DNA of 50,090 nucleotides from Betaproteobacteria bacterium (lineage in GTDB: Bacteria; Pseudomonadota; Gammaproteobacteria; Burkholderiales; Thiobacillaceae), in NCBI GenBank assembly GCA_020061585.1, contig JAGUXX010000317.1, positions 1 to 50,090 of the forward strand. Direction: 5' to 3'. The first letter of the stretch is position 1. The number at the start of each line of letters is the position of its first letter. The notes under the pieces were generated by a model. That model was given only the letters and a program-made list of their open reading frames with translations, made no database searches and was not told the DNA's origin. The translations under genes were made by a program, and so were the position numbers. Positions 1 to 50,090 of this stretch are shown here, piece by piece.

Positions 1-2240
1 AGGGTCGGGTTGCGGCCTTGCGCCCAACGACCTTCGGTGCCGGTGACGCGTCCGCTGCGCGCCCAGTCATCGCCGGTGATCCGCGTGCCGCCATCGCGGC
101 CTTCACCAGTGATGCGTTCAGTGATCGCTTCGGGGGCTGGCGCTGGGGCCGGTGCCGCCATGCTGAAACCCTGGCGCGGATCGTCGCGGTAGCGGAATTC
201 CGGCGTGCCGGAAACCAGGCCCGAGGCCATGTTGACCGGGCCGGTGATGCGGCCGGCGCCGCCGTAGCCGGTACCGGTGATACGACTGATGGCTTCCCGC
301 GCCGGCGCCGCTATGCTGAATTCGGCGGGGCGTGGTTCAGTCTCGCGTCGCGCCATGCTCATGGCCATCGCACGCGGTTGGTTTGATTGTTGGCTCACTG
401 GCTGTCCCGGTGGCTGAAAGCGTGGCGGCAGAGCGGGCGCGGCCTGTTGCGTCTCCTGATCGGTGTGCTGGCAAGCGCAGGCGCCTTGCATCTGCTCGCT
501 GGCCGCATAGGGCGTGCCGCTGATCGCCATACGGCTGCCTGGCTCGTCGCCGGTGACTCGGCTCGATGCCTGGCCGCCCATGCCCAGCGGCGTGCCGGAC
601 ACCGCCAGGCCATGTCGGGTGTGAGTCACCACCACCTTGCTGGCCGCCGCGCTGCTCTCGGGTGCGGGCTCCGCCGCGCAGGCCGCATTGAAGCGCTCCG
701 CGCCGGCGTACTCGGTGCCGGTGACGCGCTGGCACCCGCCCTGCTCGTCACCGCTCAGCTTTGGGAAGCGGCTGCCGGTCAGCACGCCGCCGGTCAACAT
801 CTGTCCCACCAGCGTGCGCATCTCGCGCACTTTGGCCGGGGCAGCGCCTTGCACGCCGCCGCGCTCGTATTGCGAGCCGGTGACGCGGCCTTCGGCGCGC
901 GGCTCGTTGCCGGTCACTTTTTGGGTGCGCTCCACCAGATTGCCGGTGATGCGCTGTCCGGCCTGGCTTGCCGCTTCGCCCACCTTTTCCGGGCGAGGAT
1001 CGGGGCGGCCATGGCAGACCGTCTGGAACTGTTCGTTGGAAAGATATTCGGTGCCCGAGATGCTCTTGCAAGCACCCGCTTCATCGCCGGTCACCTTGAT
1101 GGAACGTCCCACTTCAACGCCCGACACCGGACGGCCGGCAAGCGTATGGGTCAATGCCACCTTGCTCGGACCGTTGATTGTCAGCCGCGAGCTGCCGGCA
1201 TCCGCGTACTGCGAGCCGGTGATCGACCGCTTCGCACCGGCCTCTTCACCGGTCACGGCACGAGGACGCGCCGCGTCGCTGCCGGTGACGACCAGTCCCT
1301 TGCGCGCGGTAGTGCCGACGCTCACCTTTTCCGGACGGGCGGTCAGACCCTTGCCCTCGCAGTACTCGGTGAAATGCTCGCTGCCGAGATATTCGGTGCC
1401 GGTCACCGGCTTGCAGGTACCGGCTTCGCCACCGGTGACCTGGGGCGCGCGTCCCACTTCAATGCCACTTACCCAGCGACCGTGACTGGTGGCACTCATG
1501 CCTACTTTGGTCGGCGCGGGTTCCGGTCGGCTGGCGCAGAACGCTTCAAACTGCTCGCTGCCGATGTATTCGGTGCCGGTGATGGCGCGACAGGTGCCCG
1601 GCTCGTTGCCGGTCACCCGCGAGGTCCGCTCCACCTGGGTACCGGAAACGGTCTGGCCGGAAAGCGTGGTACCGGTTTCGACCTTGGCCGGAATCTCGAC
1701 TTGCGGACGCACGCGACCACTTGGGCGGGTTGCTGGCGCGTTGCCGCGTCCCTTGCTGCTGAGTTCGGCGCGACGCTTGCGCGCCAATGCCTGACCGCTC
1801 AATCCGGCCATGTTCGATGCCGCACTTGACGATGGCTTGGTCGGCAAGGCGGCCTTGCCAAACTGGGACATGGCCTTGCGCCGCTCGCGACAGAAATCAC
1901 GCATACCCGCATCGCTATCCGCAGCAACCGCTTGTGCGGCGGCGGGGCCGCTTTCAACCAGGGTGCAGGCGATGTCGAGCGCGGCCTCGGTTGCCGACTC
2001 GGCAACCGGCTCCGGCGCGCTTTCCGGCAAGGCTGCGGCTGGCGCTACCGTGGTTTCGGTCGCTGTCGGCGCGGCAGCGGTCGACGTTGCCTGCGGCGCG
2101 CGCCGGCTTGCCGCGACGCTTTGCCGGGTCACCATACCGAGCCCTTTCTTGCCGGTCTGGGACAAGATGGCGCGTCTCGCGCGGGCCAGCTCCTGGCCGC
2201 TCAGGCCTGCCAAGGCATCGCTCAAAGTCTGTTCGGGCAT
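1..2240 (-). CDS. csoS2: Carboxysome assembly scaffold CsoS2 (3' end cut by window edge)
   Basis: CsoS2 is the long, disordered scaffold that links RuBisCO to the shell of alpha-carboxysomes. Reading the minus strand from the ATG at 2240 (GAGGAAAC ribosome site just upstream) gives an open frame to base 1. The N-terminal part shows three basic RuBisCO-binding-type repeats, around residues 14-33, 113-130 and 147-167, each with an RRA/RRK core and LS/MS-x-x-GK-like end. A long middle region then repeats VTG / ITGTEY units with paired cysteines. The last residues before the edge (ITGDDWAR, VTGTEGRW, GRNPT) match the conserved C-terminal shell-binding region, so only a few residues should be missing. 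No RuBisCO gene lies directly upstream. Instead a cbbR diverges from it, which is unlike the usual cbbL-cbbS-csoS2 order. Confidence 0.93.
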   Translation of the reverse strand, partial: MPEQTLSDALAGLSGQELARARRAILSQTGKKGLGMVTRQSVAASRRAPQATSTAAAPTATETTVAPAAALPESAPEPVAESATEAALDIACTLVESGPAAAQAVAADSDAGMRDFCRERRKAMSQFGKAALPTKPSSSAASNMAGLSGQALARKRRAELSSKGRGNAPATRPSGRVRPQVEIPAKVETGTTLSGQTVSGTQVERTSRVTGNEPGTCRAITGTEYIGSEQFEAFCASRPEPAPTKVGMSATSHGRWVSGIEVGRAPQVTGGEAGTCKPVTGTEYLGSEHFTEYCEGKGLTARPEKVSVGTTARKGLVVTGSDAARPRAVTGEEAGAKRSITGSQYADAGSSRLTINGPSKVALTHTLAGRPVSGVEVGRSIKVTGDEAGACKSISGTEYLSNEQFQTVCHGRPDPRPEKVGEAASQAGQRITGNLVERTQKVTGNEPRAEGRVTGSQYERGGVQGAAPAKVREMRTLVGQMLTGGVLTGSRFPKLSGDEQGGCQRVTGTEYAGAERFNAACAAEPAPESSAAASKVVVTHTRHGLAVSGTPLGMGGQASSRVTGDEPGSRMAISGTPYAASEQMQGACACQHTDQETQQAAPALPPRFQPPGQPVSQQSNQPRAMAMSMARRETEPRPAEFSIAAPAREAISRITGTGYGGAGRITGPVNMASGLVSGTPEFRYRDDPRQGFSMAAPAPAPAPEAITERITGEGRDGGTRITGDDWARSGRVTGTEGRWAQGRNPT

Positions 2241-2393
2241 GATGTTTCCTCTTGCGGTTGTTCGGTTCGGGGGCGGCTTTTGCGCCGCACTGGGTGCAGC
2301 GGACGCCCCGAACTTTAGGGATGACGAACAACAAACAAAAGTTAATTGTTATTATTTAATCCATATACAAATGTTTATTCATGAGGCTTGCCC
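2241..2393. promoter_or_regulatory. Divergent csoS2/cbbR control region
   Basis: This 153-bp gap separates divergent csoS2 and cbbR. Its right half (about 2325-2380) is strikingly A+T-rich compared with the flanks and contains TTA/TAA-type half sites such as TTAATTGTTA and ATTTAATCC. LysR-type CbbR proteins usually bind T-N11-A sites in the gap they share with their target. I infer that this is the CbbR operator and the carboxysome promoter, but no single -35/-10 pair is convincing. Confidence 0.5.
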
Positions 2394-3365
2394 ATGCGAC
2401 TCCGCAACGTCACTCTTCACCAACTGCGCTTGTTCCAGAGTCTGGGTACACATCTATCCTTCACCCGCGTGGCGGAGGCGCTGCATCTGACCCAGCCGGC
2501 TGTTTCCATCCAGATCAAGCGACTCGAAGAAAGCGTCGGCCTGCCGCTGGTGGAGCAAATGGGCAAGCGCCTGTTCCTCACCGACGCGGGGCGGGAATTG
2601 TTCGAGGCCAGTCAGGACGTACTGGAGCGCATGCGGGTACTGGGCGAGGACATGACCGGTCTGGAGGAGGGCATACGCGGCCCGTTGAACCTGGCGGCCA
2701 TTACCACCGCCAAGTACTTCATGCCGCATCTGCTGGGCGCCTTCCTGCGCGACTACCCGGCGGTGGAGCCACGCCTGACCATCACCAACCAGTCGCGCGT
2801 GGTGGAGCGCCTGGAAGGCAATCTGGACGATCTGGTGATCATGGGTACGGTGCCGGAAAACCTGGACCTGGAAGCGGAGTTCTTCCTGGACAACCCGCTG
2901 GTGGTCGTGTCGCATCCGAACCACCCGCTGGTGGGCCAGAAAAACATCCCGCTGGCGCGCATCGCCGAGGAGCGTTTTCTTTCCCGCGAGCCCGGTTCGG
3001 GCACGAGACAGGCCCGCACCCGGCTGTTCGCGCAGCACGGACTGGCCGCCAACACCTACATGGAACTGGGCAGCAGCGAAGCAATCAAGCAGGCGGTGAT
3101 GGCCGGCCTCGGCATCTCCGTGCTGTCACGCCACAACCTGGCGCTGGAGCTCGACTCCGGCCTGATGGCGATTCTGGATGTCGAGCACTTTCCCCTGAAA
3201 CGCCAATGGTACGCGGTGCATCTCAAGGGCAAGAAGCTGTCGCATACCACGCGCCGTTTCCTGGATTTCCTGCTTCAGGATGGCGCGCGCATCTGGCTGG
3301 AGAGCCAGCCGCACCTGCAGGTCGCCGCGCCCAGGGCGGGCAATAAGGGGGCGAAGAAGGGGTGA
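2394..3365 (+). CDS. cbbR: LysR-family CO2-fixation regulator CbbR (copy 1)
   Basis: This is a LysR-type transcription activator of the CbbR group, which controls Calvin-cycle and carboxysome genes in response to metabolites. The start is the ATG at 2394 (MRLRNVTLHQ), with GAGG eight bases upstream. The N-terminal winged helix-turn-helix covers about residues 10-60 (FTRVAEALHLTQPAVSIQIK). The C-terminal effector-binding domain carries CbbR-like signatures: ITTAKYFMPHLLGAF, the PGSGTR loop, and GSSEAIKQAVMAGLGIS. The length of 323 residues is normal. It diverges from csoS2, so the carboxysome operon is its likely target. It is clearly distinct in sequence from the second cbbR at 17831. Confidence 0.92.
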   Translation: MRLRNVTLHQLRLFQSLGTHLSFTRVAEALHLTQPAVSIQIKRLEESVGLPLVEQMGKRLFLTDAGRELFEASQDVLERMRVLGEDMTGLEEGIRGPLNLAAITTAKYFMPHLLGAFLRDYPAVEPRLTITNQSRVVERLEGNLDDLVIMGTVPENLDLEAEFFLDNPLVVVSHPNHPLVGQKNIPLARIAEERFLSREPGSGTRQARTRLFAQHGLAANTYMELGSSEAIKQAVMAGLGISVLSRHNLALELDSGLMAILDVEHFPLKRQWYAVHLKGKKLSHTTRRFLDFLLQDGARIWLESQPHLQVAAPRAGNKGAKKG

Positions 3366-3613
3366 CAGAGCTTATTTTCCGGCCGCTTTGTCCAGCAAGC
3401 CGAGACCGCGCTCAGACCGCAGCCGGAAACGTGTCTCCGCATCGTCAACACCTTCGTAGACAACGAAAATCTACTTGTTTATGTATTTAAAACAGTACGT
3501 TGCGATGGTTTTGTATTTAATGTAAAAACTTTTATATTAATTGCACGGAAGTGCTCAAGATGCCGCAAAACACCCCCTGGTCGTTCTATGGACGCCGTAC
3601 TGAACTCCAGTAG

Positions 3614-5023
3614 ATGCAACGCATCCTGGAACGGCGGCGGTGGTTTTTCCTGCAAATTTCGGGGCGGCGACGAATCGGCAAGACGGCCCTGATTCAACAG
3701 GCGCTCCAGGGAGCGGGCATCGCCAAGACCTTGTATGTGCAGATTCCCGACTCGGACCCCGCGGGTGTGGTGGCAGCCTGCAATGGCTATCTGGAAACCT
3801 TCGGCATTGATGCGCGGGTGACCAGCTTGGGCGAGTTGGCGCAGTTGATCGGCCGGCTGGCTGCCGAGGGCTATGTGGTTGCCCTGGACGAGTTCCAGTA
3901 CTTCCATCGCAAACAGCTTTCCGATTTTTGTTCTCTGCTACAGGCGGAAGTGGATCGCCTGGCGGCGAGGGCGGCGGATATTCCGGGCGGGCTGATCGTG
4001 CTGGGCTCGCTGCATGCCGAGATGACCGCCTTGCTGGAAGATCGGGATGCACCGCTATTCAATCGCACGACCGATACCCTGGAATTGGGTCATCTCGATA
4101 TTGCTTCGGTGCTGGAAATCCTGCGCGCCCATGCCGACGACAATGCGGAGCGGTTGCTTTTTCTTTGGAATCTGTTCGAGGGAGTGCCGAAGTTTTATCG
4201 CGACGCCTACGAACAGGGCGTGCTGGGTGCGGCGCGCAAGCCTTTGTTGGGCAGTTTGTTCTTTTCCAGTTCCTCGCCCTTGCGCAATGAGGCCGACAAC
4301 TGGTTTTTGCGCGAACTGCGAGGGCGCTATGACATGGTCTTGCAGTATCTGGCGAAGCATCCGGGCTGCACGAATGCCGATATCGAGGCGGCCATGAAAA
4401 TGCTTTCCGGCCCTGGTGAGGTGCGCCAGGTGGGTGGCTATCTGAAGATATTGTCCGAACGCTATCGCATGATTGAACGGCGGCTGCCGATTCTCTCGCC
4501 ACCGCGTGCGCGCAGTGGTCGCTATTACATCCGCGACAATTTCCTGCGCGCCTGGCTCTCCGCTTTGCAACGCCCGGTGTCCGCAGTGGCCTTTCGGCCC
4601 GTGGATACACTGGTTGACCTGGCCGATGAACGGCTGGCAGACGTAGAAGGCTATGCATTGGAAGATTTGGCGGGACAGTTATACGAGGAGAGGAGCCGCC
4701 TCGGGATCGGCGACTTTCCCGTCAGCGAACGCATTCGTGGTTATTGGGATCGGGCCGATGTGGAGATCGACCTGGTGGCGGTCAATGAGGATGAACAGCG
4801 GATTCGATTTGGCACCTGCAAGCGCAATCCGGACAAGCTGCCGGGCTCGATTGACGCGCTCGTGCGTAGCGCAGGACGATTTTTGGACGCCCACCCACGC
4901 TTCAATACATGGCAAGCAGAGTACGTTGCCATTTCGCCAGCCATCAGTCCTGAAATGAGGTCCGCGTTGGCAGCCCGCAGTGTGATTGCGCAGAGTTTGT
5001 CAGACCTGATCGAGGGTTTGTAG
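3614..5023 (+). CDS. DEXX-box/DUF234-type AAA ATPase, reading frame broken near its start by TAG
   Basis: This protein belongs to the P-loop ATPase group with a C-terminal nuclease-like (DUF234-type) domain. Such genes are common in archaea and in bacterial accessory regions, and their function is mostly unknown. Walker A is GRRRIGKT (residues 17-24 from the ATG at 3614) and a Walker B-like VVALDEFQYF follows. The C-terminal part has the charged DVEIDLVAV motif typical of the family. The natural start is probably upstream: the frame opens at an ATG at 3560 and encodes the family's usual FYGRRTEL opening, then meets TAG at 3611-3613, directly followed by ATG at 3614. Either translation restarts there, giving a protein without the N-terminal strap, or the gene is decaying. 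It lies just downstream of cbbR in the same direction and resembles the NTPases at 11-16 kb only in general type. Confidence 0.75.
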   Translation: MQRILERRRWFFLQISGRRRIGKTALIQQALQGAGIAKTLYVQIPDSDPAGVVAACNGYLETFGIDARVTSLGELAQLIGRLAAEGYVVALDEFQYFHRKQLSDFCSLLQAEVDRLAARAADIPGGLIVLGSLHAEMTALLEDRDAPLFNRTTDTLELGHLDIASVLEILRAHADDNAERLLFLWNLFEGVPKFYRDAYEQGVLGAARKPLLGSLFFSSSSPLRNEADNWFLRELRGRYDMVLQYLAKHPGCTNADIEAAMKMLSGPGEVRQVGGYLKILSERYRMIERRLPILSPPRARSGRYYIRDNFLRAWLSALQRPVSAVAFRPVDTLVDLADERLADVEGYALEDLAGQLYEERSRLGIGDFPVSERIRGYWDRADVEIDLVAVNEDEQRIRFGTCKRNPDKLPGSIDALVRSAGRFLDAHPRFNTWQAEYVAISPAISPEMRSALAARSVIAQSLSDLIEGL

Positions 5024-5030
5024 GCGGCTC

Positions 5031-5123
5031 ATCGATATCGATTTCCGCATCTCCGACACCTTCACCGACAGCTTCGCCAAGCTGACCGGCGCGTATCAGA
5101 ATGCTGTCAAGACGACCGCCTTC
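5031..5123 (+). pseudogene. Remnant of the N-terminus of a UvrD-like helicase with a ParE/RelE-like lead domain
   Basis: A 31-codon stretch in one frame encodes a sequence very close to the conserved opening of a family of UvrD/REP-type helicases that begin with a toxin-like domain (key residues DFRISDTFTDS, LTG, AVKTTAF). The similarity stops abruptly after TTAF, and unrelated sequence follows in the same frame. There is no start codon or ribosome site of its own. I read it as a scrap left by deletion or insertion between the ATPase gene and the cbb operon. The identification rests on recall of the family's opening motif. Confidence 0.5.
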
Positions 5124-5183
5124 TCATGGATGACTGAATTATTCAGTTCTTCCTTGGTTGAGGTAGCCCGAAGTGAATACCAA

Positions 5184-5204
5184 AATCGGCAACGGCCGAC
5201 TTGC
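5184..5204 (-). terminator. Weak terminator-like hairpin after the cbb operon
   Basis: Read on the minus strand, a 5-bp stem (TCGGC / GCCGA) with a 4-base loop is followed by TTTTGG. It lies about 45 bp beyond the stop of the 98-residue gene that ends the operon. The stem is short, so it may be only part of the termination signal. Confidence 0.35.
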
Positions 5205-5249
5205 GCTTTTGCCATGCTCCGAGGGCCGTCACCTCTTGCCGCCACTTGC

Positions 5250-5546
5250 TTATTCGTCGTCGCCCAGTTCCGGATTCCAGCCCTTGTCGCGCGCCGACTG
5301 CATGGCTTGGGCGTAGATGTCGGTGTGGCGTTGTTGCAGTTCGGGCGGCAGGCGGCTGGGCAGGCCGGCGTATTTGTCCCATTCCACCTGCACCTTGTCC
5401 ATCAGCAACTGCATGCGGCCGAGATCCCAGCCGGCGCAGTCCTCGGTGTCCGGGATGAAGCCGAATACCCGGCCGTCGAGCACGATGCGGCCAAGTTGGG
5501 TGATGCCGTGATGGTCCTGATTGAGGCCGACGTAAGTGTTTTGCAT
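5250..5546 (-). CDS. Conserved-looking small protein of the cbb operon, function unknown
   Basis: This 98-residue soluble protein starts at ATG 5546, with AAGGA upstream and only 20 bp after the cbbO stop, so it is almost certainly co-transcribed with cbbLSQO. It has no signal peptide or membrane segment. The N-terminal half is a mixed, strand-like segment (ITQLGRIVLDGRVFGFIPDTEDCAGWDLGR read in pieces), and the C-terminal half is an acidic helical region (WDKYAGLPSRLPPELQQR, GWNPELGDDE). Small genes in this position after cbbO occur in other sulfur and iron oxidisers, one of them called cbbA in Acidithiobacillus. I cannot show homology to that here. A role in RuBisCO activation or regulation is inference from position only. 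Confidence 0.75.
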   Translation of the reverse strand: MQNTYVGLNQDHHGITQLGRIVLDGRVFGFIPDTEDCAGWDLGRMQLLMDKVQVEWDKYAGLPSRLPPELQQRHTDIYAQAMQSARDKGWNPELGDDE

Positions 5547-5566
5547 GGGGTCCTTAACGGGAATGT

Positions 5567-7942
5567 TTAACGCGTCAAGCCGGCATAAAGCAGCGGCAGC
5601 TTTTCCGGCAGACGTTGTACATGATCGACGACCATGTAGTTCTTCTGGCCGAAGATGCGCGAGACGTAATTATCCGCCCTCGGGTCCAGACTCATGCAAT
5701 AGGTGGTGACGCCGAACTTGGCGACTTCTTCCACCGCTTTTTTGGTGTCCATGCGCAGGTATTGCGGGTCGCGCACGTCGATGTCGGCGGGTTCGCCGTC
5801 GGTGATGACGATCAGTAGTTTCTTCGCCGAGCGCTGCAGTTGCAGGTGGTGGCCGGCGTGGCGGATGGCCGCGCCCATGCGGGTGGAGAGCTGGCCGGTC
5901 ATGCCGGCGAGTTTGGCTTTTGGCGCATCGTCCCAGTGCTGGTCGAAGTCCTTGAAGCGGATGTACTCGACGTCGTGGCGGCCGTCGGAGCAGAAGCCGT
6001 GGATGGCGAACGGGTCGCCCACCTTGCTGATGGCATCGGACAGCAACACGCAGGCGCGCCGGGTCAGGTCGAGCACGGAATACTCCTGGCCCTGGACGAC
6101 TTCGTTGGTGGATTCGGACAAGTCGAGCAGCACCAGAATCGAGAAGTCGCGGGTTTTTCGGACCGAACGCATCATGATGCGCGGGTCCGGCTGGTTGCCC
6201 AGACGAATGTCGATGAAGCTTTGCACCGCCGCGTTGATGTCGATCTCGTCGCCATCTTCCAGCTTGCGGATGCGCTGCACGCCTTGTGGCTGCATGGCGT
6301 CGAGCAGGAACTTCATGCGGTGGATTTCGCGCTTGTACTGGGCGGTGATGTCGTTGATCAGTTGCACATCCCCCTGTTTGGCGCGCTTTTCCAGCACCGT
6401 CGCCCAGGCCGGGCGTTCGAGCTGGATCTGGTAATCCCATTCCGAGTAATGGAACGGGTCGGAGATGGGCTCCTTGCCTTCGAGTTCGTTGAAGCTCTTG
6501 CCGTTGCTTTCGTCGCCGATGTTTTCGTAGGGGAACAGTTCGGTGCCCAGCACCCAGATTTCCTCGGCATCGTCACCGGCGGTTTCGACGTCGATCTCGT
6601 TCGCCATTTCCATGACACTGACGTATTTGCGCACTTGCTTGATCGACTCGTAGCCGGCGCCGGCGGCCTTGTTGAAATCGAACTCCTCGAATTCCCAGAA
6701 ATAGCGGTTGTCGTCGCGGTACGGCGCGGTCAGCAGATCGGTGCGCGGATTGAAGGCGATTTTCTTGCTGCTCAGGCTATGCGCAAGCTGAACGCCGATT
6801 TCCCAGGAAGTCAGGTTGCTGTTCAGGCGATCCCGCGCGTTGGCGAACAGCACTCGCGCTTCGGCAATCCACGGATCGTTGTCTTGATAGGTTTCGTCGA
6901 GCAGCGCGCGGGCGAGGCGATTCAGGTAGTCGCCGACGCTGTTGCTCATCTCCGGCGTGGCGGTATGCAGCTTGGCCCACATTGCCTTGAGACCCGGGAA
7001 GCGTCGGATGGACAGCGCTTCGACGCGGGCGTCCTCGATTACCGAGATCACCGCCATCTGCATCGGGTTGAGCGCTTCGGCGGAGATCGGCTGCTGGGTT
7101 TCGACGATATGCGCGGCGCAGTGGGCGGCGGTGGCGCGGTAGAGTTCCAGACCGGAAATCTTTTCTCCCTCCGCGGCGCCTTCGCCGGCGGGAAGCACAA
7201 AGTCATCGAAGGCATCCGGCACATGCAGCAGGTAGTCGGCGATATACGGCCGGTAGCCCTCGCGGCTTTCAAAGTCGCCGGAGGTCGGGCGCATGAAAAA
7301 GTCGCGTGCCCATAGTGCGCGCAGGTACATGTTGATGCGCCGTTGCACGTCGACCAGCAGCGTGCCCTTGCGCTCCTTTTGCAGCATTGCCAGAGATTCC
7401 TTGGTCTCCAGGCTGAAATACTTGATCTGTTCCTCGTAGTTGGTGCGGTGCGCGTGCGCGCCCCACAGCGCCCAGCGGCGCAGGCCGCCCAGGGTCAGGT
7501 TCTGGAACAGCACTTCCAGCTTGTCCAGCATCGGCCGCACGCCGCGCGGCGCCTGGGCGATCAGGGTGCTGATGAATTGCAGGTACTTCAGGAACAGCGC
7601 CGCATCACCCAGCCGGTTGGCGGCGGTGGGCGCGGTAGCCAGCAGCAGTTCGATCACCGAGCCGGAGGTTTTCGAGGCCAGCATCAATGCGGCGGTTGCG
7701 AGGTCGGCGACCACATCCTCGCCGACTTCCTTGGCGACTTGCGGTGCTTCCTCGATCCAGGTTTCCACCAACGAATCGCCGCGCCCCAGGCCGCGAATGG
7801 CGGAAACGCCCTTCAGGTAGTTATCCAGGCCGCGCGGCGAGAATACCTTGGTGGCGTCGTGCCAGTTGGCTTCCAGCGCCTGCCGGGTATGCGGCGACAG
7901 GTCTTCCAGCAGTTCGGCGTAGTCGGCTAATTGAATGGACAT
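5567..7942 (-). CDS. cbbO: RuBisCO activase adaptor CbbO (VWA-domain protein)
   Basis: CbbO partners with the AAA+ hexamer CbbQ. Its von Willebrand factor A domain docks on inhibited RuBisCO so that CbbQ can strip tight-binding sugar phosphates from the active site. The 791-residue length fits the family. The C-terminal VWA domain shows the MIDAS motif DLSES within ILVLLDLSESTNEV, and later VITDGEPADID supplies the second metal-site loop. The long N-terminal part is the CbbQ-binding region. The start at ATG 7942 has AAGGAAAA upstream. It is third in the activase order cbbL-cbbS-cbbQ-cbbO, with a palindromic repeat separating it from cbbQ. Confidence 0.95.
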   Translation of the reverse strand: MSIQLADYAELLEDLSPHTRQALEANWHDATKVFSPRGLDNYLKGVSAIRGLGRGDSLVETWIEEAPQVAKEVGEDVVADLATAALMLASKTSGSVIELLLATAPTAANRLGDAALFLKYLQFISTLIAQAPRGVRPMLDKLEVLFQNLTLGGLRRWALWGAHAHRTNYEEQIKYFSLETKESLAMLQKERKGTLLVDVQRRINMYLRALWARDFFMRPTSGDFESREGYRPYIADYLLHVPDAFDDFVLPAGEGAAEGEKISGLELYRATAAHCAAHIVETQQPISAEALNPMQMAVISVIEDARVEALSIRRFPGLKAMWAKLHTATPEMSNSVGDYLNRLARALLDETYQDNDPWIAEARVLFANARDRLNSNLTSWEIGVQLAHSLSSKKIAFNPRTDLLTAPYRDDNRYFWEFEEFDFNKAAGAGYESIKQVRKYVSVMEMANEIDVETAGDDAEEIWVLGTELFPYENIGDESNGKSFNELEGKEPISDPFHYSEWDYQIQLERPAWATVLEKRAKQGDVQLINDITAQYKREIHRMKFLLDAMQPQGVQRIRKLEDGDEIDINAAVQSFIDIRLGNQPDPRIMMRSVRKTRDFSILVLLDLSESTNEVVQGQEYSVLDLTRRACVLLSDAISKVGDPFAIHGFCSDGRHDVEYIRFKDFDQHWDDAPKAKLAGMTGQLSTRMGAAIRHAGHHLQLQRSAKKLLIVITDGEPADIDVRDPQYLRMDTKKAVEEVAKFGVTTYCMSLDPRADNYVSRIFGQKNYMVVDHVQRLPEKLPLLYAGLTR

Positions 7943-7955
7943 GGTTTTCCTTTAT

Positions 7956-8053
7956 CGTCATTCCCGCGCATGCGGGAATCCAGATGGTTCATCTAACTTT
8001 GTCGTAAAGCAGTCAGTCTTGCGAACTGGATTCCCGCATGCGCGGGAATGACG
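7956..8053. repeat. Palindromic intergenic repeat, type 2 (cbbQ-cbbO gap)
   Basis: The arms CGTCATTCCCGCGCATGCGG and its inverted partner ending GGGAATGACG enclose about 40 bases. Each arm is itself nearly self-complementary (TTCCCGCGCATGCGGGAA). The element fills almost the whole gap between cbbQ and cbbO. A related variant lies between coaBC and dut at 42933. It resembles the scattered REP/MITE-like repeats of many proteobacteria. As RNA it would fold into a strong structure inside the operon transcript. Confidence 0.85.
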
Positions 8054-8060
8054 GGCTCAG

Positions 8061-8864
8061 TCAAAAGAAAGTCGAAACGGCCGCATCCAGCGCGTCGCGC
8101 ATGTCCGGGTCGTCGGTGATGGGCCGCACCAGGGCCACTCGGCAGGCGGCCATGGGCGAAACGCCCTTGGCGATCAGGCTGCCGGCGTAGATCAGCATAC
8201 GGGTGGACAGGCCTTCGTCCAGACCGTGGCCTTTCAGGTTGCGCGAGCGTTCGGCAATCGACACCAGTTTGCCGGCGATGCCGACATCGACGCCGGATTC
8301 ATGCGCGACGATCTCGGTTTCGATGGCGTGATCGGGATAGGTGAAATCCAGGCCGCCGAAACGCTGTTTGGTGGACTGCTTCAAATCCTTCATCAGGCTC
8401 TGATAGCCGGGGTTGTAGCTGATGACGATCTGGAAATCCGGGTGGGCCTGCACCAGCTCGCCTTTCTTTTCCAGCGGCAGCACGCGGCGGTTGTCGGTCA
8501 GCGGGTGGATCACCACAGTGGTGTCCTGGCGCGCTTCGACCACTTCATCCAGATAGCAGATGGCGCCGTGCCGCGCGGCGATGGCCAGCGGGCCATCCTG
8601 CCATTCGGTGCCCTGGGCGCTGAGCAGGAAGCGGCCGACCAGATCGGAGGCGGTCATGTCCTCATTACAGGCGACGGTGATCAACGGCTTGCCCAGCTTG
8701 TGCGCCATGTATTCGACAAAGCGCGTCTTGCCGCAGCCGGTGGGGCCTTTCAGCATCATCGGCATGCGCACCGAATAGGCGGCTTCGTAGAGTTCGACCT
8801 CGTCGGCGACGGGGCGGTAATAAGGCTGTTGGGTGATGCGATATTGGTCGACGATATTGCTCAT
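8061..8864 (-). CDS. cbbQ: RuBisCO activase AAA+ ATPase CbbQ (MoxR family)
   Basis: CbbQ is a hexameric MoxR-type AAA+ motor that, with CbbO, reactivates form IA RuBisCO. The start is taken at ATG 8864 (MSNIVDQYRI) because GGAG lies just upstream and the protein aligns with the family from there; open frame further upstream runs into a palindromic repeat. The 267 residues show Walker A (GPTGCGKT), Walker B (CYLDEV) and sensor residues (ISYNPGYQ). The beta-hairpin insert typical of MoxR proteins follows Walker A (ACNEDMTASDLVGRFLL). It sits between cbbS and cbbO. A terminator after cbbS probably lowers its expression relative to RuBisCO. Confidence 0.96.
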   Translation of the reverse strand: MSNIVDQYRITQQPYYRPVADEVELYEAAYSVRMPMMLKGPTGCGKTRFVEYMAHKLGKPLITVACNEDMTASDLVGRFLLSAQGTEWQDGPLAIAARHGAICYLDEVVEARQDTTVVIHPLTDNRRVLPLEKKGELVQAHPDFQIVISYNPGYQSLMKDLKQSTKQRFGGLDFTYPDHAIETEIVAHESGVDVGIAGKLVSIAERSRNLKGHGLDEGLSTRMLIYAGSLIAKGVSPMAACRVALVRPITDDPDMRDALDAAVSTFF

Positions 8865-8874
8865 TTCACACTCC

Positions 8875-8926
8875 GTAGGGTGCGCCATGCGCACCATTAA
8901 GACTTGGTGCGCATGGCGCACCCTAC
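8875..8926. repeat. Palindromic intergenic repeat, type 1 (cbbS-cbbQ gap)
   Basis: GTAGGGTGCGCCATGCGCAC is followed, after a short spacer, by its inverted copy ending GGCGCACCCTAC. Two more copies of this family occur in the window, at 9380 and 43488. The arms are long enough to fold strongly in RNA. It sits directly upstream of the cbbQ ribosome site. Confidence 0.9.
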
Positions 8927-8933
8927 ATGACTT

Positions 8934-8972
8934 AAACAAAAGCCCCCGCCACGCCAGTCGCGCAGCGGGGGC
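8934..8972 (-). terminator. Intrinsic terminator or attenuator after cbbS
   Basis: On the minus strand a perfect 8-bp G+C stem (GCCCCCGC / GCGGGGGC) with a 15-base loop is followed by TTTTGTTT. It lies 25 bp after the cbbS stop and before cbbQ. This is a good rho-independent terminator and would give abundant cbbLS mRNA with limited read-through into cbbQO. Confidence 0.8.
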
Positions 8973-8997
8973 CGGATGCTGCTAACCGCCGCGCGAG

Positions 8998-9354
8998 TTA
9001 AACCGTTTTGCCGCGGAAGATCACCATGGCCGCGCCCTGGCTTTGCGAGAAATTATCGTAGCCAATCAGACGCACGTGGTTGTTGGGGTTGGCCTTGTGA
9101 CAGGCTTCGGCCTCGGCCAACACGCGATTGACATCGGTTTCGCCGAACATCGGCAATTTCCACATATACCAGTACGAGTCCATCAGATACTCAGGCTCGA
9201 TATGCTCGATGGCCGGGTTCCAACCCTTTTTGATCAGATACTCGACCTGTTTCTTGATGTTGTCGGCGGTCATCGCCGGCAGGTAGGAGAAGGTCTCGAA
9301 CTTGCGGCTGGCGGGGTCGCTCAGGCGGCTTTTGTAATCCATCACTTCAGACAT
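8998..9354 (-). CDS. cbbS: RuBisCO form IA small subunit
   Basis: This is the small subunit of the L8S8 carboxylase. The start is ATG 9354 ([10 protein letters not shown]), preceded by AAGGAAAG. The 118 residues carry the family core: [22 protein letters not shown], and [14 protein letters not shown]. The segment SDPASR between DYKSRL and KFETF is an extra stretch of about six residues compared with carboxysomal small subunits as I recall them. Family comparisons associate that insert with the cytosolic IAq type, which travels with cbbQ and cbbO. The gene context agrees. Confidence 0.97.
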
Positions 9355-9379
9355 TTGCTTTCCTTTCAAATTTGGGCGG

Positions 9380-9435
9380 GTAGGGTGCGCCGCGCGCACC
9401 GTTTACCTGTGAAAGGTGCGCATGGCGCACCCTAC
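9380..9435. repeat. Palindromic intergenic repeat, type 1 (cbbL-cbbS gap)
   Basis: This is a second copy of the family at 8875: GTAGGGTGCGCC and the inverted GGTGCGCATGGCGCACCCTA arm enclose a short spacer. It occupies most of the 86-bp gap between cbbL and cbbS, five bases beyond the cbbL stop. In mRNA it would place a hairpin between the two RuBisCO cistrons. Confidence 0.9.
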
Positions 9436-9440
9436 GACGA

Positions 9441-10862
9441 TCACTTGTGGGCAACGTCCAGCTTGTCGACGGTGTCGAACTCGAACTTGATCTCCTTCCA
9501 GGTTTCCATGGCGATCTTCAGTTCCGGGCTGTGCGTGGCGGCGGCGGTCAGGATGTCCTTGCCTTCCTTCTCGATGGCGCGGCCCTGGTTGCGAGCTTCC
9601 ACACAGGCTTCCAGCGCGACGCGGTTGGCGGCGGCGCCGGCCGCGTTGCCCCACGGGTGACCCAGCGTACCGCCACCAAACTGCAGAACCGAGTCATCGC
9701 CGAAGATGGAAACCAGCGCCGGCATGTGCCAGACGTGGATACCACCGGAAGCAACCGGGATCACGCCGGGCATGGAACCCCAGTCCTGATCAAAGAACAG
9801 GCCGCGCGAACGATCTTCCGGAATGAAGCTGTCGCGCATGGTGTCGATCCAGCCCAGGGTGGCTTCGCGGTCGCCTTCCAGCTTGCCGACGACGGTACCG
9901 GAGTGCAGGTGGTCGCCACCGGACAGACGCAGCACCTTGGTCAGCACGCGGAAGTGAATACCGTGGTGCGGGTTGCGGTCGAGCACGGCGTGCATGGCGC
10001 GGTGGATGTGCAGCAGCATGCCGTTGTTGCGACACCAGTTGGCCAGGCCGGTATTGGCCGTCAGACCGCCGGTCAGGTAGTCGTGCATGATGATCGGCGC
10101 GCCGATTTCCTTGGCGAATTCGGCCCGCTTGTACATCTCTTCCGGGGTCGGCGCGGTGACGTTCAGGTAGTGGCCCTTGCGCTCGCCGGTTTCGCGTTCG
10201 GCCTTCAGGGTGGCTTCGTGCACGAAGGCGAAACGGTCACGCCAACGCATGAACGGCTGGCTGTTGACGTTCTCGTCGTCCTTGGTGAAGTCCAGACCGC
10301 CGCGCAGGCACTCGTAAACGGCGCGGCCGTAGTTTTTGGCGGACAGACCCAGTTTCGGCTTGATGGTGCAGCCCAGCAGCGGACGGCCATACTTGTTCAT
10401 GCGGTCGCGCTCGACCTGGATGCCGGCCGGCGGGCCGCCGCAGGTCTTGACGTAGGCGATGGGGAAGCGCACATCTTCCAGGCGCAGGGCGCGCAGCGCC
10501 TTGAAGCCGAACACGTTGCCGACCAGCGAGGTCAGCACGTTGACCACGGAACCTTCTTCGAACAGGTCGATCGGGTAAGCCACGAAGGCGTAGAAACAGG
10601 TGTCGTCACCAGGCACGTCTTCGATGCGATAGGCGCGGCCCTTGTAGTAATCCAGGTCGGTCAGCAGGTCGGTCCACACCGTGGTCCAGGTGCCGGTTGA
10701 AGACTCGGCGGCAACGGCGGCGGCGACTTCTTCACGATCCACGCCGGGCTGCGGGGTGATCTTGAAGCAGGCCAGGATGTCGGTATCCAGCGGGGTGTAA
10801 TCCGGGGTCCAGTAGGTCTGGCGGTATTCTTTGACGCCAGCGTTGTAGGTCTTCACAGCCAT
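9441..10862 (-). CDS. cbbL: RuBisCO form IA large subunit
   Basis: This is the catalytic large subunit of ribulose-1,5-bisphosphate carboxylase, which fixes CO2 in the Calvin cycle. The 473 residues start at ATG 10862 with AAGGAG upstream. The active-site motif [12 protein letters not shown] carries the carbamylated lysine and its metal-binding Asp/Glu. [11 protein letters not shown] supplies the other catalytic lysine, [17 protein letters not shown] forms loop 6 with its lysine, and [10 protein letters not shown] and [11 protein letters not shown] bind phosphate. All key residues are present. It heads a minus-strand operon with cbbS, cbbQ and cbbO. Its upstream region is shared with a divergent NTPase gene rather than with cbbR, which now lies about 7 kb away. 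Confidence 0.99.
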
Positions 10863-11109
10863 TTATCGCTCCTTATGGGGATTTGGGTTGGGCCAACGAA
10901 TCAGTTACATATCGATCCGAAGTGGGACGCATATTGGCGGTGACGAAGCATAAATAACAGTCACAGTTTTCTATTGTTACGATAGATTAATGACTATGAT
11001 GTTGCGGCTGAAGAAAATCATGTTGAGCCGAAACATATCAAAACATATTTGTTGTACAACATATTTGTTTTGATATTATTAGATTGCTTGAGGCTCAGGA
11101 GACCCCGTC
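10863..11109. promoter_or_regulatory. cbbL upstream region shared with a divergent NTPase gene
   Basis: This 247-bp gap is much richer in A+T than its flanks. On the cbbL side, around 10945-11000, it has TTA/TAA half sites (TTAATCTATCGTAAC on the minus strand) of the kind CbbR can bind. On the NTPase side lies the large palindrome listed separately. The cbbL promoter must be here. I could not fix -35 and -10 boxes with confidence. Confidence 0.6.
11035..11076. repeat. 42-bp compound palindrome with internal direct repeats
   Basis: The perfect outer arms are ATATCAAAAC (11035-11044) and GTTTTGATAT (11067-11076). A perfect inner palindrome, TGTTGTACAACA, is centred at 11055/11056. Overlaid on these is an 11-bp direct repeat, ACATATTTGTT, at 11043-11053 and 11059-11069 (16-bp period). 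Such overlapping symmetry suggests an operator for a dimeric or cooperative DNA-binding protein. It ends 33 bp before the NTPase start and lies about 170 bp upstream of cbbL. Confidence 0.85.
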
Positions 11110-12258
11110 ATGACCTGTTTCGACCGCACCAGAGAAACCGCCGACCTTTGGAAACAATTCAATGAAGGCCGCAACTTGCTGATGCTGGCGCCACGCCGAA
11201 TCGGCAAGACCGTGCTGCTGAACCGGCTGCGCGACATGGCGGCGGATCGGGGTTTTCGCGCCGTCATTCTCGATGTAGAGGGTTACCGCGAGGAGAAGGA
11301 TTTCTTCCGCCAGTGCTGTGCCGCGATTCAGGAAGAACTCAGTACCGGCGCCAAGGTGATGACCGCGTTGGGCGACCGTCTTTCCCGTGTCTTCAAAGGT
11401 CGCGCGGAAGGCGCGGGCGACTGGCGGCAATGGCTGCTGCAAACCGATTGGCGGGAATTCGCTGACCATTTGCTGGCTCACCTGGACGACCACGCCGGCG
11501 AACCGCCCTGGCTGATTCTGGTGGATGAGTTGCCGGTCTTCCTCCAGGCTCTGCAACATCGCGACGGCGACCGCGCCATCGGTGACTTCCTTTACTGGTT
11601 GCGCAACATGCGCCAGAAATATCGCCGCGTGCGCTGGCTGTATACCGGCTCCATCGGGCTCGACAGCATCGCCCGGCGGCACGGCGTGGAAGGCGCGCTG
11701 AACGACCTGGAACCCTTTCCCCTCAGTCCCTTCGACCGGCCCACGGCGCTGGATTTTCTCGTTGACATCGCTCGGCGGCGTGAGTGCGAGCTGGACCAAG
11801 CAGCCGGTGAAATCATTCTGCAACGCCTGGGCTGGCTGTCGCCTTACTACCTGGAAAAGATCGCCGAGGACGCCTGCACCCAGGCCGGCCCAGGCGGCAA
11901 GGTGGACGCTGCCCGCGCCGGCGCGGCGATGGACAACATGCTGGACCTGGGCAAGCGCACCTACTGGAGCACCTGGCGCGAACATCTGGATCGTAACTTC
12001 CCGGAACCGGAAAGGAGCCGCCTCTACGCCGTGCTGAACGCCGTGACGCGGGATGCCGCCGGCGCCACCGGCGATACCCTGATCGGCGCGTTGAATCGGG
12101 GCGGCGGAGAAGCGGTGGGTCAGGTCGAACTGCGCAGCCTGCTCGACACCCTGCTGGCCGACGGCTATCTGGAAGTGAATCTGGAGGGCGAAGCACGTCG
12201 CTACCGCTTCCGCATGAATCTGCTGCGCGAATGGTGGCTGCGCTACGTGGTGCTGTAA
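11110..12258 (+). CDS. AAA/STAND-like P-loop ATPase (module A, first gene)
   Basis: This 382-residue soluble ATPase starts at ATG 11110, with AGGAGA about eight bases upstream. Walker A is APRRIGKT (residues 27-34) and Walker B is WLILVDELPVF (about 134-144). A sensor-like LYTGSIGL follows. The C-terminal part contains winged-helix-like segments (EVNLEGEARRYRFRMNLLREWW), as in archaeal-type ATPases and some STAND NTPases. There is no effector domain I recognise. The next gene starts nine bases after its stop, so the two form a tight pair. Both sit between cbbL and its cbbR. The function is unknown; signal-sensing or defence-type NTPase activity is inference from architecture. Confidence 0.85.
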   Translation: MTCFDRTRETADLWKQFNEGRNLLMLAPRRIGKTVLLNRLRDMAADRGFRAVILDVEGYREEKDFFRQCCAAIQEELSTGAKVMTALGDRLSRVFKGRAEGAGDWRQWLLQTDWREFADHLLAHLDDHAGEPPWLILVDELPVFLQALQHRDGDRAIGDFLYWLRNMRQKYRRVRWLYTGSIGLDSIARRHGVEGALNDLEPFPLSPFDRPTALDFLVDIARRRECELDQAAGEIILQRLGWLSPYYLEKIAEDACTQAGPGGKVDAARAGAAMDNMLDLGKRTYWSTWREHLDRNFPEPERSRLYAVLNAVTRDAAGATGDTLIGALNRGGGEAVGQVELRSLLDTLLADGYLEVNLEGEARRYRFRMNLLREWWLRYVVL

Positions 12259-12267
12259 GGAACGAAC

Positions 12268-14628
12268 ATGAGCAAGCTGATGAATCTCGCGGTCTACAAC
12301 CCCGCCATCCTGTCCGACGTCGATTTCCTGACCGGCTTCGTCGCCCGTAACGAACTGGCGGAAAGTCTGTTGCTGCGTTTGCGCGAAATTACGCCAACAA
12401 ACCTGGCCAAACACCATCTCATCCTCGGTCAGCGCGGCATGGGCAAAACCAGCCTGTTGCGCCGGCTGGCCCTGGGCGTGCGCGACGACCCGAAACTGGC
12501 CGGCGTGCTGTTGCCGCTGAGCTTCCGCGAAGAGCAATACAACGTGCACAACCTGCATACCTTCTGGATGAACTGTCTGGACGCCTTGGGCAACTGGTTC
12601 GAGAACAACGGTTTTCCAGACAAGGCGGAAGCGCTCGACCGGGATGTCACTGCGCTGGCGCAAGGCGACTCGGAAGGCGAAGCCGCGCTGATGGTCTTCA
12701 AACGCTGGATCAAGGCCGATGGCCGGCGTCCGCTGTTGCTGCTGGACAACATCGACCTGATTCTGGACGGCCTCGCCGATCAGGAATGGAGTTTTAGGCG
12801 GGTGTTGCAGGAAGCCGGCGGCATCGTAGTCGTCGGTGCCACAGCGGGCTATCTGGAAGCCACCGCCGACCCCAAAGCCGCGTTCTACGACTTCTTCCAG
12901 GTCAGCGTGCTGGAGCGCCTGAGCCAGAACGAACTCCTCGCCTGTCTGCGTCGTCTGGCGGAAGCGCGCGGCGAGGCCGGCAACCGGGTGCGGGATGTCG
13001 TTGCCCGCGACCCCGGCCGCATTCGCACCCTCTACGACCTCACCGGCGGCAACCCGCGCACGCTGGTGTTGCTCTACCTGCTGCTGGAGATCGATGCCGG
13101 CGGCGACGTGATGAGCGACCTGGAACGTCTGCTGGATCAGGTCACCGTGCTGTACAAGGCGCGGGTGGAAGATTTGGCGCCCCAGGCGCGGGTAGTGCTG
13201 GACGCCGTGGCGCTGAACTGGAACCCGGCCACCGCCGCCGATGTCGCCCGCCTCAGCGGCCTGGAAACCCCCGCCGCCTCCGCCCAACTCGACCGCCTGC
13301 TGAAAGCCGGCATCATCGAGAAGGTCGCCATCTCCACCAGCAACCGCGCCGCCTTCCAGTTGGGCGAACGCTTCTTCAATATCTGGTATCTGATGCGCCA
13401 TGGCCCGCGTCGACAGCGCACCCGGCTGCGCTGGCTCACCGGATTTTTGCGCGGCTTTTATTCGCCGGATCAGTTGGTCGAGCGGGGAAAGGCAATGCTG
13501 AAAAATGGGGAAGGCGACGCAGATTATGACTATCGGTTGGCTTTGGGTGAGGCGCTTGCAGCGAAAGAACCAGGCTTGCGCTATCTGCTAAGCCAATCCG
13601 CCCGCGATGGCATGAAACGCTACGCCGCCGCCAATGGCAAACGCCTGGAAGACCTGACCGACCCCGCTGATCTGCCGGAACCGAAGACGGCAATGGACTG
13701 GTTCAGCGTGGGATGGTGGTTGCATGCGGAACTGGACCGATACGCCGAGGCTGAGACAGCCTACCGTCGAGCCATCGAACTCGACCCCAAGGACGCTGGC
13801 CCCTGGAGCAATCTGGGCGCCCTGCTAATGCAACACCTGGGTCGCCCCGATGAAGCAAAGGCAGCCTACCGTCGAGCCATCGAACTCGATCCCAAGGAGG
13901 CCGCACCCTGGAACAACCTGGGCGCGCTACTGAATCACATGGGCCAGCCGGAGGAGGCCGAGGCAGCCTACCTGCAAGCCATCAAAATCGATCCCAAAGA
14001 CGCCACGCCCTGGGGCAACCTGGGCAACCTGCTGCTGGATCACCTGGGTCGCCCCAAAGAGGCCGAGGTGGCATTCCGTAAGACGCTGGAATTGGTGCCG
14101 GATTTCGTGCTTCCCGAGAAGAATCTGGCCTTCCTGCTGCTACCCCTGCCCTCCCGCCAAGCCGAAGCCGAAGCGCTCTACCAAAGCCTGCTGCCGCGCC
14201 TTCCTGAGCAAGCTGCCGGCTTGCTCTCAGCTTTTCGCGCGGTTGCGCGGGACAACTTTGGCGAAGCTACAAACGCACTTCAATCCGTGCTGGCAATCGA
14301 CCACCCGGCCCTGCTCTCCACACATGAAGATGACCTGTTGCGTGTCCTCCGCCTTGCCGCCCAACGCGGCTACGGCGACAAGCTGTTGGCCTGGCTGGAC
14401 GAGCAAGGGTTGTCCGATCGCCACTGGCCGCTGTGTGCGGCATTCGACGCCTATCTGCACGGCGAGGAGAAATTGCTGGACGTGAACCCGGAAGTGCGCG
14501 GCGCGGCTAAACGCATCCACGCTTGGCTGGCTGCCAGCCGTGCCACATCGGCGGGGGAACCGGCCAGAGTGGCGAAGCGAAGCGCCCGTACCACGCGAGC
14601 CAGGCGCTTCAGCGCCGGCACGAAGTAG
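12268..14628 (+). CDS. P-loop NTPase with TPR repeats (module A, second gene)
   Basis: This 786-residue protein starts at ATG 12268 with AAGGAAC upstream. The N-terminal NTPase domain has Walker A GQRGMGKT (54-61) and Walker B RPLLLLDNID (about 154-163), followed by a helical and winged-helix region to about residue 400. About four tetratricopeptide repeats follow around residues 480-620, each built on AxxAYRRAIELDPKD and WxNLGALL. The C-terminal 160 residues are helical without a recognised motif, and the tail is basic (RTTRARRF). NTPase-plus-TPR is the layout of STAND regulators, in which repeats sense a ligand and the NTPase oligomerises. The companion upstream may be its partner. There is no signal peptide, so it is cytosolic. 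Confidence 0.88.
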   Translation: MSKLMNLAVYNPAILSDVDFLTGFVARNELAESLLLRLREITPTNLAKHHLILGQRGMGKTSLLRRLALGVRDDPKLAGVLLPLSFREEQYNVHNLHTFWMNCLDALGNWFENNGFPDKAEALDRDVTALAQGDSEGEAALMVFKRWIKADGRRPLLLLDNIDLILDGLADQEWSFRRVLQEAGGIVVVGATAGYLEATADPKAAFYDFFQVSVLERLSQNELLACLRRLAEARGEAGNRVRDVVARDPGRIRTLYDLTGGNPRTLVLLYLLLEIDAGGDVMSDLERLLDQVTVLYKARVEDLAPQARVVLDAVALNWNPATAADVARLSGLETPAASAQLDRLLKAGIIEKVAISTSNRAAFQLGERFFNIWYLMRHGPRRQRTRLRWLTGFLRGFYSPDQLVERGKAMLKNGEGDADYDYRLALGEALAAKEPGLRYLLSQSARDGMKRYAAANGKRLEDLTDPADLPEPKTAMDWFSVGWWLHAELDRYAEAETAYRRAIELDPKDAGPWSNLGALLMQHLGRPDEAKAAYRRAIELDPKEAAPWNNLGALLNHMGQPEEAEAAYLQAIKIDPKDATPWGNLGNLLLDHLGRPKEAEVAFRKTLELVPDFVLPEKNLAFLLLPLPSRQAEAEALYQSLLPRLPEQAAGLLSAFRAVARDNFGEATNALQSVLAIDHPALLSTHEDDLLRVLRLAAQRGYGDKLLAWLDEQGLSDRHWPLCAAFDAYLHGEEKLLDVNPEVRGAAKRIHAWLAASRATSAGEPARVAKRSARTTRARRFSAGTK

Positions 14629-14637
14629 CCCCCTTCA

Positions 14638-14700
14638 CCCCATGCGCCACCACACCACTTTCCGCCAACTTGAAATCTTCGAAGCCATCGCCCGCCTGGG
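14638..14700 (+). pseudogene. Truncated copy of the 5' end of cbbR
   Basis: These 63 bases differ from the start of the intact cbbR (17827-17889) at only about five positions, including the CCCC before the ATG. They encode MRHHTTFRQLEIFEAIARL and then diverge into an unrelated 8-residue tail and a stop. Most of the mismatches are third-position changes. The copy lies directly after NTPase module A, and module B lies between it and the real cbbR. It marks a duplication or insertion junction. Confidence 0.88.
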
Positions 14701-14832
14701 CTTTTACGTTTTTGAAATGCCTGAGTAACCCGACAATGGCTGAACATGGAAGATGTCGCTTGCACCAAGCCGACTTAGAATCCGCCAACCAGTGCGCACG
14801 CTCGGCAATCTCGATCACATGAGTTGAACGCC

Positions 14833-16200
14833 ATGACCCCATACAAACTGCCCACCCATCCCCTCGAAGCATTAGCCAACATCAATTTCGAAGAAGCCGT
14901 CGGACCCGACGATCCACGCTTTGTCGATACCGATGTGGCACGCGGTGGCGTCGGCGCGCCGCAACGCCTGGCGAAGAAATTCAGCCTGGATTTGGTCAAT
15001 GACGTTTTCTTTCCAACGGGGAAAAAGCATGTGCTGCTGTTCGGCCCCATCGGCAGCGGCAAATCCACCGAATTGCTGCGCCTGGCGCGCACCCTGGAAA
15101 AGGGCCGGCGCTTGTTTCCCATCCTGCTCAACGTGCGTGGCGAAATCGACATCAACAACCTGCAATACGCCGATGTGCTAATGGCCCTGGCCAGCGCGGT
15201 GGCCAAGAAATTCGACAAGCTGGCCCTGGACGTCCCTGCCGCCAGCCTGGAATCCCTGCGCAAGTGGTTCATGGAGCACGCGATCAGCGAAGAACGCATC
15301 AAGGAACTCTCCGCCGAGTTGCAATCCGAAGCTGGCGTGGAATTCACCATTCCGTTTCTTGCCAAGCTGATGACCCGTCTCACCAGCGCATTCAAATCCT
15401 CCTCGGTCTACAAGGATTCCTTGCGCGAAGTCGTAAACAAGACCTTCAGCCAATTCGCGCTGGCCTTCAACGAATTCGTCTTGGCGGCCGAGGAGGCTTT
15501 GCGCGCGGAAGGCCGCGCGGATCGACTGCTGTTGATCGTCGACGGCACCGACAAGATTCCGCTTCAAGACGCCGAGCGCCTGTTCGTGTTTGAGAGCGAG
15601 CAGCTTCTCGCTATCGAGGCCCTGGTGCTCTACACCGCGCCGATCTCGCTGAAATATGGCGGAACCGGGGTCAGCAAGTTGGATACCGACGAAGTCCTGC
15701 CCATCATCAAACTCCAGCATCGCGACGGCGCGCGCCATGAACCGGGTTGGAATGCCATGCGTGAAATGCTGGGCAAGCGCATTGACGTGAACGTGTTCAG
15801 GGATCCTGGTTGTGTCGACAAACTGATCGAATACAGCGGCGGCCATCCGCGCGAACTCCTGCGATTGCTGCGCCTGGCCTGTGAACTCACCGAAACCGAG
15901 CGCATCGATCTGAGCACCGTGGAAAGAGCCATCGACAAACTGGCCGCTGATTACCGCTACTGGCTGCGCCAGGAAGACTATGCCTTGCTGGCGCAGATCG
16001 ACGCCAACCAGGGCGCCCACATCGGCAACGATGAACTGACCCGAAACCTGCTATGGCGTCTGGCCCTGCTGCAATACAACGACGGTTCCTGGCGCGCCTC
16101 GCATCCGGCCGTGCGACGGTTGGAGGGGTATATCCAGGCACGCAAGGAGTTGGAAAAACAGATTGCTATCAGTATTTTGGAAGATCTGCGTATTCGTTAG
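14833..16200 (+). CDS. P-loop NTPase (module B, first gene)
   Basis: This protein of about 455 residues starts most plausibly at ATG 14833 (MTPYKLPTHP); a TTG nine bases earlier is also in frame and no ribosome site is strong. Walker A is GPIGSGKST (about 71-79) and Walker B is RLLLIVDGTDKI. A later segment, YSGGHPRELLRLLRLA, matches the sensor-2-like helix of STAND/KAP-type NTPases. Between the Walker motifs is a long helical insert of about 150 residues. It is cytosolic and has no effector domain I recognise. A TPR protein follows after 39 bp in the same direction, so the pair repeats the NTPase + TPR theme of module A without close sequence similarity. Confidence 0.82.
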   Translation: MTPYKLPTHPLEALANINFEEAVGPDDPRFVDTDVARGGVGAPQRLAKKFSLDLVNDVFFPTGKKHVLLFGPIGSGKSTELLRLARTLEKGRRLFPILLNVRGEIDINNLQYADVLMALASAVAKKFDKLALDVPAASLESLRKWFMEHAISEERIKELSAELQSEAGVEFTIPFLAKLMTRLTSAFKSSSVYKDSLREVVNKTFSQFALAFNEFVLAAEEALRAEGRADRLLLIVDGTDKIPLQDAERLFVFESEQLLAIEALVLYTAPISLKYGGTGVSKLDTDEVLPIIKLQHRDGARHEPGWNAMREMLGKRIDVNVFRDPGCVDKLIEYSGGHPRELLRLLRLACELTETERIDLSTVERAIDKLAADYRYWLRQEDYALLAQIDANQGAHIGNDELTRNLLWRLALLQYNDGSWRASHPAVRRLEGYIQARKELEKQIAISILEDLRIR

Positions 16201-16239
16201 TTGTGCCCACGTTGGTCCAGACATCCTGCCTGACAACCC

Positions 16240-17793
16240 ATGATTTCCTCAACCCGGCCCGATCATTTCGCCTTCGACCACCTGCGCCACTCGGCAGCGC
16301 AAGACCTGCTGCCGGAACACCAGGAGGACTTCCAGCGTCTGGTCAAACTTCTGCGCCATACGTCGGGTTTCCAGCTTTGTTTCGCGCGCATCCGGGATCT
16401 GCCCTATCGCGATGGACTGATCGCAAAACTCGACGACTTGCTGGCGCCGGCGGATCGAAAATCGGGCCGCCTCGACCTGTCCGAGCGGGAACGTTTCCCG
16501 GATTTCACCGCGCTCGAGAACGAACTGCTCGCTTCGGCTCCTGGTCTGACCGCAATCCATTTGCTCAATGGCGAAGCCTGGCTGCAAGGCGACAACCTGG
16601 CCGCCTTCAACCTGCGCCGCACCGCCTTGGCACAGCAACTCAAACTCAGCCTGCTTTGGTGGCTACCGCCTTCCGCCATCGAGCGCATCGCGCAACAGGC
16701 GCCGGATGCCTGGTCCTGGCGGAGCGCGGTCGTCGATTTCGCCACGGAGCCCGCCCCGCCCGCCGACAGACCAGCTCAGGCCGAGCAGCCACCCACTTAC
16801 ACACTGTCTCTGGCACAACGAAGCCGGCGCCTTGCTGAACTGAATCAGCAACTGAAACAGGAAGTCCCGGATTCGTTCCGCCTGCCGCTATTTCTGGAGC
16901 AGGCCGAGTTGCTGGAATCCCTGGGCCAGTTGTCGGATGCGGAAACCGTGTTGCGGCAACAAGCACTTCCCCTGGCTGAGCTTGGCAAGGATGAGCGCGC
17001 GTACGCCCTCATCCAGGGCCAGATCGCCGACATCCTTTACCTACGTGGCGAGTATGACGATGCTCTGCGCATCCACCGCGAGGAAGCACTTCCTGTCTAT
17101 GAAAAGCTGGGCGACGTGCGTGCGCGCGCCATCACCCTGGGCAAGATCGCCGACATCCATTCCCGGCACGGCGAGTACGACGAAGCCCTGCGCATCCGCC
17201 GTGAGGAAGAACTCCCAGTCTTTGAAAAGTTGGGCGACGCGCGCGCGCGCGCCATCACCCTGGGCCAGATCGCCGACATCCATTACTGGCACGGCGAGTA
17301 CGACGAAGCATTGCGCATCCACCGTGAGGAAGAACTCCCGGTCTATGAAAAGCTGGGCGACGTGCGCGAGCGCGCCATTACCCAGGGCAAGATCGCCGAC
17401 ATCCATTTCGTGCTAGGCGAGTACGATGAAGCCCTGCGCATCCGCCGCGAGGAACAACTCCCGGTCTTTGAAAAGCTGGGTGACGTGCGCGAGCGCGCCA
17501 TCACCCAGGGCAAGATCGCCGACATCCATGACCAGCGCGGCGAGTATGACGAAGCCCTACGCATCCGCCGCGAGGAACAACTCCCGGTCTTAGAAATGCT
17601 GGGCGACGTGCGCTCCTTGTTGGTGGGACGGGCCAATCTCGCGATTACCCTCATGCATCGCCGTCAGCCCGGTGACCTGGACGAAGCTCGCGCGCTACTG
17701 AATTTGGCGCTACAAGATGCGGCGCGTCTTCACCTCCCAGAGCAGGAGACCCTGCGCAATCTGCTGCAATCGCTTGCGGTGGCGGGACAGTAA
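16240..17793 (+). CDS. TPR-repeat protein (module B, second gene)
   Basis: This is a 517-residue cytosolic protein with no NTPase motif. The N-terminal 180 residues (starting MISSTRPDHFAFDHLRHSA) form a helical domain of unknown function. A linker rich in Pro and Ala follows, then a helical region, then five near-identical 41-residue tetratricopeptide-like repeats built on GxIADI, GEYDEALRI and LPVxEKLGD. The end is an irregular final repeat. No ribosome site is evident at ATG 16240, so it may be translationally coupled or poorly translated. As partner of the preceding NTPase it could serve as sensor or scaffold; this is inference. Confidence 0.83.
   Translation: MISSTRPDHFAFDHLRHSAAQDLLPEHQEDFQRLVKLLRHTSGFQLCFARIRDLPYRDGLIAKLDDLLAPADRKSGRLDLSERERFPDFTALENELLASAPGLTAIHLLNGEAWLQGDNLAAFNLRRTALAQQLKLSLLWWLPPSAIERIAQQAPDAWSWRSAVVDFATEPAPPADRPAQAEQPPTYTLSLAQRSRRLAELNQQLKQEVPDSFRLPLFLEQAELLESLGQLSDAETVLRQQALPLAELGKDERAYALIQGQIADILYLRGEYDDALRIHREEALPVYEKLGDVRARAITLGKIADIHSRHGEYDEALRIRREEELPVFEKLGDARARAITLGQIADIHYWHGEYDEALRIHREEELPVYEKLGDVRERAITQGKIADIHFVLGEYDEALRIRREEQLPVFEKLGDVRERAITQGKIADIHDQRGEYDEALRIRREEQLPVLEMLGDVRSLLVGRANLAITLMHRRQPGDLDEARALLNLALQDAARLHLPEQETLRNLLQSLAVAGQ
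17017..17631 (+). repeat. Five in-frame tandem repeats of 123 bp (TPR units)
   Basis: Units start at 17017, 17140, 17263, 17386 and 17509. Units 2-4 are very similar at DNA level, with fixed blocks such as GACATCCATT and GAGTACGACGAAGC. High DNA identity suggests recent expansion or gene conversion, so the copy number may vary between strains. Confidence 0.9.
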
Positions 17794-17830
17794 ACCTTCA
17801 GCCCTTAGCCTCAATCCCTAGCCAGACCCC

Positions 17831-18778
17831 ATGCGCCACCACACCACCTTCCGCCAACTCGAAATATTCGAAGCCATCGCCCGTCTGAGCAGCTTCACGC
17901 GCGCGTCCGAGGAGCTGTATCTGACCCAGCCGACGGTGTCGATGCAGATGAAAAAACTCACCGATATCGTCGGCGCGCCGCTGGTCGAGCAGATCGGCAA
18001 GAAGGTGTCGCTGACCGAGGACGGCCGCGAGCTGGCGCAGGCCAGCCGCGAAATCTTCGCCATTCTCGATCGCTACACAATGGCGGTGGCGGAGCGCCAG
18101 GGCCTGGAACGCGGCAAGTTGAAGCTGATGGCGATCACCACCGCGTCCTACTTCGCGCCACGTCTGCTGGGTGAATTCAGCAAGTTGCATCCGGGCATCG
18201 ATGTGGCCTTGCGGGTCACCAACAAGGAGCAGGTGCTGGCCAGCATGGCCGACAATCTCGACGACCTGTATCTGCTTGGCACGCCGCCACAGGAGATCGA
18301 TGTCATCGCCAAACAGATCATGGATAACCCGATCGTGGTGCTTGCCGCGCCGAACCATCCGTTGGCCCGGGAGTCGCGTATTTCACTGCAACGCCTGGCG
18401 CGGGAACCCTGGGTGATGCGCGAAGCCGGTTCCGGCACCCGCAATGCCATCGAACGCCTGTTCCATGAACATGGCCTGGAGATTCGGCCACGCCTGGAAC
18501 TGGGCAGCAACGAGGCGATCAAGCAGGCGATCCTCGCCGATCTGGGCATTTCCGCGTTGTCCTGTCATGCGCTGACGCTGCATCAGCCAGGGCAGTTCGC
18601 CGTGCTGGACGTGGAAGGCTTCCCCATCCAGCGGCATTGGTACGCGGTCTACCCGGCCGGCCGGCAGATCTCGCCGGTGGCGCGGGCATTCCTGGAGTTC
18701 CTGCTGCGCCAGCGCGGCGAGCGCTCTTGCTCGCCCGACAAACTCGGGGCGAACTGCCGCGCCGATTGCGCTAGCTGA
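17831..18778 (+). CDS. cbbR: LysR-family CO2-fixation regulator CbbR (copy 2)
   Basis: This 315-residue LysR regulator of the CbbR type starts at ATG 17831 (MRHHTTFRQLEIFEAIARL). The helix-turn-helix is FTRASEELYLTQPTVSMQMK. The effector domain shows AITTASYFAPRLLGEF, REAGSGTRNAIERLF and GSNEAIKQAILADLGIS. It is oriented away from cbbL, as cbbR normally is, but two NTPase modules and a decayed copy of its own first 63 bases lie in between. It is therefore probably the ancestral regulator of the cbbLSQO operon. Its 3' end is five bases from the convergent sulP gene. Confidence 0.94.
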   Translation: MRHHTTFRQLEIFEAIARLSSFTRASEELYLTQPTVSMQMKKLTDIVGAPLVEQIGKKVSLTEDGRELAQASREIFAILDRYTMAVAERQGLERGKLKLMAITTASYFAPRLLGEFSKLHPGIDVALRVTNKEQVLASMADNLDDLYLLGTPPQEIDVIAKQIMDNPIVVLAAPNHPLARESRISLQRLAREPWVMREAGSGTRNAIERLFHEHGLEIRPRLELGSNEAIKQAILADLGISALSCHALTLHQPGQFAVLDVEGFPIQRHWYAVYPAGRQISPVARAFLEFLLRQRGERSCSPDKLGANCRADCAS

Positions 18779-18783
18779 ATGCT

Positions 18784-20907
18784 TCAGGCGCGGGCGGGTA
18801 CCGCGCAGAACAGATCGTCGGTCGCTGTTTCTCCGAGCCGTTCGTAAATCGCGTTGATCGCCTGATCCTCGGTGGCGAAGATGTTCTGCTGGCCGATCTT
18901 GTCGAACAAGCCGGTGGCGCGCATGACGTCGAGTATCTGCTTCTTCAGGCCGGAGAACACCACTTCGATACCGCCGTCGCGCAGCCGTTCGACCAGGTGA
19001 TGCACCACTTCCTCGCCGGAGGCGTCGAGCTGGTTGATCGCGTCGCCGACCACCAGCAGGTACTTGGCGTTGGGCTTGGCGGCGACCAGCTCCAGCACGT
19101 TGTCCTCGAAGAACGCGATGTTGGCGAAGTACAACGAGCCATCGAAGCGCATCGCGATGATGTGCGGGCTGGTGGGCAGGTCCGGGTTGACCTTGATGTC
19201 GCGCAGCGTGCCGTCCTTGAACCGGCCCAGCTGCGCGACGCGCGGCTTCATCGTGCGGTAGAGATACAGCACGATGGCCAGACCGGCGCCGATCAGGATG
19301 CCTTTGTCCAGATGCGGCGCGGCGATCAGGGTGATGAAGAAGGTAACGCCGGCGACGATGCCGTCGAACTTGCTGGCCTGCCAGGTGTGCTTCAACGCCT
19401 TCGGGGTGATCAGGCTGGTCACCGCCAGCAGGATGATGATCGCCAGCGTCGCTTTTGGCAGGTGATACAGGAAGTCGGTCAGGAACAGCAGGGTGACGGC
19501 CACGAACAGGCCGTTGAACACCATCGCGAATCCGGTCTTGGCGCCGGCCTGGAGATTGATCGCCGAGCCGGTGAACGAGCCGCAGGCCGGATAGGACTGA
19601 AAGAACGCGCCACCCATGTTGGCCAGACCCTGGCCGATCAGTTCCTGGTTGGGGTCGAGGCGTTGCTTGGTTTGCGCGGCCAGCGCCTTGGCCATGGAGA
19701 TGGACTCCATGAACGCCACCAGCGCGATGATGAACGCCGCCGACAACAGCGACAGGATCGCATCGAGCGACAGCGGCGGCAGGCGGAACGACGGCAGGCC
19801 GGAAGGTATCAGGCCGACGACGTCGCCGCCGCCGACCAGATTGACCGCGCCGTTTTCGATCTTCTTGATGTGCCAATGGCGGCCATCGCTGACCACGCCG
19901 GCGGGTATTTCGCCAGCCAGATACAAGGTCGCGGCGGATTTCTCGTCGGCGTTGGCGCGCTCGAACTGGAGTTTGCGGATGTCATGCATGCGCGTTTTGT
20001 TCTCGGCGCTGAGACTGGCGATATCCAGTTTCATCAGCTCGATCTTGTATTCCAGATCGGCGACCGCGCGCGCGTCTTTCGCCTTCTGCGCCTGGCGCGC
20101 TTGCGCGGACAGCGCCGTCGCCTCGACGCCCAGCGCGAGAATTTTCTGATCGGCGGCGGCGTAGGTTGCGACCAGTTCGCGGGCGGTCGGGTCGGCGATG
20201 TGCTCCGGCGCACCCTTGGTCTTGTGCTCGAAGCTGGTTGCGGCGCTGACGATGATGGTGACCACCACGGCGATCAACACGCTCAGTTTGGACAGCGCCG
20301 GTATCTTTTTCAGGCCGAGCATCAATGCCAGCGCAAAGATCGACATGGCCAGCGTCGGCAGATGCGTCTGCGGCAGATAACCGAACATCTCCCAGATGTC
20401 GTACAGAAAGGAATCGCTGCGGCCCTTCGGGATGCCCAGCAGCATGTCGAGCTGCGACAGCGCGATGATCACGGCGGCGGCGTTCATGAAGCCGAGTATC
20501 ACCGGATGCGAGACGAAGTTGACGATGGTGCCCAGTTTCACCACGCCGAGGGTGAACTGGATGATGCCGACCATCAACGCCAGCAGCAGCGCCAGGCCGA
20601 CGAACTCGTCGGAAAACGGTACCGCCAGCGGGGTTATCGCCGCCGCCGTCATCAACGATACGATGGCCACCGGGCCGGTCGAAAGCTGGCGCGAAGACCC
20701 CCACATTGCTCCAAGAATCGCCGGAATGAACGCCACATACAGGCCGTAATACACCGGCAGACCGGACAATTGGGCATACGCCATGGCCTTCGGCACCAGC
20801 ACCAGCGCGCCGGTGATGCCGGCGATCAGGTCGCCGCGCAGCAGGATCGAATTGATCGGAAACCAGGCCAGGAAGGGGAACAATCGAAGCAGCAGCGGGT
20901 TGTACAT
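18784..20907 (-). CDS. SulP-family anion transporter, probable bicarbonate importer, with a coiled-coil insert
   Basis: This is an SLC26/SulP transporter with about ten or more membrane segments and a C-terminal STAS domain (from about residue 580, with IIAMRFDGSLYFANIAFFED and DASGEEVVHHL). The start is placed at ATG 20907 (MYNPLLLRLFPFL); a TTG eleven codons earlier is also possible. The first segments carry the family signature (GDLIAGITGALVLVPKAMAYAQLSG in pieces). Residues about 225-355 form a long charged insert with heptad-like helices, unusual in the membrane core. SulP proteins move bicarbonate or sulfate. Here the divergent gamma carbonic anhydrase and the RuBisCO cluster favour bicarbonate uptake for CO2 fixation. 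That substrate is inference; sulfate cannot be excluded. Confidence 0.85.
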   Translation of the reverse strand: MYNPLLLRLFPFLAWFPINSILLRGDLIAGITGALVLVPKAMAYAQLSGLPVYYGLYVAFIPAILGAMWGSSRQLSTGPVAIVSLMTAAAITPLAVPFSDEFVGLALLLALMVGIIQFTLGVVKLGTIVNFVSHPVILGFMNAAAVIIALSQLDMLLGIPKGRSDSFLYDIWEMFGYLPQTHLPTLAMSIFALALMLGLKKIPALSKLSVLIAVVVTIIVSAATSFEHKTKGAPEHIADPTARELVATYAAADQKILALGVEATALSAQARQAQKAKDARAVADLEYKIELMKLDIASLSAENKTRMHDIRKLQFERANADEKSAATLYLAGEIPAGVVSDGRHWHIKKIENGAVNLVGGGDVVGLIPSGLPSFRLPPLSLDAILSLLSAAFIIALVAFMESISMAKALAAQTKQRLDPNQELIGQGLANMGGAFFQSYPACGSFTGSAINLQAGAKTGFAMVFNGLFVAVTLLFLTDFLYHLPKATLAIIILLAVTSLITPKALKHTWQASKFDGIVAGVTFFITLIAAPHLDKGILIGAGLAIVLYLYRTMKPRVAQLGRFKDGTLRDIKVNPDLPTSPHIIAMRFDGSLYFANIAFFEDNVLELVAAKPNAKYLLVVGDAINQLDASGEEVVHHLVERLRDGGIEVVFSGLKKQILDVMRATGLFDKIGQQNIFATEDQAINAIYERLGETATDDLFCAVPARA

Positions 20908-20932
20908 GAGCAGGCGCCTGTTATAAAAAGTG

Positions 20933-20966
20933 TTGCGCAATGCAACTATTGCGATATAAAGCGCAA
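20933..20966. promoter_or_regulatory. Inverted repeats in the sulP/carbonic anhydrase divergent gap
   Basis: TTGCGCAA (20933-20940) is a perfect palindrome. It is followed by TTGCG (20949-20953) and CGCAA (20962-20966), separated by eight bases. All share the TTGCG half site. They lie between the two divergent starts and form a plausible operator for a shared regulator, possibly CbbR. Confidence 0.5.
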
Positions 20967-21049
20967 CAGTTTAGCAAATGCTCATAAACCCGACTAACAG
21001 GTATGGATTAATCTTCCGCGATTTACTGCCATTCACAGGAGTACCCGTC

Positions 21050-21610
21050 ATGATCCGCCGCAACCCCAACGGCGACGTTCCCGTCGTGCATGAGTCCGCT
21101 TTCGTCGATCCCACCGCCATCCTGTGCGGCAAGGTGGTGGTCGAAGAGAATGTCTTCATCGGCCCGTATGCGGTGATACGCGCCGACGAAGTCGATGAAC
21201 ACGGCGAAATGGAGCCGATCGTGATCGGCGCCGATTCGAATATCCAGGATGGCGTGGTCATCCACTGCAAGGCTGGCGGCGGGGTGTACATCGGTCGCGG
21301 TTCGTCGATCGCGCATCGTTCCATCGTGCATGGCCCGTGCACGGTCGGCGACAACGTGTTCATCGGCTTCAATTCGGTACTGTTCAACTGCGCGGTCGGC
21401 GATGGTTCGGTGGTGCGCCACAACTCGGTGGTGGAAGGCTGCAACGTGCCCCCCGGGTTCTATATACCGTCCACCAGCGATGTTCATTCCGATGCCGATC
21501 TGGCCACCATCCAGCCGGTCACCGCCGATCAGGCCGGTTTCTCGGAGAGCGTCGCGCAGGCCAACAACGAACTGGTCAAGGGCTACAAGCGAATTCGCAA
21601 CGAGTTCTGA
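21050..21610 (+). CDS. Gamma-class carbonic anhydrase / CcmM-like hexapeptide protein
   Basis: This 186-residue left-handed beta-helix protein has isoleucine-patch hexapeptides throughout. The start is ATG 21050, with AGGAG eight bases upstream; the open frame before it is not needed. The three zinc histidines of the gamma class are visible as His72 (DGVVIHCK), His89 and His94 (IAHRSIVHG). Arg44/Asp46 (VIRADE) match the conserved Arg-Asp pair. The active site therefore looks complete. It interconverts CO2 and bicarbonate and is divergent from the SulP transporter, so the two probably act together in inorganic carbon supply. Related hexapeptide enzymes without anhydrase activity exist, so activity is likely but not proven. 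Confidence 0.85.
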   Translation: MIRRNPNGDVPVVHESAFVDPTAILCGKVVVEENVFIGPYAVIRADEVDEHGEMEPIVIGADSNIQDGVVIHCKAGGGVYIGRGSSIAHRSIVHGPCTVGDNVFIGFNSVLFNCAVGDGSVVRHNSVVEGCNVPPGFYIPSTSDVHSDADLATIQPVTADQAGFSESVAQANNELVKGYKRIRNEF

Positions 21611-21642
21611 TCCGATTGCGTTGCGGCGCGATAATCCGCGCC

Positions 21643-23598
21643 ATGCAAAACCATCAACTTGAACTCCTGGCGCCGGCGCGCAATGCCGATATCGGCATCG
21701 AAGCCGTCAATCATGGCGCCGACGCGGTGTATATCGGCGGTCCGTCGTTCGGCGCGCGCGGCGGCGCGGACAACAGCGTGGCCGATATCGCCCGGCTGGT
21801 GAAGCACGCGCATCGCTTCAACGCGCGCATTTTCGTCACCCTCAACACCATCCTGCGCGATGACGAGCTGGAGCCGGCGCGCCGGTTGATCTGGCAAATG
21901 TATGACGCCGGGGTCGATGCGCTGATCATTCAGGACATGGGCTTGCTGGAACTCGATCTGCCGCCGATCCAGTTGCATGCCAGCACCCAGACCGATATCC
22001 GCACGCCGGAGAAAGCACGTTTTCTGGAAGCTGCGGGACTGTCGCAACTGGTGCTGGCGCGCGAGCTGACGCTGGCGCAGATCCAGGCGATCCGCGCCGA
22101 AACCAGCGCCATCCTGGAGTTCTTCATTCATGGCGCGCTGTGCGTCGCCTACAGCGGCCAGTGCTACATCAGCCACGCGCATACCGGACGCAGCGCCAAT
22201 CGCGGCGATTGCAGCCAGGCCTGCCGGCTGCCGTATCAGGTGGCCGACGCCCAGGGGCGCATCGTCGCGCATGACAAACATGTGTTGTCGCTGAAGGACA
22301 ACAATCAGAGCGACAACCTGGCCGCGCTGATCGACGCCGGCATTCGCAGTTTCAAGATCGAAGGCCGCTACAAGGATATGGGCTACGTGAAGAACATCAC
22401 CGCCCATTACCGCACCCTGCTCGACGACATTCTGGAACAGCGTCCCGAACTGGCGCGCGCTTCCAGCGGCCATTGTGCGTTCACCTTCACGCCGGACCCG
22501 GACCTGAATTTCAATCGCGGTTCCACCGACTATTTCGTGCAGGGCCGCAAACTCGACATCGGCGCTTTCGACAGCCCGAAGAACCCCGGTCAGCCGATCG
22601 GCTTCGTGCTCAACGTGGGTCCGGACTGGGTGGAGATCGAGACTGACGCGACGCTGAACAACGGCGATGGTCTGTGCTACTACGACTTGCATAAAGAGCT
22701 GGTCGGCATGGCGATCAATACCGCCGTGGCGGTGGGCAAGATGAAGGGCGGCAAGCAGCGCTGGCGGGTGCGGCCGAACGACCCCGTCGCCGAACTCCAA
22801 GACCTGCGTACCGGCATTGAGGTCAACCGCAACCGCGACATGAGCTGGCAGCGCACGCTGGACAAGAAATCCAGCGAACGGCGCATCGGCGTCTGGTTGA
22901 ATCTGGGCGAAACGGTGGAAGGACTGGCGCTGACACTGACCGACGAGGACGGCAACAGCGCACGCGCCGAAACCGTGGTCGCCAAGGAAATCGCCAAGGA
23001 TGCCGCGCGCGCCGAGGCGAGCCTGCGGGAGAATCTGGGCAAGCTGGGCGCCACTCTCTTTCAGCCGATCGACATCGCTCTCAACCTGACTCAGCCTTGG
23101 TTCGTGCCGGCCTCGGCAATCAACGCGCTGCGCCGCGAGGCGATCGAGGCGCTGGAGGCCGCGCGGCGCAACGCTTTCGAGCGGCTGCCGCGCGCCACGC
23201 CGAAGCCGGCGATGTATCTGGAAGACAGCCTCAGCTATCTGGGCAACGTGTTCAACAGCCGCGCCCGCGACTTTTACGCCAGACACGGCGTCAAACTGAT
23301 CGCCGCCGCCTACGAAAGCCACGAGGAAGAGGGCGAGGTGTCGCTGATGATCACCAAGCATTGCGTGCGCTATTCGCTCAGTCTGTGTCCGAAACAGACC
23401 ATAGGCGTCACCGGCGTGCATGGCACAGTGCGCGCCGAACCGCTCAGTCTGATCAACGGCAGCGAAAAACTGACCCTGCGGTTTGATTGCAAGGCGTGCG
23501 AAATGCATGTCGTCGGCAAGCTCAAACGTGGCGTAATCAATCAGCGCGCGCGCGACATCGAAACCACGCCGATCAAGTTCTATCGCACGCGGCATTGA
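21643..23598 (+). CDS. rlhA: U32-family protein, 23S rRNA C2501 hydroxylation factor RlhA
   Basis: This U32 'peptidase' family member has 651 residues, the length of E. coli RlhA (YdcP), which is needed for 5-hydroxylation of cytidine 2501 in 23S rRNA. The start is ATG 21643 (MQNHQLELLAPA). The N-terminal U32 barrel shows LLAPARNADIGIEAVNHGADAVYIGG in pieces, and the cysteine signature ALCVAYSGQCYISHAHTGRSANRGDCSQACR follows. The late Cys pair (FDCKACEMHV) completes a likely metal site. Shorter U32 proteins of the TrhP and UbiU/UbiV types are excluded by length. It follows the carbonic anhydrase by 32 bp, but no functional link is apparent. Confidence 0.87.
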   Translation: MQNHQLELLAPARNADIGIEAVNHGADAVYIGGPSFGARGGADNSVADIARLVKHAHRFNARIFVTLNTILRDDELEPARRLIWQMYDAGVDALIIQDMGLLELDLPPIQLHASTQTDIRTPEKARFLEAAGLSQLVLARELTLAQIQAIRAETSAILEFFIHGALCVAYSGQCYISHAHTGRSANRGDCSQACRLPYQVADAQGRIVAHDKHVLSLKDNNQSDNLAALIDAGIRSFKIEGRYKDMGYVKNITAHYRTLLDDILEQRPELARASSGHCAFTFTPDPDLNFNRGSTDYFVQGRKLDIGAFDSPKNPGQPIGFVLNVGPDWVEIETDATLNNGDGLCYYDLHKELVGMAINTAVAVGKMKGGKQRWRVRPNDPVAELQDLRTGIEVNRNRDMSWQRTLDKKSSERRIGVWLNLGETVEGLALTLTDEDGNSARAETVVAKEIAKDAARAEASLRENLGKLGATLFQPIDIALNLTQPWFVPASAINALRREAIEALEAARRNAFERLPRATPKPAMYLEDSLSYLGNVFNSRARDFYARHGVKLIAAAYESHEEEGEVSLMITKHCVRYSLSLCPKQTIGVTGVHGTVRAEPLSLINGSEKLTLRFDCKACEMHVVGKLKRGVINQRARDIETTPIKFYRTRH

Positions 23599-23674
23599 GC
23601 CGGCTTGGGTTCACATTTCCACCTGTAGCGATTACGCTAGAGCCGTCTGACACAAAAATAACTGGAAGCTCACC

Positions 23675-26206
23675 ATGAATCAGAAGAACAGCAGTCTCAA
23701 ACCCCTGCGTTTCAGCAAACCCACGTCCGAACTGTTCGAAGTGCCGCGTCTGGGTATGGATTCGGATGCGCTGGCGTTGGATATTCGCCGCTATTTCGGC
23801 AATTTTCTGGGCCGCGACAAGCATTGCCGGTCCTCGCATTACCCGTATCAGGCGCTGTCACTGGCGCTGCGTGACCGGCTGATGGAACGCTGGAAACGCA
23901 CCCGCTACGCTTACGAGGAACAGGACGCCAAGCACGCCTATTACCTGTCGCTGGAATTCCTGATGGGCCGCACGATGAACAACGCGCTGCTCAATCTCGG
24001 TCTAGGCGGCGTCATCGAACCGACGCTGCATCGCCTCGGACTCGACCTGGAAGAGATGCTCGACGTCGAGCACGACGCCGGGCTGGGCAATGGCGGTCTG
24101 GGGCGTCTCGCGGCCTGTTTCCTGGATAGCTGCGCCAGCCTGCAATTGCCGGTGATGGGTTATGGCATCCGCTACGAGTACGGCATGTTCCGCCAGCACA
24201 TCGAAAGCTGCCGCCAGATCGAGGAGCCGGATCACTGGCTGCGCGACGGCAATCCGTGGGAAGTGGAGCGGCCGGAACATACCCGCCGTATTCAATACTA
24301 CGGGCGTATCGATCATTTTGTTGATGCCAACGGTCGTATGCATACGCGCTGGCTGGACACCAAAGACGTGCTGGCCGTGCCTTACGACACGCCGATTCCC
24401 GGCTACAAGAACGATACCGTCAACGTGTTGCGCTTGTGGAGCGCGTCGGCCACCGACGAATTCGATCTCGGCGAATTCAACGCCGGCTCCTACACCGAAT
24501 CGGTGGCGGCGAAAAACGCGGCGGAAAACATCACCATGGTGCTGTATCCCAATGACGCCAGCGAGAACGGCAAGGCGCTGCGCCTGCGCCAGCAGTATTT
24601 TCTCGCTTCCGCTAGCCTACAGGATGTGCTGGAAGGCTGGGAGATCCGCCACGGCCGCGATTTCAGCCAGTTCGCCGCGAAGAACTGCTTCCAGTTGAAC
24701 GACACCCATCCGACCTGCGCGGTGCCGGAACTGATGCGCCTGCTGATGGACGAGTACTGCCTGGAATGGGACGACGCCTGGGACATCACCCGCCAGACCA
24801 TGGCCTATACCAACCACACGCTGTTGCCCGAAGCGCTGGAGAAATGGTCAGTGCGGTTGTTTGGTCATTTGCTGCCGCGCCTGATGGAAATCATCTATGA
24901 AATCAACGCCCGCTTCCTGACCGAAGTGGCGCGCCACTGGCCGGGCGACAATGAACGCATGGCGCGCATGTCGCTGATCGAGGAGGGCCATGACCCGCAG
25001 TTGCGCATGGCCTATCTGGCTATCGTCGGCAGCTATTCGGTCAACGGCGTCGCGCAATTGCACTCCGATCTGCTGCAGGAAGGCCTGTTCCGCGATTTTT
25101 ACGAACTCTGGCCGGAGAAGTTCAACAACAAGACCAACGGCGTCACCCAGCGCCGCTGGATGGCCGCCGCCAACCCTGGCTTGTCGAGCCTGATCACCGA
25201 AACCCTGGGCAGCGATACCTGGGTGTCGCAACTCGATCAACTGCAAGGCCTGGCCGGACATGTCGACGATGCCGCCTTCCGGGCGCGCTGGCATGCGGTC
25301 AAATATGCCAACAAGGAACGTCTGGCGGAACTGGTGCGGCGCGATTGCGGCGTGGTGTTCGATCCCGACGCGCTGTTCGATGTGCAGGTCAAGCGCATCC
25401 ATGAATACAAACGCCAACTGCTCAACATCCTGCATGTCATCCACCTCTATGCGCGGCTGAAGAACGGCGAGGATACCGACTGGACGCCGCGTTGCGTGCT
25501 GATCGGCGGCAAGGCCGCGCCGGGTTATTTCATGGCCAAGCGGATCATCACGCTGATCTGCAAGGTGGCCGAAATGGTCAACGGCGATCCCGATGTCGGC
25601 GGACGCCTGAAAGTCGCGTTCCTGCCCAACTACCGGGTTTCGGCGATGGAAATCATCGCCCCCGGCACGGATCTGTCGGAGCAGATTTCCACCGCCGGCA
25701 AGGAGGCCTCCGGCACCGGCAACATGAAGTTCATGATGAACGGCGCGGCGACCATTGGCACGCTGGACGGCGCCAACATCGAGATACGCGAGGAAGTCAC
25801 CAAGCTCGATGGTGAACACAACTTCTTTCTGTTCGGCCTCACCTCCGCTGAAGTCGAGGAGACGCGCGGCAATTACCACCCGAACGCGCTGATCGAAGCC
25901 GATCCCGACCTCAAACGGGTGCTGAGTCTGCTCGAATCCGGCCACTTCAATCATTTTGAACCGGGCTTGTTCGAGCCGATCCTCCACGCCATTCGCAGCC
26001 CGCAAGACCCCTGGCTGGTGGCGGCCGACTTCCGCGCCTTCGTCGACGCGCAGGAACAGGTGGCCGCCGCCTACCGCGACCGCGACCGCTGGGTGCGCAT
26101 GAGCATCATCAACACGGCAGCCAGCGGCAAATTCTCCACCGACCGTACGATGACCGAGTACAACGCGGAAATCTGGAAGCTGACACCGGTCGGCCCCGGC
26201 CGTTGA
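23675..26206 (+). CDS. glgP: Glycogen/alpha-glucan phosphorylase
   Basis: This 843-residue enzyme releases glucose-1-phosphate from glycogen or maltodextrin using pyridoxal phosphate. The start is ATG 23675, with GGAAGC upstream. The PLP-lysine motif EASGTGNMKFMMNGA (Lys685) is intact, as are NGGLGRLAACF and the active-site loop YNDT-like segment QLNDTHPTC. The length and all conserved blocks are normal for the family. It points to glycogen storage in this autotroph. It stands alone, followed by hairpins and a clear terminator. Confidence 0.96.
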   Translation: MNQKNSSLKPLRFSKPTSELFEVPRLGMDSDALALDIRRYFGNFLGRDKHCRSSHYPYQALSLALRDRLMERWKRTRYAYEEQDAKHAYYLSLEFLMGRTMNNALLNLGLGGVIEPTLHRLGLDLEEMLDVEHDAGLGNGGLGRLAACFLDSCASLQLPVMGYGIRYEYGMFRQHIESCRQIEEPDHWLRDGNPWEVERPEHTRRIQYYGRIDHFVDANGRMHTRWLDTKDVLAVPYDTPIPGYKNDTVNVLRLWSASATDEFDLGEFNAGSYTESVAAKNAAENITMVLYPNDASENGKALRLRQQYFLASASLQDVLEGWEIRHGRDFSQFAAKNCFQLNDTHPTCAVPELMRLLMDEYCLEWDDAWDITRQTMAYTNHTLLPEALEKWSVRLFGHLLPRLMEIIYEINARFLTEVARHWPGDNERMARMSLIEEGHDPQLRMAYLAIVGSYSVNGVAQLHSDLLQEGLFRDFYELWPEKFNNKTNGVTQRRWMAAANPGLSSLITETLGSDTWVSQLDQLQGLAGHVDDAAFRARWHAVKYANKERLAELVRRDCGVVFDPDALFDVQVKRIHEYKRQLLNILHVIHLYARLKNGEDTDWTPRCVLIGGKAAPGYFMAKRIITLICKVAEMVNGDPDVGGRLKVAFLPNYRVSAMEIIAPGTDLSEQISTAGKEASGTGNMKFMMNGAATIGTLDGANIEIREEVTKLDGEHNFFLFGLTSAEVEETRGNYHPNALIEADPDLKRVLSLLESGHFNHFEPGLFEPILHAIRSPQDPWLVAADFRAFVDAQEQVAAAYRDRDRWVRMSIINTAASGKFSTDRTMTEYNAEIWKLTPVGPGR

Positions 26207-26221
26207 TTGTCGAATAGGTGT

Positions 26222-26242
26222 GCGTAAGTAATTCCCTTACGC
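26222..26242 (+). terminator. Hairpin after glgP
   Basis: GCGTAAG and CTTACGC form a 7-bp stem with a 7-base loop, 15 bp after the glgP stop. There is no T-run, so it is at most a weak stop or a 3'-end stabiliser. Confidence 0.4.
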
Positions 26243-26338
26243 GCATCAGCGAATGTTGTGGAAATTTTACAAGCGGAGAATTTGCGTCGTCCCTTGAGCA
26301 GGACACCGCTGCCCAGAATGCGATAGCAGCTTTTTCAC

Positions 26339-26366
26339 CAGGCGACTTCGGTCGCCTGTTTTTTTT
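26339..26366 (+). terminator. Strong intrinsic terminator
   Basis: CAGGCGAC-TTCG-GTCGCCTG forms a perfect 8-bp stem with the extra-stable TTCG loop and is followed by eight Ts. It would end glgP transcripts about 130 bp past the stop codon and insulate the sulfur locus downstream. Confidence 0.93.
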
Positions 26367-26725
26367 GGGGCGCTTCCCGCGCAGTGTTCGATGAAGCCAC
26401 GCTGGGAATGCCTGTGGATATTCACAGCTTCGGGTTGATGTGACCAGCCGCGCGAATCTGAAGTACGGCTTGCAAGCGCATCAGGTTCCAGTTCCCGATC
26501 AGCGACGCGGACAGCGTCCGCCCAGCATCCTTGCATCGAGCCAACCCGGCGACGTTCAACCCCTACCCAGAATCTTTCGTGTCAAGCGCTGAGTTGCCGC
26601 GTCAGGTGCATCGGGGCTGTTGCAAAACTCATGTCTTGCAATCGCGAAATTCAGCTTATTGCAATTTCCACTCGCCTGAAACCGGTGAATTTTTCTATCT
26701 ACATGTTTTAAAAGAATAATTTTGT
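26367..26725. other. Gene-free stretch upstream of the sulfur locus
   Basis: I see no convincing gene in these 359 bases. The minus-strand frame that ends in INPKL and a stop near 26440 could be a decayed transposase or phage-gene tail, and GGGGCTGTTGCAAAACTCAT near 26613-26632 looks like the tip of some insertion sequences, but neither is firm. From about 26620 the DNA becomes A+T-rich with three TTGCAA boxes (26620, 26636, 26659) and AATCGCGAAATT at 26640-26651. Given the sigma-54 promoter just downstream, this is a reasonable place for activator-binding sites. Confidence 0.5.
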
Positions 26726-26741
26726 TGGCATGCAACATGCT
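26726..26741 (+). promoter_or_regulatory. Sigma-54 promoter P1
   Basis: TGGCATGCAACATGCT fits the sigma-54 consensus TGGCACG-N4-TTGCA with the invariant GG (26727-26728) and GC (26739-26740) exactly ten bases apart. The transcription start would be near 26752, ahead of the first sulfur gene. It overlaps any start codon earlier than 26788 and so argues for the ATG at 26788. A sigma-54 activator is encoded at the end of the locus. Confidence 0.85.
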
Positions 26742-26787
26742 AAACAAGTTGTGTCGGGGATCAGGCGGGGGGCGAACCTTGGGATTG

Positions 26788-27093
26788 ATGGATCTTTTTT
26801 TTGATCGTCGTCGCAATTCGGGTGGCCGTGTTGTGCGCGAGATAGAAATAACCGGTCTGGGCAGGGTTGCGCTGGTGAGATCTGTCGATTGCATAGGTGC
26901 CATGTGTCCGCGCCCGCAACTTCTGACGCTGAAAGTGATGGGCGAAGTGCGAGTAGGCGATGTTGTGGAAGTGCTGTCGGACAACCCGAGCGCGGTAGAG
27001 GGTTTTCCCGCACTGGCTCAGGCATTGAATTGTGAGCATCTGGCAACTCAACGTGAGTCGGGTTATTGGCGCATGTATCTGCGTAAGCAATGA
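26788..27093 (+). CDS. TusA/SirA-like sulfur-carrier protein
   Basis: This small cytosolic sulfurtransferase-type carrier of 101 residues starts at ATG 26788 (MDLFFDRRRN); earlier TTG starts would lie inside the sigma-54 promoter. The core motif DCIGAMCPRPQ holds the CPxP cysteine that carries persulfide sulfur in TusA proteins, followed by the usual alpha/beta fold (VLSDNPSAVEGFPALAQALNC). The basic N-terminal extension of about 25 residues is not typical. It leads an operon with a YeeE-type transporter, so it probably accepts sulfur from the imported species. A second TusA-like gene lies just after the transporter. Confidence 0.85.
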   Translation: MDLFFDRRRNSGGRVVREIEITGLGRVALVRSVDCIGAMCPRPQLLTLKVMGEVRVGDVVEVLSDNPSAVEGFPALAQALNCEHLATQRESGYWRMYLRKQ

Positions 27094-27157
27094 CGCCGTT
27101 TTGGCGTGTCGTGAATCGCGAAATTGTAATGATGGAATTTCACAGAGGGTGATTACG

Positions 27158-28588
27158 GTGACGGAAAGTTCCAATGTGCTGATGCAAAAAGGCAGTCTGA
27201 AGGCGATGGGGGTTTTGCTGTTCGTGATAGCCGGCTCGCTTTGGGCGTTGTCAATCGATACGCGTTTCTTGTATTTGCTGGTCTATGTCTGGTTTGGTGT
27301 CATCTACGGCATGTTTTTGCAATACGGTCGTTTCTGCATGGCCTCGGCGGTGCGCGACCTGTTCGCGGTGAAGGTGCCGCGCATGGCGGTGGGCATGATG
27401 ATCGCGGTGGCGTTGTATTCCATCGTCGCCGCCATCGTCACTTTGAGCGGATTCAGTACCTTCCATTCCAATGCCATGGGGTGGCATGTAGTGATTGGCG
27501 GCGCCATTTTCGGTTTCGGCATCGTGTTCACCGGTGGCTGCGCTTCCGGTTCCCTGTACAAGACCGGCGAGGGCAACATGAACTCGCTGCTGGTGGTGCT
27601 GTCGATCTCGTTTGCCCAGGCCATCATCGTCAGTGCTTCCGGATGGTGGGACTCGCTGGTGCCGCAATCCTGGATCGATTCGGCCGTAGCCAAGGACATG
27701 CCGGCAGAGTTGTCAGTCACCCAGGGTTGGTTCGATATCTTTACCGCCGGCTATGTCTGGGATCTCAAGGGCGCAACCACGGCGGAAATGTTCGGTTGGG
27801 CCGATACGACATTCGGCATCGTGGTACTCAATACCTTGCTGACCGCAATACTGCCGGTCGCGATCCTGCTGGTCCTGCTGTACGCCTTCTATTACAGAAA
27901 GGGCTACCTGCGCCGCTCCGGCAAGACCGCCTTGAGCATGGGCGAGGAAATGGCCGGCATGTGGGCGATGTGCACCTCTTCCAAGAATACCGCGCTGGCC
28001 GGCATCGGCCTGGGCATCTTCGCCGGCCTGCACATGTATGTCACCGGTGTGCTGCGCGAGTACTACGGCATCATGAACTTCGGCGAAATGCTGGTGGCGA
28101 TGGGGTATACCAATGGCCTCTCGCTGCAGGAGACGGTATTCGATCCAGGCTACTGGTACATCACCACCCAGGAAGCTCAATGGGGCGGCTGGGTGATGCA
28201 GCAGTTGGGCGTCAACACCATGGACAACATCTTTTTCGGCCTTGAGAACGGTTTGCCCAATCCGCTGCTGAATGCGCCCGGCTTCATGTCCATCGGCATC
28301 ATCTTCGGCGCTGCGGTGATGGCGCTGTCACGGCGTGAATTCAAATGGAAGCTGCCGAACTGGGAATCCGCCATCTTCGCCATCGTCGGCGGCATTCTGA
28401 TGGGCTTGGGCGCGCGGATCGGTATGGGCTGCAACATCGGCGCCTTCTTCGCCACGGTAACCAACGGCGATCCCAGCGGCTGGGTATTCCTGTTCGGCAT
28501 GGTGATTGGTGCGTATGTCGGCGTGAAGGCATTTACCAAATGGATGGACTGGAATGCATCACGCAATTCATCCGGCTGCGATCTGTAA
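27158..28588 (+). CDS. YeeE/YedE (TsuA-type) thiosulfate/sulfur transporter
   Basis: This polytopic inner-membrane protein has two YeeE-type halves. The preferred start is GTG 27158, with GAGGG about nine bases upstream; ATG 27182 is an alternative. It has about 476 residues and 10 or more membrane segments. The three cysteine motifs seen in thiosulfate transporter YeeE/TsuA are present: QYGRFCMAS (Cys60), GGCASG (Cys128) and GMGCNIG (Cys425). In that family the cysteines form a relay that hands thiosulfate across the membrane. Flanking TusA-like genes match the known YeeE-YeeD (TsuA-TsuB) partnership. The central loop (about residues 250-300, with RRSGKTALSMGEEMAG) is longer than in short YeeE proteins. 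Substrate assignment is by family. Confidence 0.88.
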   Translation: MTESSNVLMQKGSLKAMGVLLFVIAGSLWALSIDTRFLYLLVYVWFGVIYGMFLQYGRFCMASAVRDLFAVKVPRMAVGMMIAVALYSIVAAIVTLSGFSTFHSNAMGWHVVIGGAIFGFGIVFTGGCASGSLYKTGEGNMNSLLVVLSISFAQAIIVSASGWWDSLVPQSWIDSAVAKDMPAELSVTQGWFDIFTAGYVWDLKGATTAEMFGWADTTFGIVVLNTLLTAILPVAILLVLLYAFYYRKGYLRRSGKTALSMGEEMAGMWAMCTSSKNTALAGIGLGIFAGLHMYVTGVLREYYGIMNFGEMLVAMGYTNGLSLQETVFDPGYWYITTQEAQWGGWVMQQLGVNTMDNIFFGLENGLPNPLLNAPGFMSIGIIFGAAVMALSRREFKWKLPNWESAIFAIVGGILMGLGARIGMGCNIGAFFATVTNGDPSGWVFLFGMVIGAYVGVKAFTKWMDWNASRNSSGCDL

Positions 28589-28627
28589 TCGCGGTTGACA
28601 CGTCAATAAGCAAACAAGGAGCTGATC

Positions 28628-28879
28628 ATGGCAATGAGTTTCAACAAAACCGCTGATGGGGAATGGAAGCTGGACGTATGTGGCTATACCTGCCCGCACC
28701 CGCAGATGTACACCAAGAAAGCGCTGCAGAAGATGGACAGTGGCGATGTGCTGACTTTGGTATTCGACAACCCCTCATCCGGTGAATCGATCCTCGCCAT
28801 GTGCGATGCGGAGGGCAACGACCTGATCGATCGCCAGGAAAGTGGCGGATCTTCGGTCTGGAAAATCAAGAAGGCCTGA
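28628..28879 (+). CDS. TusA/TsuB-like sulfur-carrier protein
   Basis: This 83-residue TusA-fold protein starts at ATG 28628 with AAGGAG upstream. The motif DVCGYTCPHPQMYTKKAL has the CPxP cysteine plus an extra cysteine four residues before it. In YeeD/TsuB proteins, which accept and split thiosulfate delivered by YeeE/TsuA, such a cysteine pair is used for the reaction. It follows the transporter by 39 bp and precedes the DsrE-like genes by three, so coupling is tight. It is distinct in sequence from the TusA-like protein at 26788. Confidence 0.88.
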   Translation: MAMSFNKTADGEWKLDVCGYTCPHPQMYTKKALQKMDSGDVLTLVFDNPSSGESILAMCDAEGNDLIDRQESGGSSVWKIKKA

Positions 28880-28882
28880 ACC

Positions 28883-29194
28883 ATGCGGCTCGGAATCGTG
28901 ATCACTGACGAGAGCTACCTCTCTGTTGCCAACCGTCTGCTGGATGCGGCTGGCGGGCGTGGTTGGGAAACCCTGTGTTTTCTGACCGACACCGGCGTCA
29001 ACCTGTTGGCCGACGCGGGTTTCGTGGAACGCGCCAAGGCTTGTCCGAACAGCATTTCGCTCTGTGAGCACAGCGCCGCGCGATATGGCGAAGGTCGTTT
29101 TGATTTGCACGCCTTGGGGGATGTGGTGATTGTCGGTGGGCAATACCAGGATGCCGAACTGGTGCGCAAGTGCGATCAAGTGCTGGTGTTTTAA
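28883..29194 (+). CDS. DsrE-like sulfur-relay protein
   Basis: This 103-residue protein with a Rossmann-like DsrE fold (MRLGIVITDE start, then ANRLLDAAGGRGW and VVIVGGQYQDAELV) begins three bases after the preceding stop. DsrE-family proteins carry sulfur between TusA and other partners. Four cysteines are present (32, 54, 61, 97); Cys54 and Cys61 flank a loop in the middle (AKACPNSISLCEH) and are the best candidates for the sulfur-bearing residue. It lies in a run of three short DsrE/F/H-like genes. They are not close copies of the DsrEFH complex of the Dsr pathway, and no dsrAB genes are in the window. Confidence 0.75.
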   Translation: MRLGIVITDESYLSVANRLLDAAGGRGWETLCFLTDTGVNLLADAGFVERAKACPNSISLCEHSAARYGEGRFDLHALGDVVIVGGQYQDAELVRKCDQVLVF

Positions 29195-29203
29195 GGAACT
29201 GAA

Positions 29204-29464
29204 ATGGCGGAACAGAAACGGATTTTGATGCTGGCGTTGGACAAGCAAGTCGAGGCGTTGCGCATGGCCAGTGGTCTGACCTTGCTCGATGACGCGGTGA
29301 GCATCGCCACCTGGGGCAAATTGCCGGAGGGAGACGACGTGGCGGAGCAGATGGAAGCGCTCGAATTTTCGGAAGTGCCGGTGGTTGCGTTGGATCCCGC
29401 AACCGATGCTTTGGCCGTGTTGGCGCGCCAGATCGTCAATAACGATGTGGTGTTTTGCGTATGA
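29204..29464 (+). CDS. Small DsrE/DsrF-like protein
   Basis: This 86-residue protein (start ATG 29204, with AAGGAACTG upstream) has an alternating strand/helix pattern (KRILMLALDKQVEALRMASG, VSIATWGKL, VPVVALDPATDALAVL) that fits a shortened DsrE-type fold. Its only cysteine is the next-to-last residue (VFCV). A C-terminal cysteine is where DsrC and DsrH-like relay proteins place their sulfur-bearing residue. It overlaps the next gene by four bases (ATGA). Assignment to the DsrE superfamily is inferred from fold pattern and context. Confidence 0.65.
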   Translation: MAEQKRILMLALDKQVEALRMASGLTLLDDAVSIATWGKLPEGDDVAEQMEALEFSEVPVVALDPATDALAVLARQIVNNDVVFCV

Positions 29465-29643
29465 GCACGAGCAAAAAGGTGTTGCTGATCAATCCGTCGG
29501 ATATGCCGGTCATGACAGGCCTGGCCGATGCCCTGCGTAAGGAAGGCGCCCAAGTGCTGGAAATGCGGTTGGGTGATTACAACCTGTTGTTTGATGCCTT
29601 GGATCAAGGCTGGATGCCGGTGGTGTTGAAGTCGCCGGCCTGA
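29461..29643 (+). CDS. Very small DsrE/DsrH-like protein
   Basis: This 60-residue protein starts at ATG 29461, overlapping the previous stop, so the two genes are translationally coupled. It opens with a strand-helix unit (KKVLLINPSDMPVMTGLADALRKEGA in pieces), then EMRLGDYNLLFDALDQGW and ends VVLKSPA. No cysteine is present, so it cannot itself carry persulfide and may be a structural subunit of a complex with the two preceding proteins. It is the last gene of the cytosolic sulfur set; 150 bp follow before the rhodanese gene. Confidence 0.6.
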   Translation: MSTSKKVLLINPSDMPVMTGLADALRKEGAQVLEMRLGDYNLLFDALDQGWMPVVLKSPA

Positions 29644-29794
29644 TCAAGTTTGGCCCGCAGGCTTGGCTGCGGTGGCGGTTGCGCATGACTGAAACAAGCG
29701 GGATCTCCTGTTCTGTTCAGTGGGCCAGCCATTAATAGGCGCGTCGCCGTTAGTCAGGGACGACGCGATCTTGAGTTTTGATGGAGGAGTTACG

Positions 29795-31327
29795 ATGAAC
29801 ATGCGCATCAACAAAGTCTGGGCAAGTGCTTCCGCCCTGGTAATCGCTCTTGGACTGCACGGTTGCGGTGGCGGCGGTGGAGAAGATTCGACATCCACGG
29901 CTAGTCAGTTGTCGGTGAATACACCGGCGCAAATTGCCCAGGCTTCCGCCGCCAACTACGACGACAACGTCAACGGCTTGATCTCGGGCGGCACATTGAA
30001 GCGCTGGAAGGATGATTGGGTAACCGAGCGGGCAAATCTCGGTTTGACCGGGAAATTGATCATTTTTCAGTTAACGGCTGGGCCGGCGGGATCCGAATAC
30101 ATCAAGCCCAACGGCACCACGGTATTTACTTATTTGTCGCCATCGAGTGAGTGGGTCCAGACACGTTCCAATGGCGTTATTGAATCCCAAAGCATGGTGC
30201 CGGATGGGGCGCAGATGGATGGCCTGATGAAGAAATACAACATTGATCCACGTAACGACATGATAGTCGTGGCCATGGGGACTGGCAGCAATCCGAACGC
30301 GATGGGCCAAGGTCGTATCTGGTATGCCCTGCGCTACTGGGGTGTGGACCAGAAAAATCTGGCGCTGGTCAATGGTGGCAATCAGTGGCTGGATGACACC
30401 AGCATGACGCCTCTGGCGGACTTCCAGGCTTCCGCGAGCGTGGCGCCCGAATCCGGCACCTTCTCGGTCAAGAATCTGGCTGTAGACAACACCCAACTGC
30501 AAGCCACGGTGGAAGATATGCTGCGCGTGCTGCCCTCCACTGATGCCAACGTCACCAATGACGGCGTGCTGATCTGGGATGCGCGCAGCATGGGCCAGTA
30601 CAGTGCCGGACAATTGGTCGAGTTCGGTGAAGACAGCGATACCGATACCACGGGGACGCAGGCCTGTGCGACGGGATACTGCGCGCCAGCCAATCCCGAC
30701 AACTACATGCAAACCTTTCAGAACGGCGGCGCTCGTCAAGGGCACCCGAACGGTACGTTGCAGGTGCAATACACGCACTTTCTGGATCCCCTCAAGGGTT
30801 ACAGCTATCGCCCGAAGGCATTCCTGGAGAAATTGTTGAATGGCTATGTCACCACGGCGCAGGACGTCACTGACGGCAATGCAACCGTGGCCGGGGTCGG
30901 CTTTGTCGACAGCTCCTATGGTTTGCTGGGCGAAGGCAACGCTTATCAGCCGGGCGATACCTTGTATGTTTATTGCGAAACCACCTTCCGGGCCATGATT
31001 ACCGGCGTAACCGCCGCAGTGATCCTCGGCAAGCCCACCCGCTTCTACGACGGCGCGATGGTTGAATGGCATTCCCTGACCTACACCACCGACTTGAACG
31101 GCGACACGATCCTGCCCAGCAATTCGCCATGGCGTACCGATCTGGTCTCGTTCTTCCGGCCGGCAACCAGCAACACCCTGGTCAATCCGCGCACGATAAC
31201 CAATGCCTATGCGTCCTCGACCAACGCAGTGATTAGCGCTGACAAAGCCTACAAAACCGGCGAAAGCGTGACTTCCGGCGGCGGCAGCGGTGGTGGCGGC
31301 GCGCCGTCGAATCCTTGCGGTGGCTAA
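29795..31327 (+). CDS. Secreted lipoprotein with rhodanese (sulfurtransferase) domain
   Basis: This is a 510-residue rhodanese-type protein exported as a lipoprotein. The start is ATG 29795 with GGAGGAG upstream. A signal peptide ends at a lipobox-like LGLHGC, followed by a glycine linker. A full-length tandem rhodanese layout follows, with an inactive first domain (IIVVAMGTGSNPNAMGQGRIWYALRYWG region) and an active C-terminal domain with the loop YCETTFRA (catalytic Cys394, CxxxxR form). GGG-rich tails flank both ends. It would move sulfane sulfur, for example from thiosulfate or polysulfide, at the outer face of the periplasm or the cell surface. Rhodanese lipoproteins beside multiheme cytochromes are known in extracellular electron-transfer loci of Geobacter; here the next gene is a pentaheme lipoprotein. 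Confidence 0.88.
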   Translation: MNMRINKVWASASALVIALGLHGCGGGGGEDSTSTASQLSVNTPAQIAQASAANYDDNVNGLISGGTLKRWKDDWVTERANLGLTGKLIIFQLTAGPAGSEYIKPNGTTVFTYLSPSSEWVQTRSNGVIESQSMVPDGAQMDGLMKKYNIDPRNDMIVVAMGTGSNPNAMGQGRIWYALRYWGVDQKNLALVNGGNQWLDDTSMTPLADFQASASVAPESGTFSVKNLAVDNTQLQATVEDMLRVLPSTDANVTNDGVLIWDARSMGQYSAGQLVEFGEDSDTDTTGTQACATGYCAPANPDNYMQTFQNGGARQGHPNGTLQVQYTHFLDPLKGYSYRPKAFLEKLLNGYVTTAQDVTDGNATVAGVGFVDSSYGLLGEGNAYQPGDTLYVYCETTFRAMITGVTAAVILGKPTRFYDGAMVEWHSLTYTTDLNGDTILPSNSPWRTDLVSFFRPATSNTLVNPRTITNAYASSTNAVISADKAYKTGESVTSGGGSGGGGAPSNPCGG

Positions 31328-31355
31328 TGCCTGATTGATGTTGTTGCATACTCCG

Positions 31356-31388
31356 CGGCCCACGTGTTTTGCGTGGGCCGTTTTTATT
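31356..31388 (+). terminator. Intrinsic terminator between rhodanese and pentaheme cytochrome
   Basis: CGGCCCACG (31356-31364) and CGTGGGCCG (31372-31380) form a perfect 9-bp stem with a 7-base loop, followed by TTTTTATT. It lies 28 bp after the rhodanese stop and only about ten bases before the next start codon. It either ends the sulfur transcript or sets read-through into the cytochrome gene. Confidence 0.9.
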
Positions 31389-31398
31389 GGTGACTGGC

Positions 31399-32745
31399 AT
31401 GGCCGACTCGATTGATCCATTCTTGCGTCGCCGCGCGCTGTTATTGCTTGCGGCGGCTCTGCTCGTCGGCTGCGGTGAAGCATCCAAGCCCGCGCCGCCG
31501 GTTGCGCAGGATTTTCTGACCCGCCATTGGGAAGATCCGCTGCCGCCGCAAGGCGCGCCGCCGACATCCTTTTCGGCGCTGGAGGCTTCGCTCAGTCCCG
31601 CCAGTTGCGGTCAATGCCATGCCGAGCAGTTCGAGGCCTGGCAAACCAGCCTGCATAGCAAAGCGGTGGGCGCGGGGTTGTTGTGGCAGTTGCAGCTGAT
31701 GAATCAGGATCAGGGCAATCGCTGCCTGCGTTGTCATGCGCCGTTGGCGGAACAAAAAGCGCTGTTGGCGCTTGAGCTGGGCTGGCCCAACGCCCCTAAA
31801 CAAGCGCCGCCGGAATATGTCAGCGCCGATCTGGCGCATCGCGGTCTGGTCTGTGCCGCCTGCCATATACGCGAGCATCGGCGGTTTGGCCCGCCGGCGC
31901 GCGGCAGAGTCGTCAGCGGCGGCGTTGCCGCCGATGGTTCGCGTGTTGAATCGGCGACCGCCACGGCGTCACGCGACGGCACCGACCGATCGACCAACAA
32001 TCCGTATGCCCCGCATGGCGGCTTCACCATCGCGCCGGCGTTTCAGGACAGCCGATTCTGCGCACATTGCCATCAGTTCCCCGAAGAGGGTCCGCGCATT
32101 GCCGGCAAGTTGCAGGAAGACACCTATCAGCAATGGCTGGGCAGCGCCTTTGCGCTTGAGGGACCGGGCAAGCGGACTTGTCAGGGCTGCCACATGCCGG
32201 ATCGGCGGCACCTGTGGCGCGGTATTCATGACCGGGAAATGACCCGAAGCGCGCTGGATATCGATTTGCAACTGATCGATCTCGGCGATGGTCGTCATGA
32301 GGCGCGGGCGACGCTGCGCAACAGCGGCGCAGGCCATCATTTCCCGACCTACATGGTGCCCAAGGTGGAAGTGCAATTGGTGCGGATTGATGCACGCGGA
32401 GGCGAACTTATGTTGGCCAGCCACATCATCGGTTGGCAGGTTGATACCGGCATCACCCGCGAGATAGCCGATACCCGTCTGGCGGCGGGAGAGACTCGCG
32501 AATACCGGCTAGCCATGCAGGCGCCGGCCAGTGGCGATTGGCGGGTGGAATTGATCATCCGCGTCGCGCCTGCGGAACATTACGAGCGGATCTACAGCGA
32601 CAGCCTGACCAGGGTCAGCCAGTTTCCCGCCGCGGTCGAGCCGGTGTTGCGCAAGGCGCTGCGGGAGGCGCGGGCCACGCGTTACGAACTGGCGCGGATG
32701 GCGGCGCGCCCACAAGGCCGAGCAGCAGCGGCGATTGCAAATTGA
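31399..32745 (+). CDS. Pentaheme c-type cytochrome lipoprotein
   Basis: This exported electron-transfer protein has 448 residues. The start ATG 31399 (MADSIDPFLRRRALLLL) is chosen because it gives a clean lipoprotein signal (LLVGC, Cys25) and an earlier TTG lies inside the terminator. Five CxxCH heme sites are present, at residues 70-74, 109-113, 152-156, 221-225 and 261-265, in a cytochrome c554-like first half. The C-terminal 170 residues are heme-free and beta-rich (GDGRHEARATLRNSGAGHHFPTYM in pieces), as in several outer-surface cytochromes. The partners are the rhodanese lipoprotein upstream and the triheme cytochrome and porin downstream. It may pass electrons from sulfur oxidation, or to or from the outside; direction and substrate are unknown. 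Confidence 0.92.
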   Translation: MADSIDPFLRRRALLLLAAALLVGCGEASKPAPPVAQDFLTRHWEDPLPPQGAPPTSFSALEASLSPASCGQCHAEQFEAWQTSLHSKAVGAGLLWQLQLMNQDQGNRCLRCHAPLAEQKALLALELGWPNAPKQAPPEYVSADLAHRGLVCAACHIREHRRFGPPARGRVVSGGVAADGSRVESATATASRDGTDRSTNNPYAPHGGFTIAPAFQDSRFCAHCHQFPEEGPRIAGKLQEDTYQQWLGSAFALEGPGKRTCQGCHMPDRRHLWRGIHDREMTRSALDIDLQLIDLGDGRHEARATLRNSGAGHHFPTYMVPKVEVQLVRIDARGGELMLASHIIGWQVDTGITREIADTRLAAGETREYRLAMQAPASGDWRVELIIRVAPAEHYERIYSDSLTRVSQFPAAVEPVLRKALREARATRYELARMAARPQGRAAAAIAN

Positions 32746-32831
32746 AAGATTGCGCGGCGCACGACTTGTCATGCAATTGCATCACATCAGCTCGATTTCA
32801 TAACTTGTTGATTATTAGTGCTTGTTCAAGG

Positions 32832-32847
32832 TGGCATGAGTTGTGCT
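32832..32847 (+). promoter_or_regulatory. Sigma-54 promoter P2
   Basis: TGGCATGAGTTGTGCT has GG (32833-32834) and GC (32845-32846) exactly ten bases apart and the same TGGCATG-N5-TGCT form as P1. Transcription would start near 32858, just ahead of the small CxC protein at 32870. About 50 bp upstream is the palindrome ATGCAATTGCAT (32771-32782), and ATTGCAA occurs at 32734; an ATTGCAA box also precedes P1. Confidence 0.85.
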
Positions 32848-32869
32848 TTAGAAGGTTGGTCCTACACCG

Positions 32870-33157
32870 ATGCACACACGAAACATGCTGTCCTATCACC
32901 ATTCAATCGTCTTGATGCTTATCGCCATGCTGGTCGTGGTGAATGTGCGGGCGGCTGAGCCGGGTCAGCCCAGGCTGAAGTTTCGGGGTAAGGGGCCAGT
33001 GTGTTCCTGTGCAACCGGTATGGGCGAGGAAGACATCCGCAAGGCATGGGAAGCGCGTTTTGCGCAACCCGAAATGAACCGCCCCGAGTCCTCGGATCGG
33101 CGTACCACACCCAGCGATGAGCAGAGGAGAGAGAACGATGAATTGCAGGCAAAGTAA
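32870..33157 (+). CDS. Small periplasmic CxC protein of unknown function
   Basis: This 95-residue exported protein has a start at ATG 32870 or 32885 and a typical signal peptide (HSIVLMLIAMLVVVNVRA with AEPG after the likely cut). The mature part has a compact motif GPVCSCATGMGEEDIRKAW (Cys45 and Cys47) followed by a charged, probably disordered tail. I do not recognise a family. A CxC pair could bind a metal, a heme edge or a persulfide. It is the first gene after sigma-54 promoter P2 and overlaps the triheme cytochrome gene by 20 bases, so it is produced together with that cytochrome and the porin. Confidence 0.75.
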   Translation: MHTRNMLSYHHSIVLMLIAMLVVVNVRAAEPGQPRLKFRGKGPVCSCATGMGEEDIRKAWEARFAQPEMNRPESSDRRTTPSDEQRRENDELQAK

Positions 33158-33641
33158 GCGTGGTTTATTTGGAAGGTTGTTGCGGGGCGGTGTATTGCTC
33201 TCGGTGCTGGGTATGGGTGTCGCATTGTTGGTCGATCTGACTGGCAAGCCGGCGGATTCGATAGCGCAAGGTCCGGCTGCGGGTTGGGGCGCCGAAGCCA
33301 CTTCAGTGATGGCGGTCGGGCTTACGCAGTTGTCGCCGATTTCGCTGGCCAATGCCTGCGGCATGGGCGCGTCGAGCTGTTTCCGCTGCCACAACGGCAA
33401 GCGTGCCGCCGCGCCGGATATGGATAAGTCCAAGTCGCCCTGGCACCAGCAACATGCCAAGGTCAACAACTCCTGTGTGGGTTGTCACAAGGGCAATGCC
33501 CGCATCATGAAGGAAGACTTGGCGCACAAGAATATGTTGGCCAAGCCACGAGACAACACGGCTGACGCATGCGCCAGCTGCCATAAGAGCGACCTGGCCA
33601 AAGTGCAAGGCGCTTACCACGCCACCGCAGGAGCCAAGTGA
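33138..33641 (+). CDS. Membrane-anchored triheme c-type cytochrome
   Basis: This 167-residue cytochrome starts at ATG 33138, chosen because GAGGAGAG lies just upstream; an ATG at 33117 is in frame but lacks such a site. One membrane segment at about residues 17-34 (GGVLLSVLGMGVALLV) probably remains as an anchor. Three CxxCH sites follow: CFRCH (81-85), CVGCH (113-117) and CASCH (145-149). Several extra histidines (WHQQH, LAHKN, YHATAG) could be distal heme ligands. It overlaps the CxC-protein gene and ends one base before the porin gene. It is a likely electron carrier between inner membrane and envelope partners. Confidence 0.9.
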   Translation: MNCRQSKRGLFGRLLRGGVLLSVLGMGVALLVDLTGKPADSIAQGPAAGWGAEATSVMAVGLTQLSPISLANACGMGASSCFRCHNGKRAAAPDMDKSKSPWHQQHAKVNNSCVGCHKGNARIMKEDLAHKNMLAKPRDNTADACASCHKSDLAKVQGAYHATAGAK

Positions 33642-33642
33642 C

Positions 33643-34836
33643 ATGCAAAAACTCTCGAACAAGCCGCAATCCGCAAAGCCTTCGCGTCTGACCCTTCTAG
33701 CCTGTTGCGTCGCCGGCATGCTGCCGCTGGGTGCGGTGGCGGGGCCGACGTTCGATTTTGGCGACCAGGGTTCGATTACCTTGACTTACGCCCTGCAAGG
33801 CTGGCTGCAGCATAAGGGTTTCACTTCGGCGACCGATGACGGATCTTCGACCGACGCCTTTCTGCGCCGTAACCGCATCACCTTTTTCGGCCAGTACAAT
33901 GACTATGTCGGTTTCTATGCGCAACTTGAGGCAGGCAACGACAGCAAGCTCGGTCAGGACAACAAGAGCGTGTATTACCGCGACGCCTACGTGACGCTCG
34001 ATTACCGCGACGAATTGCGCTTCATCGTCGGCCGCTTCAAGAACACCTTTTCGCGCGAGAATCTTGAAGCCTGCCTTGAGCCGCTGACCATGGATCGCGC
34101 CGAAGTGCTGTCCTACACCCCGTATGGCGGCAGCCGCGATACCGGCTTGGCGATCTGGGGCAATCTGATGGATGCCAAGCTGCAATATCGACTGATGATC
34201 GCCGATGGCCGCGAGGGCGATAATGTCGCCGAGGACAATCCGCGTCTGACCGCGCGGGTGCATTACAGCTTGTGGGATGTCGAGCCGGACTATGGTTATC
34301 TGGGCACCTATCTGGGTACCAAGAAAGTGCTGACCGTCGGTGCCGCGATGGACAGGCAGGAAGGCGTTGCCTATGCCAACTTCCCGGCGCGTAGTGATAT
34401 TCAGGATTACACCGCCAAGACGGTCGATGTGTTCATGGAGTTGCCGACGGCGAGCGGTGTCTATACCGTGTCCGCGGCTCACTTCGACTATGACACCGGT
34501 AATGCGTTCGGACAGTCGCCGGATCCGGACCTGGCGGTGAATTCCGATTTGAAGGGTTACTACGTAAAAGCCGGTTATATGCTGCCAAACAAGGTCGGCC
34601 CGGGTCGTTTGCAGTTCTTTGCCCGACATGAGAACTCGGATTACACCGCGAAAACCGGCAATATCGAGTATTACGATCAGTCTTGGAACGGTATCGGCGC
34701 CAACTACTACCTGGATGGTCAGAAATTGAAGATCAGTTTCGAATATGCCAAGGTGGCTTTCGACAACGAGCATCCGACCAACCCCGCTTTGCAGGATTAC
34801 AATCAAGCCACACTCGGCTTGCAGTTGATTTTCTGA
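33643..34836 (+). CDS. Outer-membrane porin (OprO/P-like)
   Basis: This 397-residue beta-barrel protein starts at ATG 33643, one base after the triheme stop. A signal peptide (LTLLACCVAGMLPLGAVA) precedes a series of amphipathic strands (RNRITFFGQYNDYVGFYAQLEAG, YYRDAYVTLDYRDELRFIVGRFKNTF in pieces). The last residue is Phe (LGLQLIF), the sorting signal for barrel assembly. The layout matches phosphate-selective-type porins, which pass anions, so thiosulfate or another sulfur oxyanion could be the solute. Porins next to multiheme cytochromes can alternatively house electron conduits, but nothing here resembles MtrB. Confidence 0.88.
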   Translation: MQKLSNKPQSAKPSRLTLLACCVAGMLPLGAVAGPTFDFGDQGSITLTYALQGWLQHKGFTSATDDGSSTDAFLRRNRITFFGQYNDYVGFYAQLEAGNDSKLGQDNKSVYYRDAYVTLDYRDELRFIVGRFKNTFSRENLEACLEPLTMDRAEVLSYTPYGGSRDTGLAIWGNLMDAKLQYRLMIADGREGDNVAEDNPRLTARVHYSLWDVEPDYGYLGTYLGTKKVLTVGAAMDRQEGVAYANFPARSDIQDYTAKTVDVFMELPTASGVYTVSAAHFDYDTGNAFGQSPDPDLAVNSDLKGYYVKAGYMLPNKVGPGRLQFFARHENSDYTAKTGNIEYYDQSWNGIGANYYLDGQKLKISFEYAKVAFDNEHPTNPALQDYNQATLGLQLIF

Positions 34837-34842
34837 ACGTCG

Positions 34843-34860
34843 GCGTCAAAGCGACGCCGT
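34843..34860 (+). terminator. Hairpin after the porin gene
   Basis: GGCGTC and GACGCC form a 6-bp stem (extended by flanking C/G) with a 5-base loop, nine bases after the porin stop. There is no T-run, so read-through into the kinase gene is likely. Confidence 0.45.
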
Positions 34861-34904
34861 GATGGTTGTCGCTTAGAGGATTCGGTATTTCATTTCTGTC
34901 GTAC

Positions 34905-36350
34905 ATGGGGGCGTCCAGACGGAACGCCCCCAATTTCATTCCACTTCCAGGCAGGTTACTGCTGCTTGCAGTGTTGATCCTGAGCGGTCTGATATACGCC
35001 TTGCTCGGTGCATACTGGCATAAGCAGGGCGCGTTGTGGATCGTCGGCACCTTGCTGATCTGCTATCTGGGCTATCTGTTTGTGCGTCTGCTGGCCGAGT
35101 TGGCCGCGCTCAGGCGTCTGGAGCAGGGCATCCACAATGCACGCGAGGGGCTGCTGGAGCCGACACGCATCGAGCCTTTGGGCTGGACATATGTCGGCCG
35201 ACTGATTGCCGAATACAACACCACCATATCGACCCTGCGCCTGATGTTTCGCACCGTCGAGGAATGCCAGGTACGCTTTCTGACCGAACGTAACCGTGGC
35301 AATACGATATTGCAAAGTTTGCCTGGGGCGCTGTTGAGCTTGGCGGACGACTTGCGGGTGACCATAGCCAATCGTCAGGCCGAACTGCTGTTCGATAGCG
35401 AGCCCGGTCAACTGGCGGGTGCTAATTTGTTTGATTTTCTGCACCTCAACGAACGCGATCGAGAAATTCTGCGCGATGCGTTTCTCTACAAAAGTGCGAT
35501 CCGCAGCCAGGAAATTTCACTACAGGTTGGGGCCAATATTCGCTATTTTTCGTTGAATCTGGGTTTTTTCAGCGATGAAGAAAACGACCTGGGTGGTGTG
35601 CTGATATTGCAGGACATCACCGATTATCGCGATCTGATGGAAAGCGTTGCGATGCGCGAGAAGCTGGTGGCGATGGGGCAGTTGGCGGCGGGCGTGGCAC
35701 ACGAACTGAATACCCCACTGGGCAATATTCTCGGTTACGCACAGTTGCTGGAACGCGGTACTGTCGATTTGCCCAAGATGTCAGGTTATTCCCGCATCAT
35801 CACCGAGGAAATTCAGCGCTGTTCGCGGGTGGTCCAGGATTTGCTCAGTTTCGCCCGCAAGGATCAGTGCAGCGGCGAAACCTGTGACCTGAACCAGTTG
35901 GTGCAGGAGTTGATCGAAACCTTTATCAACTGCCGCCTGAAACGCTACCAGATCGAAGTGCGACTGGAGCTGGCCCCGGGTAGTTTGGTGGTTGAGGGTG
36001 CTTGCGGTCAGCTCGATATCGTGTTGACCAATCTGTTGATCAACGCCATCCATGCGCTGGACAAACGCGCTGATCCGGTCATCGTGATCAATACCCGTTT
36101 TGAAGCGCCTTATGCGCTGATCAGTGTCTCGGACAACGGACCGGGCGTGCCGTCGGAAATCCGCAAACGGCTGTTCGACCCGTTCTTTTCCACCAAGGAA
36201 GTCGGCCAAGGCAGCGGGCTTGGATTGTCGATCAGCAATGCCATCGTCGCCAAACGTGGCGGCTTCATTGCTTACGACAGCGAATACAACACCGGTGCGC
36301 GATTTATCGTCAAACTGCCGGCGGTTGATCTGAATCGAACCAAACCATGA
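34905..36350 (+). CDS. Membrane sensor histidine kinase (NtrB-like)
   Basis: This sensor kinase of about 481 residues pairs with the following sigma-54 activator. The start is uncertain: ATG 34905 (MGASRRNAPN) is preferred, but a TTG at 34866 is in frame. Two membrane segments near the N-terminus enclose almost no periplasmic loop (LLLLAVLILSGLIYALLG and WIVGTLLICYLGYLFV), so it may sense a membrane or cytosolic signal. A HAMP-like helix and a PAS domain (QSLPGALLSLADDLRV onward) follow. The H-box is GVAHELNTPLGN with His266, and the ATPase domain has N, G1 and G2 boxes (NLLINAIHAL, SDNGPGVP, GSGLGLSI). Its stop overlaps the regulator start. Confidence 0.93.
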   Translation: MGASRRNAPNFIPLPGRLLLLAVLILSGLIYALLGAYWHKQGALWIVGTLLICYLGYLFVRLLAELAALRRLEQGIHNAREGLLEPTRIEPLGWTYVGRLIAEYNTTISTLRLMFRTVEECQVRFLTERNRGNTILQSLPGALLSLADDLRVTIANRQAELLFDSEPGQLAGANLFDFLHLNERDREILRDAFLYKSAIRSQEISLQVGANIRYFSLNLGFFSDEENDLGGVLILQDITDYRDLMESVAMREKLVAMGQLAAGVAHELNTPLGNILGYAQLLERGTVDLPKMSGYSRIITEEIQRCSRVVQDLLSFARKDQCSGETCDLNQLVQELIETFINCRLKRYQIEVRLELAPGSLVVEGACGQLDIVLTNLLINAIHALDKRADPVIVINTRFEAPYALISVSDNGPGVPSEIRKRLFDPFFSTKEVGQGSGLGLSISNAIVAKRGGFIAYDSEYNTGARFIVKLPAVDLNRTKP

Positions 36351-37759
36351 AAACAGTCGCAGTGACCACACCCTCCCCGGAATCAAGCAAAAACAGCACC
36401 GGAGTGACCATATTGGTGACCGAGGATGACAAGAACATGCGCGAATTGATCATCGCTGTGCTGGCCGAATCCGACATGGATTTCGATGTTGCAAGCGCGG
36501 AAAACGCCCATGAAGCCATGGATTATCTGGAGAGCCATGATGTGGCGGTGGTGCTGACCGATCTGCGCATGCCCGGCGCTGACGGGCTGGATCTGCTGCG
36601 ATTCGTCAAATCGCGCGATGCCCTGGCGCAGGTCGTGCTGATCACTGGATATGCCACCGTCGATTCCGCCGTGGCGGCCCTGAAGGAGGGCGCTTACGAC
36701 TATGTGCAGAAGCCGTTTGATACCGTGAAGCTGCGCTGCGTGGTCGAGAAGGCGCTGAGTTTTTATCTGCTTTCCACCGAAAATCAGCGTTTGCGCTCGC
36801 AGCGCCGGGCGTATCAGGATGGCGGTGAAATCATCGGCCAGTCGCAAGCCAAGGATCGCGTCGATCGGCTGATCGCGGCTGCGGCAGCCTACGATTCCAG
36901 TGTGCTGATTTTTGGTGAAAGTGGCTGCGGCAAGGAACTGGTGGCGCGCCAGATCCATCTGCGCGGCAAGCGCCGCGACAAACAGTTCGTGGCCATCAAC
37001 TGCGCCGCGATCCCGGAAAACCTGATCGAAAGCGAGTTGTTCGGCTATCGCAAGGGCGCCTTTACCGGCGCCGAGCGCAACAAGCCTGGGCTGTTCGAAA
37101 TGGCTGACGGCGGCACCTTGTTTCTTGACGAGATCAACAATGCGCCGATGTCCTTGCAGGCCAAGCTGCTGCGCGTCGCCCAGGATGGCGGGTTCTATCC
37201 GATGGGCGCTACCGAGCCGATCAATGTCGATGTGCGGGTCATTGCCGCCAGCAATCGACCGATTCCGGAACTGGTCGAAAAAGGTTTGTTTCGCGAGGAT
37301 CTGTTCTATCGTCTTTCGGTCATGGAAATCACGGTGCCGCCGTTGCGCGAGCGACGCGAAGATATCGCCTTGCTGGCCTACTACTTTCTCAACAAGCATT
37401 CGCTGCGGCTGGAAAAGCATGTCGCCGGCGTCAGCACCGCCGCCTTGGGCGCGCTGATGCGCTACGACTGGCCGGGCAATGTGCGGGAACTGGAAAACGT
37501 GATTCAACGCATGATCATCCTCGCCGAGACGGACCACATCGACGCCGATCTGCTGCCGGCGCGCCTGAGTGAAGACAAGGACGTGCGCGGCCGGGCGCTG
37601 GACTATCTGCCGCCGCAAAGCCTGGACGAGGTAGAGGCCTACTTCATCCGCAAGACGCTGCGCGAGACGCACGGCGACCGTGCATTGGCGGCCGAGATAC
37701 TGGGTATCGACAAATCGACCTTGTGGCGCAAGGTCAAACGCTACGAAATCGAGGGCTGA
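36347..37759 (+). CDS. Sigma-54-dependent response regulator (NtrC family)
   Basis: This 470-residue activator overlaps the kinase gene by four bases (ATGA). The receiver domain holds the phosphoacceptor Asp72 (VVLTDLRMPG). The AAA+ domain has Walker A GESGCGKE, the sigma-54-contacting loop GAFTGA (237-242) and Walker B GTLFLDEIN. The C-terminal Fis-type helix-turn-helix (ALAAEILGIDKSTLWRKVKRY) binds enhancer DNA. All residues needed for activation are present. Two sigma-54 promoters in the same locus (26726 and 32832) are the natural targets, so this pair most likely switches on the sulfur/cytochrome genes in response to a sulfur or redox signal. Confidence 0.95.
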   Translation: MKTVAVTTPSPESSKNSTGVTILVTEDDKNMRELIIAVLAESDMDFDVASAENAHEAMDYLESHDVAVVLTDLRMPGADGLDLLRFVKSRDALAQVVLITGYATVDSAVAALKEGAYDYVQKPFDTVKLRCVVEKALSFYLLSTENQRLRSQRRAYQDGGEIIGQSQAKDRVDRLIAAAAAYDSSVLIFGESGCGKELVARQIHLRGKRRDKQFVAINCAAIPENLIESELFGYRKGAFTGAERNKPGLFEMADGGTLFLDEINNAPMSLQAKLLRVAQDGGFYPMGATEPINVDVRVIAASNRPIPELVEKGLFREDLFYRLSVMEITVPPLRERREDIALLAYYFLNKHSLRLEKHVAGVSTAALGALMRYDWPGNVRELENVIQRMIILAETDHIDADLLPARLSEDKDVRGRALDYLPPQSLDEVEAYFIRKTLRETHGDRALAAEILGIDKSTLWRKVKRYEIEG

Positions 37760-37774
37760 GGCGGTTGCCGCTGA

Positions 37775-38506
37775 TCAATAGCGCTGCTTCGCCAGATCGC
37801 TGAGGATGCCGTCGCCGTAGCCATAACCGTACTGCGAGTAGAACGGCGGCACCCTGCCGGTCAGGCTTTCCAGCAGGATCAATTCCGCGTCGCTGTGGTT
37901 GATGACCTCGGCCGGCTCCATGCGGTCCGGGTATACCCAGCGCGGCGATTCGTGATGCCTGGTCTTGAACGCCTGCTGTCGTTCCGGCGCGTCGATCGGC
38001 GTGATCGTCGCATGGCCGTAGCAGAGACAGATATAGGCGCGATCGGCGGCGCTTTCCAGATAAATGCCGGTGCCGCGGATGCCGGCTACGGCGGTGGCCG
38101 TGCTCAACCGGCGCTCGCCTTTGTCGAACACCGACAGCAGCTTGCCGGCCAGCAGCTTGATCTCGCCGACCCGGCTCGGCGCCTGGGCATCGTTGCCGGT
38201 CAGCACCAGGTGGCTGTTGGCGCGCACCAGATAGGCGTCGGCGCCGAGCACAAACACCAAAGTGGTATTCGGGCCAGTGATGACGGTCAACGGCAAGCTC
38301 GGCACATCGCCGACCTTGAGTCGCTGACCATTGAACGTCGCCTCGCCATCGAGCTTGTAGATGCCCTGCTTGCGCTTCGGTCCGCTGCCGGCTGCCAGCG
38401 CCTGGCGCACCAGGCCGTTGCAGCCGACGCCGGCAAGCGCGCCGGCGGCGGCCAGTTTGAGCAGGTTGCGGCGCATAACGCGCAGGGCGGGGTGTTGTGT
38501 GGGCAT
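37775..38506 (-). CDS. Secreted FecR-domain protein
   Basis: This 243-residue protein starts at ATG 38506 (MPTQHPALRV); 24 in-frame codons further upstream are less likely coding. The N-terminus MRRNLLKLAAAGALAGVGC resembles a twin-arginine-like or lipoprotein export signal. The body is a FecR-type beta domain (VITGPNTTLVFVLGADAYLVRANSHLVL, LLAGKLLSVFDKGERRLSTATAVAGIRGTGIYLE in pieces), in which 'TATAVAGIRGT' is the family hallmark. An unusual pair of cysteines (ICLCYG) sits in the core. FecR domains often modulate signalling or anchor envelope complexes. It diverges from the caspase-SUMF1 gene and converges on the response regulator. Confidence 0.82.
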   Translation of the reverse strand: MPTQHPALRVMRRNLLKLAAAGALAGVGCNGLVRQALAAGSGPKRKQGIYKLDGEATFNGQRLKVGDVPSLPLTVITGPNTTLVFVLGADAYLVRANSHLVLTGNDAQAPSRVGEIKLLAGKLLSVFDKGERRLSTATAVAGIRGTGIYLESAADRAYICLCYGHATITPIDAPERQQAFKTRHHESPRWVYPDRMEPAEVINHSDAELILLESLTGRVPPFYSQYGYGYGDGILSDLAKQRY

Positions 38507-38658
38507 ACTGGCGGCCTCCGTCGTTGGATGAGATATGGAACGGAAGTCTGCCCTATTCGAGTCGCGGGCAGGTGGCAAAGGCGTGAGCAGCAGGCTGCTG
38601 GCGTATTGTCGTAGTTCTGCGTTAGTCTATTCGTCAGGGAAACGCGCAGGCTTGATCC

Positions 38659-40506
<1,848 letters not shown>

Positions 40507-40644
40507 TGCCAAATAGCTTGCCTTGGACTCATGGCTATGATTTCACATAAAAACGGCATCCACTTGCCGTGAATAAGTTGTTCCTCTCCCAGCCCGCTAA
40601 ATCATCTCGGCGGATCACAGCAATTCATTTTCAGGAGTATTTCA

Positions 40645-41502
40645 ATGTTTCGAGGCAAGGCAGATATCATCCCAACCCCATCATTTTCCTTCAAGGCGGC
40701 GTTGATTCCCGCTTTGTTGTTGTTCCTTGTCGGATGCGAGGGGACGATGCCCAAAATGGGTGGCGGCGCATCCAACAGCGTCGCCACCGGCAGCGCCTCA
40801 GGATCAACCTCGGAAGGCGGCAACAGCCAGCTTGAGCGTTGCGATGAAACGTTGGGCACGCTGGCGTTGGATGAAGATCGCAACGCGGAATGGTGGCATG
40901 GCTATTACTCGCGCTATCCCAAGCTTGGCAGCACGCTGCCCGTGCTGCGCATGATGATTCAGCAATCCAACTGCTTTGTCGTGGTGGAACGCGGTGGCGG
41001 CATGAACAATATGATGCGCGAACGCGATCTGGAGAAATCGGGTGAATTGCGCAGCGGCAGCAAGTTCCAGAAAGGCCAGATGGTTTCCGCCGATTACACT
41101 TTGCGGCCCAGCATCCAGTTTTCCGACAAGGGGACCGGGGGGTTGGGCGGATCGCTCGGAGGTCTGTTCGGCTCCACCGGCCGGCTGTTGGGCAATGTCG
41201 CCGGCGGCATGAAGTCCAATGAGGCGGCCACCACGCTGTTGCTGATCGATAACCGTTCCAGCGTACAGATATCGTCTTCCGTGGGCAGCGCCAAGAATTT
41301 CGACTTCAATCTCGGCGGCGGCCTGTTCGGCGGCGGTCTGGCCGGCTCGGCCAGCGGCTTCACCAATACCCCGGAAGGCAAGGTCATTACCGCCGCATTC
41401 GCGGATTCGTTCAACCAGATGACCAAGTCATTGCGCAACTACAAGGCGCAAACCGTCAAGGGCGGCTTGGGTAAAGGCGGACGCCTGAAGGTCGGCGAGT
41501 GA
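40645..41502 (+). CDS. CsgG-like outer-membrane lipoprotein, function unknown
   Basis: This 285-residue lipoprotein (start ATG 40645, with CAGGAG upstream) has a signal ending at LFLVGC, then a Gly/Ser-rich linker. The core resembles the CsgG / holdfast-anchor superfamily: a short strand-helix opening (LPVLRMMIQQSNCFVVVERGGGMNNMMRERDL in pieces) and a 'SADYTLRPSIQFS' strand, with glycine-rich loops (GGLGGSLGGLFG) where CsgG has its membrane hairpins. It lacks the usual tight curli context. It follows the caspase-SUMF1 gene by 138 bp in the same direction. A role in secretion or surface anchoring is inferred from the superfamily. Confidence 0.72.
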   Translation: MFRGKADIIPTPSFSFKAALIPALLLFLVGCEGTMPKMGGGASNSVATGSASGSTSEGGNSQLERCDETLGTLALDEDRNAEWWHGYYSRYPKLGSTLPVLRMMIQQSNCFVVVERGGGMNNMMRERDLEKSGELRSGSKFQKGQMVSADYTLRPSIQFSDKGTGGLGGSLGGLFGSTGRLLGNVAGGMKSNEAATTLLLIDNRSSVQISSSVGSAKNFDFNLGGGLFGGGLAGSASGFTNTPEGKVITAAFADSFNQMTKSLRNYKAQTVKGGLGKGGRLKVGE

Positions 41503-41531
41503 TCTGAGCGGTTGCAGTCATCAAGCTGAAT

Positions 41532-41560
41532 CGACGCGCCCGCGCGTGGCGGGCGCGTCG
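41532..41560 (+). terminator. Perfect 12-bp hairpin after the CsgG-like gene
   Basis: CGACGCGCCCGC and GCGGGCGCGTCG pair perfectly around a 5-base loop, 29 bp after the stop codon. No T-run follows, so it may act as a transcript end-protector or a rho-linked stop. It separates this locus from coaBC. Confidence 0.6.
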
Positions 41561-41721
41561 ATGTCGTGTGGCGCCGCCAAAATCCGGCGGGCAGCCTGTC
41601 GGAACGGCCATGCTGGCCTACAATCCCGCGGCAGTTCGAAGTGAACAATCCAATCTTGGATGCTGGATTCGCGGCGCGGCCAAACGCGAATCGCGCGTCC
41701 TTTTCACTGGGGATTCAGGTC

Positions 41722-42909
41722 ATGGAATTGAAACGTATCGTGCTCGGCGTAACCGGTGGCGTCGCCGCCTACAAGGCCGCCGAATTGACGCGATTGCTGG
41801 TGAAAAGCGGTATAGACGTGCAAGTGGTGTGTACCCGCGCGGCGCTGCATTTTGTCGGCGCGGCGACTTTTCAGGCCTTGACCGGGCATCCGGTATTCAC
41901 CGATCTATGGGATGAACGGGTCGATAACGGCATGGCGCATATCGACCTGAGCCGTGGCGCGGATGCCATCGTGGTGGCGCCTGCTTCCGCCGATTTTCTC
42001 GCCAAACTGGCGCAGGGACGCGCCGATGACCTGCTGTCGACGTTGTGTCTGGCGCGCGATTGCCCGTTGCTGGTGGCGCCGGCCATGAACCGGCAGATGT
42101 GGGAAAACCCGGCCACCGAACGCAATCTGGCGCAGTTGTCGCTGGATCAGGTCAACGTGCTGGGGCCGGACAGCGGCGAGCAGGCCTGCGGCGAAACCGG
42201 CTTTGGCCGCATGCTGGAGCCGGAGACGCTGCTCGAAGCCATCGTCGCCCGCTTCCAGCCGAAGCGCTTGAACGGCCTGAAGGTGCTGGTGACCGCCGGG
42301 CCGACCTTCGAGGCGATCGACGCGGTGCGCGGCATCACCAATTCCAGTTCCGGCAAGATGGGCTACGCGGTGGCGCGCGCGGCGCTGGAAGCCGGCGCCG
42401 AAGTGACGCTGGTTTCCGGTCCGACTTGTCTGTCGCCGCCACGCGCGGCGCGGTTGATTTCGGTGCTGAGCACCCAGCAGATGCTGGCGGCGGTCGAACA
42501 GGCGGCGGATGCCGCCGACATTTTCATCAGTGTCGCGGCGGTATCGGACTATTACGTTCTGAATCCGAGCGAACAGAAGATCAAGAAGGACGCGCACATT
42601 CTGACCCTGGAACTGGCGCCCAACCCGGATATCCTGGCCAACATCAGCAGTCGGCAGAAGCCGCCGTTCTGCGTCGGGTTCGCCGCCGAGAGCGAGAATC
42701 TGGAGGAGTACGCCGAGTTGAAACGGCGCCGCAAACATCTGCCGCTGATCGTCGCCAACGATGTCAAGGACGCGCTCGGCGCGGATGACGCGCAACTGAT
42801 CCTGCTCGACGAGGCCGGCCGGCATGTGCTGGAAAAGGCCGACAAGCTGACCCAGGCGCGGCGCCTGATCGCGCATATCGCGCAGCTTTACAACACGCAT
42901 TACCAATGA
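41722..42909 (+). CDS. coaBC: Bifunctional CoaBC (phosphopantothenoylcysteine synthetase/decarboxylase)
   Basis: CoaBC makes 4'-phosphopantetheine from 4'-phosphopantothenate and cysteine on the way to coenzyme A. The 395 residues start at ATG 41722 (MELKRIVLGVTGG), where the conserved flavoprotein CoaC domain begins. The decarboxylase half shows GVAAYKAAEL, the active-site His in MAHIDLSR, and PAMNRQMWENPAT. The synthetase half shows VTAGPTFEAIDAVRGITNSSSGKMG and later the KIKKD motif with the conserved lysine. Upstream in-frame codons are not conserved sequence. It is followed by dut, a common pairing in proteobacteria. Confidence 0.97.
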   Translation: MELKRIVLGVTGGVAAYKAAELTRLLVKSGIDVQVVCTRAALHFVGAATFQALTGHPVFTDLWDERVDNGMAHIDLSRGADAIVVAPASADFLAKLAQGRADDLLSTLCLARDCPLLVAPAMNRQMWENPATERNLAQLSLDQVNVLGPDSGEQACGETGFGRMLEPETLLEAIVARFQPKRLNGLKVLVTAGPTFEAIDAVRGITNSSSGKMGYAVARAALEAGAEVTLVSGPTCLSPPRAARLISVLSTQQMLAAVEQAADAADIFISVAAVSDYYVLNPSEQKIKKDAHILTLELAPNPDILANISSRQKPPFCVGFAAESENLEEYAELKRRRKHLPLIVANDVKDALGADDAQLILLDEAGRHVLEKADKLTQARRLIAHIAQLYNTHYQ

Positions 42910-42932
42910 AGCAAAATGGCTGCTCCGCTCCT

Positions 42933-42998
42933 GTCATTCCGGCGCAGGCCGGAATCCAGGACGTTGGCGCGCTGGACCCCGGCATGCGCCGGGGTGAC
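42933..42998. repeat. Palindromic intergenic repeat, type 2 variant (coaBC-dut gap)
   Basis: GTCATTCCGGCGCAGGCCGG and, inverted, CCGGCATGCGCCGGGGTGAC flank a short spacer. The structure is like the element at 7956, with changed arms (CCGG in place of CCCG). It fills most of the gap between coaBC and dut. Confidence 0.8.
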
Positions 42999-43015
42999 GA
43001 ACTTACGGAGTCTGC

Positions 43016-43462
43016 ATGCACGTCGATCTGAAAATCCTGGACGAACGCGTCCGCGAGCAATTGCCGCATTACGCCACCCCCGGCAGCGCCGGACTCGACC
43101 TGCGCGCCTGCCTGGATCAGGCGCTAGTGCTCAATCCAGGCGAAACCGTGTTGATTCCCACCGGCCTGGCGATGCATATCGCCGATGCCGGCTATGCCGC
43201 GATGCTTTTGCCGCGTTCCGGTCTGGGGCATAAGCATGGCGTGGTGCTGGGCAATCTGGTCGGCCTGATCGACTCCGATTACCAGGGTCAGTTGCTGGTG
43301 TCGGTGTGGAACCGCGGCCAGACGGCGTTCACCATCCAGCCGTTCGAGCGCATCGCGCAACTGGTCATCGTGCCGGTGGTGCAGGCGCAGTTCAACCTGG
43401 TGGACGATTTCGACGCCAGCCATCGCGGCGAGGGCGGTTTCGGCAGCACCGGCAAGCACTGA
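43016..43462 (+). CDS. dut: Deoxyuridine 5'-triphosphate nucleotidohydrolase (dUTPase)
   Basis: This 148-residue trimeric dUTPase keeps uracil out of DNA and supplies dUMP. All five motifs are visible: [46 protein letters not shown] and the C-terminal [12 protein letters not shown]. The start is ATG 43016, where family similarity begins, with CGGAG upstream. It lies between coaBC and a sodium/solute symporter, flanked on both sides by palindromic repeats. Confidence 0.98.
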
Positions 43463-43487
43463 GATGCGGTGGACAGGTTGTCTGGAC

Positions 43488-43543
43488 GTAGGGTGCGCCA
43501 TGCGCACCGGTCAACGCCAAAAGGTGCGCACGGCGCACCCTAC
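43488..43543. repeat. Palindromic intergenic repeat, type 1 (after dut)
   Basis: This is the third copy of the GTAGGGTGCGCCATGCGCAC family, with the inverted arm GGTGCGCACGGCGCACCCTA. It lies between dut and the symporter gene, 34 kb from the two copies in the cbb operon, which shows that the family is dispersed in the genome. Confidence 0.9.
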
Positions 43544-43569
43544 GATGCTTTGCTAAGCCGCCCGCGGCC

Positions 43570-45486
43570 ATGAAGCCCGGCTACCTGAACAAGCTGTTCC
43601 GCTACTACAGCCTGTACACCGGCGCCTTCGTGTTTTTCCTGTTCGCGTTGGCGGTGGCCGAGTTCATGGGCACGCCGGAACGCTGGATCGGCTGGATCTT
43701 CATGGCGGCGACGGTCGGGCTGTACGCGGCGATCGGCTTTTTCAGCCGCACCTCGGATGTCGACGAGTATTACGTCGCCGGGCGACGCGTGCCGGCGGTG
43801 TACAACGGCATGGCCACCGGCGCCGACTGGATGAGCGCGGCGTCGTTCATCGGTCTGGCCGGCACGCTGTACCAGAAGGGTTATGACGGCCTGGCCTTCG
43901 TCATGGGCTGGACCGGCGGCTATGTGCTGGTGGCGCTGTTCCTGGCGCCATACTTGCGCAAGTTCGGCCAGTTCACCATTCCCGATTTCATCGCCGCCCG
44001 CTATGGCGGCGACGCTGCCGGCAATCTGGCGCGCGGTATCGCGGTCGGCGGCGTGATCCTGGCGTCATTCACCTATGTCACGGCGCAGGTGTTCGGAGTC
44101 GGCATCATCACCAGCCGATTTCTCGGCATCACGTTTGAAACCGGGGTGTTCGTCGGTCTCGCCGGCATCCTGGTGTGCTCGTTCCTGGGCGGCATGCGCG
44201 CGGTGACCTGGACCCAGGTCGCGCAATACATCGTGCTGATCATCGCCTATCTGGTGCCGGTGGTGTTCCTGTCCTACAAGATGACCAGCGTGCCGGTGCC
44301 GCAACTGGTCTATGGCGAGGTGCTGCAGAAACTGGATCATCGCGAACAGGAGCTGCTGGCCGACCCCGCCCAGCAGCGCGTGCGCGATGCCTATGCCGAG
44401 CGAGCGCGGGATTTGCAGCGGCAATTGAGCGAGCAGCCGGCCGCATCGCCAGGCGAGCGCGAGCGCTTGCAACGCGAGCTGCAAGCCGCGCGCCACAGCG
44501 CCCAGCCGGCCTACCCGCATACCGAGGCGTTTCCCGGCGAAACCGAGGCGGAGCGCAATACCGCGCGCTTGAATTTCCTTGCCTTGACCTTGTGTCTGAT
44601 GGTCGGCACCGCCGCTTTGCCGCACATCCTGATGCGCTACTACACCACGCCATCGGTGCGTGAGGCGCGCAATTCGGTGTTCTGGTCGCTGTTCTTCATT
44701 TCCCTGCTGTATCTCACCGCGCCGGCCTACGCGGTGTTCGCCAAATACGAGGTGTACAGCAATGTCATCGGCACGGCGATCGCCGAATTGCCGGCCTGGG
44801 TCGCGTCCTGGGCCAAACTCGGCATGGTGGCGGTGGAAGACATCAACGGCGACGGCATCCTGCAATTGGCGGAGTTGACCCTCAACCCGGATGTCATCGT
44901 GCTGGCGACCCCGGAGATCGCCGGCCTGCCCTATGTGGTGGCGGGATTGGTGGCGGCCGGCGGATTGGCGGCGGCGCTGTCGACCGCCGACGGCCTGCTG
45001 CTGACCATCGCCAACGCACTGTCGCACGACGTGTATTACAAGATCATCAATCCCGCCGCATCCACGCGCCGGCGCATCGCCATTTCCAAAGCGCTGCTGT
45101 TGTTCGTCGCGGTGGCCGCCGCGTGGGTCGCGTCGTTGCGTCCGGACACCATACTGTCGATGGTGGCCTGGGCGTTCTCGATCGCCGGCGCCTGTTTTTT
45201 CCCGGCCCTGGTGCTGGGTATTTTCTGGCCGCGCGCCTCGCGCGCCGGGGCCATCGCCGGCATGCTTTGCGGCCTGGGGGTGACGCTTTACTACCTGTTG
45301 GGGGTCAAGTTCTTCGGCATGCAGAAATGGTTCGGCATCAGCGATATCTCGGCCGGGGTATTCGGCCTGGCCGCCGGTTTCCTGGCCACCATTGCGGTCA
45401 GCCTGCTCAGCCGTCCGCCGGATGCGGCCACCCGGGCGCTGATCGAGTCGGTGCGCTTTCCCGGCAGAAACCGAGACCACGCGTAA
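43570..45486 (+). CDS. Sodium:solute symporter (SSS family, VC_2705-like)
   Basis: This 638-residue inner-membrane transporter of the SSS family probably imports a small carboxylate such as acetate, driven by sodium. The start is ATG 43570. The early motif DVDEYYVAGRRVPAVYNGMATGADWMSAASFIG (in pieces) is characteristic. Two soluble insertions stand out. The first, at about residues 240-330, is a charged, coiled-coil-like stretch (REQELLADPAQQRVRDAYAE and onward). The second is an EF-hand-like loop at residues 424-436 (DINGDGILQLAEL). The related family in Vibrio and Pseudomonas is long as well. The substrate is not determined by sequence. Confidence 0.88.
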   Translation: MKPGYLNKLFRYYSLYTGAFVFFLFALAVAEFMGTPERWIGWIFMAATVGLYAAIGFFSRTSDVDEYYVAGRRVPAVYNGMATGADWMSAASFIGLAGTLYQKGYDGLAFVMGWTGGYVLVALFLAPYLRKFGQFTIPDFIAARYGGDAAGNLARGIAVGGVILASFTYVTAQVFGVGIITSRFLGITFETGVFVGLAGILVCSFLGGMRAVTWTQVAQYIVLIIAYLVPVVFLSYKMTSVPVPQLVYGEVLQKLDHREQELLADPAQQRVRDAYAERARDLQRQLSEQPAASPGERERLQRELQAARHSAQPAYPHTEAFPGETEAERNTARLNFLALTLCLMVGTAALPHILMRYYTTPSVREARNSVFWSLFFISLLYLTAPAYAVFAKYEVYSNVIGTAIAELPAWVASWAKLGMVAVEDINGDGILQLAELTLNPDVIVLATPEIAGLPYVVAGLVAAGGLAAALSTADGLLLTIANALSHDVYYKIINPAASTRRRIAISKALLLFVAVAAAWVASLRPDTILSMVAWAFSIAGACFFPALVLGIFWPRASRAGAIAGMLCGLGVTLYYLLGVKFFGMQKWFGISDISAGVFGLAAGFLATIAVSLLSRPPDAATRALIESVRFPGRNRDHA

Positions 45487-45534
45487 CGGCGGTCGGGTCC
45501 GGTAGAATGCGGCGGTCCATTTTTCGAGCACACC

Positions 45535-46617
45535 ATGTCCGCCCTCAAGAACGACACCTTTCTTCGCGCCCTGCTGCGTCAGCCCACCGATTACACGCCG
45601 ACCTGGCTGATGCGTCAGGCCGGTCGCTATCTGCCCGAGTACTGCGCCACCCGCGCCCGCGCCGGCAGCTTCCTGAATCTGTGCAAATCGCCGACGCTGG
45701 CCACCGAGGTCACGCTGCAACCGCTGGCGCGCTACAACCTGGACGCGGCGATTCTGTTCTCCGACATCCTGACGGTGCCGGACGCGATGGGTTTAGGGCT
45801 GTATTTCGCGGAAGGCGAAGGCCCCAAGTTCGAGCGGCCGCTGCGCGAGGAATGGGCGATCCGCAATCTGCAAGCGCCCAATCCGCATGACCACCTGCGC
45901 TATGTGATCGACGCGGTAGCCGAGATTCGCAAGTCTCTGGATGGATCGGTGCCGCTGATCGGCTTCTCCGGCAGCCCGTTCACCTTGTCCTGCTACATGA
46001 TCGAAGGCCAGGGCAGCGACAGCTACACCCAGGTCAAGAAGATGATCTACGGCCGGCCGGACCTGATGCATCACATCCTGGAGGTGACCACCCGCGCGGT
46101 GATCGATTACCTGAACGCCCAGATCGAAGCCGGCGCGCAGGCGGTGATGGTGTTCGATTCCTGGGGCGGCATGCTGTCCCAGGCGGCGTATCTGGAATTC
46201 TCCCTGCCCTACATGGCGCGCATCATGGCCGAGCTGACCCGCGAACGCGAAGGCCGCACGGTGCCGCGTATCGTGTTCACCAAGGGCGGTGGCCTGTGGC
46301 TGGAACAGATCGCCGCTTGCGGCGCCGATGCGGTGGGCCTGGACTGGAGCATCGACATCGGCGATGCGCGGCGGCGCGTCGGAGAGGGTTCTGGCAAAAA
46401 CTGTGTGGCGCTGCAAGGCAACATGGACCCCAGCATCCTGCTGACCACGCCGGAAGCCGTGGCCAAGGAAGCCGAGGCGGTGCTGGCCAGTTATGGCGCG
46501 GGTTCCGGCCATGTCTTCAATCTGGGCCACGGCATTTCCCAGTTCACCCCGCCGGAGAATGTGTCGGTGCTGGTCGAGACGGTGCGCGACAAGAGCCGGG
46601 CGTATCACGCGGCATAG
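45535..46617 (+). CDS. hemE: Uroporphyrinogen decarboxylase
   Basis: HemE converts uroporphyrinogen III to coproporphyrinogen III in heme synthesis, which this cytochrome-rich organism needs. The 360 residues start at ATG 45535. The N-terminal signature [15 protein letters not shown] carries the conserved arginines, and [16 protein letters not shown] carries the catalytic Asp. [16 protein letters not shown] and [15 protein letters not shown] are also conserved. It lies 48 bp after the symporter gene and converges on msbA. Confidence 0.98.
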
Positions 46618-46656
46618 TCGGAATTTGGCGCAATACGCCGTAACAGGCCCCGCGCT

Positions 46657-48393
46657 TCAAGCCGCCTCGTGAAACTGCATCTGATGCAGCCGCGCATACG
46701 CGCCTGACTTGCTCAGCAGTTCGGCATGCGTGCCGATTTCGATGATGCGGCCCTGGTCCATGACCACGATGCGATCGGCATTTTCGATGGTCGACAGCCG
46801 GTGGGCGATGACCAGCGTGGTGCGACCCCGCATCAGGTTTTCCAGCGCGGCCTGGACATGGCGTTCCGACTCGGTGTCCAGCGCCGAGGTGGCTTCATCC
46901 AGAATCAGGATCGGCGCATCTTTCAGCAAGGCCCGGGCGATGGCCAGGCGCTGGCGTTGGCCGCCGGACAGCTTGACGCCGTTTTCGCCGATCAACGTAT
47001 CGAATCCCAGCGGCATGGCTTCGATGAATTCCAGCGCATGCGCCGCCGCGGCGGCCCGGCGTATCGCTTCCGGCGTGGCGGTGGCGAGGCGTCCATAAGC
47101 GATATTTGCGGCGACGCTGTCATTGAACAGCGTCACATCTTGTGAGACCAGCGCGATGTTGGCGCGCAGATCGGCCAGCTTGATGTCATCCAGCGGCGTG
47201 CCGTCGAGCAGAATGCGGCCGGCGGTCGGGCTGTAGAAGCGCGGCAGCAGGTTGACCAGACTGGTCTTGCCGCTGCCGGAGGCGCCGACCAGTGCCAGCG
47301 TTTCACCGGCGCGGACGGTCAGCTCGACGCCATCGACCGCCGGCTTTGGTTTGCCGGGATAGGCCAGGCTGACCTGTTCGAAACCGATTTCGCCGCGCGC
47401 CCGTTGCAGCCGCTGCAGACCGTTATCGATCTCGCTGTCCTGGTCGAGCAGGGCGAACACCGCCTCGGCGGCAGCCAGGCCGCGTTGCAATTGCGGCAGG
47501 ATGTTGGACAGATTCTTGATCGGCGACGACAGCATCAACATCGCCACCATGTACGAAACGAAGCCGCCGACCGTGGTTTCATTGGTCGAGGCCTGCTGGG
47601 TGGCGATGTAGACGATGACCGCCAGGGCGATGGCGGCCAGCAACTGCAGCAGCGGGCCGTGCGCGTTCGAAGCGACGGTCTGCTTCATGGCGAAGCGGCG
47701 GGCGCGCTGAATGGCGTTGCCGAACCGCCGCTGCTCATAGCTGGCGCCATCAAACACCTTGACCAGCTTGTGCGCGCCGATGCTCTCTTCCAGGACATGG
47801 GTGATGTCGCCGACGTTTTTCTGCATTTCCCGGCTGGTGTAACGCAGCCGGCGACTAGCGATCTTGATGATCCAGATCGACACCGGCACGATGGCCAAAG
47901 TGACCAGGGTCAGCTTCCAGTTCAACCACAGCAGCCAGCCCATCAGCCCGACGATGGACAAGGAGTCGCGCACCAGCGAGGTCACCACGCTGGTGGCCGA
48001 GGCGGTGACCTGGGTGACGTTGAACGCGACGGTCGCCACCAACTGGCCTTTGGCCTTGTCATCGTAGAACGCGGTCGGCTGGGTCAGCAGCTTGTCGAAC
48101 ATCTCGGCGCGCAAATCCATCACCAGGCGCTGGCCGACATAGGCCATGGCGTAGCCGGAGATGAACATCAGCATGCCTCGCACCGCGAACAGCGCCACCA
48201 GCGCGTAGGGCGCCCAGCGAATCACGGCGCTATCCTTCTCGACGAAGCTGCCGTCGAGCAGCGGTTTCATCAATGCCGGCAGTATCGGCTCGGTCGCGGC
48301 GAGCAGGATCATCGTCAAAATGGCGACGCTGAACATGCGCCAGTGCGGGCGAACATACGACAACAAACGGAGATACAGGGTTCGGCTATCCAT
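46657..48393 (-). CDS. msbA: ABC lipid A / lipid exporter MsbA
   Basis: This half-size ABC exporter flips lipid A-core across the inner membrane as a homodimer. The start ATG 48393 (MDSRTLYLRLLSYVRPHW) is chosen because family similarity begins there; an earlier frame (to 48456) adds 21 unlikely residues. Six membrane segments are followed by the ATPase domain with Walker A GASGSGKTS, Q-loop VSQDV, signature LSGGQRQRLAIARALL, Walker B ILILDEATSALD and switch AHRLST. All catalytic residues are intact. The 578 residues are the usual length. It is on the minus strand, divergent from the zapB-like gene. Confidence 0.95.
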   Translation of the reverse strand: MDSRTLYLRLLSYVRPHWRMFSVAILTMILLAATEPILPALMKPLLDGSFVEKDSAVIRWAPYALVALFAVRGMLMFISGYAMAYVGQRLVMDLRAEMFDKLLTQPTAFYDDKAKGQLVATVAFNVTQVTASATSVVTSLVRDSLSIVGLMGWLLWLNWKLTLVTLAIVPVSIWIIKIASRRLRYTSREMQKNVGDITHVLEESIGAHKLVKVFDGASYEQRRFGNAIQRARRFAMKQTVASNAHGPLLQLLAAIALAVIVYIATQQASTNETTVGGFVSYMVAMLMLSSPIKNLSNILPQLQRGLAAAEAVFALLDQDSEIDNGLQRLQRARGEIGFEQVSLAYPGKPKPAVDGVELTVRAGETLALVGASGSGKTSLVNLLPRFYSPTAGRILLDGTPLDDIKLADLRANIALVSQDVTLFNDSVAANIAYGRLATATPEAIRRAAAAAHALEFIEAMPLGFDTLIGENGVKLSGGQRQRLAIARALLKDAPILILDEATSALDTESERHVQAALENLMRGRTTLVIAHRLSTIENADRIVVMDQGRIIEIGTHAELLSKSGAYARLHQMQFHEAA

Positions 48394-48469
48394 GGTGGCG
48401 ACTGGGCGTCTGCGGGGTTTGTGAAATCGCGTGTTGACTCGGGAAAATGCCGGCAATTATAGTGCGGGC

Positions 48470-48661
48470 ATGCAAGCCGAACTCGACGCTCTGGAAACCA
48501 AGCTCGCTCTGATGTTGGAGCGCTATCAATCCATGTGCGATGAAACGCTCAGACTCCGACAACAGGTCATCGCGCTGGAGACTTCGAACAAGCAGTTGAA
48601 CGACAAGCTCGAGGCCGCCCGCGCCCGCGCCGAAGCGCTGTACAACCAGATTCCCGACTGA
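48470..48661 (+). CDS. Small coiled-coil cell-division-type protein (ZapB-like, TIGR02449-type)
   Basis: This 63-residue, highly charged, all-helical protein starts at ATG 48470 (MQAELDALETKLALMLERYQ). Heptads run through the whole sequence (LRQQVIALETSNKQLNDKLEAARARAEALYNQI in pieces). It lies 26 bp before zapA in the same direction. This small-coiled-coil/zapA/6S RNA arrangement is widespread in proteobacteria, where the protein is annotated as TIGR02449 or ZapB-like. It probably helps cross-link FtsZ through ZapA. Confidence 0.88.
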   Translation: MQAELDALETKLALMLERYQSMCDETLRLRQQVIALETSNKQLNDKLEAARARAEALYNQIPD

Positions 48662-48687
48662 ATGATCTTTGCCCCGAGGTTGATCGC

Positions 48688-48993
48688 ATGGCCAACAATG
48701 TAAGCCTTGATGTCGCCATCATGGGCAGGGAATTCCGGGTTGCCTGTCCGGAAGAGGAACGTGAGGGCCTGTTGCAGGCGGTTGCCTTCCTGGACCGCAA
48801 GATGCGCGAGATCCGCGACAGCGGCAAAGTCATCGGCCTGGAGCGCATCGCCATCATGGCGGCGATCAACATCACCCATGACTATCTCAGCTCGAAGCCG
48901 ATCGAACCCGATATGCGCGAGCACCGCCAGCGTATCGAGCAGATGGCGAAGCTGCTTGATCAGGCCATGACTTCTCAAGATAATCTGTTCTGA
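48688..48993 (+). CDS. zapA: Cell division protein ZapA
   Basis: ZapA binds and bundles FtsZ polymers at the division site. The 101 residues start at ATG 48688. The N-terminal FtsZ-binding strand region is VSLDVAIMGREFRVACPEEEREGLLQAVAFLD (in pieces), followed by a helix with KMREIRDSGKVIGLERIAIMAAINITHDYL and a C-terminal coiled coil. It is followed immediately by the 6S RNA gene, the standard order. Confidence 0.95.
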   Translation: MANNVSLDVAIMGREFRVACPEEEREGLLQAVAFLDRKMREIRDSGKVIGLERIAIMAAINITHDYLSSKPIEPDMREHRQRIEQMAKLLDQAMTSQDNLF

Positions 48994-49009
48994 CTTGTTT
49001 TGAGTCTTC

Positions 49010-49197
49010 AATCTCCCTGCTGCGTTCGCGAGGACTGTCAATTCTTTGAACCGATAAGCTTTTGCTTAAGGTCGCGGTAATCGCCCGCTGGTGTGCGCGT
49101 GGCATTATGTCCATGTACCCGAGGCGGTCGTGCCATGGCCGAACTTGGACCCCTGGGTTCAAGATCGCGGTTCGGACGGCGCAAGCGGGGAGACCCC
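49010..49197 (+). ncRNA. ssrS: 6S RNA
   Basis: 6S RNA binds sigma-70 RNA polymerase by mimicking an open promoter and lowers transcription in stationary phase. The gene has its conserved place between zapA and the cyclo-ligase gene. The ends pair (ATCTCCCTGC near 49011 with GCGGGGAGA near 49186-49193). Recognisable blocks are GTTCGCGAGGACTG and GAACCGATAAG on the 5' side, and GAACTTGGACCCCTGGGTTC followed by GGTTCGGACGGCGC on the 3' side, flanking the central bubble. The length of about 188 nt is normal. The exact ends are approximate. Confidence 0.9.
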
Positions 49198-49218
49198 CTC
49201 CCGCGGTAATTTCAATTC

Positions 49219-49854
49219 ATGACCGATAAAGCCGCGTTGCGCAAACAATTGCGCGCGCGCCGCGCCGCTGTTTCGCCTGAACAACGCCGGATCGCCGGTC
49301 GGCAGTTGGTTCGGCTGGCCTTGCGCCATCGGTTGCTGGCGCGGCGTCGCCGCATCGGTTTCTATATGCCGTCAAAAAACGAGATCGATATCCTGCCCTT
49401 GCTGCGCGCGGCATTGCGCATGGGCGTGGCGTGTTACCTGCCGGTGGTGCCACGGCGCGCCTTGGTCAGCGTCGGACGGCGGGCGCTCTGGTTCAGCCGC
49501 ATCGATGGCCAGGCCGCCGATCTGGACCCGGGACGCTGGGGCTGGCGCAACAATCGCTACGCCATCCCGGAATACCTGCCGCGTGGGGTACGCAGGGTGC
49601 GCGCCCGGCATTTGGACCTGCTGCTGACCCCGTTGCTTGGCTTTGATCGGCAAGGTTGGCGCATCGGTATGGGCGGTGGCTATTACGACGCCAGCCTGGC
49701 CTTCCTGAAGCGCCGTCGACATTGGCGCGCGCCGCGTCCGATTGGCGTCGCCTATGCCGCGCAGGAAGTCGAGCGGGCGCCGCACGACACATGGGACATA
49801 CCGCTCGACGGGATACTCGACGAGCGCGAGTTCATTCATGCGCGGCGTCCCTGA
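49219..49854 (+). CDS. 5-formyltetrahydrofolate cyclo-ligase
   Basis: This ATP-dependent enzyme (YgfA/Fau type) converts 5-formyl-THF to 5,10-methenyl-THF. The 211 residues start at ATG 49219. Conserved features are the N-terminal KAALRKQLRARR, RIGFYMPSKNEIDILPLL, the folate/ATP site DLLLTPLLGFDRQGWRIGMGGGYYD, and the final PHDTWDIPLDGILDE. It is very arginine-rich. The position right after 6S RNA is the standard gammaproteobacterial and betaproteobacterial arrangement. Confidence 0.95.
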   Translation: MTDKAALRKQLRARRAAVSPEQRRIAGRQLVRLALRHRLLARRRRIGFYMPSKNEIDILPLLRAALRMGVACYLPVVPRRALVSVGRRALWFSRIDGQAADLDPGRWGWRNNRYAIPEYLPRGVRRVRARHLDLLLTPLLGFDRQGWRIGMGGGYYDASLAFLKRRRHWRAPRPIGVAYAAQEVERAPHDTWDIPLDGILDEREFIHARRP

Positions 49855-50090
49855 AACGTTCAAGCGATGCCGGCGATGCCGCAGCCAAGTTGCGCAATGG
49901 CTTGATAGAGATTCGAGATCATGACTCGCCCCACTCCAGGTTTCGGTAGCGCTATTGGATATTCTGGCGCTTCATCTATCCAATGGATTATCTAGTGTGG
50001 TGCTGCACGCTATCCGGCCCATAAAACGGCGGCTTTTTCCGCCATGCGTCGTTGCGGTCCCTTGCCGTATACCCCATACGGCGGCGGGTC
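49855..50090. other. Right-end stretch, possibly the 3' end of a minus-strand gene
   Basis: There is no complete gene here. On the minus strand an open frame enters from the right edge and stops at 50010-50012 (about 26 codons, containing YGVYGKGPQRRMAEKAA). It could be the tail of a gene convergent with the cyclo-ligase but is too short to identify. ATTGGATA and TATCCAAT near 49954-49983 form an 8-bp inverted repeat with a 15-base loop that could end either transcript. Confidence 0.3.

Follow-up and report, generated by a model that had tools for sequence, protein, structure and literature searches.

A conserved gene cassette with sigma-54 promoter sites that may take up sulfur in a betaproteobacterium

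Gene content and conserved residues

The window analyzed is a 50,090-nucleotide stretch of contig JAGUXX010000317.1 from a Betaproteobacteria bacterium. Positions 26726–37759 hold a continuous run of genes and, as the initial annotation had described, every gene that it listed there lies on the plus strand. In this approximately 13-gene cassette, a sulfur importer on the cytoplasmic side is joined to a pore in the outer membrane, an exported enzyme that handles sulfur, and electron-carrying cytochromes. The cassette is kept in dozens of bacteria, mostly sulfur-oxidizing ones. Its features are as follows.

26636..26671, +, upstream activator-like elements of promoter 1 (TTGCAA at 26636 and 26659; imperfect match to ATTGCAAWTTGMAA)
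26726..26741, +, putative sigma-54 promoter 1 (-24/-12 TGGCATGCAACATGCT), 5' of the first tusA
26788..27093, +, TusA-family sulfurtransferase 1 (PF01206, 61.5 bits; start codon uncertain)
27182..28588, +, YeeE/YedE-family sulfur transporter (start 27182 or 27206; PF04143, 154 bits)
28634..28879, +, TusA/YeeD-like protein 2 (start 28628 or 28634; PF01206, 61.5 bits)
28883..29194, +, DsrE-like subunit, first tiny gene (fold model, Foldseek, and family Pfam matches; invariant Cys32 and Cys61)
29204..29464, +, second small gene, in the Chp1/DsrF position of the YTD (DsrEFH type II) cluster (assigned by synteny)
29461..29643, +, third small gene, in the Chp2/DsrH position of the YTD cluster (conserved family; by synteny only)
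29795..31327, +, ExtH-like rhodanese lipoprotein (NF040901 ExtH, 74.3 bits, cut-off 200)
31355..31381, +, stem-loop resembling a terminator, located between extH and the pentaheme gene (found by consensus match only)
31399..32745, +, pentaheme c-type cytochrome with a lipoprotein signal, distant ExtKL relative (NF040886, 51.5 bits, cut-off 250)
32732..32756, +, site resembling an upstream activator sequence (CGATTGCAAATTGAAAGATTGCGCG), 75 bp 5' of promoter 2
32832..32847, +, putative sigma-54 promoter 2 (TGGCATGAGTTGTGCT), 5' of the CxC gene
32870..33157, +, small exported protein with a CxC motif (start 32870 or 32885)
33138..33641, +, triheme c-type cytochrome (N-terminal hydrophobic segment; three CxxCH)
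33643..34836, +, ExtI outer-membrane porin (NF040900, 345.4 bits, cut-off 150)
34905..36350, +, NtrB-type sensor kinase (start 34866 or 34905; PAS, HisKA, and HATPase domains)
36347..37759, +, NtrC-type sigma-54 activator (receiver, AAA+ with GAFTGA, Fis HTH)

The two TusA-like proteins were annotated correctly, both matching PF01206. The transporter had been described as YeeE/TsuA-type with three cysteine motifs, and GRFC, GGCASG, and GCNIG are all present. These motifs align with those of Spirochaeta thermophila TsuA (6leo), and their cysteines, corresponding to the three transport cysteines of TsuA, are invariant in 52 of 52 aligned homologues. The protein falls under both TsuA equivalog cut-offs (103.5 bits vs. 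400 and 91.4 vs. 645) and obtains a higher score, also under the cut-off, with a YedE model named for selenium (154.7 bits vs. 350). The top scores of the first TusA were likewise against selenium-named models, all under the cut-off.

The three tiny proteins that follow had all been called DsrE-like, which held for the first, whereas the second and third were not individually confirmed as such. The AlphaFold2 model of the first protein has a pLDDT of 89.5. Among its best five Foldseek matches, four are titled DsrE or DsrEFH (two being chains of one entry) and the fifth is the hypothetical protein 2pd2, with E-values of 3e-3 to 8e-2, none at or below 0.001. The window's own protein has no Pfam match; 10 of the 19 family members match Pfam DsrE at E≤1 (best 3.9e-5). 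Cys61 is invariant in 19/19 and may correspond to Cys67 of type II. The second small protein belongs to a conserved family and has an alpha/beta model (pLDDT 92), with no DsrF among the 50 Foldseek matches listed.

The annotated rhodanese lipoprotein was recognized by its lipobox (Cys at 29864–29866) and the C-x4-R loop CETTFR (30974–30991); its Pfam Rhodanese match (E 2.3e-4, 22.0 bits) is just under the cut-off of 22.2. Invariant cysteines were found in the homologue alignment. The C terminus consists of a Gly/Ser linker and a terminal NPCGG with its Cys at 31316–31318, and a flexible linker with N-x-C-G(G) closes all 53 ExtH proteins with an intact end. The initial annotation had overlooked this tail. 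The pentaheme lipoprotein has the expected five CxxCH motifs and an LVGC lipobox, the Cys of which is retained in only 60% of 55 homologues, and weakly matches PDB 9wt8 (MccSep). The proposed CxC periplasmic protein and triheme cytochrome were also found in the sequence. The CxC motif is present in 60 of 61 homologues, and no family in Pfam or NCBIfam matched the window protein; the triheme cytochrome carries an extra invariant Cys (NACGxGASSCFxCH-type). The porin is present, but is not generic because it passes the curated ExtI cut-off.

Regulatory sites and linkage of the two halves

The NtrB/NtrC-like pair was confirmed, and the regulator carries GAFTGA. The kinase has two closely spaced membrane segments and a Cys triad (35868, 35883, and 35931) that is near-invariant among homologues. 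Both this triad and the upstream site common to the two promoters, ATTGCAAWTTGMAA, had been overlooked.

The 50 kb window contains just two copies of TGGCAYRNNNNNTGCW, and both are in the locus (26726–26741 and 32832–32847). The mean by chance is 0.38 per window and 9 of 100 shuffles reach 2; therefore, the window alone is weak evidence for sigma-54 sites, which are convincing because they are conserved across genomes. Sites scoring at least 13 precede the first tusA in 35/45 loci (7.4% of shuffles) and the CxC gene in 53/60 (7.0% of shuffles), and elsewhere were found before extI in 8/63 and before the pentaheme gene in 10/55. At a stricter score of 14.5, the counts are 34/60 for the CxC gene, 0/55 for the pentaheme gene, and 2/63 for extI. 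As a point against common control, 10 of 45 loci have no good promoter-1 site. A third sigma-54 site is found 5' of extH in some loci.

TTGCAA is present in 77 of 84 upstream windows (10 expected). In 47 of 51 promoter-2 windows, the end of a fitted 25-base site lies 74–78 bp 5' of the sigma-54 site. In the window, CGATTGCAAATTGAAAGATTGCGCG overlaps the stop codon of the pentaheme gene, and the best 14-base match of the promoter 1 upstream elements has 2 mismatches. The conserved promoter sites, shared upstream site, and NtrC-type activator uphold the earlier claim of sigma-54 and two-component control. With -24/-12 promoters, the locus has the sequence features expected of a sigma-54/NtrC regulon.

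A locus was considered testable for linkage when at least 7.5 kb upstream and at least 3.2 kb downstream of extI lay within the fetched stretch; 43 of 64 ExtI loci qualified and 21 were left out because their flanks were too short. All 43 carry yeeE, tusA, extH, and the pentaheme, CxC, and triheme genes, and in 38 of them the NtrB/NtrC pair is present as well, along with the first two of the tiny genes. The other five, which are reordered, lack these genes and the sigma-54 site 5' of the CxC gene. The core persists both in these reordered loci (variant B) and in two loci whose sulfur half is inverted. The initial annotation stated that its proposal would fail if the halves never co-occurred elsewhere; both were present in every testable locus. 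The two halves constitute a single conserved unit, the linkage of which survives reordering and inversion. The distribution of ExtI is patchy (7/61 genomes in the relatives search, own genome counted).

Host genomes and comparison with known systems

We tested 36 genomes for host genes, namely, those of 35 of the 64 loci and the own genome (32 with the regulator-bearing variant A and 4 with variant B). dsrA, counted irrespective of the oxidative or reductive dsrAB type, was over the cut-off in 28/32 variant A and 0/4 variant B genomes, and soxB in 27/32 and 0/4. The four variant B hosts have neither gene, and Dsr-based oxidation therefore cannot be the sole function of the core. In an even class sample, dsrA was found in 8/10 ExtI genomes vs. 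115/359 without ExtI (one-sided p 0.003; the own genome was excluded from the ExtI group, and the statistic ignores shared ancestry). A TusD/DsrE-model protein was over the cut-off in 30 of the 36 genomes, in 25 of those on the dsrA contig, which makes the cassette's own trio a second set. SelD was not enriched (24/36 vs. 51/61 in the relatives search, which includes the own genome and six other ExtI carriers), and none was over the cut-off in the own genome (93.5% complete).

The envelope half resembles Geobacter sulfurreducens extHIJKL(MNOPQS) in its ExtI, rhodanese lipoprotein ExtH, pentaheme relative of ExtKL (itself pentaheme, a selenoprotein in some), and small exported protein. ExtH is homologous to the Geobacter type (E 9e-21), yet, like the pentaheme protein, it is under its equivalog cut-off. 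Among the cassette proteins scanned, none passes as ExtM, N, O, P, Q, or S; only heme proteins gave sub-threshold matches. The regulator is NtrB/NtrC with sigma-54 here vs. LysR-type in Geobacter (PMC6148476, cited from the part available), and the cassette adds YeeE, two TusA, and the DsrE-like trio. The main text of PMC6148476 makes no mention of TusA, and the available text of PMC5877670 mentions neither TusA nor YeeE.

The sulfur half has the gene order of the YTD cluster (yeeE-tusA-dsrEFH type II) of cable bacteria, Desulfobacterota, and Nitrospirota, with yeeE, tusA, dsrE, and two small genes adjacent, as defined in the available parts of PMC13047784 and PMC13293266. A DsrE cysteine is kept, and DsrE/DsrEFH entries lead the Foldseek list (E at least 3e-3). 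What sets it apart from the YTD cluster is its setting within an ext-type outer-membrane system that includes cytochromes and a dedicated two-component system; the available text of PMC13293266 contains none of the words porin, multiheme, or rhodanese. According to that text, DsrEFH type II acts in vitro as a sulfur transferase and occurs elsewhere mostly with reductive dsrAB (73.9%; oxidative 4.7%). The text also reports a subtype, 21% Pseudomonadota, that is more often found with oxidative dsrAB.

SoxT1A/SoxT1B and TsuA-TsuB also pair a three-cysteine YeeE transporter with a TusA-like partner, and the YeeE-like SoxT1A imports sulfur for oxidation (PMC11582611, available part); unlike them, the cassette has a dedicated outer-membrane and cytochrome half. 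The ExtH tail appears similar to the sulfur-carrying arm of SoxY, which ends VTIGGCGG in the own genome. Both end in Cys-Gly-Gly, but ExtH is a lipoprotein that belongs to the rhodanese family and is not homologous to SoxY; a whole-genome search with TIGR04488 (SoxY) found four places, none on the window contig. The cassette shares a barrel and multiheme cytochromes with the porin-cytochrome conduits OmbB-OmaB-OmcB and MtrCAB. Unlike these, it has a rhodanese and cytochromes of 5 and 3 hemes in place of an outer-surface multiheme cytochrome with a periplasmic 8–10-heme or decaheme partner. The initial annotation knew of no described system with this exact set. Each half is separately known (PMC5877670 and PMC6148476 for ext; PMC13047784 and PMC13293266 for YTD, in the parts available), but our literature search found no paper that joins them.

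Interpretation of the locus

We consider the locus to be one sigma-54-controlled acquisition system that carries extracellular sulfane (zero-valent) sulfur to the cytoplasm, with a probability of roughly 0.58; the cassette may be the way its bacteria take sulfur in. The one-pathway proposal of the initial annotation is partly supported, in that the two halves form one conserved unit and sigma-54 and two-component control is supported. We infer the substrate, transfer order, electron direction, localization, and signal of this relay as follows. The cargo would be polysulfide, colloidal sulfur, or thiosulfate-derived sulfur, with ExtI as an outer-membrane channel or anchor. ExtH would load sulfur on its catalytic cysteine and pass it on via its flexible C-terminal arm, which carries a Cys at the tip. 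Thiol or persulfide exchange may involve the CxC protein and the additional Cys of the triheme cytochrome, and the two cytochromes would balance electrons. YeeE would move sulfur across the inner membrane, and the two TusA and the DsrE-like trio would deliver it to the Dsr pathway run oxidatively. The kinase, probably by means of its cysteine triad, would sense sulfane sulfur or the redox state; together with the NtrC-type regulator, it would activate both promoters through the shared upstream site. The linkage in 43/43 testable loci, the signs of common control, the dsrA co-occurrence, and the SelD counts argue for this relay, as do conserved cysteines in YeeE, ExtH, the triheme cytochrome, and the kinase, the DsrE-like fold, and the published roles of SoxT1A and DsrEFH type II. 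The YeeE score against the selenium-named model, the variant B hosts without soxB and dsrA, the second DsrE set in most hosts, and the occurrence of type II mostly with reductive dsrAB (PMC13293266, available part) argue against it.

A further point against sulfur is that the only mutant of an ExtI relative that we met, in Geobacter, reduces less selenite and tellurite (PMC5877670, available part). The cassette could accordingly reduce or detoxify these oxyanions, which would enter through ExtI and be reduced by the hemes, with YeeE/TusA importing or salvaging selenium. ExtI over its curated cut-off, the distant relatedness of ExtH and ExtKL, and the selenium-named models that YeeE and the first TusA match best, all below cut-offs, fit this reading. 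We regard it as unlikely given the SelD counts, although detoxification itself needs no SelD, the association of variant A with dsrA/soxB, and the linked DsrE-like protein. It is quite improbable that the barrel adjoined by two multiheme cytochromes is a conduit for extracellular electron transfer to metal oxides, an electrode, or sulfur particles, the sulfur genes supplying a sulfur-based shuttle: the cassette has no large cytochrome, YeeE and TusA are linked in 43/43 testable loci, and most variant A hosts carry dsrA and soxB.

The layout equals that of the YTD cluster, once proposed as a disproportionation marker (PMC13047784) and still ranked with the leading candidates for Desulfobacterota and Nitrospirota (PMC12998232), both cited from available parts. 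A disproportionation module is, however, highly improbable here. The cluster is poorly linked to disproportionation and acts as a sulfur transferase in vitro (available text of PMC13293266), complete YTD clusters were confined to those two phyla among the strains in the available part of PMC12998232, and SoxB is over the cut-off in 27/32 variant A genomes. Two promoter sites, a terminator-like stem inside the locus, the third site before extH in some loci, and the patchy distribution would suit two unrelated operons, adjacent by chance and spread together by horizontal transfer. We give this the lowest probability because the linkage persists through reordering and inversion and both promoters have an upstream site of like kind.

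Returning to the sulfur relay, we tentatively raise a possible but doubtful extension, namely, that members of the ExtH family act at the outer membrane as sulfurtransferases that contain their own swinging arm, similar to that of SoxY, and that sulfane sulfur is the native substrate of ExtI/ExtH systems in general, Geobacter included. Extracellular zero-valent sulfur would move from the rhodanese Cys to the NPCGG Cys and then, passing ExtI or crossing it, reach YeeE and thiols in the periplasm; selenite and tellurite would be look-alike substrates.

The route of extracellular sulfur to cytoplasmic oxidation is poorly understood (PMC11582611), and the uptake or transport system has been proposed to set which sulfur compound is used (PMC13293266; available parts of both). 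The cassette provides gene targets, promoter sites, and cysteines for mutation. It is a concrete candidate for the whole route from the outer membrane as far as TusA/DsrE, including a regulator of its own, and it invites reinterpretation of the Geobacter ext cluster, which is known for the selenite and tellurite phenotypes of its extI mutant.

Gene content and linkage of the two halves

Thirteen consecutive plus-strand genes fill the cassette, as the initial annotation described:

26726–37759, plus strand: tusA, yeeE, tusA, three tiny genes, rhodanese lipoprotein, pentaheme lipoprotein, CxC protein, triheme cytochrome, porin, NtrB-type kinase, NtrC-type regulator

The first six genes are referred to as the sulfur half and the next five as the envelope half. 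The neighboring genes do not look related to the cassette. The upstream gene presumably encodes glycogen phosphorylase; downstream, a minus-strand gene without a Pfam match is followed by a caspase/FGE-domain protein (38659–40506, plus strand), in which a caspase domain is fused to an FGE-sulfatase-type domain, and then by a CsgG-like gene. The window contains no tRNA.

The porin was correctly annotated as such and, more specifically, passes the NCBI curated cut-off for ExtI of the Geobacter selenite/tellurite operon (345.4 bits; cut-off, 150). The rhodanese and the pentaheme protein are distantly related to ExtH (74.3 bits; cut-off, 200) and ExtKL (51.5 bits; cut-off, 250), respectively. The assignment of the CxC protein to ExtJ was rejected because none of four scanned CxC homologues matched NCBIfam ExtJ. 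No ExtI relatives were found in viral contigs.

An ExtI alignment was used for a pattern scan of 84,980 species genomes, and tblastn confirmed 64 loci (L066 and L087 from one genome). All are named Pseudomonadota, mostly beta- or gammaproteobacteria, and many belong to Thiobacillus, Thiohalobacter, Thioalkalivibrio or Thiogranum. Linkage was judged in the 43 loci with at least 7.5 kb upstream and at least 3.2 kb downstream of extI, and the 21 shorter ones were set aside. A gene was counted as present if it matched at any position of the retrieved stretch, with gene order and adjacency assessed separately. yeeE, tusA, extH, and the pentaheme, CxC and triheme genes were present in all 43 judged loci, and thus sulfur and cytochrome genes co-occur elsewhere, as the initial annotation had proposed to examine. 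The first and second small genes, together with the NtrB/NtrC pair, were present in 38/43, and all eleven families counted in 37/43. Gene order differs in five loci, which also lack the regulators and the small trio (L067, L073, L081, L082 and L083, from Cellvibrio, a gammaproteobacterial MAG, Rubrivivax gelatinosus and two Solimonas records); in L050 and L058, the sulfur half is inverted. The linkage survives this reordering, which speaks against chance adjacency.

Of 370 evenly sampled class members, 11 have ExtI over the cut-off, including this genome. The NtrB/NtrC pair lies beside extI in 9 of the 10 other loci (all except L109), and at least one sulfur-half gene was reached in seven (not in the stretches of L109, L111 and L114). 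L111, L115 and L117 are the same DNA as L084, L065 and L049 of the 64 loci.

Sigma-54 sites and the common upstream site

Sigma-54 sites were scored with hand-set weights based on the sigma-54 consensus, a good site reaching at least 13 of 15.7. By a single sequence pattern, the cassette has two sites, before the first tusA (promoter 1) and before the CxC gene (promoter 2), and the rest of the 50-kb window has none. Good sites were found at promoter 1 in 35/45 loci (missing in 10) and at promoter 2 in 53/60, against approximately 7% in single-base shuffles, the loci sharing ancestry. They also precede the pentaheme gene in 10/55 loci and extI in 8/63, two of these eight being the distant porins L024 and L025. 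At a threshold of at least 14.5, the counts were 34/60 for the CxC gene, 0/55 for the pentaheme gene and 2/63 for extI. The seven loci without a good promoter-2 site were the five regulator-less loci, L038 and L057; the regulators and this site therefore go together (53/55 regulator-bearing vs 0/5 regulator-less loci). A third site, before extH, reached 13 in 20/54 loci and 14.5 in 13/54 (shuffles, 0.3%). Loci with the stronger site are mostly named gammaproteobacterial (e.g., L042, L043, L045, L048, L049, L050, L051 and L055), and the window has no such site; control thus differs between loci. The porins encoded by L024 (genome G041) and L025 (G033) resemble ExtI distantly and score below its cut-off; a strong sigma-54 site lies upstream of each, and none of the ORFs listed in the surrounding 19 kb has CxxCH.

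Windows without a sigma-54 score of at least 13 were left out before upstream sites were sought. In the 84 windows used, k-mer counts revealed TTGCAA in 77 (expected, 10) and ATTGCA in 83 (expected, 17); a palindrome search for an activator site gave weak results, whereas plain k-mers succeeded. A 25-base site with the core ATTGCAAWTTGMAA, scored on the same 84 windows to which it was fitted and with single-base shuffles as the control, ends 74–78 bp before the sigma-54 site in 47/51 promoter-2 windows. At promoter 1, it ends 46–65 or 85–97 bp before the sigma-54 site. Since they have this upstream site in common, promoters 1 and 2 look like targets of one activator, as predicted from sequence. 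The initial annotation proposed sigma-54 and two-component control, and the conserved sigma-54 and upstream sites at both promoters support this.

The TTGCA plus sigma-54 pattern occurs at 12 places in this genome (3 in the cassette) vs 1 for the reversed control. One place, with TTGCAA, is directly before soxA-soxX (L119, G000:C44, 4022–4126), and another is approximately 0.6 kb upstream of a SulP-type sulfate permease gene (L127, G000:C242, 29123–29214). When 27 other genomes were scanned with a stricter pattern, downstream ORFs were read at 11 non-cassette places; one further place in G076 was left out, and L148 is the cassette itself. No downstream ORF with CxxCH is listed at the 11 places, and, thus, soxAX is not found there. 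A common sox regulon was set aside as no more than a lead.

Conserved cysteines and small proteins

Cysteines were numbered from the longest ORF, and ORFs below the length filters were left out. Cys102, Cys170 and Cys467 of YeeE are retained in 52/52 homologues, the ExtH loop Cys419 and C-terminal Cys533 in 51/51 (lipobox Cys in 98%), the extra Cys81 of the triheme cytochrome in 61/61, and the CxC motif in 60/61. In the sensor kinase, Cys335 and Cys356 are retained in 55/55 and Cys340 in 98%. This near-invariant C-x4-C-x15-C (35868–35933) lies between the dimerization and ATPase domains, and may be a redox, metal or persulfide sensor.

All 53 ExtH ORFs with an intact C-terminus end in N-x-C-G or N-x-C-G-G; not counted were ORFs below 330 aa, ORFs cut off by the end of the stretch, and broken ones (those of L064 and L085, and one of L089). 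An NPCGG ending was also seen in one excluded fragment from each of L064 and L085. In these three MAG loci, extH is broken into two or three ORFs through sequencing error or decay. The linker before the tail (delimited in 54 ORFs) has a median of 18 residues and averages 81% Gly/Ser/Thr/Pro/Ala/Asp. A CG or CGG end occurs in 14/3434 other ORFs of at least 100 aa from the same stretches and in 0/679 other cassette-family ORFs. The SoxY arm carries sulfur, and SoxY of this genome ends in VTIGGCGG. By this likeness, which is not homology, the ExtH tail may be a sulfur-carrying arm.

The initial annotation described three tiny DsrE-like proteins; the first was confirmed by its fold (AlphaFold2 pLDDT, 89.5), while the names of the second and third are putative, from synteny. 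The top Foldseek matches of the first were 3pnx (DsrE, two chains), 2pd2 (hypothetical), 2hy5 chain C (DsrEFH) and 2qs7 (DsrE/DsrF-like), with E-values between 3e-3 and 8e-2; no match reached 0.001. Pfam DsrE matched 10/19 of its relatives at a permissive E of up to 1, and Cys61 is invariant in 19/19. The second protein gave an alpha/beta model (pLDDT, 92), and DsrF was absent from its best 50 Foldseek matches. PDB profile searches with both families returned nothing useful. A TusD/DsrE-model protein passed the cut-off in 30/36 cassette genomes, and in 25 of these it shares a contig with dsrA; the cassette trio is therefore a second set. In Thiohalobacter thiocyanaticus Hrh1 (the L048 genome), such a protein lies approximately 1.3 kb past dsrA (G077:C2:31632–34526); dsrEFH is called absent in the available text of a genome paper (PMC6504805).

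Host metabolism and proposed function

Host genes were examined in 36 genomes, namely, those of 35 of the 64 loci and this one: 32 with regulators beside extI (variant A) and 4 with reordered loci lacking the pair (variant B). dsrA passed the cut-off in 28/32 variant A genomes (plus one fragment) and soxB in 27/32 (plus one partial); neither did in the 4 variant B genomes. In the class sample, dsrA was present in 8/10 ExtI genomes (this one left out) vs 115/359 genomes without ExtI (one-sided Fisher p 0.003, ancestry uncorrected). Since variant B hosts lack dsrA and soxB, the cassette core can also function in some other context, possibly assimilation or protection. A RuBisCO large-chain gene (9441–10862, minus strand) suggests that the present host is autotrophic.

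Alongside the linkage, control-site conservation, conserved thiols and host association observed here, we propose that sulfane sulfur would be the substrate and ExtH its first acceptor, that the cytochromes would balance electrons, and that the kinase may sense sulfur. A role in selenite or tellurite handling is a less likely reading, favored by the selenite/tellurite phenotype of the sole ExtI mutant known to us. Selenium utilization was rejected as a general role because SelD was not enriched (over the cut-off in 24/36 cassette genomes vs 51/61 in a relatives search that included this genome and six other ExtI carriers) and none passed the cut-off in this genome (93.5% complete).

As described in the available text of two reports (PMC5877670, PMC6148476), the Geobacter cluster (extHIJKLMNOPQS) also encodes a Rieske protein, a cytochrome b and several additional cytochromes, and neither YeeE nor TusA is listed for it, whereas both are present here. 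ExtI matches that of Geobacter, but ExtH and ExtKL only distantly, and no scanned cassette protein passed the cut-offs for the further cytochrome, Rieske and cytochrome b parts. The cytoplasmic half is of the kind already known as YTD/DsrEFH type II, according to the available text of PMC13293266. Each half has been published, and no report joining them was found among those listed in the literature searched, which excludes preprints and most subscription papers. In the cassette, linkage and common control sites connect an ext-type outer-membrane system with an import system resembling YTD/DsrEFH type II.
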